Positions 1 to 64,000 of a DNA stretch of 64,000 nucleotides are shown in pieces; positions within the stretch are counted from its first letter, which is position 1, and every line of letters starts with the position of its first letter. The position numbers and the translations under genes were made by a program. Under the pieces are notes generated by a model, which searched no databases, was not told the origin of the DNA, and saw only the letters and a program-made list of their open reading frames with translations. The DNA comes from an uncultured Pelagibacteraceae bacterium (GTDB taxonomy: Bacteria; Pseudomonadota; Alphaproteobacteria; Pelagibacterales; Pelagibacteraceae): positions 1 to 64,000 of the forward strand of contig CACKJD010000002.1 of NCBI GenBank assembly GCA_902600485.1. The letters run 5' to 3'.

Positions 1-205
1 TAAATCCTTAATTAAAAAAAAACATATTAATCAGTTTTTCCTATTTAAAAGTGGTAAAAACTTAAATACAAATGGACAATTAAACATAAAAGAAATAGTT
101 AATCAGTTAAATAAAAAATTTAAAAACAAAAAAAATTTAAATATTCATTTAAATGAGGATAAAGTTATTTGTTATAGAATGGTATCATTTTTAATAAAGG
201 GATAG
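1..205 (+). CDS. ribD: RibD C-terminal fragment (deaminase/reductase), 5' end outside window
   Basis: An open frame runs in from the left edge and stops at TAG 203-205, giving about 67 residues. The segment holds no catalytic motif, so the call rests on position: riboflavin synthase, RibBA and lumazine synthase follow at once, and ribD normally heads this operon in alphaproteobacteria. The visible part would be the tail of the reductase domain, which reduces the ribosylamino-pyrimidine intermediate with NADPH. Its last 19 nt overlap the likely start of ribE. The identity is inference from context. Confidence 0.6.
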   Translation, partial: KSLIKKKHINQFFLFKSGKNLNTNGQLNIKEIVNQLNKKFKNKKNLNIHLNEDKVICYRMVSFLIKG

Positions 206-762
206 TAAAAAAGATTAAAAAAAGCACGAAAGGTGTAAATATTTTTATTAAAAGCAATTTAAAAATTAAAAAAAAAGACTTAGGGGTTTCAATATGTTGT
301 GATGGTGTTTGTTTAACAATGGTATCTCTAAGAAATAGAATAATGGAATTTTATTTATTAAAAGAAACAATGAATAGATCTAAATTTAAGAATATATCAA
401 TAGGTGACAGGATAAATCTAGAATTACCCTTAAAATATGGTCAAAAAATCTCAGGACATTTATGCCAAGGTCACGTTGACTGTACATCAAAGGTAATTGG
501 TATTATTAACAAAGGTAAATCAAGAATATATGATTTTACAATTGATAAAAAAAATTTGTCATATTTAATACCTAAAGCATCTATTCTTTTAAATGGAGTA
601 TCATTAACAATATCAAAGGTTACAAAAAAAGGATTTCAAGTTTGGTTAATACCTCACAGTTTGAAGCTTACAAATTTATCAGATTTAAGAAAGGGACAAA
701 TTGTCAATGTTGAAATTGATATCTTATCAAAATATATAAAAAAACATTATGGAAAAAAGTAA
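187..762 (+). CDS. ribE: Riboflavin synthase alpha chain, probable ATT start
   Basis: Converts two 6,7-dimethyl-8-ribityllumazine molecules to riboflavin plus the pyrimidine. The two-barrel pattern is visible: DGVCLT in the first half, then GHLCQGHVD, LNGVSLT, IPHSL and VNVEID...KY in the second. The first ATG (319) would cut away about 44 residues including DGVCLT. Upstream the frame stays open to codon 178 and encodes I-F-N-K-G-I-V at 187-207, which resembles the family N-terminus M-F-T-G-I-V. That stretch has no ATG, GTG or TTG, so ATT at 187 (191 aa, near the family's usual ~200) is my preferred start. An internal start or a sequence error are the alternatives. Overlaps ribBA by 14 nt. 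Confidence 0.8.
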   Translation: MFNKGIVKKIKKSTKGVNIFIKSNLKIKKKDLGVSICCDGVCLTMVSLRNRIMEFYLLKETMNRSKFKNISIGDRINLELPLKYGQKISGHLCQGHVDCTSKVIGIINKGKSRIYDFTIDKKNLSYLIPKASILLNGVSLTISKVTKKGFQVWLIPHSLKLTNLSDLRKGQIVNVEIDILSKYIKKHYGKK

Positions 763-1849
763 TTACACTCCAATAGATAAAATTATAAAGTCTGCAAAAA
801 AAGGTGAAATGTATATTCTTGTTGATGATGAAAATCGTGAGAATGAGGGAGATTTAGTCGTCCCAGCATCAAATGTATCATCTAATAAAATTAATTTTAT
901 GGCTAAATATGGTAGAGGATTAATTTGTTTAGCTATTACAGACAAACAAGCCAAAAAATTAAATTTATCATTAATGTCCCCAATAAATAATTCAAGAAAT
1001 CAAACTGCTTTCACTGTTTCTATTGAGGCAAAAAAAGGTGTTACAACAGGTATTTCAGCTAAAGATAGGTCCAAAACTATCAAAACAGCTATTAAAGATA
1101 AAGTTAAGAAAGAAGAAATTGTTTCTCCTGGACATATTTTTCCAATTATATCAAAAGACGGTGGCGTATTAGTTAGAGCAGGGCATACAGAAGCATCAGT
1201 AGATATTTCAAAACTTGCAAACAAAAATCCTTCGGCAGTTATTTGTGAAATAATGAATGACGATGGTATTATGGCAAAAGGAAAAGAGCTTTTTGATTTT
1301 GCAAAAAAGCATGATCTGAAGATTGGTAAAATTGAAGACTTGATTTCTTACAGACTTAAAAACGAAAAATTGATCAAGCTAAAAAAAAAGGATCATATAA
1401 AAATTAATAATCAAAAATTTTCAATTAAAGTATTTGAAAATCTATTAGATGGATCTGAGAATTTTGCTTTAGTAAAAGGCAAAATTAAATCTAATAAAAA
1501 CATTAGAGTTAGAGTTATATCTTCAAATATTGTTGAAAATTATCTTATGGGAAAAAATTTGCCAAATTCATTTAGTAAAACTTTAAAATACTTCCAAAAA
1601 TTTAATAATTGTGTTCTTATATTTATTAGAGATACTAATATTAAGTCTGTTTCTGCAACCTTACGTGATTTAAAATCAGATAAAATCAAAAAAAGACCAG
1701 ATCAATTAATTAGAAATTACGGTATAGGTGCGCAAATAATAAAATCTTTAAAAATTAAAAATATGATATTGGTCACAAGATCTCTTAAAAAAGTTGTAGG
1801 TCTAGAAGGATTTGATATAAAAATTGTTAAACAAGAGATTATTAAATGA
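749..1849 (+). CDS. ribBA: RibBA: DHBP synthase fused to a degenerate GTP cyclohydrolase II domain
   Basis: Residues 1-205 are a complete 3,4-dihydroxy-2-butanone 4-phosphate synthase, converting ribulose 5-phosphate to the C4 unit of riboflavin. The acidic metal site [10 protein letters not shown] is at 26-35, with TGISAKDRS at 100-108 and GHTEA at 145-149. Residues ~205-366 follow the GTP cyclohydrolase II fold only loosely. The zinc-binding Cys and the RCDCG-type motif are missing; VRVISSN and NLPNSF stand in their place. This half is therefore probably not a working cyclohydrolase, and GTP ring opening would need another protein. Overlaps ribH by 4 nt (ATGA), implying translational coupling. 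Confidence 0.9.
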
Positions 1850-2232
1850 GAAAAAAAGTTCTTATCGTAGTATCAGATTACTATAAAGAAATTAGCCAGG
1901 CATTATTAAAAAGTACTAAAGAATATCTTAATAAAAGGATTAGTTTAAAAATTGTTAAAGTTCCTGGTGTTTTTGAAATACCAGTAATAATTTCAAAAAA
2001 TATAAAAAAATTTGATGGTTTTGTGGCTGTTGGTTGCGTCATTAAAGGGAAGACTGCTCATTTTGATTTAATATCAAAATCTGTAATTGATGCGATTATG
2101 AATATAAGCATAGAAAGTAAAAAACCTGTAGGAAACTCTATTTTAACCTGTTTTAATTACAAGCAAGCTTTGGTTAGAAAAAATAAAGGTAAAGAAGCAG
2201 CATTAGCGTTAAATTCTATTCTTTATAAATAA
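1846..2232 (+). CDS. ribH: 6,7-dimethyl-8-ribityllumazine synthase
   Basis: Condenses the RibB product with the ribitylamino-pyrimidine, the penultimate step of riboflavin synthesis. Family motifs are present: PGVFEIP at 40-46 (substrate and phosphate site) and GCVIKGKTAHFD at 63-74, containing the catalytic His. The protein has 128 residues against the usual ~150; the N-terminal arm is short and the C-terminus compact. It starts on the ATGA shared with ribBA and is followed 12 nt later by nusB, the normal alphaproteobacterial order. Confidence 0.93.
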   Translation: MRKKVLIVVSDYYKEISQALLKSTKEYLNKRISLKIVKVPGVFEIPVIISKNIKKFDGFVAVGCVIKGKTAHFDLISKSVIDAIMNISIESKKPVGNSILTCFNYKQALVRKNKGKEAALALNSILYK

Positions 2233-2244
2233 ATTAATTAAAAA

Positions 2245-2649
2245 ATGAAGCCAATTTTTAGTCCAAAAAATAACCCTAGAGTTATAATTATCCAAATTTT
2301 ATATGGGAAGTATTATAATAATGATCAAAATATAATTATTCCTAAACATAGGTTCAAAAAATTTATAAAAGATGTTGTCTTTGGTACAATTGAAAGAAAT
2401 GATGTAATAATTGCAGAAATAACAAAATATTTAAACGCAGATATTAATTTAAAAAAACATGATAGTGTTTTTTTAATTATTTTAAAAAGTGCTATTTATG
2501 AACTTCTCTACAAACAAACAACATCCTCAAAAATAATTATTAAAGAATATTTAAACGCATCAAATTTTTTTATTGAAGATGCAAAGACAAAATATTTAAA
2601 TGCATTACTTGACAAAATTTCTAAAAATTTAAGGTTAACTAATGAATGA
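2245..2649 (+). CDS. nusB: Transcription antitermination factor NusB
   Basis: Small all-helical RNA-binding protein. With NusE (S10) it binds boxA RNA to suppress termination in rRNA operons. The 134-aa length, the early PRVIIIQILYGKYY segment and the late IIIKEYLNASNFF...KYLNALLDKI region fit NusB, whose conserved C-terminal helix has an N-(A/G)-(V/L)-LD pattern. It lies directly after ribH, a near-universal neighbour, and its last 8 nt overlap thiL. Sequence conservation is weak, so context carries part of the call. Confidence 0.85.
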   Translation: MKPIFSPKNNPRVIIIQILYGKYYNNDQNIIIPKHRFKKFIKDVVFGTIERNDVIIAEITKYLNADINLKKHDSVFLIILKSAIYELLYKQTTSSKIIIKEYLNASNFFIEDAKTKYLNALLDKISKNLRLTNE

Positions 2650-3607
2650 AGGTACTTTAATAAAGAATTATCTAGCTAAACTAGTTAAGAATAATCCATC
2701 TGCATTAAAATTAAATGATGATGTATTTTTTGATAAAATAAATAAAAATGTAATTTCTATTGATACTTATGTAGAAAAAATACACTTTCCGAACTTTAAA
2801 AACCCAAATTTATTAATAAAAAAAATAATCAGATCTTCGATATCAGATTTAGTATGTAAGGGTGTTATACCCAAATTTTATTTTATTTCAGGTAGTGGAA
2901 ATAAACAGTCCTTTAGTAACAAAAACTTAAGAAAAATAATTAATTCGTTAAAGTCAGAACAAAAGAAATTTTCTATAAAACTATCTGGAGGTGATACAGT
3001 TTTTTCTAAAATAAATTCATTCACAGTTGTTACATTAGGATTTAGTAACAAAATAGTTAAAAGAAATAATGCCAAAATAAACGATGATATTTATATAACA
3101 GGTGACTTAGGTGATAGTTATTTAGGTTTAAAATATTTACAAAAAAAAAAATATAATAAAAATATTTACAAAAAATATTTTATAAATAAATTTTATTTAC
3201 CAATGATTAACTTAAATTTTTCAAAGTACCTAACAAAGATAGCAAACACATCAATCGATATTTCAGATGGTCTTTTGATTGATTTAAATAAAATGATTAA
3301 CGCCCAAAAAATATCATCAGAAATTTATTATGACAAAATACCAATATCTACTAAATTAAAAATTTTTTTAAATAAAAATTCTATAAAAAAAAGTAAATTT
3401 ATTTTTAATGGTGATGATTATCAAATTTTATTTACTGCAAACAAATCCAAAAGAGATAAAATTGACAAAATTTCAAGGATAACCCAAACAAAAATTAGCA
3501 GAATAGGTAAAATTCTATCAAAAAAAAAATTCAAGTTTAGGCTTTTAAATGCAGATAAAGTGTTGAATTTAACAAAAATCCCAGGCTATGAGCATAATTT
3601 TACTTAA
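2642..3607 (+). CDS. thiL: Thiamine-monophosphate kinase
   Basis: ATP-dependent phosphorylation of thiamine phosphate to thiamine diphosphate, the active cofactor. Matching segments in order are LNDDVFF near residue 24, SIDTYVEKIHF, SISDLVCKGV, KLSGGDT, ITGDLGDSYLGL, the magnesium-binding DISDGLLIDLNK near residue 205, and FNGDDYQILFT. The length of 321 residues is typical. It is the last gene of the rib-nusB-thiL run and overlaps nusB by 8 nt. A 54-nt gap with a possible promoter separates it from the pyrophosphatase gene. Confidence 0.92.
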   Translation: MNEGTLIKNYLAKLVKNNPSALKLNDDVFFDKINKNVISIDTYVEKIHFPNFKNPNLLIKKIIRSSISDLVCKGVIPKFYFISGSGNKQSFSNKNLRKIINSLKSEQKKFSIKLSGGDTVFSKINSFTVVTLGFSNKIVKRNNAKINDDIYITGDLGDSYLGLKYLQKKKYNKNIYKKYFINKFYLPMINLNFSKYLTKIANTSIDISDGLLIDLNKMINAQKISSEIYYDKIPISTKLKIFLNKNSIKKSKFIFNGDDYQILFTANKSKRDKIDKISRITQTKISRIGKILSKKKFKFRLLNADKVLNLTKIPGYEHNFT

Positions 3608-3614
3608 TATTTTA

Positions 3615-3642
3615 TTGCCTTTTATGTTTTATTTTGTATTGT
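3615..3642 (+). promoter_or_regulatory. Possible sigma70 promoter for the pyrophosphatase gene
   Basis: TTGCCT (3615-3620) and TATTGT (3637-3642) are spaced 16 nt apart in the only gap between thiL and hppA. Both boxes are imperfect and the local sequence is very AT-rich, so this is a weak prediction. Confidence 0.3.
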
Positions 3643-3661
3643 CCGATTTTTAAAAAAAATT

Positions 3662-5767
3662 ATGTCAAGTAATACTGAAACAATATTAATTTACACAATA
3701 CTAGCAGGGCTTTTATCAATAGTTTATGGTTTTTTTACAGGCAAAAGTATTTTAAGTTCCAGTGCAGGTAATGCCAAAATGCAAGAAATTGCATCTGCCA
3801 TACAAATTGGAGCCAAAGCGTACTTAAATAGACAATATAAAACTATTGCTATTGTAGGTGTAGTAGTTTTAGTAATTGTTAGTTATTCTTTCAGTATACT
3901 TGTTGGTTTAGGTTATCTTATTGGCGCAACACTCTCAGGTATTGCAGGATATGTAGGAATGTTAGTTTCTGTTCAAGCAAATGTTAGAACAGCAGAAGCA
4001 TCAAGAAAAGGTTTAGACAGTGGTTTGAATGTAGCATTTAAATCAGGAGCAGTTACAGGAATGTTGGTTGCTGGTTTAGCCTTATTATCGATTGCAGTTT
4101 ATTATTATCTTTTATTAAAATTTGGAATTGATGAGAGGGAAATAGTGAATGCTCTAGTAGCACTAGGTTTTGGCGCATCTTTAATTTCAATTTTTGCTAG
4201 ATTAGGTGGAGGCATATTCACAAAAGGTGCTGACGTTGGCGCAGATCTAGTTGGAAAAGTTGAGGCTGGTATCCCAGAGGATGATCCGAGAAATCCTGCT
4301 GTTATAGCTGATAATGTAGGAGACAATGTAGGAGATTGTGCAGGTATGGCAGCTGACTTATTCGAAACCTATGCGGTAACAATTGTTGCGACTATGGTAT
4401 TATCATCAATATTTTTCCCTAATGATATGAGCATGATGATATATCCTTTAACAATTGGTGGAGCATGTATTCTGACTTCTATTATCGGAACATTTTTTGT
4501 TAGATTAGGTAATAGCAAAAATGTTATGAACGCTTTATATAAAGGATTTATAGTTTCCGCTATAGCTTCTTTAATAGTTTTATATCCTGTTACAGACTAT
4601 GTTCTAGGATTAGAAAATATATATGAACTTAAAAATAAATCTTTTACTGGAATAGATTTGTATTATTGTGGTGTAATAGGTTTAATTATTACTGGATTAT
4701 TAATTTGGGTAACAGAATATTATACAGGCACAAATTATAGGCCTGTTAGAAGTGTTGCAGGATCTTCAACAACTGGTCATGGTACAAACGTAATTCAAGG
4801 TTTGGCTATTTCTTTGGAGGCTACAGCTATACCTGCATTAATTATTGTAGCAGGAATACTTATAACTAATAATATTGCTGGATTATATGGTATTGCGATA
4901 GCTGTAACCACAATGTTAGCTCTTGCGGGCATGGTTGTGGCATTAGATGCCTATGGACCAGTAACAGATAATGCAGGTGGAATTGCAGAAATGTCTAAAT
5001 TACCAAACAATGTAAGAAAAACCACAGATGCATTAGATGCAGTGGGAAATACAACAAAAGCAGTAACAAAGGGTTATGCAATTGGATCTGCTGGATTAGG
5101 AGCGTTAGTTTTATTTGCAGCGTATACAGAAGATATAAAACATTTTTCGAAAGTCACTGGATCTAAATTAGAGGGTATTATTGTTACATTTGATTTATCA
5201 AATCCTTACGTGGTTGTAGGACTACTTATTGGTGGTATGTTGCCATATCTTTTTGGATCAATGGGCATGCAAGCAGTGGGAAGAGCTGGAGGAGCAGTCG
5301 TTGTCGAGGTGAGAAGGCAATTTAAAAAATATCCAGGTATTATGAAAAGAAAACAAAAACCAGATTACGCAAAATTAGTAGATTTATTAACTGTTGCAGC
5401 AATTAAAGAAATGATAATACCATCATTATTACCAGTACTGTCGCCAATTGTATTATATTTTATTATATTATCAATTGGAGGTCAGGTAGCTGCATTGGCT
5501 TCAGTAGGTGCAATGTTGCTTGGTGTAATCATAACAGGATTATTTGTTGCTGTTTCAATGACTGCAGGTGGCGGAGCATGGGATAATGCTAAAAAATACA
5601 TTGAAGACGGAAATTTTGGTGGTAAGGGCTCTGAAGCACACAAGGCTGCTGTAACAGGTGATACAGTTGGAGATCCTTATAAAGATACTGCTGGTCCAGC
5701 AGTAAATCCGATGATAAAAATTACAAATATTGTAGCTTTATTACTTCTAGCCGTAATAGCAGGTTAA
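3662..5767 (+). CDS. hppA: Membrane-bound proton-translocating pyrophosphatase, K+-independent type
   Basis: Integral membrane pump that couples hydrolysis of inorganic pyrophosphate to proton export across the inner membrane. The 701 residues form about 16 membrane segments. The catalytic loop is intact at ~183-236, with [36 protein letters not shown] and [11 protein letters not shown] Lys at residue 466, in [17 protein letters not shown], is the family signature of the potassium-independent subclass; the potassium-dependent class has Ala there. Single gene, with its own possible promoter, convergent with bamE. In a slow-growing marine cell it would recover energy from biosynthetic pyrophosphate. 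Confidence 0.97.
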
Positions 5768-5783
5768 ATTTAACTTAAAAATT

Positions 5784-6257
5784 TTAATTCTCACTACCTT
5801 TTTGTCTTTTTCTCTTTCTAACACCCAAAGGATCGTTAGCTTTTTGTCTAAGACTAGATAAAAAATTATAAATAAAATTTCTTTTTTCTAAAGTTTCAGA
5901 CCTTTGAGTATCAAATTTTAAATTTTTCATATCATTAACGTTATAAAAGTCTTTTTTTGCTAAAATACCTTTATTATCAATTTCTAATACCATTACATTA
6001 TTAACAACTAATTTTCTTCTACCAAAAAAGTGTGTATTAGTTATTCTTCGCTCTATATAAATCCAAATGTCATTGTCAAAAGTGCTTTTAGTTGAAGGTT
6101 CTCCAAATACAGACAAAATATCATTTGTATTGGACTCATTAACTTTAATTTTTTTTTCCTTTTTTTCTAAGAAAAAAACACCATGATGGTCATCAACTAG
6201 GTTAAAAGAACAATTTGATATTAAAAAAAAAATAGATATATAAAATAATATTTTCAT
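5784..6257 (-). CDS. bamE: BamE/SmpA-OmlA family outer-membrane assembly lipoprotein
   Basis: Accessory lipoprotein of the BAM complex that inserts beta-barrel proteins in the outer membrane. The N-terminus is a short type II signal (MKILFYISIFFLISNC) with the lipidated Cys at 16. Then comes the BamE core, with ILSVFGEPSTKS...DIWIYIERR in the family's LLG-x-P and W-x-Y pattern, and a basic low-complexity tail. The signal peptide fixes the start. The start codon overlaps that of the divergent gene at 6256, so both ATGs lie in one CATG. Confidence 0.85.
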   Translation of the reverse strand: MKILFYISIFFLISNCSFNLVDDHHGVFFLEKKEKKIKVNESNTNDILSVFGEPSTKSTFDNDIWIYIERRITNTHFFGRRKLVVNNVMVLEIDNKGILAKKDFYNVNDMKNLKFDTQRSETLEKRNFIYNFLSSLRQKANDPLGVRKRKRQKGSEN

Positions 6258-6729
6258 GAATTCTGAATATATAAATATATATAATAATTTAGTTAATCTC
6301 TCTAGAAATAAAACTCTTTTTTTTTATTTTACTGAAAATGACACATTCTCAGATAGACTTTTAATATTTCTATTACATCTGGCGTTTTTTTTTAAACATT
6401 TTAAATCTAAGATTAATCAAAAATATCTTCAAAAATTTTACGATTATGTTTTTAGGCAAATCGAACTTGACATTAGGGAAATAGGTTATGGAGATCAAAC
6501 TGTTAATAAAAAAATGAAAACTTATGTTAATTTACTATATTCTATAATCAATAAGATTGATAATTGGGAGTCTTATAATTCGGAACAAAAGATCAAAATT
6601 CTTAAAGTATTTCTAGAAATTAAAGATAATAATGAAAAATTTGTTGGATATTTTGATAAGTATTCTAATTATTTATCAAAAATAACTTTAAATTCATTTA
6701 CAAAAAGTGTATTAGATCATAAATTCTAA
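6256..6729 (+). CDS. Ubiquinol-cytochrome c chaperone family protein (CBP3-like)
   Basis: A 157-residue helical protein resembling the bacterial CBP3 family, which assists assembly of the cytochrome bc1 complex. Supporting patterns are SDRLLIFLLHLAFFF near residue 30, QKFYDYVFRQIELDIREIGYGD in the middle (the family's D-x-x-L-R-E-x-G-x-G-D core), then KKMK. In alphaproteobacteria this family sits next to bamE and upstream of rpmF/plsX, as here. The DUF177 (YceD) gene often found after it is absent. It begins on the CATG shared with bamE. Confidence 0.78.
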   Translation: MNSEYINIYNNLVNLSRNKTLFFYFTENDTFSDRLLIFLLHLAFFFKHFKSKINQKYLQKFYDYVFRQIELDIREIGYGDQTVNKKMKTYVNLLYSIINKIDNWESYNSEQKIKILKVFLEIKDNNEKFVGYFDKYSNYLSKITLNSFTKSVLDHKF

Positions 6730-6732
6730 ATT

Positions 6733-6912
6733 ATGGCTGTTCCAAAACGTAAAACAACAAAGTCTAGATCTGGTAAACGTAGATCTCACATTAAGTTTTC
6801 TACAAAGAATATTATTGAAGATAAAAAGTCTGGTGAATATAGACTTTCACATCATATTGATTTAAAAACTGGAACTTATAAAGGTAGACAAGTTTTAGAT
6901 CCTAAGGAATAA
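6733..6912 (+). CDS. rpmF: 50S ribosomal protein L32
   Basis: A 59-residue protein beginning [19 protein letters not shown], the characteristic L32 N-terminus, and ending LDPKE. It lacks the CxxC...C zinc pairs found in some L32 proteins, so it is the zinc-free form usual in this group. It sits 3 nt after the bc1 chaperone gene and 9 nt before plsX; the rpmF-plsX pairing is widely conserved and links ribosome and lipid synthesis. It is too short for many ORF cut-offs. Confidence 0.95.
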
Positions 6913-6921
6913 TTTTTGCTT

Positions 6922-7929
6922 ATGGCTTCAAATATAAAAATTGCAGTAGATGCAATGGGTGGTGATAACTCTCCAAAAAAAATAATTGATGGGATATTAG
7001 TAAATTCAAGAGAAAACAAAGATGTTGTCTATAATATTTTTGGGGATAAAGATAAAATTGAATTACTTTTTCCAAAAAATTATAATAAAGAAATTTTTAT
7101 TGTTTTTGATACTAAAAATAAAATTTTAGATACAGACTCACCTTTATCTGCAGCAAAAAAAGGTAAAGATACTAGCATGTGGATGACCATAGACAGTGTT
7201 AAAAAAAATGAGTCTCACGTTGCTATTTCAGCAGGAAATACAGGTGCACTCTTTGTAATTTCTAAATTAAATTTGAAAATGATAGAAAATATAGAGAAAC
7301 CAGCTTTATCAGCACTTTGGCCAAATAAAAGAAATTTTAATGTTGTTTTGGATCTAGGGGCAAATATTGAATGCAATGATAAAAATTTAGTAGATTTTTC
7401 TATTATGGGTTCCTCTCTATTTAAGTCTTTATATCCGAATGATGATGCAGTTGTTGCACTTTTAAATGTTGGATCTGAAGAATTAAAAGGTAATCATATT
7501 ATTAAAAAGGCATACCAAGAACTACAAAATATAAAAAACAAAAATTTCAGATTTAATGGTTACATAGAAGGAAATAATATAATGGATGGAGAAGTTAACG
7601 TAATAGTTACAGATGGTTTTACCGGTAATATAGCCTTAAAAACAGCAGAGGGGACAGCTAACTTTATTGTTAAAGAATTCAAAGAGTCAATGACATCAAA
7701 TATTTTAGGTAAATTATCAAGCTTAATTAATATTAAAAATCTAAATAAAGTGAAAAAAAAATTGGATCCAAGACTTTATAATGGTGCTATATTAATTGGA
7801 CTGAATTCACCAGTAGTTAAAAGCCACGGTTCAACAGATCATATAGGATTTTCCCATTCTTTAAATGTATGTATCAAAGTAGTTAAAAACAATTTAATTA
7901 AGAAAATTAGAGATAACATTTCTAAATGA
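6922..7929 (+). CDS. plsX: Phosphate acyltransferase PlsX
   Basis: Converts acyl-ACP and phosphate to acyl-phosphate, the donor for PlsY in phospholipid synthesis; it acts at the inner face of the membrane. Motifs: IAVDAMGGDNSPK at the N-terminus, SAGNTGAL, LDLGANIEC, LLNVGSEELKG, and EGNNIMDGEVNVIVTDGFTGNIALK. I chose ATG 6922 over an in-frame TTG at 6916 because MASNIKIAVDAMGG is the normal distance to the motif; this gives 335 aa. It overlaps ihfA directly (ATGA at 7926-7929). The fabH gene that usually lies between plsX and ihfA in alphaproteobacteria is missing. Confidence 0.95.
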   Translation: MASNIKIAVDAMGGDNSPKKIIDGILVNSRENKDVVYNIFGDKDKIELLFPKNYNKEIFIVFDTKNKILDTDSPLSAAKKGKDTSMWMTIDSVKKNESHVAISAGNTGALFVISKLNLKMIENIEKPALSALWPNKRNFNVVLDLGANIECNDKNLVDFSIMGSSLFKSLYPNDDAVVALLNVGSEELKGNHIIKKAYQELQNIKNKNFRFNGYIEGNNIMDGEVNVIVTDGFTGNIALKTAEGTANFIVKEFKESMTSNILGKLSSLINIKNLNKVKKKLDPRLYNGAILIGLNSPVVKSHGSTDHIGFSHSLNVCIKVVKNNLIKKIRDNISK

Positions 7930-8225
7930 GAACTAATCTTACTAAGAAAGAAATTGTTAATTCAATATATATGAAACTCGGTTTATCTAAAAGAATATTA
8001 GATATAGTATTAGAAGATATACTTAATATTATATTTGAAAATCTAAAAAAAAATAAAAAAGTAAAGATATCTAATTTCGGTACTTTTGAGGTAAGACATA
8101 AAAGACAAAGATCTGGTAGAAATCCCAAAACAAAAGAAACCAAAATAATTTCTGCAAGAAATGTAGTTTTATTTAAACCATCAAAAGAATTTAAAAAATT
8201 TATAAATATTAACAATGACCAATAA
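7926..8225 (+). CDS. ihfA: Integration host factor, alpha-type subunit
   Basis: HU/IHF-family DNA-bending protein. The 99 residues cover the full fold: the helical dimerisation half (LTKKEIVNSIYMKLGLSK), the VKISNFGTFEVRHKRQRSGRNPKT strand-and-arm segment with the DNA-intercalating region, and the final helix. Assignment as IHF alpha rather than HU comes from its place between plsX and a MerR-type gene, the usual position of ihfA. It overlaps both neighbours. Confidence 0.88.
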   Translation: MRTNLTKKEIVNSIYMKLGLSKRILDIVLEDILNIIFENLKKNKKVKISNFGTFEVRHKRQRSGRNPKTKETKIISARNVVLFKPSKEFKKFININNDQ

Positions 8226-8580
8226 ACTAAAAAACTCTTATAAAACTATCAGTGAAGTTGTTAAATTACTAAATTTAGAAAATCCAAAAAAATTAAATAA
8301 CCAATCTCACACTATTAGGTATTGGGAAACACAATTTAAGCAGATCAAGCCAATTAAGATTAACAATAGAAGATATTATGACCAAAAAAATGTAGACACT
8401 TTGTTAAAAATTCAATACTTATTAAAAAAACAAGGCATGACTATCGCTGGTGTTAAAAAGATTTTAGATAATGGTAATTTAGATATTGACGAAAATAATA
8501 AAAAAATTATAAATTCGTTAAATATTAAATATAGATTAAATAAGATTAATAACTTAATAAAAAACTTAAAAAAAGACTAA
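8215..8580 (+). CDS. MerR family transcriptional regulator
   Basis: Small winged-helix regulator of 121 residues. The MerR signature is seen in the first 75: KTISEVVKLLNL, then HTIRYWETQFKQIKP, NNRRYYDQKNVDTLLKIQYLLKKQGMTIAGVKKIL. It has no Cys cluster, so it is not a metal sensor of the classical type. The short C-terminal helix suits dimerisation. This gene follows ihfA in many alphaproteobacteria, but its target is not established here. Overlaps ihfA by 11 nt and touches rpmG by 1 nt. Confidence 0.88.
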   Translation: MTNKLKNSYKTISEVVKLLNLENPKKLNNQSHTIRYWETQFKQIKPIKINNRRYYDQKNVDTLLKIQYLLKKQGMTIAGVKKILDNGNLDIDENNKKIINSLNIKYRLNKINNLIKNLKKD

Positions 8581-8771
8581 TGGCAAAAAAATCACATGTT
8601 AAAGTAAGGCTAGTACCAGAAGCCAAACCTGATAGTGCATTTTATTATTACGTTAAAAAACCATCAGGTGGTGAAAAAGCAAAAGTTAAATTAAAAGCTA
8701 GAAAGTATAATCCTGTCTCAAGAAAACATGAGATATTTATAGAAAAAAAATTACCTCCACATAGTAAATAG
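8580..8771 (+). CDS. rpmG: 50S ribosomal protein L33
   Basis: A 63-residue basic protein. MAKKSHVKVRLVPEA...FYYYVKKP and ARKYNPVSRKHEIFIEKK match the L33 core, where the family reads RKYDPVVRKHVxFKExK. It has no zinc Cys, like most proteobacterial L33 proteins. Compared with the ordinary 55-residue form it has a few extra residues in the loop around 35-42 and a PPHSK tail. Its start shares the A of the preceding stop (TAATGG). Confidence 0.85.
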   Translation: MAKKSHVKVRLVPEAKPDSAFYYYVKKPSGGEKAKVKLKARKYNPVSRKHEIFIEKKLPPHSK

Positions 8772-9068
8772 TTATTTATTTTTTTTTTTAAAATTTCTGA
8801 ATTCATAGTCAATAAAGGCATAGATCATATTTTTCCAAACTCTATTACTAATTTTTGGATCAACTCCTTTCTTTATTGATTTATCTTTTATAATTCTGAG
8901 AATTTTATTAATTCTCTTTTTGTCAATGATTTCTTTTTTAAACTCTTTTAAAGAAAGAACTTTTTTTACATAGTTTGCTCTTAATTTTAATAAATTAAGC
9001 ATTTTATTATCAATAAGATCCAGTTTTTTTCGGAGTAAAAATAGTTTTTTTTTGTTACTAGGCGACAT
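8772..9068 (-). CDS. Chorismate mutase, AroQ class
   Basis: All-helical enzyme converting chorismate to prephenate for phenylalanine and tyrosine synthesis. The 98 residues follow the AroQ pattern: LFLLRKKLDLIDNKMLNLLKLRANYVKKVLSLK in helix 1 (active-site Arg and Lys), RINKILRI, and a third helix with AFIDYEF. It is monofunctional, with no fused prephenate dehydratase. Transcribed alone toward rpmG; the stop abuts the rpmG stop. The promoter must lie in the 43 nt shared with divergent ctaA. Confidence 0.82.
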   Translation of the reverse strand: MSPSNKKKLFLLRKKLDLIDNKMLNLLKLRANYVKKVLSLKEFKKEIIDKKRINKILRIIKDKSIKKGVDPKISNRVWKNMIYAFIDYEFRNFKKKNK

Positions 9069-9111
9069 TTATTCTTTTGGAATTATAACTAAATATTATA
9101 TCTATTTAACC

Positions 9112-10131
9112 GTGTACTTAAACGATAAAAAAACAGATAAATATTTATATAATTGGTTAATTACCATGTTTGTGCTTGTATCAAGTATTATAATTGTTGG
9201 TGGTTTAACTAGATTGACAGATTCAGGACTATCTATAACTGAATGGGAATTATTTAAAGGTATTCTGCCACCTTTTACCAATACACAATGGGAATTTTAT
9301 TTTAACCTCTATAAAGAGATACCTGAGTATAAACTTCAGAATTTTAATATGAATTTAAATGAATTTAAGATAATTTTTTGGTGGGAATGGGCACATAGAT
9401 TTTTAGGGAGATTAATAGGTTTATTTTTTTTATGTCCATTAATTTACTTTTCTATAAAAAAAGGAATCGATAAAACAAAAGAATTAATTTTCATTTTTAT
9501 GTTAATTTGTTTCCAAGGTTTTATAGGTTGGTATATGGTTTCAAGTGGTCTTGTTAATAGAGTAGATGTAAGTCATTTTAGATTATCTTTACATTTAACT
9601 ATTGCCTTTATCATTTTATCACTTATTTTATGGCAAATATTAAAATACAAATACGTATATAAAAATTCAGATCATTTCATAAAATATAGTCTTCCATCAA
9701 TATTTTTATTTTTGATATATTTGCAGATTATATTTGGAGCGTTTGTATCTGGAATGGATGCAGGTAAAATTTACAATACTTGGCCTTTGATGGGTAATAA
9801 TTACTTCCCTGATGACAATAGTTTTAATCATATATTTACAATTGATGCATTGAGTGATCCTTCGTTAGTTCAATTTATTCACAGAAATTTAGCATATCTT
9901 ATAATGTTAGTGTTTCTTTTAATTTCAATTTTAGTGATAAACGGAAAAATGACCAGATTTTATAACATCATTAAAATTATAGGAGTAATTTTATTTTTAC
10001 AAATTTTTTTAGGAATTTTAACAATTTTAAATGGTGCACAAATGTTATTAGCATCCATGCACCAAATAAGCTCTATAATATTAGTAAGCTTTAGTATCTA
10101 TTTTTTATTTCTTAACAAAAAGATTAACTAA
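9112..10131 (+). CDS. ctaA: Heme A synthase
   Basis: Inner-membrane enzyme that oxidises the C8 methyl of heme O to give heme A for cytochrome c oxidase. It has eight membrane segments with the heme-ligating histidines in WEWAHRFLGR, SHFRLSLHL, QFIHRNLAY and MHQISS. GLTRLTDSGLSITEW is the conserved first loop. The open frame extends to a TTG at 9052, inside the divergent chorismate mutase gene. GTG at 9112 gives a normal N-terminus (339 aa, short polar lead before the first membrane segment), so I prefer it. The 3' end overlaps metY by 8 nt, convergently. Confidence 0.92.
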   Translation: MYLNDKKTDKYLYNWLITMFVLVSSIIIVGGLTRLTDSGLSITEWELFKGILPPFTNTQWEFYFNLYKEIPEYKLQNFNMNLNEFKIIFWWEWAHRFLGRLIGLFFLCPLIYFSIKKGIDKTKELIFIFMLICFQGFIGWYMVSSGLVNRVDVSHFRLSLHLTIAFIILSLILWQILKYKYVYKNSDHFIKYSLPSIFLFLIYLQIIFGAFVSGMDAGKIYNTWPLMGNNYFPDDNSFNHIFTIDALSDPSLVQFIHRNLAYLIMLVFLLISILVINGKMTRFYNIIKIIGVILFLQIFLGILTILNGAQMLLASMHQISSIILVSFSIYFLFLNKKIN

Positions 10132-11449
10132 CAGCTTTAAGGCTTGGCTTGCCAGATGCATCTAGTGCTTGTTTTAAGTCAGCAATTATATCATCCGGAT
10201 GCTCAATACCTATAGATAATCTAACATATCCAGGTGTTACACCTGCAGCTAATAACTCTTCTTCAGTTAACTGGCTGTGTGTCGTAGTAGCTGGATGAAT
10301 TGCTAGGCTTCTAGCATCACCTATGTTGGCAACATGGTAAAACATTTTAAGAGCTTCTATAAACTTTTTACCAGCCTCAACCCCGCCTTTTACTTCAATA
10401 CCAATTAAGGCGCCGTTACCACCTGAAAAATATTTCTTAGTTCTATCACCTACAGATCCTTTGTGGAGGGTAGGGTATATAACTCTCTCAACATTCTTGT
10501 GTTTTGTTAAAAAATCAACAGCTTTTTCTGCGTTAGAACAGTGTTGCTTCATTCTTAATGGCGCTGTCTCTAACCCCTGTATAATCCCCCAGGCATTATC
10601 TGGTGCTAAAGGAGCTCCTAGATCACGTAATAAACAAACTCTAGCTCTAACTGCAAAAGAAACATTTGCTCCCGTTAACTGTGGAACTACTTCTCCCCAT
10701 TTAGCTCCTCCATAACTCATATCTGGTTCATTAAACAAAGGTTGTCTTTTTGGATCTGCTGTCCAGTCAAAATTACCACCATCAACTAAACAACCGCCAA
10801 TAACAGTACCATGTCCACCAATAAATTTTGTTAAAGAGTGAACTACTACTGCTGCTCCATGATCCAAAGGTTTGCATATAATAGGTGCTGCAGTATTATC
10901 CATTATTAATGGTATATTATGTTTTCTACCAATATCAGATACCTCTTTAATTGGAAAAACTCTCAAAGCTGGATTAGGTAATGTTTCTGCATAAAAACAT
11001 CTTGTTCTATCATCTATTGCTTTTTCAAAATTTTTAGGATCCGAAGGGTCAGCATATCTTACTTCTATACCTAATTTTTTTAAAGTATGTGTAAAGAGAT
11101 TTACAGTTCCACCGTATAAGTCTGTAGAACTAACGAAATTGTCACCTGCTTGACAAACATTAACAATTGCAAATGTTGATGCGGCTTGTCCAGATCCAAC
11201 TGTTACACATGCTAAACCGTTTTCTATTGCTGCTACTCTTTTTTCTAGCACATCATTTGTTGGATTCATAATTCTCGTATAAATATTTCCAAATTCTTTT
11301 AATGCAAAAAGATTTGCAGCATGGCCAGTATTATTAAATTGATAAGAAGTTGTTCTATAAATTGGAACAGCAACAGCAGTAGTTGCGGGGTCACTTCTAT
11401 ATTCACCTCCGTGCAATGCTATAGTTTCTGGATTTTTTGATTTACTCAT
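10124..11449 (-). CDS. metY: O-acetylhomoserine sulfhydrylase (MetY), PLP enzyme
   Basis: Makes homocysteine from O-acetylhomoserine and sulfide, the direct route to methionine. It is a 441-aa Cys/Met-metabolism PLP enzyme: TLALHGG-type start (ETIALHGGEYR), SGQAAS, DLYGGT, DNT and the PLP lysine in VVHSLTKFIGGHG near residue 209. The ~70-residue longer mid-region (DPKRQPLFNEPDMSYGG) is typical of MetY rather than MetB/MetC. An AGGAG Shine-Dalgarno (plus-strand 11456-11460) lies 6 nt before the ATG, stronger than elsewhere in the window. The leader folds as a pseudoknot and may be a SAM riboswitch. Confidence 0.93.
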   Translation of the reverse strand: MSKSKNPETIALHGGEYRSDPATTAVAVPIYRTTSYQFNNTGHAANLFALKEFGNIYTRIMNPTNDVLEKRVAAIENGLACVTVGSGQAASTFAIVNVCQAGDNFVSSTDLYGGTVNLFTHTLKKLGIEVRYADPSDPKNFEKAIDDRTRCFYAETLPNPALRVFPIKEVSDIGRKHNIPLIMDNTAAPIICKPLDHGAAVVVHSLTKFIGGHGTVIGGCLVDGGNFDWTADPKRQPLFNEPDMSYGGAKWGEVVPQLTGANVSFAVRARVCLLRDLGAPLAPDNAWGIIQGLETAPLRMKQHCSNAEKAVDFLTKHKNVERVIYPTLHKGSVGDRTKKYFSGGNGALIGIEVKGGVEAGKKFIEALKMFYHVANIGDARSLAIHPATTTHSQLTEEELLAAGVTPGYVRLSIGIEHPDDIIADLKQALDASGKPSLKAVS

Positions 11450-11531
11450 ATTTTACTCCTTTTTTTGTGTTTTTGCTTATGCTTGGTTCACAATAAAGTT
11501 TAAACACCCATTTAAAACCTTTTAAGGGTAT
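11450..11531 (-). promoter_or_regulatory. metY leader with H-type pseudoknot; candidate SAM-II/SAM-V-like riboswitch
   Basis: Read on the minus strand, AUACCC (11531-11526) pairs with GGGUGU (11509-11504) in a 6-bp stem. The A/U-rich loop carries GGUU (11519-11516), which can pair with AACC (11488-11485) downstream, making an H-type pseudoknot. An AAGCAUAAGC segment and the AGGAG ribosome site follow. SAM-II and SAM-V aptamers are small H-type pseudoknots, and SAM-V was first described in Candidatus Pelagibacter; methionine genes are their targets. The folding is seen in the sequence; the ligand is inference. Confidence 0.5.
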
Positions 11532-11569
11532 CATAATAAGAATAGATAAAACAAGCTAAATATAATAAA

Positions 11570-11597
11570 TTGACAATGTTATATTATTAAGTATTAA
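11570..11597 (+). promoter_or_regulatory. Sigma70-type promoter for rplM-rpsI
   Basis: A perfect TTGACA (11570-11575) is followed after 16 nt by TATTAA (11592-11597). The rplM ATG begins at 11609, so transcription would start about 5 nt before the coding sequence and the mRNA would be nearly leaderless. No Shine-Dalgarno is visible. An upstream start is possible. Confidence 0.5.
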
Positions 11598-11608
11598 TCC
11601 GCCTCAAT

Positions 11609-12067
11609 ATGACAAAGTTTGTTAAAAAAGATGAAATCAATTCTAAGTGGTATGAAATTGACGCTAAAAACGCGGTTGTTGGAAGATTGGCTACAATTAT
11701 TACTAAAATTTTAAGAGGTAAAAATACAGCGAAATTTACTCCACACATGGATCATGGGGATTTTGTTATTGTCAAAAATATTGAACATATAAAATTTACT
11801 GGAAACAAATTTGAGAATAAAAAATACTATAGGCACACTGGTTACCCTGGTGGAATTAAAGAAACAACGCCAGAAAGAATTAGTGAAAAAAAACCAGAAG
11901 AGATTTTAAAATTAGCAGTTAAAAGAATGCTACCTGGAGGACCTTTGGCTAAAAAACAATTATCAAAATTAAAGATTTATATTGGGGAAAGCCACCCTCA
12001 TTCAGCTCAAAATCCTGAAATTATAGAAATAAAAAATCTTAACAACAAAAATATTATTAGGAATTAA
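11609..12067 (+). CDS. rplM: 50S ribosomal protein L13
   Basis: Early-assembling large-subunit protein. The 152 residues show the L13 pattern: KWYEIDAKNAVVGRLAT near the start, LRGKN, FTPHMDHGDFVIVKN, YYRHTGYPGGIKE, and AVKRMLPGGPLAKKQLSKLKIY with the hallmark M-L-P near residue 110. It is followed after 1 nt by rpsI, the conserved L13-S9 pair. An apparent strong promoter sits directly upstream. Confidence 0.97.
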   Translation: MTKFVKKDEINSKWYEIDAKNAVVGRLATIITKILRGKNTAKFTPHMDHGDFVIVKNIEHIKFTGNKFENKKYYRHTGYPGGIKETTPERISEKKPEEILKLAVKRMLPGGPLAKKQLSKLKIYIGESHPHSAQNPEIIEIKNLNNKNIIRN

Positions 12068-12068
12068 A

Positions 12069-12491
12069 ATGGAACAAGTATCTAAAGTTGAAAATCTAAA
12101 TTTTAAAGATAGTAAATATGCAACAGGAAGAAGAAAAAAATCTATTGCAAAAGTTTGGTTAAAAAAAGGATCCGGTAAAATAATTGTTAATGGAAAAGAT
12201 TATGGAGAATACTTTAAAAGAGTAAATCACAAAAGTGAATTAACAAAGCCTTTTGAAATAATAAATCAGGCTACATCATATGATGTAAAATGTTCAGTAA
12301 AAGGCGGTGGTCATAGTGGGCAAGTGGGAGCTATGATACATGGAATATCTAAAGCCTTATTGCAGTTTGATTCAGCTTTAAAACCAGCACTTAAAAAAGA
12401 AAAACTTACCACGAGAGACTCTAGGGCAGTTGAACGTAAAAAATACGGCCATAGAAAAGCTAGAAGAAGTTTCCAGTTTTCTAAAAGATAA
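12069..12491 (+). CDS. rpsI: 30S ribosomal protein S9
   Basis: Small-subunit protein whose C-terminal tail reaches the P-site tRNA. KYATGRRKKSIAKVWLKKGSGKIIVNGKDYGEYF, GGGHSGQVGAMIHGISKALL, and the terminal TTRDSRAVERKKYGHRKARRSFQFSKR are all standard S9 features, including the final SKR. The protein has 140 aa with a short N-terminal extension of ~14 residues. It is cotranscribed with rplM. Confidence 0.97.
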   Translation: MEQVSKVENLNFKDSKYATGRRKKSIAKVWLKKGSGKIIVNGKDYGEYFKRVNHKSELTKPFEIINQATSYDVKCSVKGGGHSGQVGAMIHGISKALLQFDSALKPALKKEKLTTRDSRAVERKKYGHRKARRSFQFSKR

Positions 12492-12499
12492 TATCTTTT
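12483..12499 (+). terminator. Possible weak terminator after rpsI
   Basis: AAAAGAT (12483-12489) and ATCTTTT (12493-12499) form a 7-bp hairpin with a 3-nt loop spanning the rpsI stop codon, ending in a short T run. The stem is almost all A/U, so strength is doubtful; argC starts 28 nt further on. Confidence 0.3.
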
Positions 12500-12526
12500 T
12501 AAATTTCAACTGTTAATATATTTAAT

Positions 12527-13546
12527 ATGAAACAACTTAATGTTTTAGTTGCAGGTTCTACAGGTTATATAGGAGTTCAGCTTGTAAAGCTTTTATGTAA
12601 ACACAAATATATAAAGATTAAGTATCTTTGTGGAAATTCATCAATTGGAAAAAATATATATGTATATGACAAAACATTAAAGAAATATAATTTGCCAAAA
12701 ATTGTTAAAGTTAATTATAGATACTTTAAAGAAGTAGATGTAATTTTTACTGCTTTACCAAACGGACAAAGTCAAATTATTGGGAACAATTTAAATAAAA
12801 AAAATATACTAATAGATTTATCTGCCGATTTTAGAATAAAAGACGTAAATATTTACAAAAAATTTTATAAAATTAAACATAAATCTAAAAAGTTATTAAT
12901 TGATAGCGTGTATGGATTATCTGAATTATACGAACAAGAAATAAAAAATAAAAAAATTATAGCCTGTCCTGGTTGTTATCCGACATCAATAATAACACCT
13001 CTATTTCCACTATTTAAAAAAAAATATCTAAAAATTAATAAAGTTATAATTGACTCAAAATCAGGATATTCGGGCGCTGGAAGAACAATTTTAAAAAAAG
13101 AAAAAAAAATTAATTTATTTAATTCATTAACTGCCTATGGTATCCCTAATCATCGCCATAATGCTGAAATATATCAAGAACTTTCTTTTATATCAAAAAA
13201 AATAAAGTTTAATTTTACTCCTCACATTTTACCTATGTTTAGAGGTATTTTATCTACTATATACGTTGAGAAAAAAAACAATATAAGCACAGAAAAAATT
13301 TTGAATTTTTTGAAAAGATTTTATAAAAAAAATAAATTTATTCGAATATGTAAAAAAAATATGCTTATTGGTACTAAAAATGTAATAAATACAAATTATT
13401 GTGATATTTCAGTATGTGAAACAAATGATAAAAGTAGATTGGTAATATTGTCAGCTATTGATAATTTGATAAAAGGTGGAGCCGGTCAAGCAATACAAAA
13501 TTTGAATATTAAATTCGGCTTTAATATTGATGAGGGGTTAAATTAA
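12527..13546 (+). CDS. argC: N-acetyl-gamma-glutamyl-phosphate reductase
   Basis: NADPH-dependent third step of arginine synthesis. The Rossmann motif VAGSTGYIGVQLVKLL is at the N-terminus, FTALPNG follows, and the catalytic Cys lies in IACPGCYPTS near residue 149. IDSKSGYSGAGR, AYGIPNHRHNAEI with the catalytic His, and DNLIKGGAGQAIQN complete the family pattern. The length of 339 aa is normal for the long form. Its stop codon shares bases with the start of the tiny lipoprotein gene (TAATG). Confidence 0.95.
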   Translation: MKQLNVLVAGSTGYIGVQLVKLLCKHKYIKIKYLCGNSSIGKNIYVYDKTLKKYNLPKIVKVNYRYFKEVDVIFTALPNGQSQIIGNNLNKKNILIDLSADFRIKDVNIYKKFYKIKHKSKKLLIDSVYGLSELYEQEIKNKKIIACPGCYPTSIITPLFPLFKKKYLKINKVIIDSKSGYSGAGRTILKKEKKINLFNSLTAYGIPNHRHNAEIYQELSFISKKIKFNFTPHILPMFRGILSTIYVEKKNNISTEKILNFLKRFYKKNKFIRICKKNMLIGTKNVINTNYCDISVCETNDKSRLVILSAIDNLIKGGAGQAIQNLNIKFGFNIDEGLN

Positions 13547-13716
13547 TGCGAGTAATATATCTTATTTTTTTTGTTATTTTGTTATCTTGTAATAAAAATA
13601 TTAATGAAAAAAAAACATACAAAATTAATATAAATGATAATTTAACATTTAATGAGTTCAAAAAGTTGATAGAAGAAAAAGGATTAAAGAAAGATTATCC
13701 TGATATTAATCAATGA
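13546..13716 (+). CDS. Small putative lipoprotein between argC and hom
   Basis: A 56-residue ORF, too short for common cut-offs. MRVIYLIFFVILLSC is a clear type II signal with a lipobox-like LLSC, so Cys15 would be lipidated and the mature part would be only ~42 residues: a basic linker, then NLTFNEFKKLIEEKGLKKDYPDIN. The start overlaps the argC stop (TAATG) and the stop overlaps the hom start (ATGA), so it is coupled on both sides. I do not recognise a family. A role in the envelope is inferred from the signal only. Confidence 0.7.
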   Translation: MRVIYLIFFVILLSCNKNINEKKTYKININDNLTFNEFKKLIEEKGLKKDYPDINQ

Positions 13717-15005
13717 AAAATAAAATAAATATTGCTATTGTTGGGTTAGGTCAAATTGGTAATCATCTTTTTAATGAAATTAAAATTAAAAAAAAAGAGA
13801 TAGAACTACTCACTGGAAAAAAAATTAATATAGCAGCTATTTCAGCAAAAAATAAAAATAAAAAAAGAAAATTTAAAATTAACAAAAAGATTTTCTATAA
13901 AAATCCTCTTAAAATTATTAATAAAAATAAAATTGATATTTTATTCGAATGTATAGGTTTATCTGATGGAATTTCAAAAAAAGTTGTGGAAAAAGCTCTA
14001 AAAAATTGCATACATGTGATAACCCCGAATAAAGCTTTAATTTCTAAACATGGAGATTATTTAAGTAATATAGCGGAGAGAAAAAAAGTAAATCTTGAAT
14101 TTGAAGCATCTGTTGGAGGTGGTATTCCTATTTTACGTACAATAAAAGAAGGTTTGTCTACAAATAGAATAACTAAAGTTTATGGAATTCTAAATGGTAC
14201 ATGTAATTATCTTCTATCAGAAATGGACAGAACTAATGATAATTTTAAAAATGTTTTAAAAAAAGCACAAAGGCTAGGTTATGCAGAACCTGGTGACCCA
14301 AGGCTAGACATAAACGGATATGACACATTAGCTAAAGTAAGAATTCTATCTTCTTTAGCTTTTAAAAAGAAAATTTCGAAAAACAATCTTTTAATGGAGG
14401 GAATTGAAAATATTGAGCCAAAAGATTTTAAAATAGCAAATCAATTAAATCTTAAAATAAAATTATTAGGTATAACCGAGATCATTAATAATAGTTTATT
14501 TGAAAGAGTTCACCCATGTCTTGTAAATAAAAAAAGCTATATAGGTAATGTGGATGGTGTTATGAATGCGGTTATATTAGAAGGAAAACCTGTTGGAGAA
14601 AGTATTTTACAGGGGGAAGGAGCTGGCCCTGGACCAACATCATCAGCACTAATGTCAGATTTGCTTTCTATTTTAAGAGGTAATATCAAAAATCCGTTAG
14701 GAGTTTCTAGTAGTAAAAGAAGTTATATTTCCTCATTTAATGTAAATAATTATGAAAATTCTCTATATTTAAGATTTGAAGTTAAAGATAAACCTGGTGT
14801 TTTGTCAGAAATAACAAAAAATTTAGCCAAAAACCGTATTTCGATACAAAGAATGATACAAATACCAAACAATAAACTTAAAACAGCATCTATAGTAATT
14901 ATTACACACAAAACAAAACAAATTAATTCAAATAATTTTCTAAAATTATTAAAAAAAAACAAAAAAATTCTTAAAAGACCAGTCTTGTTAAGACTTTTTG
15001 ATTGA
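13713..15005 (+). CDS. hom: Homoserine dehydrogenase with C-terminal ACT domain
   Basis: NAD(P)H-dependent reduction of aspartate semialdehyde to homoserine, precursor of threonine and methionine (and of the MetY substrate). GLGQIGNHLF is the nucleotide-binding loop, then ITPNKALIS, FEASVGGGIPIL, the catalytic YGILNGTCNYLLSEM and GYAEPGDPRLDINGYDTLAK. Residues ~345-430 form an ACT domain (YLRFEVKDKPGVLSEITKNLAK), a likely threonine-feedback site. The gene ends the conserved region; sugar-modifying genes follow with a 1-nt overlap. In most alphaproteobacteria glpX and recJ come next, but here they are ~10 kb away and inverted. Confidence 0.96.
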   Translation: MKNKINIAIVGLGQIGNHLFNEIKIKKKEIELLTGKKINIAAISAKNKNKKRKFKINKKIFYKNPLKIINKNKIDILFECIGLSDGISKKVVEKALKNCIHVITPNKALISKHGDYLSNIAERKKVNLEFEASVGGGIPILRTIKEGLSTNRITKVYGILNGTCNYLLSEMDRTNDNFKNVLKKAQRLGYAEPGDPRLDINGYDTLAKVRILSSLAFKKKISKNNLLMEGIENIEPKDFKIANQLNLKIKLLGITEIINNSLFERVHPCLVNKKSYIGNVDGVMNAVILEGKPVGESILQGEGAGPGPTSSALMSDLLSILRGNIKNPLGVSSSKRSYISSFNVNNYENSLYLRFEVKDKPGVLSEITKNLAKNRISIQRMIQIPNNKLKTASIVIITHKTKQINSNNFLKLLKKNKKILKRPVLLRLFD

Positions 15006-15997
15006 TGAATATACTATTTTATTGTCCATCAAAATTTAATTTAAAGTCAAAAAATAATAATAGTTTAGGAGGTATAGAAACTTTAAATTTGGAATTATCA
15101 AATATTCTTTCATCAAACAAATATAAAATATTTTTATCTACAATTTGTAAAAAAGTTCTTAGAAAAAAAAATTTAATAAATTTACCAATCTCGACTATAA
15201 AAAAAAATAATAACTATGACTTCAATTATATAATTAGTTCTAATGATCCAAGTATATTTAATTATTATAAAAATTCTAAAAATATATTATGGATGCATAA
15301 TACTCTTGCTATCGAAAAAGCTATAAGAAAAAAAAAAATTATTTCAATATTAACAAATAAAATTAACGCTGTTTTTGTAAGTGAATATTTAAAAAATAAT
15401 ACTTCTAAATTATTTAATTTTAAATCAAGAACTGTAATCCCAAATTTTTTGTCCGAAGAATTTGATAAAATCAAATTTAACTATTATAGAAAACCCAATG
15501 TTATTTGGTCTGTTAGCAGAAATAGAGGATTAGATGAGTTTGTTAAAATTTGGATTAATGACATATCAAAAAAATATTCTAAAGCAAATCTACATATTTT
15601 CGGTATAAAAAAATACAAGCATAAAGATAAATTAAAAAAATATAATATTTTTTTTCACGGGCGAGTTAAAAAGAAAATTCTAAAAAAATATTACGAAAAA
15701 TCTGTTTGTTCTATTTGTCTTGGATACGACGAAACTTTTTGTTTAAATGCAATTGAGTCCATGTCTTGCGGAACCCCTGTTCTTAGTTTTAAAATGACAG
15801 CTTTAAATTTTTTAATCAAAAATGGTAAAAATGGTTATAAAGCAGAAAATTTTAAAGATTTGGCATCAAAAATAAAAAAGATTATTAGTTTAAGATTAGA
15901 AAAAAGAAAAAAAATAATTAAAACAACGTTATCATTTTCGAGAAAATACAAAATAAAAAAAATTAAAAAAAAATGGGAAAAAATATTTAATAAATGA
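15005..15997 (+). CDS. Glycosyltransferase, GT4-like
   Basis: A 330-aa protein with the two-domain GT-B layout. The N-terminal NILFYCPSKFN...GGIETLNLELSNIL shows the GG-x-E acceptor-side motif. The C-terminal half has WSVSRNRGLDEFVKIW, LHIFG, FFHGRV, and CLGYDETFCLNAIESMSCGTPVLSF, where E-x-F-C-x-x-x-x-E is the nucleotide-sugar motif. It probably extends a surface glycan; donor and acceptor cannot be told. An in-frame TTG lies one codon upstream; ATG 15005 gives a TGATG junction with hom. First of five coupled accessory genes. Confidence 0.85.
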   Translation: MNILFYCPSKFNLKSKNNNSLGGIETLNLELSNILSSNKYKIFLSTICKKVLRKKNLINLPISTIKKNNNYDFNYIISSNDPSIFNYYKNSKNILWMHNTLAIEKAIRKKKIISILTNKINAVFVSEYLKNNTSKLFNFKSRTVIPNFLSEEFDKIKFNYYRKPNVIWSVSRNRGLDEFVKIWINDISKKYSKANLHIFGIKKYKHKDKLKKYNIFFHGRVKKKILKKYYEKSVCSICLGYDETFCLNAIESMSCGTPVLSFKMTALNFLIKNGKNGYKAENFKDLASKIKKIISLRLEKRKKIIKTTLSFSRKYKIKKIKKKWEKIFNK

Positions 15998-16815
15998 AAA
16001 AAAAATTAAAACTTTTACAAAGAATTAAAAAAGAAATATTAAAGGGATTATCAAGGATCAAATGGATTATGATATCGAATTATATTTATTATTTTAGAAA
16101 AATTTTTCAAAAAAAAAATAAAGTTAAAAATAAGATTGCTATTTTAGTGCCGTCTAAACAGCGTATTATTAGACTACAGCGTTTTATTGATAGCTTAATT
16201 AATAATACAAGTGATATTAATAGAATATATATTGAAATATTAATAGATGAAGATGAATTACAAAAAAATGAATATATAAATTATATAAACAATTTAAAAA
16301 AAAACTTTAATATTAACTTACATGTCAAAAATGAAAAAACTCACAATTTAAGAAATAATTTTTTGGCAAGTAAGATTAATTGTGATTTATATTTTCCATT
16401 AAATGATGATGTAATATTTATATTAAAAAATTGGGACGATTATATAGATGATGTAAATTCTTATATACCTAAAGATAAACCTTTTTCAATTTGGACTAAA
16501 GCTAGTACTAAGTATCCTTATTTACATAGTGAATTTCCTATTGTTAACAATAGTTGGTATAAAAAACTAGGTTATATTGGAAATTATCATCTTTTTGGAT
16601 ACATAGACACGTGGATTTGCGAATTAGGCAAAATATCTAAAAAATTTATTATTGCAAAAACAAAATTTATAGAACATCTAAATGTTGAAATAAAAGGATC
16701 AAGAGATATAAAAGATAAAACTTATCATGATCTCATGATATCTCAAAAAGATGATCTTGATTTATGGCAAAAAACTAAAAACATTAGATTAGAGGATAGT
16801 AAAAAGCTATTATGA
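15994..16815 (+). CDS. Glycosyltransferase, GT2-like (GT-A fold)
   Basis: A 273-aa protein with a basic N-terminus of ~45 residues, then KIAILVPSKQRIIRLQRFIDSL, resembling the start of GT-A transferases. YIEILIDEDE and LYFPLNDDVIF supply the acidic metal-binding residues (DDD-like). GNYHLFGYIDTWICELGKI may form the acceptor end. The family assignment is from these patterns only. Overlaps both neighbours by ATGA, so it belongs to the same transcript. Confidence 0.7.
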   Translation: MKKKLKLLQRIKKEILKGLSRIKWIMISNYIYYFRKIFQKKNKVKNKIAILVPSKQRIIRLQRFIDSLINNTSDINRIYIEILIDEDELQKNEYINYINNLKKNFNINLHVKNEKTHNLRNNFLASKINCDLYFPLNDDVIFILKNWDDYIDDVNSYIPKDKPFSIWTKASTKYPYLHSEFPIVNNSWYKKLGYIGNYHLFGYIDTWICELGKISKKFIIAKTKFIEHLNVEIKGSRDIKDKTYHDLMISQKDDLDLWQKTKNIRLEDSKKLL

Positions 16816-18059
16816 AAATAGGATTTGTAGGATTGGGTAAACTTGGATTGCCTGTTGCATTGGCTGTAGAGTCAAAAGGCCACGATGTAGTTGGTTATGA
16901 TATTTCTCAAAATGTAAAAAATATTATAGAAGCAAAAAAAATTCCATACAAAGAAATTTGGGCTCAAGATTATTTAGATAAAAGTAATATCAAATTTGAA
17001 CAACTAGATAAAGTTGTAAGTCATTCAGAGATAATATTTGTACCAATACAAACACCTCATGATCCTTTGTACGAAGGAATTACAAGAATACCCGATAAAA
17101 GAGTTGATTTCGATTACACATATTTAATTTCTGGTATGAAAAAACTCTCAGCTGAAATTGAAAAACAAGGATCTGATAAGGTAGTGATTATAATTTCTAC
17201 AGTATTACCTGGAACTATAAGACAACAAATAAAACCGTTTTTAGGTAAGCATACTAAAATTTGTTATAACCCTTTTTTTATAGCGATGGGTACGACCATG
17301 AAGGATTTTTTATACCCTGAATTTATTTTATTTGGTGTTGATGATTTAAAGGCCGCGAATAAAGCAGAAAAATTTTATAGAACTATCAATAACGCTACTT
17401 TTTTTAAGACAACTATTGAAAATGCAGAATTAATTAAGGTTTCGTATAACACATTTATTTCAACAAAAATTGCATTTATTAATACCATCATGGAAATGTG
17501 TCATAAACTTCCAAACACTAATGTTGACGATGTTACTAATGCACTTATGTTAGGTAATAAGAGACTAATAAGTGGTGCTTATTTACGAGGTGGGATGGGA
17601 GATGGTGGTGGATGTCATCCTAGAGACAATATTGCTTTGTCGTGGTTAGCTAGAAAATTGAATATAAGCAACGATTTTTTTGATCAAATCATGATGCAAA
17701 GAGAAAAGCAAACAGATTGGCTAGTTGAACTTATTATACAAAATCAGATTAAAAATAAAAAAACTTATATTCTTGGAAAATCATTTAAACCTGAGACTAA
17801 TATAATGACCGGAAGTCCGTCTATATTGCTAGATAATTTATTAAAAGAGAAGGGGATAGAAGCAATAAAATATGACCCGTATGTTGATCAAAATAAGCCT
17901 GTATTTGAACAAGGTGTATATTTTATAGGTACTAAACATGAAATATTTGAAAAATTTAAATTTCCACATGGTTCTGTTGTAATTGATCCTTTCAGAATGA
18001 TAAATCAAGAATTAGAACATGTTAAAGTTATAAGAATTGGAAATAATAATGATATTTAA
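16812..18059 (+). CDS. Nucleotide-sugar dehydrogenase (UDP-glucose/GDP-mannose dehydrogenase family)
   Basis: A 415-aa NAD-dependent enzyme oxidising a nucleotide sugar to its uronic acid. KIGFVGLGKLGLPVALAVESKGHDVVGYD is the Rossmann motif. KVSYNTFISTKIAFINTIMEMC supplies the catalytic Lys (~209). The catalytic Cys is 268 in GMGDGGGCHPRDN, where the family more often has GGSCFPKD. The C-terminal TYILGKSFKPETNIMTGSPS is the second nucleotide-binding domain. Exact sugar unknown. Its base composition looks a little less AT-rich than its neighbours in the island. It likely supplies a precursor to the two transferases. Confidence 0.88.
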   Translation: MKIGFVGLGKLGLPVALAVESKGHDVVGYDISQNVKNIIEAKKIPYKEIWAQDYLDKSNIKFEQLDKVVSHSEIIFVPIQTPHDPLYEGITRIPDKRVDFDYTYLISGMKKLSAEIEKQGSDKVVIIISTVLPGTIRQQIKPFLGKHTKICYNPFFIAMGTTMKDFLYPEFILFGVDDLKAANKAEKFYRTINNATFFKTTIENAELIKVSYNTFISTKIAFINTIMEMCHKLPNTNVDDVTNALMLGNKRLISGAYLRGGMGDGGGCHPRDNIALSWLARKLNISNDFFDQIMMQREKQTDWLVELIIQNQIKNKKTYILGKSFKPETNIMTGSPSILLDNLLKEKGIEAIKYDPYVDQNKPVFEQGVYFIGTKHEIFEKFKFPHGSVVIDPFRMINQELEHVKVIRIGNNNDI

Positions 18060-18061
18060 CA

Positions 18062-18841
18062 ATGAATAAATTAAATAAAATATCTAAAAGATATTGGAAT
18101 AAGCAACCTTGTAATATTAAACATTCTAAAAAAAAATTTTTATCTAAAGAATATTTTAATGAGATATCCAAAAAAAGATATTTTGTAGAATCCCATATTA
18201 AAGATTTTGTTCAATTTTCAAAATGGAAAAATAAAAAAGTTCTTGAAATCGGTTTCGGTATTGGGACAGATGCAATTGAGTTTCTAAAAAATGGAGCTTA
18301 CTATTATGGTATTGAACTGTCTGACAAATCGTTTGATATTACAAAAGCAAGAATTAATTTATTTAATTATAACAATAAATCCAAACTAATAAATGATGAA
18401 GCAGAAAATTTAAATAAATATTTTAATTCAAATAGCAATCTAGACTTAATCTATTCTTTTGGTGTTCTTCATCACTCATCAAGTTTAAAGAAATGTTTAA
18501 AATCTATACGTAGTATAATGAATAAAAAAACTATATGTAAAATTATGCTATATGCAAAAAATAGCTATAAATATTTCTTAATGAAAGATAATTTAATTCG
18601 CTATGAAGCTCAGAAAGGAGTTCCTGTAATAGATTTTTACAACATAGATGATTTAAATCAGTTATTTAAAAAATTCAAAATTCTTGAAATTAAACAAGAT
18701 TTTATTTTTCCTTATAAAATTAAACCCTATAAGAGAAATAAATATTATAAGATTGATCATTTTAAATATATGAAAAAAGATATATTTAATTCGTTAAAAA
18801 AAAATTTAGGAGAGCATCTTTTAATTACTTTAAAAAAATAA
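18062..18841 (+). CDS. SAM-dependent methyltransferase, class I
   Basis: A 259-aa protein with the Rossmann methyltransferase core: VLEIGFGIGTDAIEFLKNGAYYYGIELSDKSFDI (motif I and acidic ribose-binding E) and LIYSFGVLHHSSSLKKCLKSI (motif IV-like with a double His). The N-terminal WNKQPCNIKHSKK segment occurs in sugar or lipid methyltransferases of surface clusters. The substrate is unknown; position suggests a glycan. It ends the plus-strand island operon, facing the integrase gene. Confidence 0.85.
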   Translation: MNKLNKISKRYWNKQPCNIKHSKKKFLSKEYFNEISKKRYFVESHIKDFVQFSKWKNKKVLEIGFGIGTDAIEFLKNGAYYYGIELSDKSFDITKARINLFNYNNKSKLINDEAENLNKYFNSNSNLDLIYSFGVLHHSSSLKKCLKSIRSIMNKKTICKIMLYAKNSYKYFLMKDNLIRYEAQKGVPVIDFYNIDDLNQLFKKFKILEIKQDFIFPYKIKPYKRNKYYKIDHFKYMKKDIFNSLKKNLGEHLLITLKK

Positions 18842-18850
18842 TTTTTTTTA

Positions 18851-19804
18851 TCACATCTTTATTTTATTTAATGCATTGTTTTTAAAAATATTTGCCTCTT
18901 TTATGTATCTTCTAACCATTTGTGTTGTTTTGTGACCAGTCATTGCCATAATACTACGTTCATCAGCACCAGATTCTGCAGCAACAGTTGCAAAACCAGA
19001 TCTTAAACTATGACCTGCAAAATTTTTATTTTCAATGCCCGCTAGTTTTAAGTATTCTTTTATTAACAAAACTACGGATTGATCTGTTAATCTATTTTCA
19101 GTTAAAGTTGATCCTTTAGAAAATCTTCTAAAAATAGGTCCAGATTTTATTTTAGAAATTTGTAACCAATTTTTAAGATTAGCCACTGGACAATAATTTT
19201 CATTAGTGAAGTAGGGTAGACCTTTCATCATTCCTTCACCAAATTGATCAGTTTTTGATCTTCTGATGACGATTTTGAGACCCTCAGTTACAAACTCTAA
19301 GTCCTCATAGTCAATTGAAATGAGCTCAGTTCGTCTAAAACCACCTCCAAAGCCTATTAGGATTATTGTCTTATCTCTTGACTTCTTAATTTCTTCAATT
19401 TTTTGTTCATTTATTACATCAATTATTGATTTTAAATGATTGATTAATAAAGGTTTTTTACCTTTCTGAATACTTCCTTTTACCCTTCTTATTCCCATTA
19501 AGTTTTCAACAATGATTGGATGTTTTGTATCTAAATAATGCCCTTTTAGTTTATGAACCATGCTAATTGAAACTAATCTTCTTCTTAAAGTGCTGATTTT
19601 TAAATTTTTAGAAAGTTGAGTAAGGTATAAAGAAACAATTTTAGGCTCAGATGGTAAAGAATTTAAACCATGTTTAGCACAAAAAGCTCCAAAGTCTTTA
19701 AAGTCTGATTTATATGCTCTTAAAGTGTTATTTGCTTTAGAACTTTTGAGGTTATTTAAAGTTGTCTCATGAAGCGATTTTAGTTCTGTTGTCAGTTCAT
19801 TCAT
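18851..19804 (-). CDS. Tyrosine recombinase / integrase, solitary
   Basis: A 317-aa site-specific recombinase. Residues 1-95 form the helical core-binding domain. Residues ~115-317 are the catalytic domain with a full active site: Arg at 157/158 (GFRRTELI), Lys184 (RRSKTDQ), His265-x-x-Arg268 (GHSLRSGF), His291 (GHKTTQMV) and nucleophile Tyr300. All residues are present, so it should be active. No excisionase, phage or transfer genes lie near. A small inverted repeat and a GC-rich RNA-like locus lie just upstream. Distinguishing mobile-element integrase from a XerC/D-like resolvase is not possible from sequence alone. Confidence 0.9.
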   Translation of the reverse strand: MNELTTELKSLHETTLNNLKSSKANNTLRAYKSDFKDFGAFCAKHGLNSLPSEPKIVSLYLTQLSKNLKISTLRRRLVSISMVHKLKGHYLDTKHPIIVENLMGIRRVKGSIQKGKKPLLINHLKSIIDVINEQKIEEIKKSRDKTIILIGFGGGFRRTELISIDYEDLEFVTEGLKIVIRRSKTDQFGEGMMKGLPYFTNENYCPVANLKNWLQISKIKSGPIFRRFSKGSTLTENRLTDQSVVLLIKEYLKLAGIENKNFAGHSLRSGFATVAAESGADERSIMAMTGHKTTQMVRRYIKEANIFKNNALNKIKM

Positions 19805-19815
19805 ATAATTACTAT

Positions 19816-19834
19816 TGATAACAATTAATTATCA
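19816..19834. repeat. Inverted repeat upstream of the integrase
   Basis: TGATAA (19816-19821) and TTATCA (19829-19834) form a perfect 6-bp inverted repeat with a 7-nt centre, 12 nt before the integrase start codon. Tyrosine recombinases often use arms of this size flanking a 6-8 nt core, and autorepressor operators look alike. Chance is possible in AT-rich DNA. Confidence 0.4.
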
Positions 19835-19957
19835 TTAGTAATATATTATTAAAAATACTTTGTCAAGAACTAAAGTTATTAACACAATCCACATGAGACC
19901 CATAAATCAATCAAAAAGTGATACATACAACCATTATCATTTGTTAAATTTAATTAA

Positions 19958-20140
19958 TTAAGGGGCAACCCTTAACTGGCCGACTGGGGAAAGGCCGAGA
20001 GGACCAAGCCCAGGGGGCAGAAAGTCTTACGGAGTAGCGCTAAAATCGTAGGGCGGAAGGCATGGCGGTAGCGCATACAACGACGTGCCAAAACAACTGT
20101 TCTTTGCACCGTAAAAAGTGCAGAGAAACAGGGGTTTTTT
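19958..20140 (+). ncRNA. GC-rich structured RNA-like locus of unknown family
   Basis: 69 of 120 bases in 19981-20100 are G/C, in an otherwise very AT-rich window. Successive helices can be drawn: TTAAGGG-GCAA-CCCTTAA (19958-19975, GNRA loop); GGCC/GGCC (19978-19996); AGGAC/GTCTT enclosing GCCC/GGGC (20000-20028); TACG/CGTA (20028-20050); GGCATG/CGTGCC enclosing GCG/CGC (20059-20089); and a long final hairpin (20098-20130) followed by GGGG and six T. Such a chain of hairpins ending in a T run suggests a transcribed RNA on the plus strand, possibly continuing into ogt. I could not match it to tmRNA, RNase P RNA, SRP RNA, 6S or a known riboswitch. Strand is inferred from the terminal T run. Confidence 0.65.
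20098..20140 (+). terminator. Terminator-like hairpin ending the RNA locus
   Basis: CTTTGCAC (20102-20109) pairs with GTGCAGAG (20118-20125), and TGTT/AACA extends the stem with one bulge, giving 12 bp. Four G and six T follow. The T run begins 4 nt after the stem, so termination may be partial; ogt starts 5 nt after it. Confidence 0.45.
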
Positions 20141-20144
20141 CTTA

Positions 20145-20414
20145 ATGAGAGGTACTAAATTTCAAATCAAAGTCTGGAAATATCTTAAAAAGATCCCCAA
20201 AGGATCAGTTAAAACATATAAAGATGTTGCAATAGCTATAAATAAGCCAAAAGCAGCGCGGGCTGTAGCAAATGCCTGTGCTAAGAACCCATATGCTCCC
20301 AAAATACCCTGTCATAGAGTAATTAGGTCTGATGGAGGTCTTGGTGGCTATTCTGGCAGAGGTGGTGTAAAAAAAAAAGTAAGTTTATTAAGGTCTGAAA
20401 AAGTTCAAATTTAA
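20145..20414 (+). CDS. Methylated-DNA-protein cysteine methyltransferase family (Ogt C-terminal domain)
   Basis: An 89-aa protein consisting only of the DNA-binding and active-site domain of O6-alkylguanine-DNA alkyltransferases. FQIKVWKYLKKIPKGSVKTYKDVA, AARAVANACAKNP, and the alkyl-acceptor Cys in KIPCHRVIRSDGGLGGYSGRG are clear. Full-length Ogt/Ada proteins have ~160 residues with an N-terminal domain that is missing here. The acceptor Cys is kept, so this is not the alkyltransferase-like class with Trp at that site. I chose ATG 20145 over an in-frame ATG at 20118, which lies inside the RNA hairpin. Confidence 0.85.
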   Translation: MRGTKFQIKVWKYLKKIPKGSVKTYKDVAIAINKPKAARAVANACAKNPYAPKIPCHRVIRSDGGLGGYSGRGGVKKKVSLLRSEKVQI

Positions 20415-20849
20415 CCTTTTTTAGTAGATAAAATGGTTAAAAAAGCTAATAAAATCAACAATTATTGATCAATTTTCTATTATTGAAAGAAATTATTATA
20501 TTTCACCCTTTAGTTGTACCATATAAAACAATTTGCTTAAATTTGACCCTTCTATGTTCGTTTAAATGGCATATTCAAATACTGCATCCCTCTACTATTT
20601 AATAATATCAACACTTTTAGAAAACTGTATTTTATGGTTTGCAAATGATATTTTTGCTTAAAAAGTCATATTTTTAGGTGTTTTTATAATATTAATAAAT
20701 AACATAATTAATTTATTAGCATAATTACTTAATTAATTGTATATAAATTTATCAAACTATAATAATTAAATAAATTCAATAAAAACAATTATATACATAT
20801 TAATATTAAAGTAAAACTTTAATAATTAGTAAACTAAATTTACCTATAT
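20415..20849. other. 435-bp gene-free, very AT-rich gap
   Basis: No coding frame, tRNA or GC-rich structure is seen. From about 20640 the sequence is almost pure A/T. At 20411-20440 TTAACC/GGTTAA form a loose hairpin after ogt, and a better inverted repeat lies at 20804-20824. This is the longest stretch of the window with no gene or structured RNA. Confidence 0.6.
20804..20824 (-). terminator. Inverted repeat, possible terminator of the minus-strand transporter operon
   Basis: TATTAAAGT (20804-20812) and ACTTTAATA (20816-20824) give a perfect 9-bp hairpin with a 3-nt loop, 25 nt past the stop of the EamA gene. It has no strong U tract on the minus strand, so termination is a guess. Confidence 0.4.
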
Positions 20850-21698
20850 TTATATCTTCTTAACAATATTCTCTCTTCTAGAAATATATATTCCACTAAA
20901 AACTATAATAAACAAGCCTAAAAAAGTCCAACTATCAGGAAAATCACCAAAGAAATAATAAGCAATAATGATATTAGTTACGATCTCAAAATAACTAAAT
21001 GGGGCTAATTTGGAAGCATCAGCATACTTCAAAGATAAAATAATAAATAGATGGCCTATGCAAGCAAATAAACCAATTGCAGCCATTATAGACCATTGAT
21101 TAAAAGTTGGAGAAACCCAAACAAAAGGCATGAATGTTGTAGCGATAATGGCCCCTACTACACCTGTTAATAATAAAGTTAATAATGGGTTATCTGAGGT
21201 GCTAAGTTTACGAGTAATTATTAGATAAAAACCATACATAATACCAGTTCCCAGTGCTGCTAAACTTGCAAGATTTATTTCTAAAAAACCTGGTCTAATA
21301 ACGACAAGAGATCCTATGAAACCGATAATAACTGCTGCCCATCTTCTGTAGCCTACTGACTCACCCAAAAAAAAAGGAGAGAAAGCAGTTACAACTAGTG
21401 GAGCCACAAATGCAAGTGTCAATGCTTTAGGAAGCGAAATAACTGAAATTGAGTAAAAAAAACTTATGTTTGCAGTTAATAAAATTAAACCTCTGATTAA
21501 TTGTAATTTTGGTTTATCAGTCCAAACTAAATATTTTTTAAAGAAAAAAAGCATTAAAGGAAAAATAAATACTACAGTGAAAAAATACCTAGCCCAAGTT
21601 ATTTGAAGTACTGGAAGTTCGACGCTTAAATATTTCGCAAAACCATCCATGATAGGTAACATTACCCAGGCTAATAAGTTAAAAATTATAGCTTTCAT
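20850..21698 (-). CDS. EamA/RhaT-family drug/metabolite transporter
   Basis: A 282-aa inner-membrane protein with about ten membrane segments in two EamA repeats (1-140 and 145-282). PIMDGFAKYLS near the start, TWARYFFTVVF, and PFSYFEIVTNIIIAYYFFGDFPDSWTFLGLFIIVFSGIYI near the end are typical. Members export amino acids or other metabolites; the substrate cannot be read. Its start overlaps the AEC gene's stop by 1 nt, so the two are one unit. Confidence 0.88.
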   Translation of the reverse strand: MKAIIFNLLAWVMLPIMDGFAKYLSVELPVLQITWARYFFTVVFIFPLMLFFFKKYLVWTDKPKLQLIRGLILLTANISFFYSISVISLPKALTLAFVAPLVVTAFSPFFLGESVGYRRWAAVIIGFIGSLVVIRPGFLEINLASLAALGTGIMYGFYLIITRKLSTSDNPLLTLLLTGVVGAIIATTFMPFVWVSPTFNQWSIMAAIGLFACIGHLFIILSLKYADASKLAPFSYFEIVTNIIIAYYFFGDFPDSWTFLGLFIIVFSGIYISRRENIVKKI

Positions 21699-22600
21699 TA
21701 AGAAAAAAATCTTAATGCTATATAAACTACAATAGGTATTGTTACAAAAGAAATTAAAGTAGAAACAACAATGGTGCTAGCTATACTATCTACTATTTTT
21801 TTAGGTGAATATATTGAACCAACTAAATAATTTAAAACCGCACTTGGCATTGAACATTGTATTAAAAGTACCCCAGCAGCAAATCCTTTAAGATTAAAGA
21901 TAAATATTAGAAAAAAACCAATAGCAGGACCAATTATCATTCTTGTAAAAGATGAGATTAAAGCATTAGTTAAAGAAAATACCTTTAATCGTGTAAGAGC
22001 AATACCCAAAGACATAAGTATAAGAAAAATTGTAACGTACATTAACCATTCTGTTGTGTTAACAACAAACACAGGCAACTTTATCCCATAGAAAAGCATA
22101 ATTGCAGAAAATATGATCGCATAAAATGGAGGATTTTTAAGTATTACATTCAAATTAAATTTTCTGTCAGCCAAAAAAACACCTAGAGTGAAGTGGCATA
22201 GTATAATTAAAGAAGTTATAGATGCTGATACACCCAATCCTTTAGAACCATATGCAAACATGCAAATTGGTAATCCCATATTTCCAGTATTAGGGAAAAT
22301 TAAAGGTGGTAACTCTCTAACAATATCCTTTGTTTTCAATAAATATAAAGTAAAAATTCCTACTAAAGCGAATAAGGCAATTGCTAAAAGATAATACCAA
22401 AAATAATCTCGAAATATTTCAAAGTTTATTCCTGTAGAAGTTATTGCATAAATAACCATTGCAGGAGTGCCAATATTTGCAGCAAAACTAGTAATAAAAG
22501 TAGTATCTATTTTTGGATTAGTTTTACCCAAATAATATCCAATACCTACTACAAAAAATACAGGAAATAATACTTCAAATAATTTTATATATATTTCCAT
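21698..22600 (-). CDS. AEC-family (auxin efflux carrier-like) transporter
   Basis: A 300-aa protein with about ten membrane segments. FPVFFVVGIGYYLGK at the start, FPNTGNMGLPICMFAYG and QCSMPSAVLNYLVGSIY in the two crossing regions (N and P residues) fit the AEC family. Bacterial members move dicarboxylates such as malate or malonate; substrate unknown here. Coupled to the EamA gene downstream and 15 nt after the double glycosyltransferase gene upstream. Confidence 0.88.
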   Translation of the reverse strand: MEIYIKLFEVLFPVFFVVGIGYYLGKTNPKIDTTFITSFAANIGTPAMVIYAITSTGINFEIFRDYFWYYLLAIALFALVGIFTLYLLKTKDIVRELPPLIFPNTGNMGLPICMFAYGSKGLGVSASITSLIILCHFTLGVFLADRKFNLNVILKNPPFYAIIFSAIMLFYGIKLPVFVVNTTEWLMYVTIFLILMSLGIALTRLKVFSLTNALISSFTRMIIGPAIGFFLIFIFNLKGFAAGVLLIQCSMPSAVLNYLVGSIYSPKKIVDSIASTIVVSTLISFVTIPIVVYIALRFFS

Positions 22601-22615
22601 TGAGCAATATTACAG

Positions 22616-24727
22616 TTATTCCCAAATCACTTTTTGTTTTAATTTATAATCAAATGACTTGGATAAAATATATTCAGATATTATATCCGAATTAAAATAT
22701 TTTAAGTATTTCAATTTCCCTCTTTTAGCTATTTGTTTTCCTGACTTTTTATCCTTTTTATATTTATTTAACTTATAGCTAAGGTCATTAATGTTTTTGT
22801 AAAATACAATTTCTTTATTACTGAAGAAATCAGTCAGTAAAGTATTTTCATCTATAAATGTTAATAAACCGTTTCCAACTAATTGTACTATTCTATCACT
22901 ACTATAATACTTAATTGGTTTTCCTCTGCTTAAATTAAGGCCCATGTATGAATTAGCAATTTTTTTTATAAATTGATCTGCCCAAATCGGCTGAACATTA
23001 TTCATACCATAAACATCAAATCTGATGTCTTTATTTAAATTAATTAGTTTATTAATAAAATTTTCTCTATCATCACCCTTTCCAGACTTTAATTGACCTC
23101 TATGAACACCGTGACTCATTGCAAAAAAAACATCATAAGGACAATTCTTGTTAAAATTATTTAATGTTTCAAAAGACTTATCTGCGGGATTAGGCATAAA
23201 ATATGAGTTGGGAATATTTATAGATAAAGAAGAAGGATCAGTTGTTAAGAAAGTAGTATTTAGAAATTCCTTCTTATCTAAAATTCTTTTTGAATTACTT
23301 TTATGATCAGGTCCATATTTGGAAAGAGGATCTAAAAACCATTGTGAAAAAACTGTATCTTTATTTATATCTTTCATTTTTGATAATGTAGAATTTAAAA
23401 CTCTATCAGCGTGACCTAAAATAACTATATCGGGTTTAAAGTTGTTAAATGCTTCTATTATTTTGTTTTGTAGTGTTTGTTTACCTGAAAAATCTTTAAT
23501 ACTTTTATAATTATGAATAATATCTCTATCGCTTAAAGTTAGTACGTTATGTCCATTTCTAATAAAACCATTATTTAATCTACGACCTGTATTATAATGT
23601 AATCTTCCATCGAATCTCTCATTCAAATTGGTAATATGCATGATTTTAAAAGATTTATTTTTTTTGGTATAAAATATTTTTCTAGCTACAAAAGTAGCTC
23701 TAATTTCATCAATTAAATTAGAAATATATTTATGATCAAAAATAAAATTTTTATAATTAAGTCTTTGGGACTTTTGTAATAACTTTTTATCTAATATTAG
23801 ATTTTCTATTGTTTTATAAAGTTCATCCGATGATAAATTTTTTAAAATAATCGCATTATTAGAAGTTTCTGGTAGACCACCTCTGTTACTTATAATTACT
23901 GCACAACCCCTACTCGCTGCCTCTAAACTCGTTCTACCAAAAGGCTCTTCCCACCTAGAGCATACAACAGATATACTCACTTTCTTTAACATATTTAATA
24001 CATTGTGATGTTTCACGTATCCAAGAATTTTTAAATTTTTATGTTCAAAATAAAGTTTTTCTCTTGGCTCATCACCTATTACTACACCCTTCCAATCTTT
24101 ATATTTGTTTAAAATTTTAATAATTGTTTTGCCAAAAATATCGTAACCTTTTGCACTATTTAATTTACCAATAAAAGAAATTAATTTTTTTTTATTATTA
24201 AAATTAACTTTGGTTCTATTTGTAGATTGATAACAGACAGATGTTTTTTGTTTTAATAGTTTTTTATTGTCAATTCCAATAAAAAATCTTTCTTGAGACC
24301 ATTCACTATTGAATAGTATTTTATCGATTTTATTTAATAGGAATAACCTATCTTCTACAGATTTTGATCCATTCATTGATAATGGATCGTTATGAAAATA
24401 TAAAATAATTTTTTTATTTTGCAAATTATTTAAAAATTTTATGTAATTAGGTCTGTTATGTATTTCTATAATATCGGAATTTATTATTTTTTCTTTTTCC
24501 AAAAATTTTAACACGTAATTTTTTGAATTACTTCTTATCAAGGATCTTTTTAATTCAATGTTTACATAATTATTTAAAAATGGTTTTTTATTAGTCATAT
24601 TCCCAAAAACAAAAGAGTTTTTTGAAAATTTACTATTTTGAATAGTATCCTTAACGAATAATGAAACAGCACCGGCATTTGCAGGGGAAAAATTTTCTTT
24701 ATATGGCAGGAGTACAGATATCTTCAT
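22616..24727 (-). CDS. Double glycosyltransferase: GT4 domain fused to a second CgeB-like transferase domain
   Basis: A 703-aa protein. Residues 1-345 form a GT-B transferase: LPYKENFSPANAGAVSLFVKD, SFIGKLNSAKGYDIFGKTI, GDEPREK, and SRWEEPFGRTSLEAASRGCAVIIS with the E-P-x-G-x-x-x-x-E motif. Residues ~355-700 restart with KIMHITNLNERFDGRLHYNTGRRL and contain FKPDIVILGHADRV, SQWFLDPLSKYGPDH and LNLSRGKPIKYYSSDRIVQLVGNGLLTF, resembling the CgeB/YkvP group. Two activities in one chain suggest consecutive additions to one glycan. Overlaps the GIY-YIG gene by 4 nt. Confidence 0.82.
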   Translation of the reverse strand: MKISVLLPYKENFSPANAGAVSLFVKDTIQNSKFSKNSFVFGNMTNKKPFLNNYVNIELKRSLIRSNSKNYVLKFLEKEKIINSDIIEIHNRPNYIKFLNNLQNKKIILYFHNDPLSMNGSKSVEDRLFLLNKIDKILFNSEWSQERFFIGIDNKKLLKQKTSVCYQSTNRTKVNFNNKKKLISFIGKLNSAKGYDIFGKTIIKILNKYKDWKGVVIGDEPREKLYFEHKNLKILGYVKHHNVLNMLKKVSISVVCSRWEEPFGRTSLEAASRGCAVIISNRGGLPETSNNAIILKNLSSDELYKTIENLILDKKLLQKSQRLNYKNFIFDHKYISNLIDEIRATFVARKIFYTKKNKSFKIMHITNLNERFDGRLHYNTGRRLNNGFIRNGHNVLTLSDRDIIHNYKSIKDFSGKQTLQNKIIEAFNNFKPDIVILGHADRVLNSTLSKMKDINKDTVFSQWFLDPLSKYGPDHKSNSKRILDKKEFLNTTFLTTDPSSLSINIPNSYFMPNPADKSFETLNNFNKNCPYDVFFAMSHGVHRGQLKSGKGDDRENFINKLINLNKDIRFDVYGMNNVQPIWADQFIKKIANSYMGLNLSRGKPIKYYSSDRIVQLVGNGLLTFIDENTLLTDFFSNKEIVFYKNINDLSYKLNKYKKDKKSGKQIAKRGKLKYLKYFNSDIISEYILSKSFDYKLKQKVIWE

Positions 24728-24987
24728 CTATCTAAAAAATTTTTTTTGATTTTATTTCTTAATTTATAATTATGTTTAAGCATATATTCTTCTTTTAAAG
24801 CAATATTTTTAGATTGGTACCCCTTTGAATATGCTAGTTTCCATAATCTACCTCTTGTGAATTTGGCGCCTTTTGAATTGTTATGTAAAAGTAGTCTTTT
24901 TTTTATATTATTTGTATATCCAACGTAAGAAATTCCATTTTTATATTTTGCTTGAGTGCTTACAATTAAATAAACAAAGTACTTCAT
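24724..24987 (-). CDS. GIY-YIG nuclease-domain protein
   Basis: An 87-residue single-domain protein. MKYFVYLIVST, ISYVGYTNNIKKRLLLHN, and the KGAKFTRGRLWKLAY segment match the small GIY-YIG (UPF0213-like) family; YVGYT takes the place of the second YIG triplet, with the catalytic Arg in KKRL and Glu in KEEYMLK. Function of these stand-alone domains is not established. The ATG begins only 2 nt after the CCA of tRNA-Glu, so processing of the tRNA would leave an almost leaderless mRNA. Confidence 0.85.
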   Translation of the reverse strand: MKYFVYLIVSTQAKYKNGISYVGYTNNIKKRLLLHNNSKGAKFTRGRLWKLAYSKGYQSKNIALKEEYMLKHNYKLRNKIKKNFLDR

Positions 24988-24989
24988 AC

Positions 24990-25064
24990 TGGCGGTCCCT
25001 AGGGGAATCGAACCCCTCTTTCATGGATGAAAACCATGTGTCCTAACCGATAGACGAAGGGACC
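24990..25064 (-). tRNA. tRNA-Glu (TTC anticodon)
   Basis: The minus strand folds as a full cloverleaf from GGTCCCT to GGGACCG-CCA, with the anticodon loop TTTTCAT (anticodon TTC) and GGTTCGATTCC in the T arm. CCA is encoded. A promoter lies just upstream. Its 3' end is the boundary of the accessory block, a classical landing place for integrating elements. Confidence 0.97.
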
Positions 25065-25074
25065 AAAAAACAGT

Positions 25075-25103
25075 CTTTTATTGCAAAAAAAAATATTAAT
25101 CAA
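25075..25103 (-). promoter_or_regulatory. Sigma70-type promoter of tRNA-Glu
   Basis: On the minus strand TTGATT (25103-25098) and TAAAAG (25080-25075) are 17 nt apart, placing the start about 4 nt before the mature tRNA end at 25064. It lies in the gap after recJ. Confidence 0.5.
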
Positions 25104-25114
25104 GTTTAAAGAAT

Positions 25115-26800
25115 TTATATCAATAGATCTTTTATAATAATTTGATTTTTTTTTTTACCATCCCAAAAATATTGATCAATAGTCCCGATTAAACTAAATT
25201 TTTTTTTATAATTAACTAAATAATTACCAATTGATGTATTAACTGCGTCAAATGCGATAGATTGAAATGATCTATTTTCTCTATTTTTCAAAATACAATT
25301 TACATGCCGATTGTTAATAATTTTTGTTTTAATAGACTTAAGATTTTCAAATAAAAATAACGGCTGTTGGTTATCGTAACCAAAAGGTTCTAATTTCTTT
25401 AAATCATTAAAAATAGAGGAATCATTTTTAGGCAATAATTTTTTAAAATCATAATAAAAAGTGTCTCTTTTTTTCGACTTTCGATACTCTGCATTAATGA
25501 ATTCTTTTAATTTAATTAAATTTTCTTTTTTTACTACAAAACCAGCAGCCATATTATGACCTCCCCCACTTTCTATTAGTTTAAAATTTAATAATTTGTT
25601 TAATAAATTATTTAATTTAAATTGTCCAGTGGATCGAATTGAACCTTTATAGAAATTAAAAGACTCTGTGATTACAAAAGCAGGTCTATTTAATTTGTCT
25701 TTTAGTTTACCTGCAATAATACCTAAAATACCTTCATGAAATAATTCATTTTCTTCGAATATGACTTCTCCATTATTCTCATATTTTTTTAAATCTATAA
25801 GATTAATACAAAAATTTTCAATTTTTTTTCTCTTAGCATTTAAAATTTGTATTTCTTCTACGATTTTTTTAATTTTATTTAAATTTTTTGAACAAAGTAA
25901 TTCAACAGAAAGTTTTGCATCTTTTAGTCTACCGGGTGAATTAATCATTGGACCTATAGAATAAGAAATATCTGTATAGCTGACTGATCTCTTTAAAGAT
26001 AAGAAATTCAATAATTGCTTGATACCTGGATTTTCAATTTTATTAAATTTATTTAAAGCAATCTTTGAAATATGTTTATTTGAATGTCTTAAGGGCATAA
26101 GGTCACAAATAGTTCCTAAAAGTGCAAAAAAAAGAAAATCATAAATATTAATTTTTTTTTTTAACTCATTATTTAAAAAATTTATTAAATAGAAAGTTAG
26201 TGCGGCAGCACAAATATTCTGTCCCATATAATCTTTGGGATTTTTCATTGGATTTATAATATTTAAGTTTGATGCTAATTTATTAATAATATGATGATGA
26301 TCTATTATTAATACTTCTATGTTATTTTTCTTTAAAAAATTAATTATTTTTGTAGAATTACTCCCACAATCAACAAAAATTACAATTTTTGTATTTTTTT
26401 TTAAGTTTTTTTTTATTAAGTCTAAGTTAGGACCATATCCATCATTGAATCTATTTGGAATTAAATAATAATTTGGATTTTTAATGTAATTTAAAAAATT
26501 TACTAAAATTGCGGTAGAACAAACTCCGTCGACATCATAATCGCCATAAACTAAAACTAATTCTTTTTTTTTAATAATCTTTATTAGTAAATTTTTAGCT
26601 TTTAAAAAGTCTTTATTGTTAAAAAAGGGATTATTTAATTCAAATTTGTTTTCTAATTCTTTTATTTCATCTAATGAATAATTTCTATCTAAAATAAGTT
26701 TTGATAAATCGTATGATAAATTATTATCTACTGATATTTTTTCAATAATCCTATTATTTAATTTTCTCTCAGACCATTTATATCCTGAGACAGATATCAT
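25115..26800 (-). CDS. recJ: Single-stranded-DNA-specific exonuclease RecJ
   Basis: 5'-3' exonuclease of recombination and mismatch repair, of the DHH phosphoesterase family. VYGDYDVDGVCSTAIL is motif I (DxDxDG) near residue 88, VDCGS and IIDHHHI are the metal-binding DHH motifs, and SGGGHNMAAGF near residue 420 is the DHHA1 substrate motif. The length of 561 aa is normal. It overlaps glpX by 4 nt. recJ usually follows hom-glpX in alphaproteobacteria; here the pair is on the opposite strand from hom. Confidence 0.95.
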   Translation of the reverse strand: MISVSGYKWSERKLNNRIIEKISVDNNLSYDLSKLILDRNYSLDEIKELENKFELNNPFFNNKDFLKAKNLLIKIIKKKELVLVYGDYDVDGVCSTAILVNFLNYIKNPNYYLIPNRFNDGYGPNLDLIKKNLKKNTKIVIFVDCGSNSTKIINFLKKNNIEVLIIDHHHIINKLASNLNIINPMKNPKDYMGQNICAAALTFYLINFLNNELKKKINIYDFLFFALLGTICDLMPLRHSNKHISKIALNKFNKIENPGIKQLLNFLSLKRSVSYTDISYSIGPMINSPGRLKDAKLSVELLCSKNLNKIKKIVEEIQILNAKRKKIENFCINLIDLKKYENNGEVIFEENELFHEGILGIIAGKLKDKLNRPAFVITESFNFYKGSIRSTGQFKLNNLLNKLLNFKLIESGGGHNMAAGFVVKKENLIKLKEFINAEYRKSKKRDTFYYDFKKLLPKNDSSIFNDLKKLEPFGYDNQQPLFLFENLKSIKTKIINNRHVNCILKNRENRSFQSIAFDAVNTSIGNYLVNYKKKFSLIGTIDQYFWDGKKKNQIIIKDLLI

Positions 26801-27747
26801 GTAATTTTTTGTACTTTCTCATGTATATTTTTTTTAGTGTTCTTACTTTTGTGAGTAACAAAAGTATCTGTAATAAAATAATCACCAGATGTTTCTATAC
26901 CTTTGACTATTTCACCATTTGTAATTCCAGTAGCACAGAATATACTGTCACCTCTAACAATATCTTTTAATTCATATTTTTTTTCTAAATCAACGATGCC
27001 CATATCTTTTGCTCTTTTAGTTGCAATATCATCATCAAATATAAATCGACCTTGAAAACCACAATTATAAGCATCAAGCGCACATGCAGCTAAAACTCCT
27101 TCTGGTCCACCACCTATACCTAAAAAAAGATCTACTTCATATTTTTTGTCTGTTACTAATAGTGCGCCTGAAACATCTCCGTCAGAAATTAATTTAGTTT
27201 TTATTTTTAATTTTTTAGCTTCTTCGATAATGTCTTTATGCCTTGATCTGTCCAAAATACATATAGTTATGTCCTCAAGTTTTTTATTTTTAAATTCAGC
27301 CAGATTTTTCATATTTTTTGAAAAATTATAGTCTAAATCTATAACACCTTTTTCTATATCAGACCCGTAAGCTATTTTATTCATATAGGTTTCTGGAGCA
27401 TTTAATAAATTATTTTTGTATGAAACGGCAATAACGGATAAAGCCCCAGGTAAATTATTAGCAGCAAAATTTGTTCCCTCTAGAGGATCAACTGCTATAT
27501 CAATTTCTGGGCCATCATTATTTCCTAAAATTTCCCCAATATATAACATTGGAGCTTCATCTATTTCTCCCTCTCCTATTACTACTCTTCCCTTCATTTC
27601 AATATTGTTTAAAACTTTTCTCATGGCATCTGTTGCAAGTTTGTCCACTTCATTTTTGTTCTTTTTTCCAATTTTAGGAAGTGTTGCTATTGATGCTTGT
27701 TGTGTAACTTTAACAAATTCTTTTAGAAATTTTTCGTCAATCTCCAT
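26797..27747 (-). CDS. glpX: Fructose-1,6-bisphosphatase class II
   Basis: Gluconeogenic enzyme removing the 1-phosphate of fructose 1,6-bisphosphate. GEGEIDEAPMLYIGE, the metal-binding DPLEGTNFAANNLPGALSVIAV (with N replacing the more usual T-x), DRSRHKDII, SDGDVSGALLV and IGGGPEGVLAACAL match the GlpX family over 316 aa. It starts next to the SbmA/BacA-like gene and overlaps recJ. It probably serves gluconeogenesis in a cell living on organic acids. Confidence 0.95.
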   Translation of the reverse strand: MEIDEKFLKEFVKVTQQASIATLPKIGKKNKNEVDKLATDAMRKVLNNIEMKGRVVIGEGEIDEAPMLYIGEILGNNDGPEIDIAVDPLEGTNFAANNLPGALSVIAVSYKNNLLNAPETYMNKIAYGSDIEKGVIDLDYNFSKNMKNLAEFKNKKLEDITICILDRSRHKDIIEEAKKLKIKTKLISDGDVSGALLVTDKKYEVDLFLGIGGGPEGVLAACALDAYNCGFQGRFIFDDDIATKRAKDMGIVDLEKKYELKDIVRGDSIFCATGITNGEIVKGIETSGDYFITDTFVTHKSKNTKKNIHEKVQKIT

Positions 27748-28736
27748 TAAGCTTTTACTTCATCAGGAACGTTATTCAATTTAGTTTCAAATTCTGACAA
27801 TCTTCTTTGAACAGAAATTAACTCTACTATTATTGGCCAACTTCTTACCAAATATTGCAATGAGTTCTCTACTTTATTAAAAGCTCTTGCAATTTGTTGA
27901 ACAAATCCCAACGTGATAGCTCCAGTGACTATTGTTGGGGCTAAAGCTACATATGGTACAATTACCATACCTTGCAAATAACTCCATTTAACTGCATTAA
28001 AATATAAATAGTGAAAGTACATTTTAAAATGTATTTTACGAACGTTTCCATATAATAAATTTACACTACTTGATCCCGCATTATTTATATTATCTTCTCC
28101 TAATACAAGCTCTTTTCTATAAGCAGCCTCTTCTTTTTGAATATCATATTCAATTCCAGGTAATTTAAAACCAACAGCGGCTAGTAATAATGTTCCACCT
28201 AAGGCTGATACTATAGCTACCCAAACTAAAGCGTGATTAACTTCGCCAAAAAAAGGTAACATGGTTATTTGTTTGGATAGTCCCCACAATATTGGTAAAA
28301 ATGCAACAAGTGTCATTAAGCTTCTTAGAAGCTCCACACCCAAACCTTCCATAATCCTCGCAAATTTTAAAGTATCTTCTTGAACTCTCTGTGAAGCTCC
28401 TTCTGTTAAACGAGCTTTATACCAATTTTCATGGTAATAATCGGCCATTGCTGTTCTCCATCTAAACGTCCAATGACTAGTAAAATAATCTGTAGCAACA
28501 GAAATAACCATCCATACACCAGCAATTTTAGCAAATGTTAATAGATATGAAATAAACTCTTTCTCTGATACTGAGTTAGGGGTTGTTAAGGCCTTTTGTA
28601 AAGTATCATAAAATTCACCGAACCATTCATTAATCATTACATCAAGTTGAACTTGGTACCATGTAGAAACTAATATTATTAATGAACCAAATATGCTCCA
28701 AGGATACCATCTTCTATTTGTAAAAAATTTAAACAT
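27747..28736 (-). CDS. SbmA/BacA-like inner-membrane transporter
   Basis: A 329-aa protein with about seven membrane segments, of the SbmA/BacA-like family that takes up peptides such as antimicrobial peptides and, in some cases, cobalamin-like cargo. The family signature EGASQRVQEDTLKFARIMEGLG is clear near residues 113-134, preceded by WRTAMADYYHENWY. There is no ATPase domain; family members use the proton gradient. Cargo in this organism is unknown. Shares a base with glpX at 27747. Confidence 0.9.
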   Translation of the reverse strand: MFKFFTNRRWYPWSIFGSLIILVSTWYQVQLDVMINEWFGEFYDTLQKALTTPNSVSEKEFISYLLTFAKIAGVWMVISVATDYFTSHWTFRWRTAMADYYHENWYKARLTEGASQRVQEDTLKFARIMEGLGVELLRSLMTLVAFLPILWGLSKQITMLPFFGEVNHALVWVAIVSALGGTLLLAAVGFKLPGIEYDIQKEEAAYRKELVLGEDNINNAGSSSVNLLYGNVRKIHFKMYFHYLYFNAVKWSYLQGMVIVPYVALAPTIVTGAITLGFVQQIARAFNKVENSLQYLVRSWPIIVELISVQRRLSEFETKLNNVPDEVKA

Positions 28737-29024
28737 TTATTCTAAAAAATTGTCAGTATACGATTTTTTAACAAAAGATCTTTGATTATTTTCAATTAAA
28801 ACAAATTCAATTTTATTTTTATTTGCGTATTCTATTGCTTGATCTTTAGTATCAAAAAAAAGTTTTAATTCAGATAGAGTATTTGTTGAGCTTTCCCAAC
28901 CCATTAAAGGGTTAATAGATATCGAATCGTCAATATATTCAAGTATCCACCTTTTAGTTTTGCCAATACCCGATTGCATTGATGTTTTGGTAGGTTTATA
29001 TATTTTTGCTTTTTTCTTTGTCAT
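28737..29024 (-). CDS. NADH:ubiquinone oxidoreductase accessory subunit, NDUFS4-like (ETC complex I)
   Basis: A 95-aa protein. KIYKPTKTSMQSG, WILEYIDDS, INPLMGWESSTNTLSELKLFFDTKDQAIEYANKNKIEF match the NDUFS4 family found only in alphaproteobacteria and mitochondria, where it binds the peripheral arm of complex I. This supports an alphaproteobacterial host. The ATG lies 3 nt after the CCA of tRNA-Pro, so it is probably made from the same precursor transcript. Complex I core genes are not in the window. Confidence 0.9.
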   Translation of the reverse strand: MTKKKAKIYKPTKTSMQSGIGKTKRWILEYIDDSISINPLMGWESSTNTLSELKLFFDTKDQAIEYANKNKIEFVLIENNQRSFVKKSYTDNFLE

Positions 29025-29027
29025 AAA

Positions 29028-29104
<77 letters not shown>

Positions 29105-29199
29105 AATTTGAATACTATTACAGTAGATAAGCTAATTTTTAAAGTATAAAGAGATCAAAAATAAAAGTATTTTAAATAGAATCTGATATATAGGAAATT

Positions 29200-29664
29200 A
29201 TGATTATTGTTTGTCCCTGTGATCAAAAAAGTTTTAATATTGATGATAAATTAATACCCAAAGAAGGTCGCTTGGTAAAATGTGGAGTATGTAATCATAC
29301 ATGGTTTTTTAAACCATCGGAAAATATTGAAATAAAACAAGACTCTGCGACACCGAATACAACAATTAAGGAAGAAGAAAACAGAGAGTTTATACGGGTC
29401 AAACAAAATAAAGAATCCATAAAACCAAAAGTAGATAAAACAAAAGAGAATAAAAAATATTTACCAGCAATCAAGAGAGAGAAAAACAAAAATTTTTCTA
29501 AGCTATTTTTGGTTTTCTTAATAACGATAATAGCTATTGTTATCTTAATAGACACTTTTAAGGTTCCCTTGGGCTATATAATTCCAAATATCAACTTTTA
29601 TTTAGACAATTTATATCAAAGTTTGATAGATATAAAATTATTTACAATAAATTTAATTAATTAA
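29200..29664 (+). CDS. Zinc-ribbon membrane protein of the MJ0042/zinc_ribbon_4-5 type
   Basis: A 154-aa protein. The N-terminal MIIVCPCDQKSF...GRLVKCGVCNHTWFF follows the pattern M-I-x-x-C-P-x-C...G-x-x-V-R-C-x-x-C-x-x-x-W common in alphaproteobacteria. Here the first Cys pair is C-P-C instead of C-P-x-C, so one ligand has moved by one residue. A charged linker (55-100) leads to a single membrane segment at ~103-121. Function unknown. It sits 2 nt before nhaA. Confidence 0.8.
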   Translation: MIIVCPCDQKSFNIDDKLIPKEGRLVKCGVCNHTWFFKPSENIEIKQDSATPNTTIKEEENREFIRVKQNKESIKPKVDKTKENKKYLPAIKREKNKNFSKLFLVFLITIIAIVILIDTFKVPLGYIIPNINFYLDNLYQSLIDIKLFTINLIN

Positions 29665-29666
29665 TA

Positions 29667-30839
29667 ATGTTAAGATACTTATCAAGTCCGTTTAAGTGGT
29701 TCTTTAAATTAGAAGCTGCAAGTGGTTTAGTTCTGTTAATAAGTGCAATATTAGCTTTAATTGTAAGTAACTCAGATTTATCCAAAATTTATTTTGAAAC
29801 CTTGGATAAATATTTATTTATTGGAATAAATAATTTTGGAATAAAATTATCTGTTCTACATTGGATTAATGACGCCTTAATGGCGATATTCTTTTTTTTT
29901 GTTACGCTAGAAATTAAAAGAGAATTTATTGAAGGAGAATTGTCAAATTTTAAACAAGCAATGCTTCCAATAATGGGTGCAATTGGAGGCATGGTTGTAC
30001 CAGCGCTAGTCTATATTTTTATAAATTATGGAGATACGGAAACACTAAGAGGATGGGCAATACCATCAGCTACAGATATTGCTTTTTCTTTAGGAGTTTT
30101 GTCATTATTAGGATCAAGAGTTCCAATATCACTAAAAGTTTTTTTAACAGCTTTAGCAATAATTGATGACTTAGGAGCAATCATTATAATTGCTTTTTTC
30201 TATACAGGTGATTTAAAAATACATTATTTAGGATTAATCGTTGTAGCTTTCATATTATTATTAATTTTAAATAAATTTAACGTTAAAAACTTTGTACTTT
30301 ATCTTTTAATCGGTATTGTAATGTGGGATTTTACTCATCAATCAGGTATCCATGCAACAATAGCTGGTGTTTTATTAGCAACAACTATTCCTCATAGAAA
30401 AAAACCAAAGGAATTCTCATTATTAATCAAGATTGAACATGCAATAAGTCCCTATGTTGCATTTGGAATAATGCCGTTGTTTGCTTTTGCGAATGCAGGT
30501 GTTTCTTTGGAAGGATTGTCTTTATCATCCTTCATGTCAAAAGTTCCATTGGGTATATTATTAGGATTATTTTTAGGAAAACAATTTGGTGTTTTTATTT
30601 TTTCATACCTGTCAATTAAATTTAAATTAGCGCAAATGCCATCGAAAGCTAATTGGATTAATTTTTATGGTGTAGGAGTTTTAACTGGTATCGGATTTAC
30701 TATGAGTTTATTCGTAGGTAATTTAGCATTTATAGATAACATGAGTTATATGGATGGGGTTAAAATTGGAGTTTTAGGTGGGTCATTATTATCAACATTA
30801 TTTGGATATTTTCTTATATTATTATCTCCAAAGAAATGA
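29667..30839 (+). CDS. nhaA: Na+/H+ antiporter NhaA
   Basis: A 390-aa inner-membrane antiporter with about twelve segments, exporting sodium in exchange for protons. The ion-binding pair of aspartates is in LAIIDDLGAIIIIAFFYT near residue 170. SATDIAFSLGVLSLLG and GVGVLTGIGFTMSLFVGNLAF near 330 are conserved. This fits a marine cell. Overlaps the glutathione peroxidase gene by 4 nt (ATGA). Confidence 0.96.
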   Translation: MLRYLSSPFKWFFKLEAASGLVLLISAILALIVSNSDLSKIYFETLDKYLFIGINNFGIKLSVLHWINDALMAIFFFFVTLEIKREFIEGELSNFKQAMLPIMGAIGGMVVPALVYIFINYGDTETLRGWAIPSATDIAFSLGVLSLLGSRVPISLKVFLTALAIIDDLGAIIIIAFFYTGDLKIHYLGLIVVAFILLLILNKFNVKNFVLYLLIGIVMWDFTHQSGIHATIAGVLLATTIPHRKKPKEFSLLIKIEHAISPYVAFGIMPLFAFANAGVSLEGLSLSSFMSKVPLGILLGLFLGKQFGVFIFSYLSIKFKLAQMPSKANWINFYGVGVLTGIGFTMSLFVGNLAFIDNMSYMDGVKIGVLGGSLLSTLFGYFLILLSPKK

Positions 30840-31402
30840 AATTTTCAAATTTTACTAAATTATTAGCAATTGTATTTTTAATGATCTCTTTTTTTTCTAC
30901 AAAAACCTTAGCAAATTATGAAAAGGTTTTTTTTGATTTTTCTGTTGAGCTTGTAAATGGAAAATTAATTGATTTGAAAGAATATAAAAATAAAAAAGCA
31001 ATATTATTAGTAAACACTGCAAGTTATTGTGGTTTTACAAAACAATATAATGATATGCAAAATATTTGGGAAAAATATCAGAATAAAGGTCTATTAGTTT
31101 TAGCTGTACCATCGAATTCATTTAATCAAGAAAAAAAAACAGAAAAAGAGGTAAAAGAATTTTGTGAGGTGAATTTTAACATCACTTTTCCAATTACCTC
31201 TATTTATGATGTTAAAGGTGATGGTGCACACGATATATTTAAATGGGCAAAAGAAAATCATGGAAAATCAGCAATCCCTAAGTGGAATTTTCATAAAATT
31301 TTAATTAATAATGAAGGAAAAATTGAAGATACATTTTCATCTTTTACAAACCCTACTTCAAATAAAATTATTTCTAAAATAGAAACTTTGCTAAATATTT
31401 AG
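30836..31402 (+). CDS. Glutathione peroxidase family protein, exported
   Basis: A 188-aa thiol peroxidase reducing hydroperoxides. Residues 1-25 look like a cleavable Sec signal ending in a TLA-N site. The mature enzyme has NTASYCGFTKQY with the active Cys near residue 64, LAVPSNSFNQE with the conserved Gln (family FPCNQFGxQE), and PKWNFHKILINNEGKI with the active-site Trp and Asn. The second Cys in KEFCEVNF could be the resolving residue. Periplasmic location is inferred. Overlaps convergent MBL gene by 12 nt. Confidence 0.9.
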   Translation: MKFSNFTKLLAIVFLMISFFSTKTLANYEKVFFDFSVELVNGKLIDLKEYKNKKAILLVNTASYCGFTKQYNDMQNIWEKYQNKGLLVLAVPSNSFNQEKKTEKEVKEFCEVNFNITFPITSIYDVKGDGAHDIFKWAKENHGKSAIPKWNFHKILINNEGKIEDTFSSFTNPTSNKIISKIETLLNI

Positions 31403-32164
31403 AGTTAAACCATCATAAGCTGGTATAACATTTTTAGGTAACTTTTTTTTAATCTGGTTGTAGTCAATTGAGCTTGCTAAATTTGTTAAAATTGTTTTTT
31501 TTGGCTTGATGCTTTTAATTAGTAATAGAATATCTGTTAAACAATAATGTGATGGATGATAATTATATTGAAGACAATCAATTACTAAATATTTTAAATT
31601 ATTAAGGTATTTTAAATCCTTTCTATGTATTTTACTTACATCACTAGCGTAAGCTAACTTATTGTTAATTACATAACATATACTGTCAATATTTCCATGT
31701 TCGACCTTTATAGATTTGAGACTAATAATCTTTCCATTATCTTTATATGAATGTTTTTTTTTTAAAGAATTATTCTGTAATATAGGTGGATATTCTCTAT
31801 TTTTTTTAAAACAATATCCAAATGAATTGAGTAAATACTTTTTTGTTAAATTATTGGTATATATATCTATCTTTTTTCTATTCTTTATATAAAAAAAACG
31901 TAGTTCGTTTATACCATGAGTTTGATCAGCATGATGATGAGTGTAAAAAACTTTATCAATATTATTAATTTTATTCTTGATTAATTGCTGTTTTAAATCA
32001 GGCGATGTATCAATCAAAACATTTTTATTTTTTGATTTTATTAATGCACAACATCTGGTTCTATAATTTTTTTTATTTTTTGGATCACAATTACCAAAAA
32101 AACCATCAATTCTAGGAACTCCTAATGAACTACCGCACCCCAAAATTATAAATTTTATGGACAT
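31391..32164 (-). CDS. MBL-fold metallohydrolase, PhnP-like
   Basis: A 257-aa metallo-beta-lactamase-fold hydrolase. LGCGSSLGVPRI at the N-terminus, IDTSPDLKQQL, FYTHHHADQTHGINELRFF with the H-x-H-x-D metal motif, VEHGN, YASDVS and DCLQYNYHPSHY with the downstream His match the PhnP group (cyclic phosphodiesterase-like). In alphaproteobacteria it follows tatD in the same cluster as here. Substrate not known. Confidence 0.88.
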   Translation of the reverse strand: MSIKFIILGCGSSLGVPRIDGFFGNCDPKNKKNYRTRCCALIKSKNKNVLIDTSPDLKQQLIKNKINNIDKVFYTHHHADQTHGINELRFFYIKNRKKIDIYTNNLTKKYLLNSFGYCFKKNREYPPILQNNSLKKKHSYKDNGKIISLKSIKVEHGNIDSICYVINNKLAYASDVSKIHRKDLKYLNNLKYLVIDCLQYNYHPSHYCLTDILLLIKSIKPKKTILTNLASSIDYNQIKKKLPKNVIPAYDGLTLNI

Positions 32165-32928
32165 TAATTTACTTCAAATAATTTTTTGAAATTTTGTGAA
32201 GTTATTAATTCCATTTCTTGTGGAGAAATATTCTTTATTTTTGCCATATGTTCCAAAGTATACTTTAAATAACTAGGTTCATTAGTTTTTCCCCTTTTGG
32301 GTACCGGAGCTAGAAACGGGCTATCTGTTTCAATTAATATTTTATCTGAAGGGATAAAATTAAAGGTATTATTTAGATCTGCGCTCTTTTTAAAAGTTAT
32401 AATACCACTTGCAGAAAAATATGAATTCAAATGAAGCATTTTTTTTGCAAGTTCTAAACTGCCAGTATAACAGTGCATCAAAATTTTTATATTTTGATTT
32501 TTATATTTGTTTAATAATGCAAATGTTTCATCTTCTGCATTTCTAGAGTGTATAATAATTGGTTTATTCAATTCAATGGATGCAAGTATATGTTCTTCAA
32601 AACTATTGATTTGAGAAACTTTGTCACTATTGTTGTAGTAAAAATCTAAACCTGTTTCCCCTACCCCAATAATTTTATTATTCTTAGAAACATTTTTAAT
32701 TATTTGGTCCTTACTTATATTATTAGTATTAGCTTCATGGGGGTGTATACCAAATGTACCGTATATTATTTGATCTTTTTTTACCAAATTTTCTACTTCA
32801 GAAAAATTTTTGTTAGTTGTACAAATAGTTAAAATTTTTTCTATACCAACATTTTTAGCCCTTTGTATGACTTCTTCAAAATTATTAATCAGTGGTTCAC
32901 GGTCTAAATGGCAATGTGAGTCAATCAT
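32164..32928 (-). CDS. TatD-family deoxyribonuclease
   Basis: A 254-aa metal-dependent hydrolase with a TIM barrel. MIDSHCHLD carries the first metal ligands, TFGIHPHEA, GVGETGLDFYYN with the Glu ligand, PIIIHSRNA, HCYTGS and ILIETDSPFLAPVPKRGKTNEPSYL with the catalytic Asp are all TatD signatures. Family members degrade DNA 3'-5'. It overlaps metG by 8 nt and shares a base with the MBL gene. Confidence 0.95.
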   Translation of the reverse strand: MIDSHCHLDREPLINNFEEVIQRAKNVGIEKILTICTTNKNFSEVENLVKKDQIIYGTFGIHPHEANTNNISKDQIIKNVSKNNKIIGVGETGLDFYYNNSDKVSQINSFEEHILASIELNKPIIIHSRNAEDETFALLNKYKNQNIKILMHCYTGSLELAKKMLHLNSYFSASGIITFKKSADLNNTFNFIPSDKILIETDSPFLAPVPKRGKTNEPSYLKYTLEHMAKIKNISPQEMELITSQNFKKLFEVN

Positions 32929-34456
32929 TTATTATCTTTTTAATAAGTATATTAATTTTATTTATTTTCATACCTTGTTTTAAAAACTCATTATTAATCA
33001 ATGAACTAAAGTTGATATCTTTTTCTTTAATATCAAAAATATTTAAGGCTTTTAAAGAAGTTTCAGGTATTATTGGATACATTAAAATAGAAATTTTTCT
33101 AATTAATTCTAAACTAACATAGATAATAGTATTCAATCTACCAAGATCATTTTTTTTATTCCAAGGTTCTTGGTCATTAAAATATTTATTAGCTGCAAAC
33201 AAAGTCTCCATTAAAAATTTCATATAAAAATTTATATCTTGTTTATTTATCGCATTTTCAATTTTACTATGATTTTCTTTAAATTTATTTAATATATTTA
33301 AATCTTCATTGTTAAATTTTATATTTTTTGGGATTTCTAAATTTAAATTTTTTTCGTTAAAAGATATTACTCTCTGACATAAATTACCGTAATTATTAGC
33401 AAGATCGCTATTGATACAATTTTCTAATTTTTCTTTAGATATATTGCCATCGTTACCAAAAGAAACTTCTTTTAATAAATAAAATCTTAAAGGATCAAGG
33501 CCGTATTTATCAATAATTTCTAAGGGGTCTAATATATTTCCTTTCGATTTAGACATTTTTTCTTCATTCGATAAGATCCAACCGTGACCGTATATAGTTT
33601 TAGGTAACGGTAAATTTGCCGCCAATAAAAAAGCTGGCCAGTAAACAGCGTGAAACCTCAATATGTCTTTACCAATTATGTGGACAGATGCAGGCCAGAA
33701 ATTCTTATATTTATCAGTATCGATGTTAGGATAATCAAGTGCGCTCAAATAATTTGTTAGCGCATCTAACCATACGTAAATAATATGGTCTTTTTGGGAG
33801 GGAACATTTATCCCCCAAGTTATAGATTTTCTACTTACAGACAAATCTTTAAGGCCTCCTTTAACAAAACTGATGACTTCATTTCTTCTACTCTCCGGTC
33901 TTATAAATTCAGGATTTTTATCATAATATTCTAATAATTTTTTTTCCCATTTAGATAATTTAAAGAAAAAAGACTCTTCTTCGACCCATTCAACTTTTGA
34001 ACCTGATAATTTGTTTATTTTAACATTATCTTTGTCCTCAATTTCATTTTCAGAATAAAAGGCTTCATCTGATACAGAATACCAGCCTGAATACTTAGAT
34101 AAATATATCTCATTTTTTTTTTCTAAAATATTCCATAAATTTTCAACTGCCATTTTATGACGTTTTTCAGTTGTTCTAATAAAATCATCATTTGAAAGAT
34201 TTAAAATAGCAGACAAATCTTTAAAATTTGAGCTTATTTTATTACAAAAATCTAAAGGATCTTTTTTTGCTTCTAATGCTGCCCTTTGGATTTTTTGACC
34301 ATGCTCATCTGTACCAGTTAAAAAAAAAACATTATGTTCACTAATTCTTTTAAATCTTGCAAAAAAATCAGCGACTATACTTGAGTATGCATGTCCCATG
34401 TGAGGTTTTGCAGATGGATAATAAATTGGTGTAGTAATATAATAGTTATTTTTCAT
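32921..34456 (-). CDS. metG: Methionyl-tRNA synthetase
   Basis: Charges tRNA-Met with methionine. Class I motifs are HMGH in YPSAKPHMGHAYSSIVADFFARF and KMSKSKGN near residue 300. HGWILSNEEKMSKSKG, AVYWPAFLLAANLPLPKTIYGHG and the anticodon-binding helices fit. The connective region WYSVSDEAFYSENEIE has no CxxC zinc knuckles, so this is the short, knuckle-free type. The 511 aa include no C-terminal tRNA-binding domain. Overlaps holB by 11 nt. Confidence 0.96.
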   Translation of the reverse strand: MKNNYYITTPIYYPSAKPHMGHAYSSIVADFFARFKRISEHNVFFLTGTDEHGQKIQRAALEAKKDPLDFCNKISSNFKDLSAILNLSNDDFIRTTEKRHKMAVENLWNILEKKNEIYLSKYSGWYSVSDEAFYSENEIEDKDNVKINKLSGSKVEWVEEESFFFKLSKWEKKLLEYYDKNPEFIRPESRRNEVISFVKGGLKDLSVSRKSITWGINVPSQKDHIIYVWLDALTNYLSALDYPNIDTDKYKNFWPASVHIIGKDILRFHAVYWPAFLLAANLPLPKTIYGHGWILSNEEKMSKSKGNILDPLEIIDKYGLDPLRFYLLKEVSFGNDGNISKEKLENCINSDLANNYGNLCQRVISFNEKNLNLEIPKNIKFNNEDLNILNKFKENHSKIENAINKQDINFYMKFLMETLFAANKYFNDQEPWNKKNDLGRLNTIIYVSLELIRKISILMYPIIPETSLKALNIFDIKEKDINFSSLINNEFLKQGMKINKINILIKKIIND

Positions 34457-35381
34457 TATAAATTAAATTCTTAAATTCTAAAACATACGATTCAAAGTCT
34501 AGATTAAATTTAGCAACATCATCAAATCTTTGTGTAAAATACTTCAATAAATAAAAATATTTATTATTATTTTGTTCATTTCTAATTTTTTTATACAGAA
34601 ATAATTGAACTAATAAAAAAAAATTTTTTAAGACAAATTCATTTTTATTATAATCTTTTTTTTTAAGTATATGGGATAAAAGATTATTTAAATTAATATT
34701 GTTTATCTGTAAATTATTTTTATTACAATATTCTAACAAACTTTTAAAAAAAAGAGGGCTAATATATTTATTTTTAAAATCAGAACTTAAATCATTAAAT
34801 TGATTATTTAGTATTTCATTTATTTTTTTTTCACGATCCTCATTATTCAGGAAAAATTTAAATTGTATACATCTGGATTTAATTGTAGTTAAAAGTTTTT
34901 TTTTAATGTCATGAACTAATATAAAAAAAACGTTATTTAAATTTTCCTCTAACGATTTAAGTAAAGAATTTGAGGAAGACAAATTCAAATATTCACTTCC
35001 ATCTATCAACACAATCTTTGGCTTATTGCTGAATGATGTTATATTTAGAAAATTTTTCATATTTTTGATTTGCTCAATATCAATATTCTTTTTTTTATCT
35101 TTTAATGAAATTAGAAATAGACTTGGGTGAATATTTTTTAGTAAAAGATTATAAGTTTTGTTATTAGGATTAATTTTATTAGTAGTTATACAATATTCAT
35201 TATCCTCATCTTTTGACAGTATGAAATTAATTAAATGATAAGCCACATTTAATTTACCAATACCTTTTTCTCCAGTAAATAATATTGTTTGTGGTAATTT
35301 TCTGTTAACATATAAATTAGAAATAAATTTTATTTCTTTTTTAAATGTAGATAGTTCTTTGCTAAAAATTTCTTCACCCAT
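34446..35381 (-). CDS. holB: DNA polymerase III delta-prime subunit
   Basis: Clamp-loader subunit of the replisome. The N-terminal QTILFTGEKGIGKLNVAYHLINF has a Walker-A-like loop. IVLIDGSEYLNLSSSNSLLKSLEENLNNVFFILV and LLTTIKSRCIQFKFF (SRC-like motif before the sensor) fit AAA+ clamp-loader subunits, near residues 120-180. The 311-aa protein is quite divergent, and the tmk-holB-metG order supports the call. Confidence 0.85.
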   Translation of the reverse strand: MGEEIFSKELSTFKKEIKFISNLYVNRKLPQTILFTGEKGIGKLNVAYHLINFILSKDEDNEYCITTNKINPNNKTYNLLLKNIHPSLFLISLKDKKKNIDIEQIKNMKNFLNITSFSNKPKIVLIDGSEYLNLSSSNSLLKSLEENLNNVFFILVHDIKKKLLTTIKSRCIQFKFFLNNEDREKKINEILNNQFNDLSSDFKNKYISPLFFKSLLEYCNKNNLQINNINLNNLLSHILKKKDYNKNEFVLKNFFLLVQLFLYKKIRNEQNNNKYFYLLKYFTQRFDDVAKFNLDFESYVLEFKNLIYNEK

Positions 35382-35988
35382 TAATTTTTAATATTTTATT
35401 TATTCTATTTTTAATTAATTCTATATTGTATTTCTTATTTTTAGACGAATCTATTAATAACTTATTCTTATTTTTTTTTAAAATATTTAAAAATCCATTT
35501 TGTACTTTATTATAAAAATTTTTGCTAAAACTATCATATTTATTTTTTTTTCCTGAAATATTCTTTTTTATTCTTTTAATTGGGACATAATGAAAAAAAG
35601 TAAAATTCGGTTTTAGATTACCTAGTATGAAATTGTTTAATTCCTTTATAACTCTTTTATTTATTTTAAAACCATAATGCTGGTACGCTAAGGTTGAGTC
35701 TATAAATCTATCAATAAGTATAACTTTTCTATTTAAATATGGTTTAATCAAATTTTCATAATTTTCATTTCTAGCAGCTAAATAAAGTAATAAATCTGTT
35801 TTTTTTTTAAAAGTTGATTTTTTATTTAATATAATGCTTCTTATAATTTCTGAATTTTTAGTGCCACCTGGTTCTCTTATTTTTATAAATTTTATTTTTT
35901 TTTTAGATAAGTACTTTGCTACTTCATTGAGATGAAATGTTTTTCCAGACCCATCTATACCTTCAAAAACTATTATTTTCTTATACAT
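35374..35988 (-). CDS. tmk: Thymidylate kinase
   Basis: Phosphorylates dTMP to dTDP. FEGIDGSGKTFHLNEVAKYL is the P-loop, KIREPGGT the DR-x-type substrate loop, LLLYLAARNEN and VILIDRFIDSTLAYQHYG follow. A GTG lies one codon upstream of the ATG at 35988, which I prefer (204 aa). The C-terminal ~50 residues are very Lys/Asn-rich. Overlaps dacC by 8 nt and holB by 8 nt. Confidence 0.93.
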   Translation of the reverse strand: MYKKIIVFEGIDGSGKTFHLNEVAKYLSKKKIKFIKIREPGGTKNSEIIRSIILNKKSTFKKKTDLLLYLAARNENYENLIKPYLNRKVILIDRFIDSTLAYQHYGFKINKRVIKELNNFILGNLKPNFTFFHYVPIKRIKKNISGKKNKYDSFSKNFYNKVQNGFLNILKKNKNKLLIDSSKNKKYNIELIKNRINKILKING

Positions 35989-37141
35989 CACCCCAGATAA
36001 GATAATTTATAGATTTTATAATTCTAGAAATAACATTGAGTTTTTTTATATCTTCAAATGCATAAACTTTAAATTCATTGATAATTTCATCCTTATATAA
36101 AATTTTTAAAATTCCTAACTCTTGATCCTTTTCTATTGGTGCAAGTATGGGTCCATTGTATTCAATATATGCCTCTAGGTGTTTTTTTCTAGCTTTTGGA
36201 ATTGTTTTATATATATCATTTTTTACGTAAACTTGAACTTTATCTTTTTTACCTAACCATACATCTAAATTGGAAATTTCTTCATCAGTTTTAGCTATTT
36301 GAATTGTATCAAAGTTGGTTAAACCCCATGTTAAAAGTTTTTTTGATTGCCTAGATCTTGAATTTTTAGTTTCAAATCCACTACCTACTGCTATTAATCT
36401 TCTCTCTCCTTTTTTAATTGAACTAGCTAATGAATATTTTTCTACAGCAAGGTATCCAGTTTTAATACCATCAGCACCATAATTTTTGTATAATAAAGGA
36501 TTTCTATTTCCTTGCGTAATTGGATCTCCCCCAGTTCGATCCCATGTAAAAGTTTTTTCTTTAAAATAAGAATAATAAACAGGATAGTTTTTAATTAAAT
36601 AATTTGACATTAATAGAATATCTTCAACAGTAGAATAATTATCGGGATCATTTATTCCAGAGGAATTTGTAAAATTAGTATTTATCATTCCAATTTCTGC
36701 AGCTTTAGAATTCATCATTATCGCAAATTCTTCCTCAGTACCAGCAACACCTTCCGCTAAAGCAACACAGGCATCATTACCAGATGCAATTATTATTCCT
36801 TTTAATAAATCTTCTATTGATACTTCATCTCCAACCATAATAAACATCGATGAATATCCTGATTGTGAAAGTCTCCATGCATTTTCTGAAACCATTACTT
36901 TGTCATCAAGATTTAGATCCCCACTTTTTAATAAATCAAATACAACTATTGACGTCATTATTTTTGTCATTGACGCAGGATAAATGGATCTTTGAATATC
37001 TTTTTCATAAAGAATTTCGCCTGACAAATAATCTTGTAAAATTGCAGTTCTAGCGTTTATATCAAAAGCGGAAAGAGAGGCGGTCGTTAAACAAAAATAA
37101 GAAAAAAAACAATAAAATAAAAGTTTTTTAAATTTAACCAT
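35981..37141 (-). CDS. dacC: D-alanyl-D-alanine carboxypeptidase (PBP5/6 type)
   Basis: Periplasmic serine peptidase trimming the stem peptide of peptidoglycan. Active-site motifs are SxxK in YPASMTKIMTS, SxN in IASGNDACVALAEG and KTG in ADGIKTGYLA. A signal peptide covers the first ~25 residues after MVKFKKLLFYCFF. A longer frame from 37165 exists, but the ATG at 37141 fits the signal and overlaps rlpA by only 8 nt. A C-terminal PBP5-associated domain and hydrophobic end (INYLIWGD) complete the 386 aa. Confidence 0.93.
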   Translation of the reverse strand: MVKFKKLLFYCFFSYFCLTTASLSAFDINARTAILQDYLSGEILYEKDIQRSIYPASMTKIMTSIVVFDLLKSGDLNLDDKVMVSENAWRLSQSGYSSMFIMVGDEVSIEDLLKGIIIASGNDACVALAEGVAGTEEEFAIMMNSKAAEIGMINTNFTNSSGINDPDNYSTVEDILLMSNYLIKNYPVYYSYFKEKTFTWDRTGGDPITQGNRNPLLYKNYGADGIKTGYLAVEKYSLASSIKKGERRLIAVGSGFETKNSRSRQSKKLLTWGLTNFDTIQIAKTDEEISNLDVWLGKKDKVQVYVKNDIYKTIPKARKKHLEAYIEYNGPILAPIEKDQELGILKILYKDEIINEFKVYAFEDIKKLNVISRIIKSINYLIWGDV

Positions 37142-37892
37142 TTTTAATAATTTCAATATTTTCAAAGCCTAAGGTTCTTATACTATAAAATGCCTTTTGT
37201 AGAGAATTAATATTATTATAAGGACCTAATATAATTCTATGTGTATTCTTGGAGATAGACAAAATATTCACAATTTGTATGTCTGTTTCTGTTATTATTC
37301 TTTTTTTTAGATCTTTAGCATTTTCAAAAAAGTAAAATTCGGCTACTTTAATTACATATGAAAACTTGCTAACTTTTGTATCTTTTACTTTTTCTTTTTT
37401 AGATGAGTTTAAATCATTAATACTTATTGTGTCGACTGGGGCTTTATTGGCTACATTTTTTTCTTCTTCAAAAGTTTTGGATTTCTTTGCTAAAAAAATT
37501 GAATTGTTTTTAATTTCTTTTATCTCAATATAAGGTTGGTCATAATTTATGTTTAACTCATCTGAAATACGTTTAGACACAATTGAATTATAAAAGTCCA
37601 AATTTTTTATTTTTCTTGAAACATTTCCAACTAGAGATTTATTATTTATGAGATTAGTAATTTTAACTTTTGTACCTTTAGATAAATAGCTATGATGAAT
37701 ATCTAAACTTCTTACATCAATTTTTTTTTTTGTTATTTTATCTTTTATGAGTTCATCTGAGTAGATTAGTGTAAATCCTTTGTTAACATAAATATTATTG
37801 TCATAATTAACTTTTTTATTAACAGTTTCTAATTTACATCCTGAAAATATAATAAATATTAAAATTATTAAAATCTTATAGTTCATCTTCAA
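37134..37892 (-). CDS. rlpA: RlpA-like lipoprotein with SPOR domain, catalytic residues apparently lost
   Basis: A 252-aa protein with a lipoprotein signal (IIFSGCKLE, Cys ~19). Residues ~45-130 follow the RlpA double-psi barrel: HHSYLSKGTKVKITNLINNKS matches the AHxTLPxGTxVxVTNxxNG block and keeps the His. The NGE Glu is replaced by Lys and the NDRGPF Asp by V-S-R-K. It is thus probably not an active lytic transglycosylase. Residues ~175-252 form a SPOR domain for binding denuded septal glycan. It lies between mltB and dacC, the usual alphaproteobacterial place. Confidence 0.78.
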   Translation of the reverse strand: MKMNYKILIILIFIIFSGCKLETVNKKVNYDNNIYVNKGFTLIYSDELIKDKITKKKIDVRSLDIHHSYLSKGTKVKITNLINNKSLVGNVSRKIKNLDFYNSIVSKRISDELNINYDQPYIEIKEIKNNSIFLAKKSKTFEEEKNVANKAPVDTISINDLNSSKKEKVKDTKVSKFSYVIKVAEFYFFENAKDLKKRIITETDIQIVNILSISKNTHRIILGPYNNINSLQKAFYSIRTLGFENIEIIKNG

Positions 37893-38877
37893 ATTTATTT
37901 TTTAGTGTGCAAACAGCAATTGCAAATCTTAGTGATCTATTCCATTTCAAAACTCTATCATAATTTGGAAATATCAAATAAGCAGGTTTTAACTTATTAT
38001 TATCTTTAACAATATCACTATCAGGTGTTATTACAGCTACTTTTACGTTGTCACCTATGTTCAAATTTTCAAATTCTCTAATATATTTTTTATAAAATTT
38101 GAATTTTCTTTTATGTTTTATTTTTTTTGCTGACGTATTTAATAATTTTCTAGGGATATTTTCATTTAACTCAATATTAAAAAAACATGGCTCATTTTTT
38201 CTCCAACCAATTTTATTTAAATAATTTGCAGCAGAGGCAAAAGAATCTTCGGCTTCTTTTAATTCAATAATAGAATTATTATTATAGTCTATGGCATAAT
38301 TAGAGATTGTAGTTGGCATAAACTGAAAATTACCAAAGGCACCAGCCCATGAGCCGAATAAAATGTCTTTATCAACTTTGTTTTGGTCAATCAACTTCAA
38401 TATTGTAATTAATTCATTTGAAAAAAATTCACTTCTCCGTTTGTCGTAACTTAAAGTTGCTAATGATGAAATTATATCCATTTTACCTAAATACGTACCA
38501 TAGTTTGTCTCAATACCCATTAAGGCTAGTAAAAGTTCTTTTTCAACTTTGAATTCTTTGTCAACTATATTAATTAAATTTTTATTTTTTTTATAAATTC
38601 TTTTACCTTTTTTGACTTTATCTTTAGAGGTTCTTTTTGAAACATAGGTTTTTGTATCTTCATAAAATTCTGGTTGATATCTATCATACTCAATTACTTT
38701 AGGGAGAAAAATTGCATTATTCATGACTGCATCAACGGTTTTTTTTGAAATACCTTCGTTAATAGCTTTTTTTTTAAATTCTATAATCCAAGAGCTAAAT
38801 TTTTCATCAGAATTAACCTTGGTAAAAGTTATCAATATTAAAAGTAATGACGAGATTATAATACTAATTTTTCTCAT
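37876..38877 (-). CDS. mltB: Lytic murein transglycosylase, MltB family
   Basis: A 333-aa periplasmic enzyme cleaving glycan strands. A Sec signal covers residues 1-23. The catalytic Glu is in LLALMGIETNYGTYLGKMD near residue 120. SLATLSYDKRRSEFF and SWAGAFGNFQFMPTTISNYAIDYN are family motifs. The C-terminal putative peptidoglycan-binding domain of longer members is absent. Overlaps rlpA by 17 nt and rarD by 14 nt, in one envelope cluster. Confidence 0.93.
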   Translation of the reverse strand: MRKISIIISSLLLILITFTKVNSDEKFSSWIIEFKKKAINEGISKKTVDAVMNNAIFLPKVIEYDRYQPEFYEDTKTYVSKRTSKDKVKKGKRIYKKNKNLINIVDKEFKVEKELLLALMGIETNYGTYLGKMDIISSLATLSYDKRRSEFFSNELITILKLIDQNKVDKDILFGSWAGAFGNFQFMPTTISNYAIDYNNNSIIELKEAEDSFASAANYLNKIGWRKNEPCFFNIELNENIPRKLLNTSAKKIKHKRKFKFYKKYIREFENLNIGDNVKVAVITPDSDIVKDNNKLKPAYLIFPNYDRVLKWNRSLRFAIAVCTLKNKFEDEL

Positions 38878-39736
38878 ATAAATTATTTAAATAAATCAAT
38901 ACGGCAATCCATATTATTATAAAACTAATAAACTTTTCAAAAGAAAATATCTCTCCATAATAAAAGTATCCTAACAAAAATTGAAAGGTTGGTGTTATAT
39001 AAAATATCATACCTGTGGGTCCAAGACCAGATAACTCAACACCTTTAACATATAAAAATAGTGGTATAACAGTTATAGGTCCAGCTAAAACTAATAAAAA
39101 CATCATTGAAATATTATTTGTAGAAAAATAATTAACCTCAATATTAAATAAATAAATTAGGGCTATAAGTGCAAAAGGGAATATAAAAAAACTTTCTACC
39201 AATAAACCAATATCAGTATCAACTTTAATTAATTTTCTGCAAACATTATATAGTGACCAAGATATAGCAACTGTTAAACCTATCCAAGGTATAGTCTTAA
39301 ATTCATGTAGCATATAAAATATTGAGCATAAAACTAATATGATTGATAAGATTATTTTAAAATTTAGTTTTTCCTTAAAAAATAAGTAACCAAAAAAAAC
39401 ACTCATAATAGGCATTATGAAATAGCCAAAACTAGCATTTATAATTTGATTAGTTGAAACTGCATATATCCAAACGGACCAATTTGTAAGAATTAAAATT
39501 GAAGATAAAAATAATATAAATATTTTTTTAGATGATTTTAAAATAATAAGAAACTTTTGCCATTTAAATAAAAAAAAAGTTGTAATTAATAAAAATATTG
39601 TTGTCCATAAACATCTATGTATGACTAATTCGAGCGGACCTACAAAAGATAAAGATCTAAAATAAATTACTCCAATTACACCCCACCAAAAAGATCCTAA
39701 ACTACTGAGAATGATACCTTGATTAAATTTTTTCAT
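38864..39736 (-). CDS. rarD: RarD-type drug/metabolite transporter
   Basis: An inner-membrane protein with ten segments, 290 aa from the ATG at 39736. GIILSSLGSFWWGVIGVIYFRSLSFVGPLELVIHRCLWT is the typical RarD start; TNWSVWIYAVSTNQIINASFGYFIMPIMSVFFGYLFFKEKL and GPITVIPLFLYVKGVELSGLGPTGMIFYITPTFQFLLGYF follow. The open frame extends 8 codons further, but MKKFNQG gives the usual lead. Substrate unknown. Confidence 0.9.
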   Translation of the reverse strand: MKKFNQGIILSSLGSFWWGVIGVIYFRSLSFVGPLELVIHRCLWTTIFLLITTFFLFKWQKFLIILKSSKKIFILFLSSILILTNWSVWIYAVSTNQIINASFGYFIMPIMSVFFGYLFFKEKLNFKIILSIILVLCSIFYMLHEFKTIPWIGLTVAISWSLYNVCRKLIKVDTDIGLLVESFFIFPFALIALIYLFNIEVNYFSTNNISMMFLLVLAGPITVIPLFLYVKGVELSGLGPTGMIFYITPTFQFLLGYFYYGEIFSFEKFISFIIIWIAVLIYLNNLYEKN

Positions 39737-39803
39737 ATAATTATGACTTATTAGGGACAATTACACTTAAAATATCTTAAGATATAGTAAAAAACTTATT
39801 ATG

Positions 39804-39831
39804 TTGTAGAAATATTTTTTTTAAATATAAA
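39804..39831 (+). promoter_or_regulatory. Sigma70-type promoter of tRNA-Ser
   Basis: TTGTAG (39804-39809) and TATAAA (39826-39831), 16 nt apart, place a start 4-7 nt before the tRNA at 39842. A 14-bp palindrome ATATCTTAAGATAT lies further upstream (39772-39785). Confidence 0.5.
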
Positions 39832-39841
39832 TGTCTGGAGT

Positions 39842-39931
39842 GGAGAGATGGCTGAGCGGTTGAAAGCACCGGTCTTGAAAACCGGCAAAGGGGCAACTCT
39901 TTCCTGGGTTCGAATCCCAGTCTCTCCGCCA
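39842..39931 (+). tRNA. tRNA-Ser (TGA anticodon)
   Basis: A 90-nt type II tRNA with acceptor stem GGAGAGA/TCTCTCC, anticodon loop CTTGAAA (anticodon TGA), a long variable arm, T arm GGTTCGAATCC and encoded CCA. Its 3' end abuts the convergent sdhE gene (stop at 39932). Confidence 0.97.
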
Positions 39932-40189
39932 CTAAAATTTTTTAAACCTATCAATTATATCTAGCAAATTTTTGTCTTTGATATTATCTAATGATTCTTT
40001 TTTTTTAAAAGAAATTAATGTTTCATCATCCATATTAACAAACGCGTCTAATATTTTTAATGTATCTTCATTCAACTCGTCTATAAAAGATTTAACAAAA
40101 GCGGTCATTAATATGTCCATTTCTTTTGTGCCTCTATAAGAAGCTCTATAAATAATTTTATTTTTAAGATCTTCTTTATTTTGTGACAT
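39932..40189 (-). CDS. sdhE: Succinate dehydrogenase assembly factor SdhE
   Basis: A small 85-residue helical protein that attaches FAD to the flavoprotein of succinate dehydrogenase. The RGTKEMD motif near residue 19 (family RGxxExD) and the following ILMTAFVKSFIDELNEDTLKILDAFVNMDDETL are typical. It lies 16 nt from divergent recG, an arrangement common in alphaproteobacteria, and ends directly at tRNA-Ser. Confidence 0.9.
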   Translation of the reverse strand: MSQNKEDLKNKIIYRASYRGTKEMDILMTAFVKSFIDELNEDTLKILDAFVNMDDETLISFKKKESLDNIKDKNLLDIIDRFKKF

Positions 40190-40205
40190 GGATATATAAG
40201 TAATT

Positions 40206-42245
40206 ATGTCTAATTATGAATACTTGTTATCAGATATCAATAAAATTAATGGTATTGGTACCAAAACAGCCAAATTATTTAGAAAAAAAAATATTAATAC
40301 AATTTTTGACTTATTATGGAATTTGCCAAGAGATATAATAGATAGAAGTGATTTAAGAAAAATAAATCAACTTCAAATTGGTAAAATACAAACTATATCA
40401 GTAAATGTAAGGAAATATAATTTTCCCAGAGTTAGGAATTTACCTAACAGGGTATTATGTGAAGATGAAACAGGAAAATTAGATTGTATTTTTTTTAATA
40501 GTTACGAAGGATACATCAGGAAAATACTACCTTTAAACTCAAGGGTAATTATAAGTGGTAAAATTAATTTTTATAAAAACAGATATCAAATTACAAATCC
40601 AACATACTTAGGTAATAACATAAATAGTATCAAGAAGGTTGATACAAAATATAGCTTAACAGAAGGATTAAATGAAAAAAAATATAACAAAATTATTAGT
40701 GAAGTTTTGAATAAAATTCCAGATTTAAATGAATGGTTAGATATAAATATTATTAATAAATTTGAAAATATAAAATGGAAAGATGCAATTATTCAACTAC
40801 ATGATCCAAAAAACTTGAATAAGAAGGGTTCTTTTTACAAAAGATTAGTTTTTGATGAAATTTTATCAAGTTTTTTAATTAATTCTAAAATAAGAAAATC
40901 TGTAAAGAAACTGAAGAAAATTAAAAAAAAATTTAGTTCAAATAACATTGAACATATAACAAACAAAATAGATTTTGAACTAACAAAGGATCAGTTAAAA
41001 GCAATAAATGAAATTAACGATGATTTGAGATCTGAGCAAAAAATGTTCAGACTTTTACAAGGTGATGTAGGTAGTGGAAAAACAATAGTCGCTTTAACGT
41101 CAATTTTAAATGTTATAAAAAGCAAATTTCAGGTTGCTTTTATGGCTCCAACCGAAATATTGGCGCAACAACATTATAACTTAGCTAAAAGCTTACTGCC
41201 TGATAATGTAAAAATTGATATATTAACAAGTAAAACTGATAATAAAATTCGAAAAAAAATTATTAATAATCTTGAAAATCATCAAATTGATTTATTAATA
41301 GGAACACATTCTTTATTCCAAAATAAAATTAATTACAAAAAATTAGGATTAATTATTATTGATGAACAGCACAAATTTGGGGTAAAACAAAGAAAGAAGC
41401 TATCTGACAAAGGTGGTAAAAATTGTGATATACTAGTTATGTCAGCAACGCCAATTCCAAGAACTATGATTATGACTATTTTTGGTGATATGGATGTTTC
41501 AATTATAAAAAGCAAACCTAAAAATCGTAAAGAAATAACTACATTAAGTAAATTAGATAAAAAAATTGAAGAAATATTAGCATTTTTAAAAAAACAAGTA
41601 AAAAATGGAAATCAAATTTTTTGGGTGTGTCCATTGATCGAAGAGTCAAAAAAAGTAGATCATCAATCATCTGTTAGTAGATACGAATATTTAAAAAAAA
41701 ACTTTTCAAATAAAGTTGGTATACTTCATGGAAATTTAGATAAAGATAGAAAAGAAAAAATTTTAAATGATTTTTTAAATAAAAAAATCGATATTTTAGT
41801 TTCTACAACTGTTATTGAAGTTGGCATAGATTTTCCAAACGCTAATGTAATAGTAATAGAAAATGCAAACAAATTTGGGTTATCGCAATTACATCAATTA
41901 AGAGGTAGAGTTGGTCGTGGTGATAAAGAAGCCTATTGTATATTAATGTTTAAATCTAACTTGAGCGAGAATGCAAAAAAAAGAATTAAAATATTAAAAA
42001 GCAGTAATGATGGTTTCAAGATATCGGAAGAAGATATGAAGCTAAGAGGCTATGGAGATTTGTTAGGGTTCAAACAAAGTGGAATACAAAGTTTTAGAAT
42101 TGCTGATCCAATACTAAATGAAGATCTTTTTTTTCTGGCTGAGCAAGAAGTTAAAAGAATTGAAGTTACAAATGAAAATATTGATAACTATATGCCCTTA
42201 TTAAAAATGTATGATAGGGCTGATATTTTAAACGACTTAGTTTAA
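40206..42245 (+). CDS. recG: ATP-dependent DNA helicase RecG
   Basis: Rescues stalled replication forks and Holliday junctions. The 679 aa show an N-terminal wedge/OB domain (CEDETGKLDCIFFN), Walker A QGDVGSGKTIVALT, the DEQH box IIDEQHKFGVKQR, MSATPIPRTM, STTVIEVGIDFPNAN and QLHQLRGRVGRG. The C-terminal TRG-like segment is MKLRGYGDLLGFKQSG. Its 3' end overlaps the DUF502 gene by 4 nt, convergently. Confidence 0.97.
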   Translation: MSNYEYLLSDINKINGIGTKTAKLFRKKNINTIFDLLWNLPRDIIDRSDLRKINQLQIGKIQTISVNVRKYNFPRVRNLPNRVLCEDETGKLDCIFFNSYEGYIRKILPLNSRVIISGKINFYKNRYQITNPTYLGNNINSIKKVDTKYSLTEGLNEKKYNKIISEVLNKIPDLNEWLDINIINKFENIKWKDAIIQLHDPKNLNKKGSFYKRLVFDEILSSFLINSKIRKSVKKLKKIKKKFSSNNIEHITNKIDFELTKDQLKAINEINDDLRSEQKMFRLLQGDVGSGKTIVALTSILNVIKSKFQVAFMAPTEILAQQHYNLAKSLLPDNVKIDILTSKTDNKIRKKIINNLENHQIDLLIGTHSLFQNKINYKKLGLIIIDEQHKFGVKQRKKLSDKGGKNCDILVMSATPIPRTMIMTIFGDMDVSIIKSKPKNRKEITTLSKLDKKIEEILAFLKKQVKNGNQIFWVCPLIEESKKVDHQSSVSRYEYLKKNFSNKVGILHGNLDKDRKEKILNDFLNKKIDILVSTTVIEVGIDFPNANVIVIENANKFGLSQLHQLRGRVGRGDKEAYCILMFKSNLSENAKKRIKILKSSNDGFKISEEDMKLRGYGDLLGFKQSGIQSFRIADPILNEDLFFLAEQEVKRIEVTNENIDNYMPLLKMYDRADILNDLV

Positions 42246-42856
42246 TTTGATGGGTCTGATGTTCCTGCAGAAACTATAAATTTTGAAGCTTCTTCGAATG
42301 ACATATCCAAATAGATCACTTCATCTTTAGGATACATTAGTAAAAATCCACTTGTAGGATTAGGAGTGGTTGGTACAAATACATTGATCATTTGCTTGTT
42401 GACTTTTTTGCTAATTTCACCATCATTTTCTTTTGTTGCAAACCCAACTGCCCAAGAGCCTTTTTTTGGGTATTCAACTAAAACTACGCTTTTTTTATCT
42501 TTACCTGTTGAAGTAAAACTTTGTGTCATTTGACCTATTGCAGAATATATGGTTCTCAGAATAGGTATCTTTTTAAATATATCGTTAATTAAAGAAACTA
42601 TTCTTTTTCCAAAAAAAGATAAAGAAATTCCACCAACAATAATTATTATAATAACGGATAATAAAATTTCTAAGCCTGGTATCGAAAAAGGTAAATAATT
42701 ATTTGGATTTATTTCATTTGGAAGAAGTTTGGATGAGATTTTAATTAAAAAAATTGTTAAATATAAAGTAAATCCAATTGGTACAAGAACCACAATGCCA
42801 GCTAAAAAATAATTTCTTAATCTAGCCAAAATAGAGATTTTTTTTTTATCAGACAT
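42242..42856 (-). CDS. DUF502 family membrane protein
   Basis: A 204-aa protein with two membrane segments (NYFLAGIVVLVPIGFTLYLTIFLI and PGLEILLSVIIIIIVGGISLSFFG). IPILRTIYSAIGQMTQSF, VVLVEYPKKGSWAVGFAT and NVFVPTTPNPTSGFLLMYPKDEVIYLDMSFEEASKFIVSAG are hallmarks of the DUF502 family. No function is established. A possible 25-residue membrane peptide is encoded 1 nt upstream on the same strand. Confidence 0.92.
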   Translation of the reverse strand: MSDKKKISILARLRNYFLAGIVVLVPIGFTLYLTIFLIKISSKLLPNEINPNNYLPFSIPGLEILLSVIIIIIVGGISLSFFGKRIVSLINDIFKKIPILRTIYSAIGQMTQSFTSTGKDKKSVVLVEYPKKGSWAVGFATKENDGEISKKVNKQMINVFVPTTPNPTSGFLLMYPKDEVIYLDMSFEEASKFIVSAGTSDPSN

Positions 42857-42857
42857 A

Positions 42858-42935
42858 TTAGTTGTAAGATGAATAAATAACGAAAATTAATGCGATAATA
42901 AACAAAAATAACAATATTTTATTGTTTAAATTCAT
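42858..42935 (-). CDS. Possible 25-residue single-pass membrane micropeptide
   Basis: A short frame of 25 codons begins MNLNNKILLFLFIIALIFV and ends YSSYN, essentially one membrane helix with a short polar start. Its stop lies 1 nt before the DUF502 start codon, so it could be coupled to it. Coding is uncertain: AT-rich DNA yields hydrophobic frames by chance, and no ribosome-binding site is visible. Confidence 0.3.
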   Translation of the reverse strand: MNLNNKILLFLFIIALIFVIYSSYN

Positions 42936-42977
42936 ATATATTTTATAAATTATCATTAATACAAGAAAATAATTATT

Positions 42978-43796
42978 ATGGATAGAAGAAAATTTCTAAA
43001 TTTAGTTGGTTGTGGATGCTGTGGTTATTTTCTTACATCATGTGGAACAGTACCAATAACAGATAGAAAACAATTAAAGCTAATACCAGAAGCAAAACTA
43101 AATGCACAGGCTGCTCAATTATATGAGAAAGTTAAAGAAAAGGAGAAATTAAGTGATGATATAAAATCACTAAATCTTATTAAGGAAATTGGTAAAAAAA
43201 TGGAAGACTCAATTAGCCAGTATTTTGAGAGTAAAGATATTCCAGACCCAACATCTAATTTTCAATGGGAATATATATTAATAGATAATAAAAAAATGAA
43301 AAATGCTTGGTGTATGCCAGGAGGAAAAATAGCTGTTTATACAGGTATGCTAGAAATTACAAAAAATGAAGATGGGCTAGCTGCTGTGATGGGTCATGAA
43401 GTTGCCCATGCAGTAGCTAAACATTCTGTTGAGAGAGCAAGCAGAAGTGTTGTTTTACAAACAGGTACCCAATTATTAGACATTTTTTCTGGTGGAAAGC
43501 TCTCACAAGTAAATAGAACAACAGGTATGGATACTGTTGGACTATTATCTAAAATTGGAATTATGAACCCTTTTACTCGTAAACAAGAGTCTGAAGCAGA
43601 TTACCTGGGTTTAATTTTTTCATCACTTTCGGGATATGATATTAGAGAAACTATAAAAATCTGGGAAAGAATGAAAGAAGCGAACAAAGGTAAGGAGCCG
43701 CCTGTTTTTATGAATACACATCCATCATCTAAACAAAGAATTGAAAATATTAATGGGTGGATTGATAAAATCAGATATGAGTATCCACCAATTTAG
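42978..43796 (+). CDS. M48-family metalloprotease, probable Tat-exported lipoprotein
   Basis: A 272-aa zinc protease. The zinc motif HExxH is in AAVMGHEVAHAVAKHSVER near residue 138, with the third ligand in KQESEADYLGL. MDRRKFLNLVG has the paired Arg of a Tat signal and FLTSCG a lipobox, so it is probably a Tat-exported lipoprotein facing the periplasm. It resembles the LoiP/YggG group, which degrades misfolded outer-membrane components. Tat genes are in this window. Confidence 0.88.
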   Translation: MDRRKFLNLVGCGCCGYFLTSCGTVPITDRKQLKLIPEAKLNAQAAQLYEKVKEKEKLSDDIKSLNLIKEIGKKMEDSISQYFESKDIPDPTSNFQWEYILIDNKKMKNAWCMPGGKIAVYTGMLEITKNEDGLAAVMGHEVAHAVAKHSVERASRSVVLQTGTQLLDIFSGGKLSQVNRTTGMDTVGLLSKIGIMNPFTRKQESEADYLGLIFSSLSGYDIRETIKIWERMKEANKGKEPPVFMNTHPSSKQRIENINGWIDKIRYEYPPI

Positions 43797-43809
43797 TTAT
43801 TTACTAAAA

Positions 43810-43885
<76 letters not shown>

Positions 43886-43899
43886 ATAAAGAATTGACT

Positions 43900-43927
43900 T
43901 TTATAGTGATTATTTTTTAATTATCAA
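43900..43927 (-). promoter_or_regulatory. Sigma70-type promoter of tRNA-Lys
   Basis: On the minus strand TTGATA (43927-43922) and TATAAA (43905-43900), with a 16-nt spacer, lie 14 nt upstream of the tRNA in the gap after tgt. Confidence 0.55.
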
Positions 43928-43936
43928 TGCGAAATT

Positions 43937-45049
43937 TTATAACTTATTAGCATATTTCCTATAAAACTTGGTAAAAGTGCCTCTTTTAATATTCTTTCTA
44001 ATTTCACTCATTAATTCTTGATAAAAATTAATATTATTTAATGTCAGAATCATAGAGCCCAACATTTCATTAGTGTTGAATAAGTGATTAATATAATTTT
44101 TAGAGTATTTATTTAAATCAAATATTTTTACTGATTCATCGAGTGGTTTGTTGTCTTTTTTGTATTTTGCGTTTCTAATATTCACTCTTCCATTCCAAGT
44201 AAACGCTAGGCCTGTTCTTCCAGCCCTAGTTGGTAATACACAATCAAACATATCAACGCCGCGCATTACAGATCCAAGTATATCTGAAGGTGTTCCAACA
44301 CCCATTAAATATCTAGGTTTATTGATAGGCATGTAGTTCTTAAGATAATCTAAAACCTTAAACATCTCTTTTTGAGAGTCTCCTACGGCCAATCCACCTA
44401 TAGCATATCCATCAAACCCGATTTTTGTTAGTTCTTTTAATGACTTTAATCTAAGATCATTAAATAAACCTCCTTGAACAATACCAAAGAGGGCTTTGTG
44501 TTTATTTCTTCCAAATTCTTTTTTTGATCGTTTCGCCCATTCTGTTGATAGATTTACAGCATTCAAAATCGTGTCATAGCTTAATGTTTTCCTTGGGCAT
44601 TCATCTAGCACCATAACAATATCTGAGTTTAGCTTTTTTTGTATTTTAATACTTTGTTCTGGGCTTAATATGAATTTTTTTCCATCAATATGGGAATTAA
44701 ATATTGCACCTTTAGATCTATCAATTTTGTTTAACTTAGATAATGACATAATTTGATAGCCGCCAGAATCAGTTAAGATTGGTACTTTGCAGTTCATAAA
44801 ATTATGTAGACCACCAGCTTTTTTAACTCTATCTGCACCGGGTCTAATCATTAAATGATAGGTATTAGATAAAACAATTTGACTTCCAGCTTTAATAACA
44901 TCTTTAATAAATGTACCTTTAACAGTTGCCTGGGTTCCAACTGGCATAAATACTGGAGTGTCTATTGTACCACGGCTAGTAATTATTTTTCCAAGTCTTG
45001 CAAATTTTTCTTTTTTAAGAACATTAAAATTAAATTTTTTTAATGTCAT
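43937..45049 (-). CDS. tgt: tRNA-guanine transglycosylase with all four zinc ligands replaced
   Basis: Exchanges guanine for preQ1 at the wobble position of GUN-anticodon tRNAs. Catalytic parts are intact: TDSGGYQ (Asp94), IGGLAVGD, and the nucleophile Asp269 in MFDCVLPTRAGR. The C-terminal zinc site is not: where the family has P-L-D-x-x-C-x-C-x-x-C, this protein reads PLDESVKIFDL (V307, I309, L312), and the zinc His of TIHN is Asn338 in LTLNNINFY. The surrounding fold pattern (KYSKNYINHLFNTNEMLG) is kept, so the domain is present without the metal. First of tgt-ppi-coaD-gyrA. Confidence 0.94.
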   Translation of the reverse strand: MTLKKFNFNVLKKEKFARLGKIITSRGTIDTPVFMPVGTQATVKGTFIKDVIKAGSQIVLSNTYHLMIRPGADRVKKAGGLHNFMNCKVPILTDSGGYQIMSLSKLNKIDRSKGAIFNSHIDGKKFILSPEQSIKIQKKLNSDIVMVLDECPRKTLSYDTILNAVNLSTEWAKRSKKEFGRNKHKALFGIVQGGLFNDLRLKSLKELTKIGFDGYAIGGLAVGDSQKEMFKVLDYLKNYMPINKPRYLMGVGTPSDILGSVMRGVDMFDCVLPTRAGRTGLAFTWNGRVNIRNAKYKKDNKPLDESVKIFDLNKYSKNYINHLFNTNEMLGSMILTLNNINFYQELMSEIRKNIKRGTFTKFYRKYANKL

Positions 45050-45058
45050 TAATTAAAA

Positions 45059-45610
45059 TTATTCTGATTTAAAAGATATTATCTTATCTGGATCAGTCAC
45101 AGCTCCGTTATTATTCGAGTCGCCTCTTTTAATTTTATCAACAAATTCCATTCCACTAATTACTTTACCGAATACAGTATATTGTCTGTCTAAAAATGGA
45201 GCTGGTTGAAAACAAATAAAAAATTGACTATTAGCGCTATCTGGGTTTTGAGATCTGGCCATAGACAATGTTCCTCTTTCATGTGGTAAATTATTAAATT
45301 CGGCTTTTAAATCTGGTAAATCAGAACCGCCCATACCTGCTCTACTCAAATTAAATTCTTTACTGTCCGAATTACCAAATTGTACATCACCTGTTTGAGC
45401 CATAAATCCATCTATTACTCTATGAAATACAACACCGTCATATTTTCCAGAATTTGCTAATTCTTTTATTCTCTTAACATGACCTGGAGCTACATCTGGA
45501 AATAATTCAATTTTCACCTCACCGTCTTTTAATTTTAAAATCATAGTATTTTCCTCCGCTGATAAATTAGAACTAATAAATAAAAATATTAAGATTAATA
45601 CTCTAATCAT
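45059..45610 (-). CDS. Peptidyl-prolyl cis-trans isomerase, cyclophilin type, exported
   Basis: A 183-aa cyclophilin. Residues 1-18 (MIRVLILIFLFISSNLSA) are a Sec signal, so it is periplasmic. FHRVIDGFMAQTGD, MARSQNPDSANSQFFIC and FLDRQYTVFGKVISGMEFVDKI hold the catalytic Arg and the Phe, Gln and Trp/Leu pocket positions. It overlaps coaD by 8 nt and lies in the conserved tgt-ppi-coaD-gyrA run. Confidence 0.95.
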   Translation of the reverse strand: MIRVLILIFLFISSNLSAEENTMILKLKDGEVKIELFPDVAPGHVKRIKELANSGKYDGVVFHRVIDGFMAQTGDVQFGNSDSKEFNLSRAGMGGSDLPDLKAEFNNLPHERGTLSMARSQNPDSANSQFFICFQPAPFLDRQYTVFGKVISGMEFVDKIKRGDSNNNGAVTDPDKIISFKSE

Positions 45611-46097
45611 TTAATTTTTGTTTTAAATGTTTTAATACACTTTTTGTAGTAAATTTTTTCACATTTCCTTTTAAATCGGCAATCTCTTTTACTAATTTAG
45701 ATGAAATAATTTGATTCTGAGGGTCAGACATTAAAAATACAGTTTCAATTTTATCATTTAATTTTTTATTCATTCCAGAAAGTTGAAACTCGTATTCAAA
45801 ATCTGAAGTTGCTCTAAGTCCCCTAAGGATCACGTTGGATTTCATTTTTTTACAAAAATCAGTCGTTAAAGTATTAAATGTTACTACTTTTATTTGCTTC
45901 TTTTTAAATTTAAGATCACTAAAAAGAGATTTTTTTACTAAATATTCTCTCTCTTCAGCTGAAAATAAATATTCCTTATTATTACCATCTGAAATTGCAA
46001 TTATAAGATTATCAAAAATATTTAATGCTTTTTTAATTAAATCTATATGTCCAAAGGTAATTGGGTCAAATGTTCCTGGATAAATAACTTTTTTCAT
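45603..46097 (-). CDS. coaD: Phosphopantetheine adenylyltransferase
   Basis: Fourth step of coenzyme A synthesis. PGTFDPITFGHIDLIKKA carries the T/H-x-G-H nucleotide motif at residues 7-22, then RGLRATSDFEYEFQLSGMNK and ISSKLVKEIADLKGNV near the C-terminus. The 164 aa are standard. Shares one base with gyrA and overlaps the cyclophilin gene. Confidence 0.96.
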   Translation of the reverse strand: MKKVIYPGTFDPITFGHIDLIKKALNIFDNLIIAISDGNNKEYLFSAEEREYLVKKSLFSDLKFKKKQIKVVTFNTLTTDFCKKMKSNVILRGLRATSDFEYEFQLSGMNKKLNDKIETVFLMSDPQNQIISSKLVKEIADLKGNVKKFTTKSVLKHLKQKLND

Positions 46098-48640
46098 TAT
46101 ATTAAGTTATCATCAATTTTTATTGCTGAAACAACTTTTTCATCTCCCGATAATCTGATTATTCTAACTCCTTGTGTATTACGTCCAGCAATTCTTATTT
46201 CTTTAACCGCAACTCTAATCACTCTTCCCTTGTTTGTAGATATCAAAATTTCATCACCCTCAAAAACTGGGAACGAAGAAGACACATTTCCATTTCTAGA
46301 GGAATTGACTATACCTATTATTCCTTTTCCTCCTCTATTTGTTACTCTAAAGTCATTTGAAGCTGTTCTTTTTCCAAAGCCGTTTTCAGTGATTGATAAA
46401 ATAAATTTATCACCTTTTTTTCCATTTTTTGTATCTTTATCAATAGTAGACAACGATACGATCATATCTTTTTCTTTTAGGTTTATACCTCTTATTCCCT
46501 TAGAAGATCTGCCTTTAAATAATCTAATCTTTTCAACATTAAATCTTATAGATTTACCGTTTAGTGAACTAAGTATAATATCTTGATCCTCTCTACATAT
46601 TTTTACGCCGATAATTTTGTCGTCAGGATCAAGTTTCATCGCAATTTTTCCAGATGCGTTTATATTAATAAAATCTTCAAGAGAGTTTTTTCTTATTTTG
46701 CCTTTTGAGGTTGCAAACACTATATTAAGATTTTTCCACTCTGATTTTTCTTCAGGCAAAGGCATTATAGAGCTTATAGATTGATGGTTTTTTAAAGGTA
46801 AAATGTTATACAAAGACTTGCCTCTTGAAATAGAAGTGCCCTCAGGTATTTTCCACGCTTTTAATTTATATACTAGTCCTTCTGTTGAAAAAAAGAGAAC
46901 TGATGTATGTGTGTTTACGGATAAAGTTTGCACAACAGAGTCTTGTTCTCTTGTTTTAATTCCAGCCTTTCCCTTACCACCTCTTTTCTGTGCTTTTACA
47001 CTGCTTAAAGCACCTCGTTTAATGTAACCTTGTAGAGTTACAGTTATAATCACAGATTCTTTTTGAATAGTTTCCTCAATATCGTAATTTAATATAGCAT
47101 CAATTATTTTTGTTCTCCTTGGATTAGAGTATTTTTCTTTTATTAAATTCAAATCGTTATTGATTACTTTTAATAATTCTTTTCTAGAAGTTAGAATCTT
47201 TTTATATTGGATAATTAAGTCAGACAATTTTTTAATCTCAGTTTCTATTTCATTGATACCTAGTGCTGTAAGCTTTTGCAATCTTAATTCTAAAATAGAA
47301 TTTACCTGATCTAATGAAAAAGAATATGCTGTGATAGTATTTTTTTTCTCTATAAGTTTTATAAATTTTTGAGTTGATTTAATTTTCCATTTTGTTTTAA
47401 TTAATGTTTCTTTTGCGATTTCAGGATTTTTTGAATTTCTAATTATCTTAATAATCTTATCAATATTTTCAACAGCTACAGAAAGACCGATTAAAATGTG
47501 AGCTCTGTCTTCTGCTTTTTTTAAATCAAATTTTGTTTTTTTTGTTACTACGTCTTCTCTAAATTTTAGAAAAGACTCTAAAAAGTCTTTTAAATTACAA
47601 TTCTTTGGTTTCTTGTCTACGATTGCTAAAGTATTAAAACTAAATGAAGACTCTAAAGATGTGTATTTATAAAGTTGTCTTTTAACAGTTTCTGGTTCAG
47701 TGTTTCTTTTTAAATCTATTGCAACTCTAATCCCTTCCCTATTCGACTCATCTCTAATATCGCTTATACCTTCAATTTTTTTATCTCTTATTAATTCTAC
47801 AATCTTTTCATTTAATACAGATTTGTTTATTTGATAGGGAATATTTGTAATTACTAATCTTTCTTTGCCATTTTTTAACTGCTCTATATTGATATCGCCT
47901 CTAATTTTAAAAGAACCTCTGCCTGTTTTATAACCTGTTTTGATTATATCTTTACCAATGATTGTTCCACCAGTTGGAAAATCTGGGCCAGGTATATGTT
48001 TCATTAATTCATTAATTTTAATATCTTTATTATTAATTAAAGCTTGTGTGGCATTTATTACCTCACCAAGATTATGTGGTGGTATACTAGTCGCCATTCC
48101 CACTGCTATTCCTCCAGCACCATTAACTAATAAATTTGGATATTGAGCTGGTAAGACAACTGGTTCTTTTTCTGTTTCATCGTAATTGCTTTTAAAATCT
48201 ACAGTATTTTTTTCTATATCCTCAATTAAATACTCAGCTATTTTGGAAAGTCTGGTTTCTGTATATCTCATTGCAGCAGGCGGATCACCATCGACAGAAC
48301 CAAAGTTTCCTTGTCCATCAATCAGTGGAACACTCATTGAAAAATCTTGTACCATTCTGACTAAAGCATCATAAACAGCTTGATCCCCATGAGGATGATA
48401 TTTACCAATAACATCACCAACAATTCTGGCAGATTTTCTAAATTGTTTTGACCAATCAAAACCTCCTTTGTACATGGCATAAATTATTCTTCTGTGTACT
48501 GGTTTTAATCCATCTCTAATATCAGGTAATGCTCTGCTAACAATAACGCTCATCGCGTATGATAAGTATGACGAGCTCATCTCGTCGTACATAGCAATAG
48601 GTTTTATTTTAGATTTTTGATCTATTTCACTTTTGTCCAT
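46097..48640 (-). CDS. gyrA: DNA gyrase subunit A
   Basis: Cuts and rejoins DNA to introduce negative supercoils together with Gyr[36 protein letters not shown] is the N-terminal core, the active-site Tyr is in [13 protein letters not shown] near residue 120, and the C-terminal beta-pinwheel contains the GyrA box as [10 protein letters not shown] (family QRRGGKG), which marks gyrase rather than topoisomerase IV. Length 847 aa. It lies 5 nt after ssb. Confidence 0.97.
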
Positions 48641-48645
48641 AAAAG

Positions 48646-49089
48646 TTAAAAAGGTATATCATCGTCAAGATTACTATCTGTTATTTGCGATACTTCTTGA
48701 TTGTTATTTGATGAAGTTAAATTAGAAGCGCCACCGCCACCCCCTAACATTGTCAGTGATGAGTTGTAACCTTGTATAACAATTTCAGTAGAATATTTAT
48801 CTTGGCCAGATTGTTCATCTTTCCATTTTCTAGTTGTCAATTGACCTTCAACATAAATTTGAGCACCTTTTTTCAGATATTGTTGTACCACGTTTACTAA
48901 GCCCTCATTAAATACAACCACACGGTGCCATTCAGTTTTTTCTTTTTTTTCTCCAGTGTTTTTATCTTTCCAGCTTTGGCTAGTAGCTAAACTAAGTCTA
49001 GCAACACTTTTACCGTTAACCATTTGTTTAATTTCAGGATCTGCGCCTAATCGTCCAATTAATAGTACTTTATTTAAACTTCCAGCCAT
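48646..49089 (-). CDS. ssb: Single-stranded DNA-binding protein
   Basis: A 147-aa tetrameric SSB. The OB fold starts [18 protein letters not shown] and includes [37 protein letters not shown]. The Gly/Asn-rich linker leads to the acidic tip DDDIPF, the binding site for partner proteins. It precedes gyrA on the same strand and is divergent from uvrA. Confidence 0.97.
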
Positions 49090-49106
49090 AATATTTTAAT
49101 GATTTT

Positions 49107-49115
49107 ATTATATCA
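49107..49115 (-). promoter_or_regulatory. Extended -10 promoter for ssb-gyrA
   Basis: On the minus strand TGA-TATAAT (49115-49107) is a perfect -10 with the TG extension, 17 nt before the ssb start codon. A clear -35 is not seen. It lies in the 74-nt gap shared with divergent uvrA. Confidence 0.45.
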
Positions 49116-49163
49116 TAGAAAAGGTTTGATTATTAATAATATTGAAGTAAAGCAACAAAAAAG

Positions 49164-52040
49164 ATGATTAAAAAGATAGTTATTAAAGGGGCAAAAGAAC
49201 ATAATTTGAGGAATATTTCTTTGGATATTCCAAAAGATAAATTTGTAGTAATAACTGGTCTGTCAGGATCAGGAAAATCATCTCTAGCTTTTGATACTAT
49301 CTATGCCGAAGGTCAAAGAAGATATGTTGAAAGTTTATCAGCTTATGCAAGACAATTTTTAGATAAAATGAAAAAGCCTAAAGTTGATTTAATCGAAGGT
49401 CTAAGTCCTGCAATATCTATTGAACAAAAAAATACATCAAAAAATCCCAGATCAACAGTAGCGACTGTTACTGAAATATATGATTATATGAGAGTATTAT
49501 TTGCAAGAGTTGGTATCCCCTACTCACCATTTACTGGTAAAGAAATAAAATCACAAACAGTAACTCAAATTGTTGATAAGATTAAAACTTTGCCGAAAAA
49601 AAGCACTATTTATCTTTTTTCACCGATTGTGAGAGGTCGAAAGGGAGAATATAAAAAAGAAATTTTATCTTATAAAAAAAGAGGTTTTCGAAAAATTAAG
49701 ATTGATGGGAAAATTTATGAGATAGATAATATTCCAGAATTAAATAAAAAAATAAAGCATGAAATAGAAATATTAGTTGATAGAATTATACTAAATTCTG
49801 ATTTAGGTAATCGTTTAGCCGAAAGTATAGAAACCTCACTTAATTTGTCTAATGGATTATTATATGTAGAATACGAAAATGAAACATTGCCAGCTAAATT
49901 TAGAAAAAAAGAAAAAATAATATTTTCGTCTAAATTTGCATGTCCTGAAAGTGGTTTTACTATAGAAGAAATTGAGCCAAGATTATTTTCATTTAATAGT
50001 CCATATGGAGCATGTGTTGAATGTGATGGTATTGGTATAAAATTAAATGTGGATCCTAATCTTGTTGTTCCAAATGAAAAAAAGACAATTGCTGAAGGTG
50101 CAATTGAACCATGGTCTAAATCAAGCTCACTATATTATGCTCAAACATTATCGTCGTTAGCAAAACACTATAATTTTTCTTTAGATGAAAAATGGTCAAA
50201 ATTACCAAAAAAAATAAAGGATATAATTTTATATGGTTCAGATGAAGAGGAAATTAAATTTTCTTACGATGATGGATATGAAAAATATTCACATAAAAAA
50301 ACTTTTGAAGGTGTAGTAAATAATCTTGAAAGAAGATATTTAGAGACTGATAGTGATTGGAAAAGAGAGGAAATATCACAATATCAATCAGATACTAAAT
50401 GTGAGGCTTGTAACGGGTATAGATTAAAAGAAGAGGCATTATGTGTAAAAATAGACAATCAACACATAAGTGAAATATCTGAAAAATCTATTATAGATGC
50501 TGAAAAATGGTTTAAATCTTTAAATGAAAAATTAGATGCAAGACAAATAAAAATTGCAGAACACATTCTAAAAGAAATAAATGAAAGACTAAATTTTTTA
50601 TTAAATGTTGGATTAGATTATTTAACTTTATCAAGAGAGTCAGGAACTTTATCTGGTGGAGAATCTCAAAGAATTAGGTTAGCTTCCCAAATTGGTTCTG
50701 GTCTAACCGGTGTTCTTTATGTGCTGGATGAACCATCTATTGGTCTTCATCAGAAAGACAATGTAAAATTAATTAATGCTTTAAAAAGATTAAGAGATTT
50801 AGGTAACACTGTAATTGTAGTAGAGCATGACACTGAGACAATTGAAAATTCAGATTACATCATTGATTTAGGCCCAGAGGCTGGAAGTAAAGGTGGAGAA
50901 GTTATAGCTCATGGTGGATTAGATGAGATAAAGAAAAATGAAAAAAGTATAACTGGTAAATACTTATGTAATAAATTTTATATACCAATACCAAAAAAGA
51001 GAAGATTGAGTAAGAATGGAAGATTTTTACAGATTCTTGGTGCCTCAGGTAATAATCTAAAAAACGTTGATCTAAAAATTCCTTTTGGGACTTTTACTTG
51101 TATCACTGGAGTATCGGGTAGTGGTAAATCTACTTTAATTTTACAAACGTTATTTAATGCTTTGAATATGAGTTTGAATAATAACAAATCTAGAAAAATT
51201 CCTATGCCATTTAAGGGATTTAAAGGAATTGAACTGATAGATAAAGTAATTGATATTGACCAATCACCAATAGGTAGAACTCCAAGATCTAACCCTGCTA
51301 CTTACACAGCTGCTTTTGGACCGATAAGAGATTGGTTTACTAATTTACCAGAGTCTAAAAGTAGAGGATATAAACCAGGTAGATTTTCATTTAACGTTAA
51401 AGGTGGTCGATGTGAAGCTTGTGAAGGAGATGGTGTTATAACTTATGAAATGCATTTCCTTCCTGACGTATATGTAACATGTGATGAATGTAAAGGAAGT
51501 AGATACAATAGAGAAACTTTAGAAATTAAATTTAAAAATAAAAGTATAGCAGATGTATTAAACATGACCGTTGACGAAGGTTGTGATTTTTTTGAAAATA
51601 TATCAAATATTAGATCAAAATTACTGACACTTAAAAAAGTAGGACTTGGTTATATAAAAATCGGACAACAGGCAACCACATTATCTGGCGGTGAAGCACA
51701 AAGAATTAAGCTTGCTAAAGAATTATCTAAAAGATCAACAGGTAGAACAATATATATTCTTGATGAACCTACTACAGGATTACATCAACATGACATTAAA
51801 AAACTTTTAGAAATTTTGCATACCTTTGTTGCAACGGGCAATACTGTAATAGTTATAGAGCATAATTTGGATGTGATAAAAACAGCAGATCATATTATAG
51901 ATATGGGCCCCGATGGTGGTGTAAAAGGTGGAGAAATTATCGCAGAGGGAAATCCAGAGAGTATTTGCAATGTTTCTAAAAGCTATACAGGTAAATTTTT
52001 AAAAAATTTACTAAACGGTAAATTTAAAAAAATTGCATAA
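49164..52040 (+). CDS. uvrA: Excinuclease ABC subunit A
   Basis: Damage-recognition ATPase of nucleotide excision repair. Two ABC ATPase units are clear: Walker [15 protein letters not shown] near residue 33 with ABC signature [12 protein letters not shown], and [14 protein letters not shown] near residue 652 with [12 protein letters not shown]. Zinc motifs are kept ([17 protein letters not shown] with CDECKG), so this organism does use zinc in some proteins. The length of 958 aa is normal. Confidence 0.98.
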
Positions 52041-52066
52041 ATAATTAAATTTTGTTATAATTAAAT

Positions 52067-52669
52067 ATGGGAAATATCTTAAGTTCATTATCAAGAACTG
52101 TACATCTATCACTTGCTTTATCTATTGTATTATTTCTAATTTTATTTTTTCAAAATGGTGGTTTTGACTTTGATACATTGTTCTGGAGTTGGTTATTCAG
52201 ATACATCCATGTTTTAGTTGGAATAATGTGGATAGGATTATTGTGGTATTTTAACTTTGTTCAAATACCAAACATGTCTAAAATTCCAGATGAGCATAAA
52301 CCTGCGATAAGTAAGGTAATTGCTCCAGCTGCACTATTTTGGTTTAGATGGGCAGCTCTTGCAACAATCATTTCAGGTTTAATATTAGGTTATATAAACG
52401 GTTATATTCATGATGCTATGACATTAGGTATTATGTCAGGAGGTGGAAAAAGTACTGCGATAGGTATTGGAATGTGGCTGGGTATAATAATGGCATTCAA
52501 TGTTTGGTTTGTTATCTGGCCAAATCAAAAAAAAGCATTAGGAATTGTTGAGGTAGATGCGGACACTAAAGCTAAATCAGCTAGGGTTGCAATGTTATTC
52601 TCTAGAACAAATACTTTGCTTTCATTACCAATGCTTTTAAGCATGGTTGTAGCGCAAAACCTTTACTAA
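52067..52669 (+). CDS. PuuD-like urate hydroxylase-type membrane protein without cytochrome domain
   Basis: A 200-aa protein with five to six membrane segments. FRYIHVLVGIMWIGLLWYFNFVQIP, APAALFWFRWAALATIISGLILGYINGYIH, MWLGIIMAFNVWFVIWPNQKKALGIVE and RTNTLLSLPMLLSMV match the Urate_ox_N membrane family. PuuD urate hydroxylases add a C-terminal cytochrome c domain with CxxCH; none is present here. Function is therefore uncertain; several marine alphaproteobacteria carry such stand-alone proteins. Overlaps secF convergently by 4 nt. Confidence 0.8.
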   Translation: MGNILSSLSRTVHLSLALSIVLFLILFFQNGGFDFDTLFWSWLFRYIHVLVGIMWIGLLWYFNFVQIPNMSKIPDEHKPAISKVIAPAALFWFRWAALATIISGLILGYINGYIHDAMTLGIMSGGGKSTAIGIGMWLGIIMAFNVWFVIWPNQKKALGIVEVDADTKAKSARVAMLFSRTNTLLSLPMLLSMVVAQNLY

Positions 52670-53559
52670 TCTTCCTCTTTAATTAAAGTTTTTTGAGATA
52701 CCTTAAAGTAAACAAGCACTGGATTTGCAATAAATATAGATGAATAAGTTCCAAGTATAACGCCAAGTATCATCGCAAAAGAAAAACCTTTAAGGATTTC
52801 TCCTCCAAAAAAGAAAATAGATAAGAGTGCTAAAAGTGTAGTGACTGATGTTATTAAGGTTCTAGATAATGTTTCGTTAATAGATAAATTCGTTAAATCA
52901 AAAATTTTTATATCTGCATATTTTTTTAAGTTTTCTCTTACTCTATCAAAAATTACAACAGTGTCGTTCATTGAATAACCAACAATTGTTAATACAGCAG
53001 CCACAATTGATAAATTTATCTCTAAACTCAAAAGAGAAAATATACCAAGTGTTATTATAACATCATGGAATATAGCTACTATTGCACCAATACTGAATTG
53101 CCACTCAAATCTAAACCAAATATAAATTAACATAGCAGCCAATGCTATTGCTATCGCCGTCACACCATCTTGCAATAGTTCTGCACTTACTTTTGGTCCG
53201 ACATTTTCAACACGTCTAAAACTGTAATCCTCAAGGTAATTATCTAAATCATTTTTTAAATTTTTGATAAAGTCAGGTTCATTAAGGTCTGACCTTTTAA
53301 ATTTAATTACATAATCACCTTCAGCACCAAATTTTTTCACAGAAAGATCATCTAAATTAAGTTTATTAAACGCTCCTCTAATATCTTCAGTTTTATAATT
53401 AGTATTATCAGATCTTAATTCAATTAAAGTTCCGCCTTTAAAATCTACACCATAATTTAAACCTTTAAATGTTAGAAAGAAAATAGATGTTATGAATAAT
53501 ATTAATGAAATTATATTTGATAGATTATAGTATTTGTTAAACAAGTATTTTCCGGTCAT
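52666..53559 (-). CDS. secF: Protein translocase subunit SecF
   Basis: With SecD it forms the proton-driven auxiliary unit of the Sec translocon. FLTFKGLNYGVDFKGGTLIELR is the first periplasmic domain start. VGPKVSAELLQDGVTAI, RFEWQFSIGAIVAIFHDVIITLGIFS and VGYSMNDTVVIFDRVRENLKKY are the conserved transmembrane motifs. Length 297 aa. Coupled to secD by a 4-nt overlap. Confidence 0.97.
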   Translation of the reverse strand: MTGKYLFNKYYNLSNIISLILFITSIFFLTFKGLNYGVDFKGGTLIELRSDNTNYKTEDIRGAFNKLNLDDLSVKKFGAEGDYVIKFKRSDLNEPDFIKNLKNDLDNYLEDYSFRRVENVGPKVSAELLQDGVTAIAIALAAMLIYIWFRFEWQFSIGAIVAIFHDVIITLGIFSLLSLEINLSIVAAVLTIVGYSMNDTVVIFDRVRENLKKYADIKIFDLTNLSINETLSRTLITSVTTLLALLSIFFFGGEILKGFSFAMILGVILGTYSSIFIANPVLVYFKVSQKTLIKEED

Positions 53560-55109
53560 TTGATAGTCACCTCATTATTTTTATTTTTAATCACATAAAG
53601 AGATGTAAGTAATCGCGCAATGTAATAAACGGAGAATAATGTTGTTAAAATTCCAATTGATAGTGTTACTGAAAAGCCCTTTACAGGACCAGAACCAAAA
53701 ACAAATAGAATTAATGCTGCAATTATTGTTGTTATATTTGCATCTAGGATGGCGGTTCTTGATAAGGTGTATCCATTATCAAATGCAATAACTTTATTTT
53801 TTTCTTTTTTTAATTCTTCCTTAATTCTTTCAAAAATCAAAACGTTAGCATCAACAGCCATACCAACTGTAAGAATAATACCAGCTATGCCAGGTAATGT
53901 TAATGTAGCTTCAAATATGGTTAAGAAACCAAGTAACATGAATAAATTTATTATTAGAGCGAAATTTGAAATTAAGCCAAATAACCTATACTTATAAATC
54001 ATATATAAAATCACTAAAATAAATCCAATTATTAGAGATAAAACTCCAGCTTTAATAGAGTCCTCTCCTAAATCTGGTCCAACAGTACGCTCTTCAATTA
54101 TATCTAAAGGCGCTGGCAAAGCACCTGACCTAAGTAATAATGCAAGGTCAGTTGCTGACTGGAATGTAAATCCGCCTGAAATTTGACCTGATCCGCTTGC
54201 AATTACATCTCTAATTACAGGTGCACTAATAATCTGATTATCTAATACTATTGCTAATTGTTTACCAATTCCGTTTTTTGTAGCTCTTCCAAATTTTCTT
54301 GCACCTAACCTATCTAAAGTAAAACTTACAACCGTTTCATTATTAATATTGTCCATCTGAGGTTTAGCATCTATTAAATTGTCACCGCTTATAATAATTC
54401 TTTTACTAACGTTAAGTTCTTCACCTGTATCAAGATCTTTTAATTTTTCAGAACCAAATGAGGCATCAGTATTTTGAGTTACAAATCTAAATGTTAAATT
54501 TGCAGTTCTTCCTAATAATGATTTTATTCTATCAGGATTATCTAAACCGGGTAACTCTACAGCAATTCTATTTGAACCACTTTTTGTAATACTAGGTTCG
54601 TTAGTTCCAACCTCGTCCACTCTTTTTCTAACAATCTCTATTGCTTGATCTAACAAAGATTGCTCAATTTCAATAATACCGTATTTTGTAAGATTTAATT
54701 CAAATATATTATCAATTAATTCAACATTGTATTGATAAGACTTATAAACATCAAAATAGGGATTTAATTCATTATCATTTTTAAATAATTCTAATATTTT
54801 TTCTTGATCATTTGTATCTGACTTAAATAAAACTTTTTGTTTTCCTAATTTGTAATCAAAAGTTTTAATTTCTTTTTTTTTGAAATAATTACGTACTTGT
54901 GTAAGTTTTGATTGAAGAGTTTGATTAATTACTGGGTTTTTATCTACTTCCAAAAGTAAATATGATCCACCTTGTAAATCAAGACCCAGGTTTACTTTTT
55001 TTTTCAAAAAGAAATCTTCGTTATTAATAAAGTTAGAAATACTAAAAAATATTAAAGAAAGACAAAAAACTATTATTGAAATTATTTTTAATCTCGAAAA
55101 ATATAACAC
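53556..55109 (-). CDS. secD: Protein translocase subunit SecD
   Basis: Sec accessory membrane protein of 517 aa. KVNLGLDLQGGSYLLLEVD, RVDEVGTNEPSITKSGSNRIAVELPGLDNP, the TVGPDLGEDSIKAGVLSLIIGFILVILYM segment and TVGMAVDANVLIFERIKEELKK near residue 420 (containing a D for proton transfer) are family features. It sits in yajC-secD-secF order on the minus strand, 9 nt after yajC. Confidence 0.97.
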   Translation of the reverse strand: MLYFSRLKIISIIVFCLSLIFFSISNFINNEDFFLKKKVNLGLDLQGGSYLLLEVDKNPVINQTLQSKLTQVRNYFKKKEIKTFDYKLGKQKVLFKSDTNDQEKILELFKNDNELNPYFDVYKSYQYNVELIDNIFELNLTKYGIIEIEQSLLDQAIEIVRKRVDEVGTNEPSITKSGSNRIAVELPGLDNPDRIKSLLGRTANLTFRFVTQNTDASFGSEKLKDLDTGEELNVSKRIIISGDNLIDAKPQMDNINNETVVSFTLDRLGARKFGRATKNGIGKQLAIVLDNQIISAPVIRDVIASGSGQISGGFTFQSATDLALLLRSGALPAPLDIIEERTVGPDLGEDSIKAGVLSLIIGFILVILYMIYKYRLFGLISNFALIINLFMLLGFLTIFEATLTLPGIAGIILTVGMAVDANVLIFERIKEELKKEKNKVIAFDNGYTLSRTAILDANITTIIAALILFVFGSGPVKGFSVTLSIGILTTLFSVYYIARLLTSLYVIKNKNNEVTIK

Positions 55110-55118
55110 TTAAATTGA

Positions 55119-55406
55119 CTATTTTTTTGGTTCTGTTCCACTAATCAAGGCTTGTACGCCTGTAGATTTGATCACTTCAACTTTTACATTGTCTGCTATA
55201 AGTATTTCTGCTCTATCGTTTTCTATAATTCTTTCTACTGTACCAACTATACCACCTGAAGTAATTACTTTGTCACCACGTTTTAAACCTTCGACCATGA
55301 CTTTATGTTCTTTTACTTTTTTTTGCTGTGGCCTAATTAAAAAGAAATAAAAAATAATAAAAATTAGTATTAAAGGTATTAGTTGTGCTATTCCAGACTC
55401 TGACAT
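55119..55406 (-). CDS. yajC: Preprotein translocase subunit YajC
   Basis: A 95-aa partner of SecDF. The single membrane helix is IPLILIFIIFYFFLIRPQQKKVKEHKVMV with the typical RPQQK motif. RGDKVITSGGIVGTVERI follows. It starts 53 nt downstream of the serS stop and leads the yajC-secD-secF unit. Confidence 0.96.
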   Translation of the reverse strand: MSESGIAQLIPLILIFIIFYFFLIRPQQKKVKEHKVMVEGLKRGDKVITSGGIVGTVERIIENDRAEILIADNVKVEVIKSTGVQALISGTEPKK

Positions 55407-55459
55407 AAATTAAATTTTGTTAAAGTACCTATTATACCATTAATATTATTTTAACAACT

Positions 55460-56719
55460 CTAAATCTTAGAAATAACTTCCAAATTGTTCATATATGGTC
55501 TTAGAATATCAGGAATTAGAATAGACCCATCCTCTTGCTGATAGTTTTCTAATATTGCAATCAAAGTTCTCCCTACTGCAAGACCGCTACCATTTAGAGT
55601 GCCTAAGAATTCTTTTTCATTATTAGATTTTTTAAATCTAGCTTTCATTCTTCTAGCCTGAAAAGTTCCACATGTAGAGCAGCTAGAAATTTCTCTATAA
55701 ATATTTTCTGATGGTAGCCATACTTCTATATCATAAGTTTTTTGGGCGCTAAAACCCATATCTCCTGTGCAAAGTGTTATTACTCTGTAAGGTAATTTAA
55801 GTTTATCTAATATTTTACAAGCTGAACTAGTCATCCTTTCAAGTTCATCTTTACAATTAACTGGGTCAACAATGCTAACTAACTCAACTTTATAAAATTG
55901 ATGCTGCCTTATCATGCCTTTGGTGTCTTTTCCGTAACTCCCAGCTTCTTTTCTAAAACATGGTGTTGACGCAACAAATCTTAAAGGTAAATCAGAATGA
56001 TTTAGTATAGTATCATTAACCATATTAGTTAATATTACTTCAGCAGTTGGTATAAGAAATTTTCTTCCAGATTTATTATCAAGTTTTATTTCAAACTGAT
56101 CATCCTCAAATTTTGGCATTTGTCCTGTACCAAACATACTATTTTCACTTGCAAATAATGGCGGGGAAATTTCTTTATAACCATTTTCATTTGTATGTGT
56201 ATCAATCATAAAATTTGATATTGCTCTTTCCAATTGAGCTAATTTATCTTTAACAAATACAAATCTTGATCCAGTTGTCTTGGTTGCTAGTTCAAAATCA
56301 AGCATATTCAAATTTTCACCTAATTCGTAATGTGATTTAGGTTTAAATTTAAAATTAGGAATGTTGCCACTTTTCTTTATTTCTTTATTAGATTTTTCAT
56401 CTTTGCCAACAGGTACATCTTCAAGAGCTATATTGGGAATTTGAGATAAAATTTGATTTAGCTTTTTACTTTCATTTAATTGATCTTCACTAATTTTATC
56501 TATTTTTTTAGATAAATCTTTCGATTTTGCAAATAAACTTTTGTCATTTTTTTTTGAGAGGGTTTTTTTTTCTGATTCAAGTTTTTCTTTTTCTTGTATC
56601 AAAGATCTGTTTTTGGTGTCTAATTCTAAAATTTTATCAAGATTAACTTCTGTATTCCTATTATTTACTTGTTTTTTAAATTCAGAAAAATTATTTCTAA
56701 TATATTTAATATCATGCAT
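55460..56719 (-). CDS. serS: Seryl-tRNA synthetase
   Basis: Charges tRNA-Ser; class II. The N-terminal MHDIKYIRNNFSEF leads a coiled-coil arm (~25-105) that grips the long variable arm of tRNA-Ser. The catalytic core holds TAEVILTNMVNDTIL (motif-like TxE), FRKEAGSYGKDTKGMIRQHQFYKVE (motif 2) and GLAVGRTLIAILENYQ (motif 3). Length 419 aa. Overlaps tatC by 8 nt. Confidence 0.97.
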   Translation of the reverse strand: MHDIKYIRNNFSEFKKQVNNRNTEVNLDKILELDTKNRSLIQEKEKLESEKKTLSKKNDKSLFAKSKDLSKKIDKISEDQLNESKKLNQILSQIPNIALEDVPVGKDEKSNKEIKKSGNIPNFKFKPKSHYELGENLNMLDFELATKTTGSRFVFVKDKLAQLERAISNFMIDTHTNENGYKEISPPLFASENSMFGTGQMPKFEDDQFEIKLDNKSGRKFLIPTAEVILTNMVNDTILNHSDLPLRFVASTPCFRKEAGSYGKDTKGMIRQHQFYKVELVSIVDPVNCKDELERMTSSACKILDKLKLPYRVITLCTGDMGFSAQKTYDIEVWLPSENIYREISSCSTCGTFQARRMKARFKKSNNEKEFLGTLNGSGLAVGRTLIAILENYQQEDGSILIPDILRPYMNNLEVISKI

Positions 56720-57476
56720 CTTTTTTTTCTGCCTTTTTTTCTATAACTTTTACAGATATTATTGATAATTCATACAATAATAACAATGGAACCGCTAATC
56801 CAATTTGAGTGACAGGATCTGGCGGAGTCAGTACAGCTGCAACGGCAAAAATAATAATCACAACATATTTACGTCTCTCTCTTAAAAAAATCGAATCAAT
56901 AAATCCAATTCTTGCTAATAAAGATAGAATAACTGGAAGCTGAAAGCTTATACCAAAAGCAAATATTAACTTCATAACTAATGATAAGTATTCATTAACT
57001 TTAGCTTCAAGCTGTATAGGTAGGACTGTTGTTAAACCAGTGCTTTCAAAAGAAAGAAAAAATTTAATAGCAAGAGGCATTATTAAATAATAAACAAGCA
57101 TTCCACCTAATAAAAAAAGAATTGGTGTAAGAACCAGATAAGGCATTAAAGCAGATTTTTCATGCTCATACAGACCCGGTGCAATGAATTTCCATATTTG
57201 AATTAAAATATATGGACAAGTTAAAAAGAATGCTGCGAAAAAAGCAACCTTGATATAAGTTAAAAAAGTTTCTTGTAACGCAGTAAATATTAATCTTCTT
57301 TCTATTTGACTATCTTTAACAGCTTCTGCATAAGGCGAAACTAGAAAACCATAAATCTCTTCAGAAAAAATGTAACATACAACAAATAAAATAGTTAAAA
57401 ATATAAAGGAGTGAATTAATCTTTTTCTTAATTCAGTTAAATGACTTATGAATCCCTCTTCTTTATTTTCCTTCAT
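56712..57476 (-). CDS. tatC: Twin-arginine translocase subunit TatC
   Basis: Six-span receptor of the Tat system. FISHLTELRKRLIHSFIFLT with the conserved Glu and Arg near the N-terminus, FYIKV-type segment TYIKVAFFAAFFLTCPYILIQIWKFIAPGLY, and AFGISFQLPVILSLLARIG are diagnostic. Length 254 aa. Overlaps tatB by 14 nt. A likely client in the window is the M48 lipoprotein. Confidence 0.96.
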   Translation of the reverse strand: MKENKEEGFISHLTELRKRLIHSFIFLTILFVVCYIFSEEIYGFLVSPYAEAVKDSQIERRLIFTALQETFLTYIKVAFFAAFFLTCPYILIQIWKFIAPGLYEHEKSALMPYLVLTPILFLLGGMLVYYLIMPLAIKFFLSFESTGLTTVLPIQLEAKVNEYLSLVMKLIFAFGISFQLPVILSLLARIGFIDSIFLRERRKYVVIIIFAVAAVLTPPDPVTQIGLAVPLLLLYELSIISVKVIEKKAEKKDA

Positions 57477-57717
57477 TTTTATCTACTTTTTTTTCTTCAT
57501 TTTCACTTGGATTATTTATGTCAAAGGTTTGATTATTAATCTCAATACTGTTTTCCTCCAAACTTGTCATTTCGTTTTGCAAGTTACTTACGTATCTTTT
57601 TACAGAACCAAACCAAGATCCAATTTTTTTCAACACGACAGGAAAATCTTTAGGCCCAATTATTACAATTGAAAGACCGATTATTATAATAAGTTCTAGC
57701 CAGCCAATTTGTGGCAT
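57463..57717 (-). CDS. tatB: Twin-arginine translocase subunit TatB
   Basis: An 84-aa protein. MPQIGWLELIIIIGLSIVIIGPKDFPVVLKKIG has the single membrane helix with GPKDFP hinge, followed by an amphipathic helix and a charged tail. It lies between tatA (2-nt gap) and tatC. Confidence 0.93.
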   Translation of the reverse strand: MPQIGWLELIIIIGLSIVIIGPKDFPVVLKKIGSWFGSVKRYVSNLQNEMTSLEENSIEINNQTFDINNPSENEEKKVDKNEGK

Positions 57718-57719
57718 TT

Positions 57720-57932
57720 TTATTCTTTATTTGGAGAGTCTTGATTGTTGTTGTCTTCAGTATTTTCTGAAATATTTTTTGGTTTTTCATCACCAGGATC
57801 AGTAGCCATCCCTTTTTTAAAACTCTTAATGCCTTTTGCAACATCTCCCATTAAGCTTGAAATTTTTCCTCTTCCAAAAAGAAGAACTACTAAGATAACT
57901 ACGATTGCAATTTGCCAAAAACCTATACTCAT
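57720..57932 (-). CDS. tatA: Twin-arginine translocase subunit TatA
   Basis: A 70-aa pore-forming protein. [42 protein letters not shown] shows the Tat membrane helix, the FGRGK hinge and the amphipathic helix. First of the tatABC run, 43 nt after scpB. Confidence 0.95.
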
Positions 57933-57975
57933 AAAATATATATAACCTCTTTGTAGCTGATTTTAAAGTAGAATT

Positions 57976-58671
57976 TTACTCTTTAGCGTCATCATTTAAG
58001 GTGCTATTGAGCATTTCATCAATATTAGAATAAATATTTTCTTTTTTCTCATCTTGTTTTTCTTTATAAAATTTTCCAGTTCCAAATATAGATGAGTCAA
58101 TAGTTGAGCTGTCAATCAATCCTGCTGATCCTAGTTCATCAACGGTTGGTAAATCAGACAATTTTTGCAAATTAAAATGGCTCAAAAAATCCTCTGTAGT
58201 TCCATACTGTATTGGTTTGCCAGGAATTTCTTTTCTGCCCATTGGTTTTACCCAATTAAGTTCCATTAGAATGTCAAGAGTATTTGTACCAAAAGCAACG
58301 CCTCTAATTTCTTCTATTTCAGCTCTAGTTACAGGCTGGTGATATACAATAATTGATAGTGTTTCAATGGCAGCCTTTGAAAGTTTTTTCTCAACTGTTT
58401 TTTGTTTGGACATTAAAGACGACAAATTTGATGCTGTTCTAAATGACCATTTATTTGAAATGCAAACTAAATTAATTCCCCTATTTTTATAAACATCTTC
58501 TAATTTTTTTAAAATTTTCTTAACATCAATTTTTTTTGAAATTCTATCTTCTATGGTTTCTATTTCTAAAGGTTCTGCTGCAGCAAATAAAATAGCTTCA
58601 ACTTCCCTCTCTCCAGTAGATAATTGGCCTGGAAATGAAATTACGTTATTTTTTTTCTTTTCGTTCTTCAT
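57976..58671 (-). CDS. scpB: Segregation and condensation protein B
   Basis: Kleisin-associated winged-helix protein of the SMC-ScpAB condensin. VEAILFAAAEPLEIETIEDRI, LSKAAIETLSIIVYHQPVTRAEIEEIRGVAFGTNTLDILMELNWV and YGTTEDFLSHFNLQKLSDLP are characteristic. The acidic C-terminal tail (~190-231) is unconserved. It overlaps scpA by 4 nt. Confidence 0.94.
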   Translation of the reverse strand: MKNEKKKNNVISFPGQLSTGEREVEAILFAAAEPLEIETIEDRISKKIDVKKILKKLEDVYKNRGINLVCISNKWSFRTASNLSSLMSKQKTVEKKLSKAAIETLSIIVYHQPVTRAEIEEIRGVAFGTNTLDILMELNWVKPMGRKEIPGKPIQYGTTEDFLSHFNLQKLSDLPTVDELGSAGLIDSSTIDSSIFGTGKFYKEKQDEKKENIYSNIDEMLNSTLNDDAKE

Positions 58672-59405
58672 TTTTGTTTAATATAAATCTCATCAAATAA
58701 TTTGTCTTGTTTTAAAATAACAGTCCCCTCTTTTACTAATTCTAATGATCCAGCAAAAATACTAGCACGTCCAGTTTTTTTTAAATTTGATTTTTTAAAG
58801 GCTTTCGGAATAATGTCCTCAAGGTTTTTCCAATCTTCTAGTTTTTTTATAATGCTTTTAATTAATTTTATACCTTCTTCTATTGTGCAAACTGGTAATT
58901 TGGGAATATTCATTCTTTGAAAATCCTTTTGCATGACAATTGCAGAATAAGTTTTTAGAAGTTCGTATAAAGATAATTTATATGTAGAACTATAAATAGA
59001 ACGAATTCTACCTTTAATACCTCTTACAAAGATATCTTTTCCAAGTCTTTTTCTCTTAAGCATTTGATCAGACAGTAATCTTATTAATTCTAATTTTTTT
59101 AATTGTAATTTTAATCTTTCAGCAACTTCATGAACTTTAAACTCTTCTTCATCAGTTATTGGAAGAAGTAATTTTGATTTTAAATACGCAAGCCAAGTTG
59201 CCATAACTAAATATTCTGATGCGATATCTAAATTAATATCTTTAACCTTATTAATATATTCTAAAAATTGATCAGCCAATAAGGTAATTGATATATTTTC
59301 TAAATTAACTTTTTGAGATTTTGCTAAATCTAAAAGTAAATCTAAAGGACCATTAAATTGATCTAAATTTACCTGAAAACTATTAGTTGAATCTTGATTC
59401 TCCAT
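58668..59405 (-). CDS. scpA: Segregation and condensation protein A
   Basis: Kleisin subunit bridging the SMC heads. FQVNLDQFNGPLDLLLDLAKSQKVNLENISI near the start and EYLVMATWLAYLKSKLLLP match ScpA; the C-terminal winged helix is around 170-240. Length 245 aa. Overlaps nagZ by 23 nt, one of the longest same-strand overlaps in the window. Confidence 0.94.
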   Translation of the reverse strand: MENQDSTNSFQVNLDQFNGPLDLLLDLAKSQKVNLENISITLLADQFLEYINKVKDINLDIASEYLVMATWLAYLKSKLLLPITDEEEFKVHEVAERLKLQLKKLELIRLLSDQMLKRKRLGKDIFVRGIKGRIRSIYSSTYKLSLYELLKTYSAIVMQKDFQRMNIPKLPVCTIEEGIKLIKSIIKKLEDWKNLEDIIPKAFKKSNLKKTGRASIFAGSLELVKEGTVILKQDKLFDEIYIKQK

Positions 59406-60357
59406 TGGACACTAGCTTATAATATTTATTTGTAATTTTTATTATAAATTTACTCAATTTTGGTGAATTTTCTGCAACTATATGCATTTCTTTTAAATTA
59501 GCATTACAATGTAAAACTAAATCACAACCTGCGGTAAATGCTTTAATAACATTATTTTTAATACCATATGGTAGAGCTTTCATTGATATATCATCTGACA
59601 TTATTAAATTTTTGAATTTTATTTTATTTCTTATTAATTTAATTATTTTTTTTGAATGAGTTACAGTATTTAGATTATCAATTTTTTTAAAAAGTAAATG
59701 ACCAGTCATAGCAAAAAGAGAGTTTTTATTTTTAAACGTCAAAAAATCATTCCTTAGTAAATATTGATTACTATTGTTTACAATTGGTAGTTTATAGTGT
59801 GAGTCAACTTTACCTAGACCGTGACCTGGTATATGTTTAATTACAGTTGCTATATTATTCTTATGAAATTGATTGATCGTAAAATTACCAAAAATATTAA
59901 CTATTTTTTTATTTTTCGAAAATGATCTGTCACCTATTACTTTAGAGGTTTTTTCTCGAGCTATATCCAGAACAGGCACAGTATTAATATTTATACCTAA
60001 GTTGTTTAATAAATAGCTTATTTGATCAATATAAATTTTATAATAAAGAAGCGATTTTTTTTTATTTTTTTTATACATATCACCAAAAAATTTAGGAGAA
60101 TGTAATTTGGTGTCTATTATTTTTTTTAGTCTATTAACTCTTCCACCTTCTTCATCAATAAGAATGGGATAGTTTTGATCTTTAAATATCTTTTTAATTG
60201 ATTGGACCAGTTTTTTGGTCTGATCTAAACTTTTAATATTTCTCTCAAATAATATTATTCCCCATGGTTTATATTTTTTAAGAAATAAAATTTCTTTATT
60301 TGACAAATTTGTAGATTTCAAACCAGATATAAATGCCCTTTTTCGACTAATCTTCAT
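59383..60357 (-). CDS. nagZ: Beta-N-acetylhexosaminidase NagZ (GH3)
   Basis: Removes N-acetylglucosamine from recycled peptidoglycan fragments in the cytoplasm. PWGIILFERNIKSLDQTKKLVQSIK, LIDEEGGRVNRLK, VLDIAREKTSKVIGDRSFS and IKHIPGHGLGKVDSHYKLP with the histidine acid/base loop, and the nucleophile Asp in IMSDDISMKALPYG are seen. Length 324 aa. Neighbours argS, small membrane protein and scpA in the typical order. Confidence 0.95.
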   Translation of the reverse strand: MKISRKRAFISGLKSTNLSNKEILFLKKYKPWGIILFERNIKSLDQTKKLVQSIKKIFKDQNYPILIDEEGGRVNRLKKIIDTKLHSPKFFGDMYKKNKKKSLLYYKIYIDQISYLLNNLGININTVPVLDIAREKTSKVIGDRSFSKNKKIVNIFGNFTINQFHKNNIATVIKHIPGHGLGKVDSHYKLPIVNNSNQYLLRNDFLTFKNKNSLFAMTGHLLFKKIDNLNTVTHSKKIIKLIRNKIKFKNLIMSDDISMKALPYGIKNNVIKAFTAGCDLVLHCNANLKEMHIVAENSPKLSKFIIKITNKYYKLVSNGESRFN

Positions 60358-60607
60358 TTTTGATCAGGTCCCAAAATGATAACTTTTTTTCCTTATTTTC
60401 TTTTTCGTCAATATATTCAATAATATTATCGGTATCACTATCTAACTTTATTAAACTATTTTTTTTTAAATTTAATTTAGAGTCTAGATTATTAATTGAT
60501 TTATAATACTTTTTTTCAAACTCGTCAGATACGTAGTATTTAACAGTAAAAAAAATAAATAAAGAAATTATAAATACGAAAAAAATATATTTAATTTCTT
60601 TAATCAT
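60347..60607 (-). CDS. Small single-pass membrane protein in the slot of an argS-nagZ SPOR protein
   Basis: An 86-aa protein with one membrane helix (~6-24, IFFVFIISLFIFFTVKYYV) and a charged cytoplasmic or periplasmic tail rich in Asp, Asn and Lys. In many alphaproteobacteria a SPOR-domain protein lies between argS and nagZ. This one keeps position and membrane anchor but has no visible SPOR domain. It overlaps nagZ by 11 nt and shares a base with argS. A shortened remnant is my inference. Confidence 0.7.
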   Translation of the reverse strand: MIKEIKYIFFVFIISLFIFFTVKYYVSDEFEKKYYKSINNLDSKLNLKKNSLIKLDSDTDNIIEYIDEKENKEKKLSFWDLIKNED

Positions 60608-62328
60608 TACATGGTTTCCGGCGTCTCTACATCTAATATTTTCATTCCAGTGCCAATAGTTTTCAAAACACTATTTAATAGAACCGCTTTGTTTTTATTA
60701 AGTTTTTTACTCTTATCTAGAAACCTCATAGTCTCATTTTCTTTTCCCATATTCCAATATGAATGAAATAAAGCTGACAGTTGATATAAATAGATAGGTA
60801 TTCTGTGTGGCTCTAGTTTTTGTGAGGATACCTCTACACATTTAGGCCATTCAGAAATTTTATTTATTATTTTTATTTCTTCATCATTAAATTCATAATC
60901 TTTTTCTACTTCAGTTAGGTTATTTTCTATTTTTTCATCAGCATTTTTAAAAACAGAACAGATCCTTGCATAACAATATTGAACATAATACAGGGGATTG
61001 TCTTTTGATTTCTCTTTAACTTTTTCAAAATCAAACTCTAATTGGACATCATTACTTCTGCTCAACATTATAAAACGAGTCGCATCCTTACCTACCTCAT
61101 TAACTAAATCATCAACAATTATATAATCACCTTTTCTTTTTGACATTTTGAAGGGTTTGCCGTCTTTAATTAATTTTACAAGCTGAGTAACTTTACAAAT
61201 TAGATTTTTCTTTTTATTAGAGAGTGCATCTACAACAGAGTTAATTCTTTTAATATAACCGGCATGGTCTGCACCAAGAATATTTATGTATTCATCAAAA
61301 TTTCTTTTTAATTTGTCGTTGTGATAAGCGATGTCGCCAGCAAAATATGTCCAAGAATTATCACTTTTTGTTAAAGCTCTATCTTTATCGTCACCATAAT
61401 TTGTAGATTTAAATAGTAGCTGCTCCCTTTCAACCCATTTAGACTTATCTTCTCCTTCGGGCGCCTCGATCTTGCCTTTAAATACTAAATTGTTCTTTTT
61501 TAAATTATCTATAGCTTCATCAACTTCTTTTGAATTAATAATATTATTTTCACTTACAAAATTATCGTGAACAACACCTAAAGAATTTAAATTTTTTTTT
61601 ATTATTTCTAAAGAGGCAACAACACTCAATTTAGAGAGTTCATCTGAAATTTTTTCATAATTTTCATAATTCTTAATAGAATTTTTACTAATAATTTGTT
61701 CTGCTATTTCAATTATGTAGTCTCCCGGATATAAATTTTCATCCTTAGGGTATTCTTCATTATATAATTTTTCTTTAATTCTAAAGTATACAGATAAAGA
61801 AAAGTTTTTGATCTGATTACCGTGATCGTTTACATAATATTCTTTGGTAACTTTATGATCGCAAAATTTTAAAAGATTGCACAAAGCATCTCCATATATA
61901 GCACCACGACAATGACCCACATGTAATGGGCCCGTTGGATTAGCAGAAACAAATTCTAGTAAATAATTTTTTTTATCATTTTTAAGACTTGCTCCATATT
62001 TTTGATCATTGAGCATTTTTGTTAAAAAAGTATTCCAAAATTTCTTAACAAATTTTATATTAACAAAACCTGGTTTAACAAACTCAATATTTTCAATATC
62101 TTTATCATTTTTTAAATCATCTAAATTAAGTTGTTTGTAAATCTCAGTTGGTGGCAATTTATTTAATGAGGAAAGAACCATACAGACATTTGTTGATAGA
62201 TCAGCTTTAAATTTTGCAGGAGCTGTATCTACATTTATACCTGATAAATTTTGAGGAATTTTTAAATTGGCAGAATTATTAGTAACTATATTTTTAATTT
62301 TGTTAAGATAAATGTCGAAAATGTTCAT
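60607..62328 (-). CDS. argS: Arginyl-tRNA synthetase
   Basis: Class I synthetase of 573 aa. HIGH-type motif HVGH in SANPTGPLHVGHCRGAIYGDAL, KMSK-type motif in GKPFKMSKRKGDYIIVDD, and the C-terminal anticodon-binding DALR domain ending LDVETPETM. YVNDHGNQIKNF is typical. Overlaps dgt by 4 nt. Confidence 0.97.
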   Translation of the reverse strand: MNIFDIYLNKIKNIVTNNSANLKIPQNLSGINVDTAPAKFKADLSTNVCMVLSSLNKLPPTEIYKQLNLDDLKNDKDIENIEFVKPGFVNIKFVKKFWNTFLTKMLNDQKYGASLKNDKKNYLLEFVSANPTGPLHVGHCRGAIYGDALCNLLKFCDHKVTKEYYVNDHGNQIKNFSLSVYFRIKEKLYNEEYPKDENLYPGDYIIEIAEQIISKNSIKNYENYEKISDELSKLSVVASLEIIKKNLNSLGVVHDNFVSENNIINSKEVDEAIDNLKKNNLVFKGKIEAPEGEDKSKWVEREQLLFKSTNYGDDKDRALTKSDNSWTYFAGDIAYHNDKLKRNFDEYINILGADHAGYIKRINSVVDALSNKKKNLICKVTQLVKLIKDGKPFKMSKRKGDYIIVDDLVNEVGKDATRFIMLSRSNDVQLEFDFEKVKEKSKDNPLYYVQYCYARICSVFKNADEKIENNLTEVEKDYEFNDEEIKIINKISEWPKCVEVSSQKLEPHRIPIYLYQLSALFHSYWNMGKENETMRFLDKSKKLNKNKAVLLNSVLKTIGTGMKILDVETPETM

Positions 62329-63434
62329 TTTAAATTATTGTAAAGGTTTATAGCATATCTGTCTGTCATTCCTGAAATAAAATCAGAAACAGATCTAAAC
62401 TTATCCTTATTTATTTTTTGTTTTTTAATAAACTTTTTTGGATTTTTGCAGATATAAGCAAATAAATATTTTATAATTTTTTGGCCTTTAGTATTTTTAG
62501 ATAATACTTTTTTATTATTATACATTTTAACTCTTAAAAATTTTTTAATTTCACTATCGATTTGTTGAAAATTTTCAGAAAAATTTATTATTTTAGAATT
62601 ATTTTTTTTGATATCTCTTAAATTTTTAATTTTATGTTTCTTAAGATTTTTTTTACTGTTAGAAATAATATCTTTTACCATTAAATCTATTGAATCTCTT
62701 ATTATTTGATAAATCAAAATTTTATTTTTTTTAACATTTTTATATCTTTTAAAAATTTCTTTAAAAAAATCGATTTCTAAAATTTCCTCAAGTTTAAATA
62801 GATTTGCGTTTAATCCATCTTGGATATCATGATTATTATAAGCTATATCATCAGAGATATTTGAAATTTGTGACTCTAAAGAGGAATATTGATTAAAATT
62901 AAATTTATTTTTTAAATTTTTAATACCTATTATATTATTTACTCTACTGACATTTAATATAGGTCCATTATGTTTTAATAAGCCATCTAAAGTTTCAAAT
63001 GTTAAATTAAGACCTTTAAATTTTAAATATTTATTCTCAAGAAACATTACAATTCTTAAAGTTTGTAAGTTATGATCAAAACCTCCGTGATTAATCATGC
63101 ATTCTTTTAGGCTATTTTCTCCAGCATGACCAAATGGTGTATGACCAAGATCATGAGCAAGACTTAGTGTTTCGGCAAGATCATCATTTAATTTCAAATA
63201 CTTTGCAATTGATCTTGCTATCTGTGAAACCTCAATTGAATGAGTTATTCTGGTTCTAAAGTGATCACCTTCTGTATTAACAAAAACCTGTGTCTTATGC
63301 TTAAGTCTTCGAAAGGAGGCAGAGTGAATTATTCTATCTCTGTCTCTTTGAAATGGCGTTCTGTATGAGCTGTTTTTTTCATTAAAAAATCTTCCAGATG
63401 ACTTAAATTGTCCGAGTTTTTTGAAATTATTCAT
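62325..63434 (-). CDS. dgt: Deoxyguanosinetriphosphate triphosphohydrolase-like protein
   Basis: HD-domain dNTPase of 369 aa. FRTRITHSIEVSQIARSIAKYL with the first His, and SLAHDLGHTPFGHAGENSLKE with the HD dyad, form the metal site; SQISNISDDIAYNNHDIQDGL is the downstream Asp motif. SSYRTPFQRDRDRIIHSASFRRLKHKTQVF at the N-terminus is hallmark. Start of the dgt-argS operon. Confidence 0.94.
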   Translation of the reverse strand: MNNFKKLGQFKSSGRFFNEKNSSYRTPFQRDRDRIIHSASFRRLKHKTQVFVNTEGDHFRTRITHSIEVSQIARSIAKYLKLNDDLAETLSLAHDLGHTPFGHAGENSLKECMINHGGFDHNLQTLRIVMFLENKYLKFKGLNLTFETLDGLLKHNGPILNVSRVNNIIGIKNLKNKFNFNQYSSLESQISNISDDIAYNNHDIQDGLNANLFKLEEILEIDFFKEIFKRYKNVKKNKILIYQIIRDSIDLMVKDIISNSKKNLKKHKIKNLRDIKKNNSKIINFSENFQQIDSEIKKFLRVKMYNNKKVLSKNTKGQKIIKYLFAYICKNPKKFIKKQKINKDKFRSVSDFISGMTDRYAINLYNNLK

Positions 63435-63484
63435 ACTTTAAAAAAGGTAAATTATAATTATATTACTATTAACAGCCTTACGAG

Positions 63485-63802
63485 ATGATTAAAGAAATTA
63501 AATTTACTGATAATGCGATAAAACAAATAAACCATTTGTTATCAAAAAAGGAAAAAGGATCTTTTTTTAGAATCGCTATCAAGGGTGGTGGGTGTTCTGG
63601 TTTTCAATACAATTTTTCTGTTGATACTGAAAAAGAGGATGATGATATTCAATATAACAATATTCTAATTGATAAAACTTCAGCTGATTTATTAAAAGGA
63701 TCTGAGGTTGACTTTGTTAAAGAATTAATTGGTGAACAATTTAAAATTAGCAATCCACAAAGTAAATCATCTTGTGGTTGTGGTGTCTCTTTTTCTCTAT
63801 AA
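63485..63802 (+). CDS. erpA: Iron-sulfur cluster insertion protein (ErpA/IscA, A-type carrier)
   Basis: A 105-aa A-type carrier that delivers Fe-S clusters. The three ligating Cys are in KGGGCSGFQYNF and SKSSCGCGVSFSL. In alphaproteobacteria it is divergent from dgt-argS and upstream of xthA, as here. It overlaps xthA by 1 nt (TAATG). Confidence 0.95.
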   Translation: MIKEIKFTDNAIKQINHLLSKKEKGSFFRIAIKGGGCSGFQYNFSVDTEKEDDDIQYNNILIDKTSADLLKGSEVDFVKELIGEQFKISNPQSKSSCGCGVSFSL

Positions 63803-64000
63803 TGATAATAAGCTCGTGGAATGTTAATTCTGTAAGAGCTAGAATAAATAACATTAAAGAATATCTTAAAAAATCTTCTCCTGACATTGTAATGATGCAA
63901 GAAATAAAAACTGAAGAAAAAAATTATCCTTTTGATGAATTTAAAAGCCTTAAATATGAAAGTTATGTTTTTGGACAAAAAAGTTACAATGGTGTTGCCT
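63802..64000 (+). CDS. xthA: Exodeoxyribonuclease III, 5' part (runs off window)
   Basis: The first 66 residues only. MIISSWNVNSVRARINNIKEYL, PDIVMMQEIKTEE with the catalytic Glu, and KSYNGVA match the exonuclease III / AP endonuclease family. The remainder lies beyond position 64000. It follows erpA directly. Confidence 0.92.
   Translation, partial: MIISSWNVNSVRARINNIKEYLKKSSPDIVMMQEIKTEEKNYPFDEFKSLKYESYVFGQKSYNGVA

Follow-up and report, generated by a model that had tools for sequence, protein, structure and literature searches.

What is a GC-rich cluster of hairpins doing beside a lone integrase in an otherwise AT-rich stretch of DNA? The question was raised by 64,000 nucleotides from an uncultured Pelagibacteraceae bacterium (contig CACKJD010000002.1 of assembly GCA_902600485.1; hereafter the window), in which a reading of the letters alone had proposed a structured RNA of unknown family that might be an orphan non-coding RNA, a recombination substrate or a leader for ogt. 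G+C content across the window is 26.9%, and our recount agreed that 69 of the 120 bases at 19981-20100 are G or C; on a 10-nt grid the GC-richest 120-nt stretches of the 64 kb (71/120) start here, at 19961 and 19971. The nearness to two genes had also been described correctly, with the recombinase ORF starting at 19804 and ogt at 20145. When the strand 19950-20142 was folded, we obtained -73.2 kcal/mol, compared with -51.7 +/- 4.1 in 200 dinucleotide shuffles (z = -5.3), none of which folded equally well.

Identity and fold of the hairpin cluster

Scanning the segment against all Rfam families revealed that the cluster is the gene for IMES-2. RF02035 matched 19951-20091 over its full length (model positions 1-141) with 158.3 bits, compared with a gathering score of 54.7, and an E value of 1.3e-43; it was the sole match in the segment to reach its gathering score, and the nested helices of Rfam's structure line for the family were present at the locus. 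Because of this 158-bit match the family is a known one, and the original prediction, which had called it unknown and had named a confident Rfam match beforehand as the result that would speak against this, was mistaken on that point. Its claim of a structured non-coding RNA was upheld by the full-length match, by the fold energy relative to shuffles and by the covariation described below. Other Rfam identities were rejected, the remaining matches up to E 10 lying far under their cut-offs, and the scan of the segment likewise rejected a tRNA or tmRNA. Among the three proposed roles, that of an orphan non-coding RNA stands: to our knowledge IMES-2 is an orphan motif, and we know of no function for the family. 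Members of the family are expected to be transcribed in marine microbial communities, and the motif was reportedly first described by Weinberg et al. in 2009. Among the papers searched, the name IMES-2 turned up in one, on the giant squid genome; other searches for the IMES name and the original title returned nothing relevant, and neither did passages of PMC2864571.

The locus and the Rfam entry share the same 141 positions and nested helices. The RNA gene exceeds the model in both directions: downstream a covarying terminator hairpin takes it to about 20140, and upstream stands a promoter block that is conserved as well (Table 1); a kissing loop, the host family and four gene neighbourhoods are also described here beyond the Rfam model.

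Table 1. Features of the IMES-2 locus and its flanks in the window
Feature	Position	Strand	Remarks
Lone tyrosine recombinase, candidate single-protein Xer	18851..19804	-	PF00589, 4.3e-20
33-bp near-perfect palindrome, candidate dif-type core site, not part of IMES-2	19809..19841	.	Immediately upstream of the recombinase gene
Two adjacent head-to-tail DnaA-box-like 9-mers (TTATTAACA, CAATCCACA)	19876..19893	+	Three mismatches in total to two TTWTNCACA
Conserved promoter box ATCAAYNAAAAAGTGATACAT	19906..19926	+	20-21 nt ahead of the -10; by eye
Extended -10-like element TTGTTAAAT	19941..19949	+	By eye
IMES-2 RNA, RF02035 core	19951..20091	+	158.3 bits, full-length model match
Hairpin 1, 7 bp, GNRA loop GCAA	19958..19975	+	GCAA in 96 and GUAA in 2 of 98 rows
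Hairpin 2, internal loops, GNRA apical loop GAGA	19976..20020	+	GAGA in 90, GCAA in 5, GAAA in 2 and GCGA in 1 of 98 rows
Hairpin 3, loop with GCGCUA (20037-20042)	20024..20054	+	Double changes in 8/8 stem pairs
Hairpin 4, loop with UAGCGC (20069-20074)	20059..20089	+	Loop is the partner of 20037-20042
Predicted intrinsic terminator, hairpin and T run, outside the Rfam model	20097..20140	+	Double changes in 11/13 pairs
ogt, methylated-DNA methyltransferase, neighbour and not part of IMES-2	20145..20414	+	PF01035, 2.7e-32; ORF listed from 20118

Loci were gathered in two collections. The first comprised 114 loci from 108 distinct genomes (L001-L030 and parts of L073-L099, L104-L183 and L204-L218), including named records reached via the recombinase (the best 80 of 556), with the label g1 serving for all of them whatever their genus; the second comprised 46 loci less L254, a repeat of L294, and L270, leaving 44. 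A model named R1, built from 30 loci with the 3' part included (197 positions), matched the window at 19947-20143. In alignment A4 (98 rows, 96 distinct), fitted like the other alignments to a model derived from part of the same sequences, a structure of 54 pairs, counted with the kissing loop and the terminator, had standard pairs in 98.7% of cells and double changes in 30 pairs, a number that none of 500 shuffles reached. When partners were shifted by 1-3 columns, pairing fell to 33-43%. The compensatory changes for which the original prediction had suggested looking are thus present in related genomes. The GNRA form of the apical loops of hairpins 1 and 2 was kept across the 98 rows despite changes of letter. 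Hairpin 2 is where the most divergent genera differ. The most divergent copies, at 62-95 bits, belong to genera g285 and g5 (loci L271-L273 and L274-L279), and with their altered hairpin 2 and long end hairpins they could be used as structural variants.

In every one of the 98 rows of A4 the end hairpin is followed by a run of at least three T, and at the window locus the end hairpin and T run are, judged from their sequence, an intrinsic terminator. In the second collection a run of at least four T was located 25-75 nt behind the core in 35 of the 44 loci, including 3 of 10 in genus g282 and 2 of 3 in g284, with one locus of the collection cut off. Seven of the ten g282 loci (L255, L280-L284 and L297) keep the end hairpin with no run of at least four T behind it; a different hairpin was seen by eye at the terminator position in L209, L211 and other genera.

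The GCAA-capped 7-bp hairpin, the GGCATG/CGTGCC helix and the end hairpin with its six T were all located where they had been predicted (19958-19975, 20059-20089 and 20097-20131). The inner GCG/CGC hairpin that had been drawn within the GGCATG/CGTGCC helix can be formed on paper, and it competes with a covariation-backed pairing between the loops of hairpins 3 and 4, in which GCGCUA (20037-20042) and UAGCGC (20069-20074) are able to form 6 bp. This pairing is absent from the RF02035 structure line used in the Rfam search. Support for it was modest in the first collection (8 double-change cells compared with 2.8 when shuffled). Across 12 genera 95.0% of the cells of the kissing helix were paired, with 36 double-change cells compared with 6.9 when shuffled, and none of 500 shuffles reached its pairing, its double-change cells or its covariation score. 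Two other measures gave no such signal: 3 pairs had double changes, compared with 2.6 when shuffled (293 of 500 shuffles as high), and 7 pair types occurred, compared with 5.7 (45 of 500 as high). In 73 rows the loops read GCGCUA/UAGCGC in 35, GCACUU/UAGUGC in 9, GUACUA/UAGUAC in 6, GUGCUA/UAGCAC in 3, GUUCUA/UAGAAC in 2 and GAACUA/UAGUUC in 1, besides others, and some rows had a mismatch at one end. In the alignment concerned, A5, the spurious second matches L024 and L128 were left out or counted as gaps. A 6-bp kissing interaction between the two loops is therefore supported by covariation; the data could equally fit a contact between two molecules instead of within one. As a tertiary contact, the kissing loop could be exploited in structure work.

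The committed state of these loops bears on how the RNA might act. An antisense small RNA would pair with mRNAs through its loops or through the GCAGAAAG linker, and the locus does look like a stand-alone small-RNA gene with a few short conserved single-stranded stretches. However, the best seed candidates, GCGCUA and UAGCGC, are consumed by their mutual pairing and co-vary, and in our judgement no long single-stranded seed is evident; we consider antisense action rather unlikely. With most of the conserved loops taken up by GNRA turns or by their mutual pairing, protein binding is in our view the likeliest mode of action, a proposal that we make tentatively.

Gene neighbourhoods and occurrence of IMES-2

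When the surroundings of IMES-2 were compared across 12 genera, we found that it occupies four unrelated neighbourhoods. Nine genera have it behind mnmA (31 of 32 loci, the remaining one, L270, having been misplaced in the analysis), usually with an opposite-strand ORF of no assigned identity after it and, in six of the nine, a metC-like gene next or soon after; the gene names at this place come from a scan of L221 and from similarity. In one genus (3/3 loci) it lies between selO and an rmuC-like gene, named by eye, the scanned piece giving no Pfam match, and in another (6/6 loci) between a nuclease gene and an SRAP gene. Its usual place in the window's genus is the interval between the tyrosine recombinase and ogt. 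Two genomes of this genus, G313 and G225, have it between mnmA and metC with the recombinase on another contig. For the one-contig genomes G536 and G812, record coordinates put about 470 and 740 kb between IMES-2 and the recombinase. Since the mnmA place recurs in nine genera and in these two genomes, G313 and G225, it is probably the ancestral one. The four unrelated neighbourhoods therefore argue for a free-standing and probably trans-acting gene, and not for an ogt leader or a recombination site; they place IMES-2, within one SAR11 family, as a movable and self-contained gene.

The interval between recombinase and ogt was variable. At 35 of 159 scorable recombinase loci (some genomes being counted twice, and the label IMES resting on two short patterns for loci outside the two alignments) ogt is present without IMES-2, and many of these loci hold other small genes in the gap. 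In L061-L072 and L104-L183 the interval, with or without IMES-2, resembles a small hot spot at which genes are interchanged; by eye, its occupants include an acetyltransferase-like ORF and genes for short membrane-like proteins (about 55, 70 and 157 aa). Because IMES-2 occurs in other neighbourhoods, and both ogt and the recombinase persist without it, neither gene is an obligatory partner. On trees that were all poorly resolved, presence of IMES-2 was clustered on the ogt tree (5 changes compared with 30.2 when shuffled), less clustered on the eamA tree (15 compared with 29.1) and not clustered on the recombinase tree (30 compared with 30.2), a contrast that we read as recombination between the recombinase and IMES-2, as far as the poor resolution of the trees allows.

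These data can be set against the idea of a cis-acting leader or attenuator, in which the terminator hairpin would pass transcription into ogt on some signal. Of the 114 loci in the first collection, 109 have the start of ogt 0-20 nt past the terminator, which leaves scant space for a promoter of its own, and the presence of IMES-2 tracks the ogt allele on the tree as a cis role predicts. However, the constant association with ogt expected of such a leader was not found, given the four neighbourhoods and the 35 of 159 loci that keep ogt without IMES-2: genes other than ogt adjoin IMES-2, with its promoter block retained, in 11 other genera, and G313 and G225 also lack an adjoining ogt. The other five loci of the first collection comprise two with a gap of 194-197 nt (L006 and L151, the latter with a small ORF inside the gap), two without a nearby ogt and one cut by the contig end. 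The suggestion of a leader for ogt, made in the original prediction, is thus improbable. The ogt product itself is very short, about 90 aa.

IMES-2 was found in 203 of 297 genomes of the SAR11 family and in 12 of its 14 genera, with one copy each; likewise, a single match per positive genome was seen in the rows listed. Within the window's genus its presence was patchy (198 of 399 genomes, and 29 of the 58 that were at least 90% complete and little contaminated), suggesting that IMES-2 is dispensable there. Among 101 relatives, 30 were positive, every one in the window's genus, and the named loci sharing the recombinase (the best 80 of 556) were Pelagibacteraceae or Pelagibacterales records. 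Under stricter filters, none of 40 genomes of the sister family had IMES-2, and a class-wide search with R1, a model from the window's genus alone, found it in 1 of 385 genomes, which was the window itself. The class-wide search is a weak negative, because it missed G536 and G812, in which the Rfam model detected the RNA. A viral carrier was rejected on scans of viral contigs, in which two pattern scans gave 4 stretches and 0 with no IMES-2 and the full model gave no more than a 23-nt fragment in L225 that scored 15.6 bits, and of phage records, which had no IMES-2 match.

We also considered a diverged housekeeping RNA of the lineage (6S, SRP, RNase P RNA or tmRNA). The known fold of 6S RNA is a single long bulged hairpin. 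The idea gains from the Rfam 6S model (RF00013), which detected 6S in 5 of 14 control genomes and in none of 31 SAR11 genomes. However, RF00013 gave no match at 19700-20300 up to E 10, the IMES-2 fold is unlike that of 6S, and IMES-2 is found in about half of the genus; replacement of 6S was rejected after the search of SAR11 and control genomes. What IMES-2 shares with 6S RNA is a stand-alone single-copy gene and, possibly, a mode of action. Furthermore, P. ubique is reported to have tmRNA, SRP RNA and RNase P RNA of its own (PMC2704228), so IMES-2 is not their substitute, and a housekeeping identity of any of these kinds is highly improbable. A DNA recombination or attachment site, the remaining role in the original prediction, is scarcely credible: a complete recombinase adjoins and the strand can form hairpins, but the covariation is of RNA type with a kissing loop and GNRA loops, the recombinase persists with ogt at loci without IMES-2 (the 35 of 159 above), a different palindrome likewise persists with the recombinase where IMES-2 is missing, and IMES-2 of other genera persists apart from the recombinase.

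Promoter block and proposed mode of action

The free-standing gene appears to carry its own promoter block, which was found in all 12 IMES-2-positive genera. From the positions of the promoter box and the -10-like element, transcription would start near 19950-19957. In all 114 loci of the first collection GTGAT stood 46-49 nt ahead of the first GGCAAC (or GGUAAC), and the box was seen by eye with base changes in other genera and neighbourhoods, reading GAGAT or GCGAT in two genera. Matches to the exact box pattern, a strict one that missed many IMES-2 promoters, numbered 13 and fell in 9 of 31 genomes; 7 were located at IMES-2, and the reversed control gave 11; membership of a wider regulon was rejected, there being no sign of it relative to that control.

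Ahead of the box lies the tandem of 9-mers, whose consensus is approximately TTATCCMCA CTATTCACA; both 9-mers of the window differ from TTATCCACA at two positions each. The DnaA-box consensus is TTWTNCACA, and the tandem was scored against two copies of it. With up to four mismatches the tandem was found in 134 of 148 distinct IMES-2 upstreams, compared with 17 when shuffled in blocks of two and 11 when reversed, and with up to three mismatches in 95, compared with 1 and 1; in random DNA of five SAR11 genomes the corresponding shares of 130-nt stretches were about 8% and about 1%. It was present in all 12 positive genera, and a spacing of 9 bp, picked after inspection though all spacings from 7 to 13 were scored, was outstanding among them. 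These matches raise the possibility that IMES-2 is a DnaA-controlled structured RNA, its synthesis tied through the tandem boxes to the state of the replication initiator, which we nevertheless regard as unlikely. If true, IMES-2 would report the replication state to a target, perhaps a protein, in an abundant ocean lineage; we know of no bacterial example of a small RNA class with such a role.

Overall, we read the locus as the whole gene of IMES-2, standing on its own and yielding a structured small RNA of about 185-190 nt that acts in trans; on the sequence data we give this reading a probability of roughly 0.77. A free-standing gene is very likely. Action in trans is likely too, because of the promoter block of its own, the terminator, the conserved core in four neighbourhoods, the single copy and the rigid fold. 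Under this reading, the tandem DnaA-box-like element and the AAAAAGTGAT box would be recognised by a regulator, under which the + strand would be transcribed from about 19950 to about 20140, and the promoter block and, in the window, the intrinsic terminator would make this a separate transcription unit. By comparison across relatives, the RNA folds with two GNRA-capped hairpins in front and, behind them, two further hairpins held together by the 6-bp kissing loop; it might bind a protein in the manner of 6S RNA, without belonging to that family, rather than act mainly by antisense pairing. With the promoter elements and close relatives without IMES-2 now named, its function is open to testing.

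The neighbouring recombinase and its palindrome

The integrase beside IMES-2 was analysed in its own right. In the one-contig genome G012 it is the only match to the XerD model, to which its likeness is distant (70.6 bits, with a cut-off of 329.6). Of 37 genomes sampled from the genus, 26 had XerD-model matches of about 40-79 bits, and the best match in the sister family was about 252-326 bits in 24 of 24 sampled genomes. No recombinase match was seen in four genomes of 90-95% completeness from the window's genus (G033, G037, G039 and G056), for which incompleteness is the sole explanation we offer. The 33-bp palindrome is AT-rich and intergenic, with G or C at 5 of 33 bases as counted by eye, and its best inverted repeat has 13-bp arms around a 7-bp centre. 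Among 81 genomes searched, 31 matched the palindrome pattern, all 31 with one copy each, and the reversed pattern matched none of the 81; G005 and G029 have the recombinase and no exact match to the pattern. In all six one-contig genomes tested, in sampled 20-kb stretches, GC skew turned from positive to negative at the recombinase, and one of the six, G859, has IMES-2 beside it. In the window the skew, which is noisy, changes sign at about 20 kb; that of G012 is noisy elsewhere as well, being negative, for example, at 140-160 kb.

A 2009 survey describes Pelagibacter ubique as having no dif/Xer system, and gives the features of dif and single-recombinase sites as palindromic, AT-rich, intergenic, linked to the recombinase and located at the GC-skew switch (PMC2731167). 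Among the literature matches listed for dif/Xer in SAR11 or Pelagibacter, no title or abstract start was contrary to the survey. With XerS/difSL and XerH/difH, as the survey describes them (PMC2731167), the SAR11 locus shares a single tyrosine recombinase, a linked palindromic, AT-rich and intergenic site and the skew switch; those sites have a central hexanucleotide, whereas the best-scoring arms of the SAR11 palindrome flank 7 bp. In these SAR11 genomes the integrase seems to be the sole Xer recombinase and is accompanied by a single-copy dif-like palindrome, suggesting that SAR11 bacteria may have their own single-recombinase version of dif/Xer at the replication terminus.

On the other side of the recombinase, genes for a methyltransferase and a UDP-sugar dehydrogenase, together with others that by eye are glycosyltransferase-like, occupy 13713-18841 right up to the recombinase. 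The replication terminus thus appears to mark the edge of a sugar-gene island, which may be a variable one. The window also contains a SAM-V riboswitch at 11453-11518 on the - strand (52.1 bits), which in several relatives too lies within a few kb of the IMES-2 locus.
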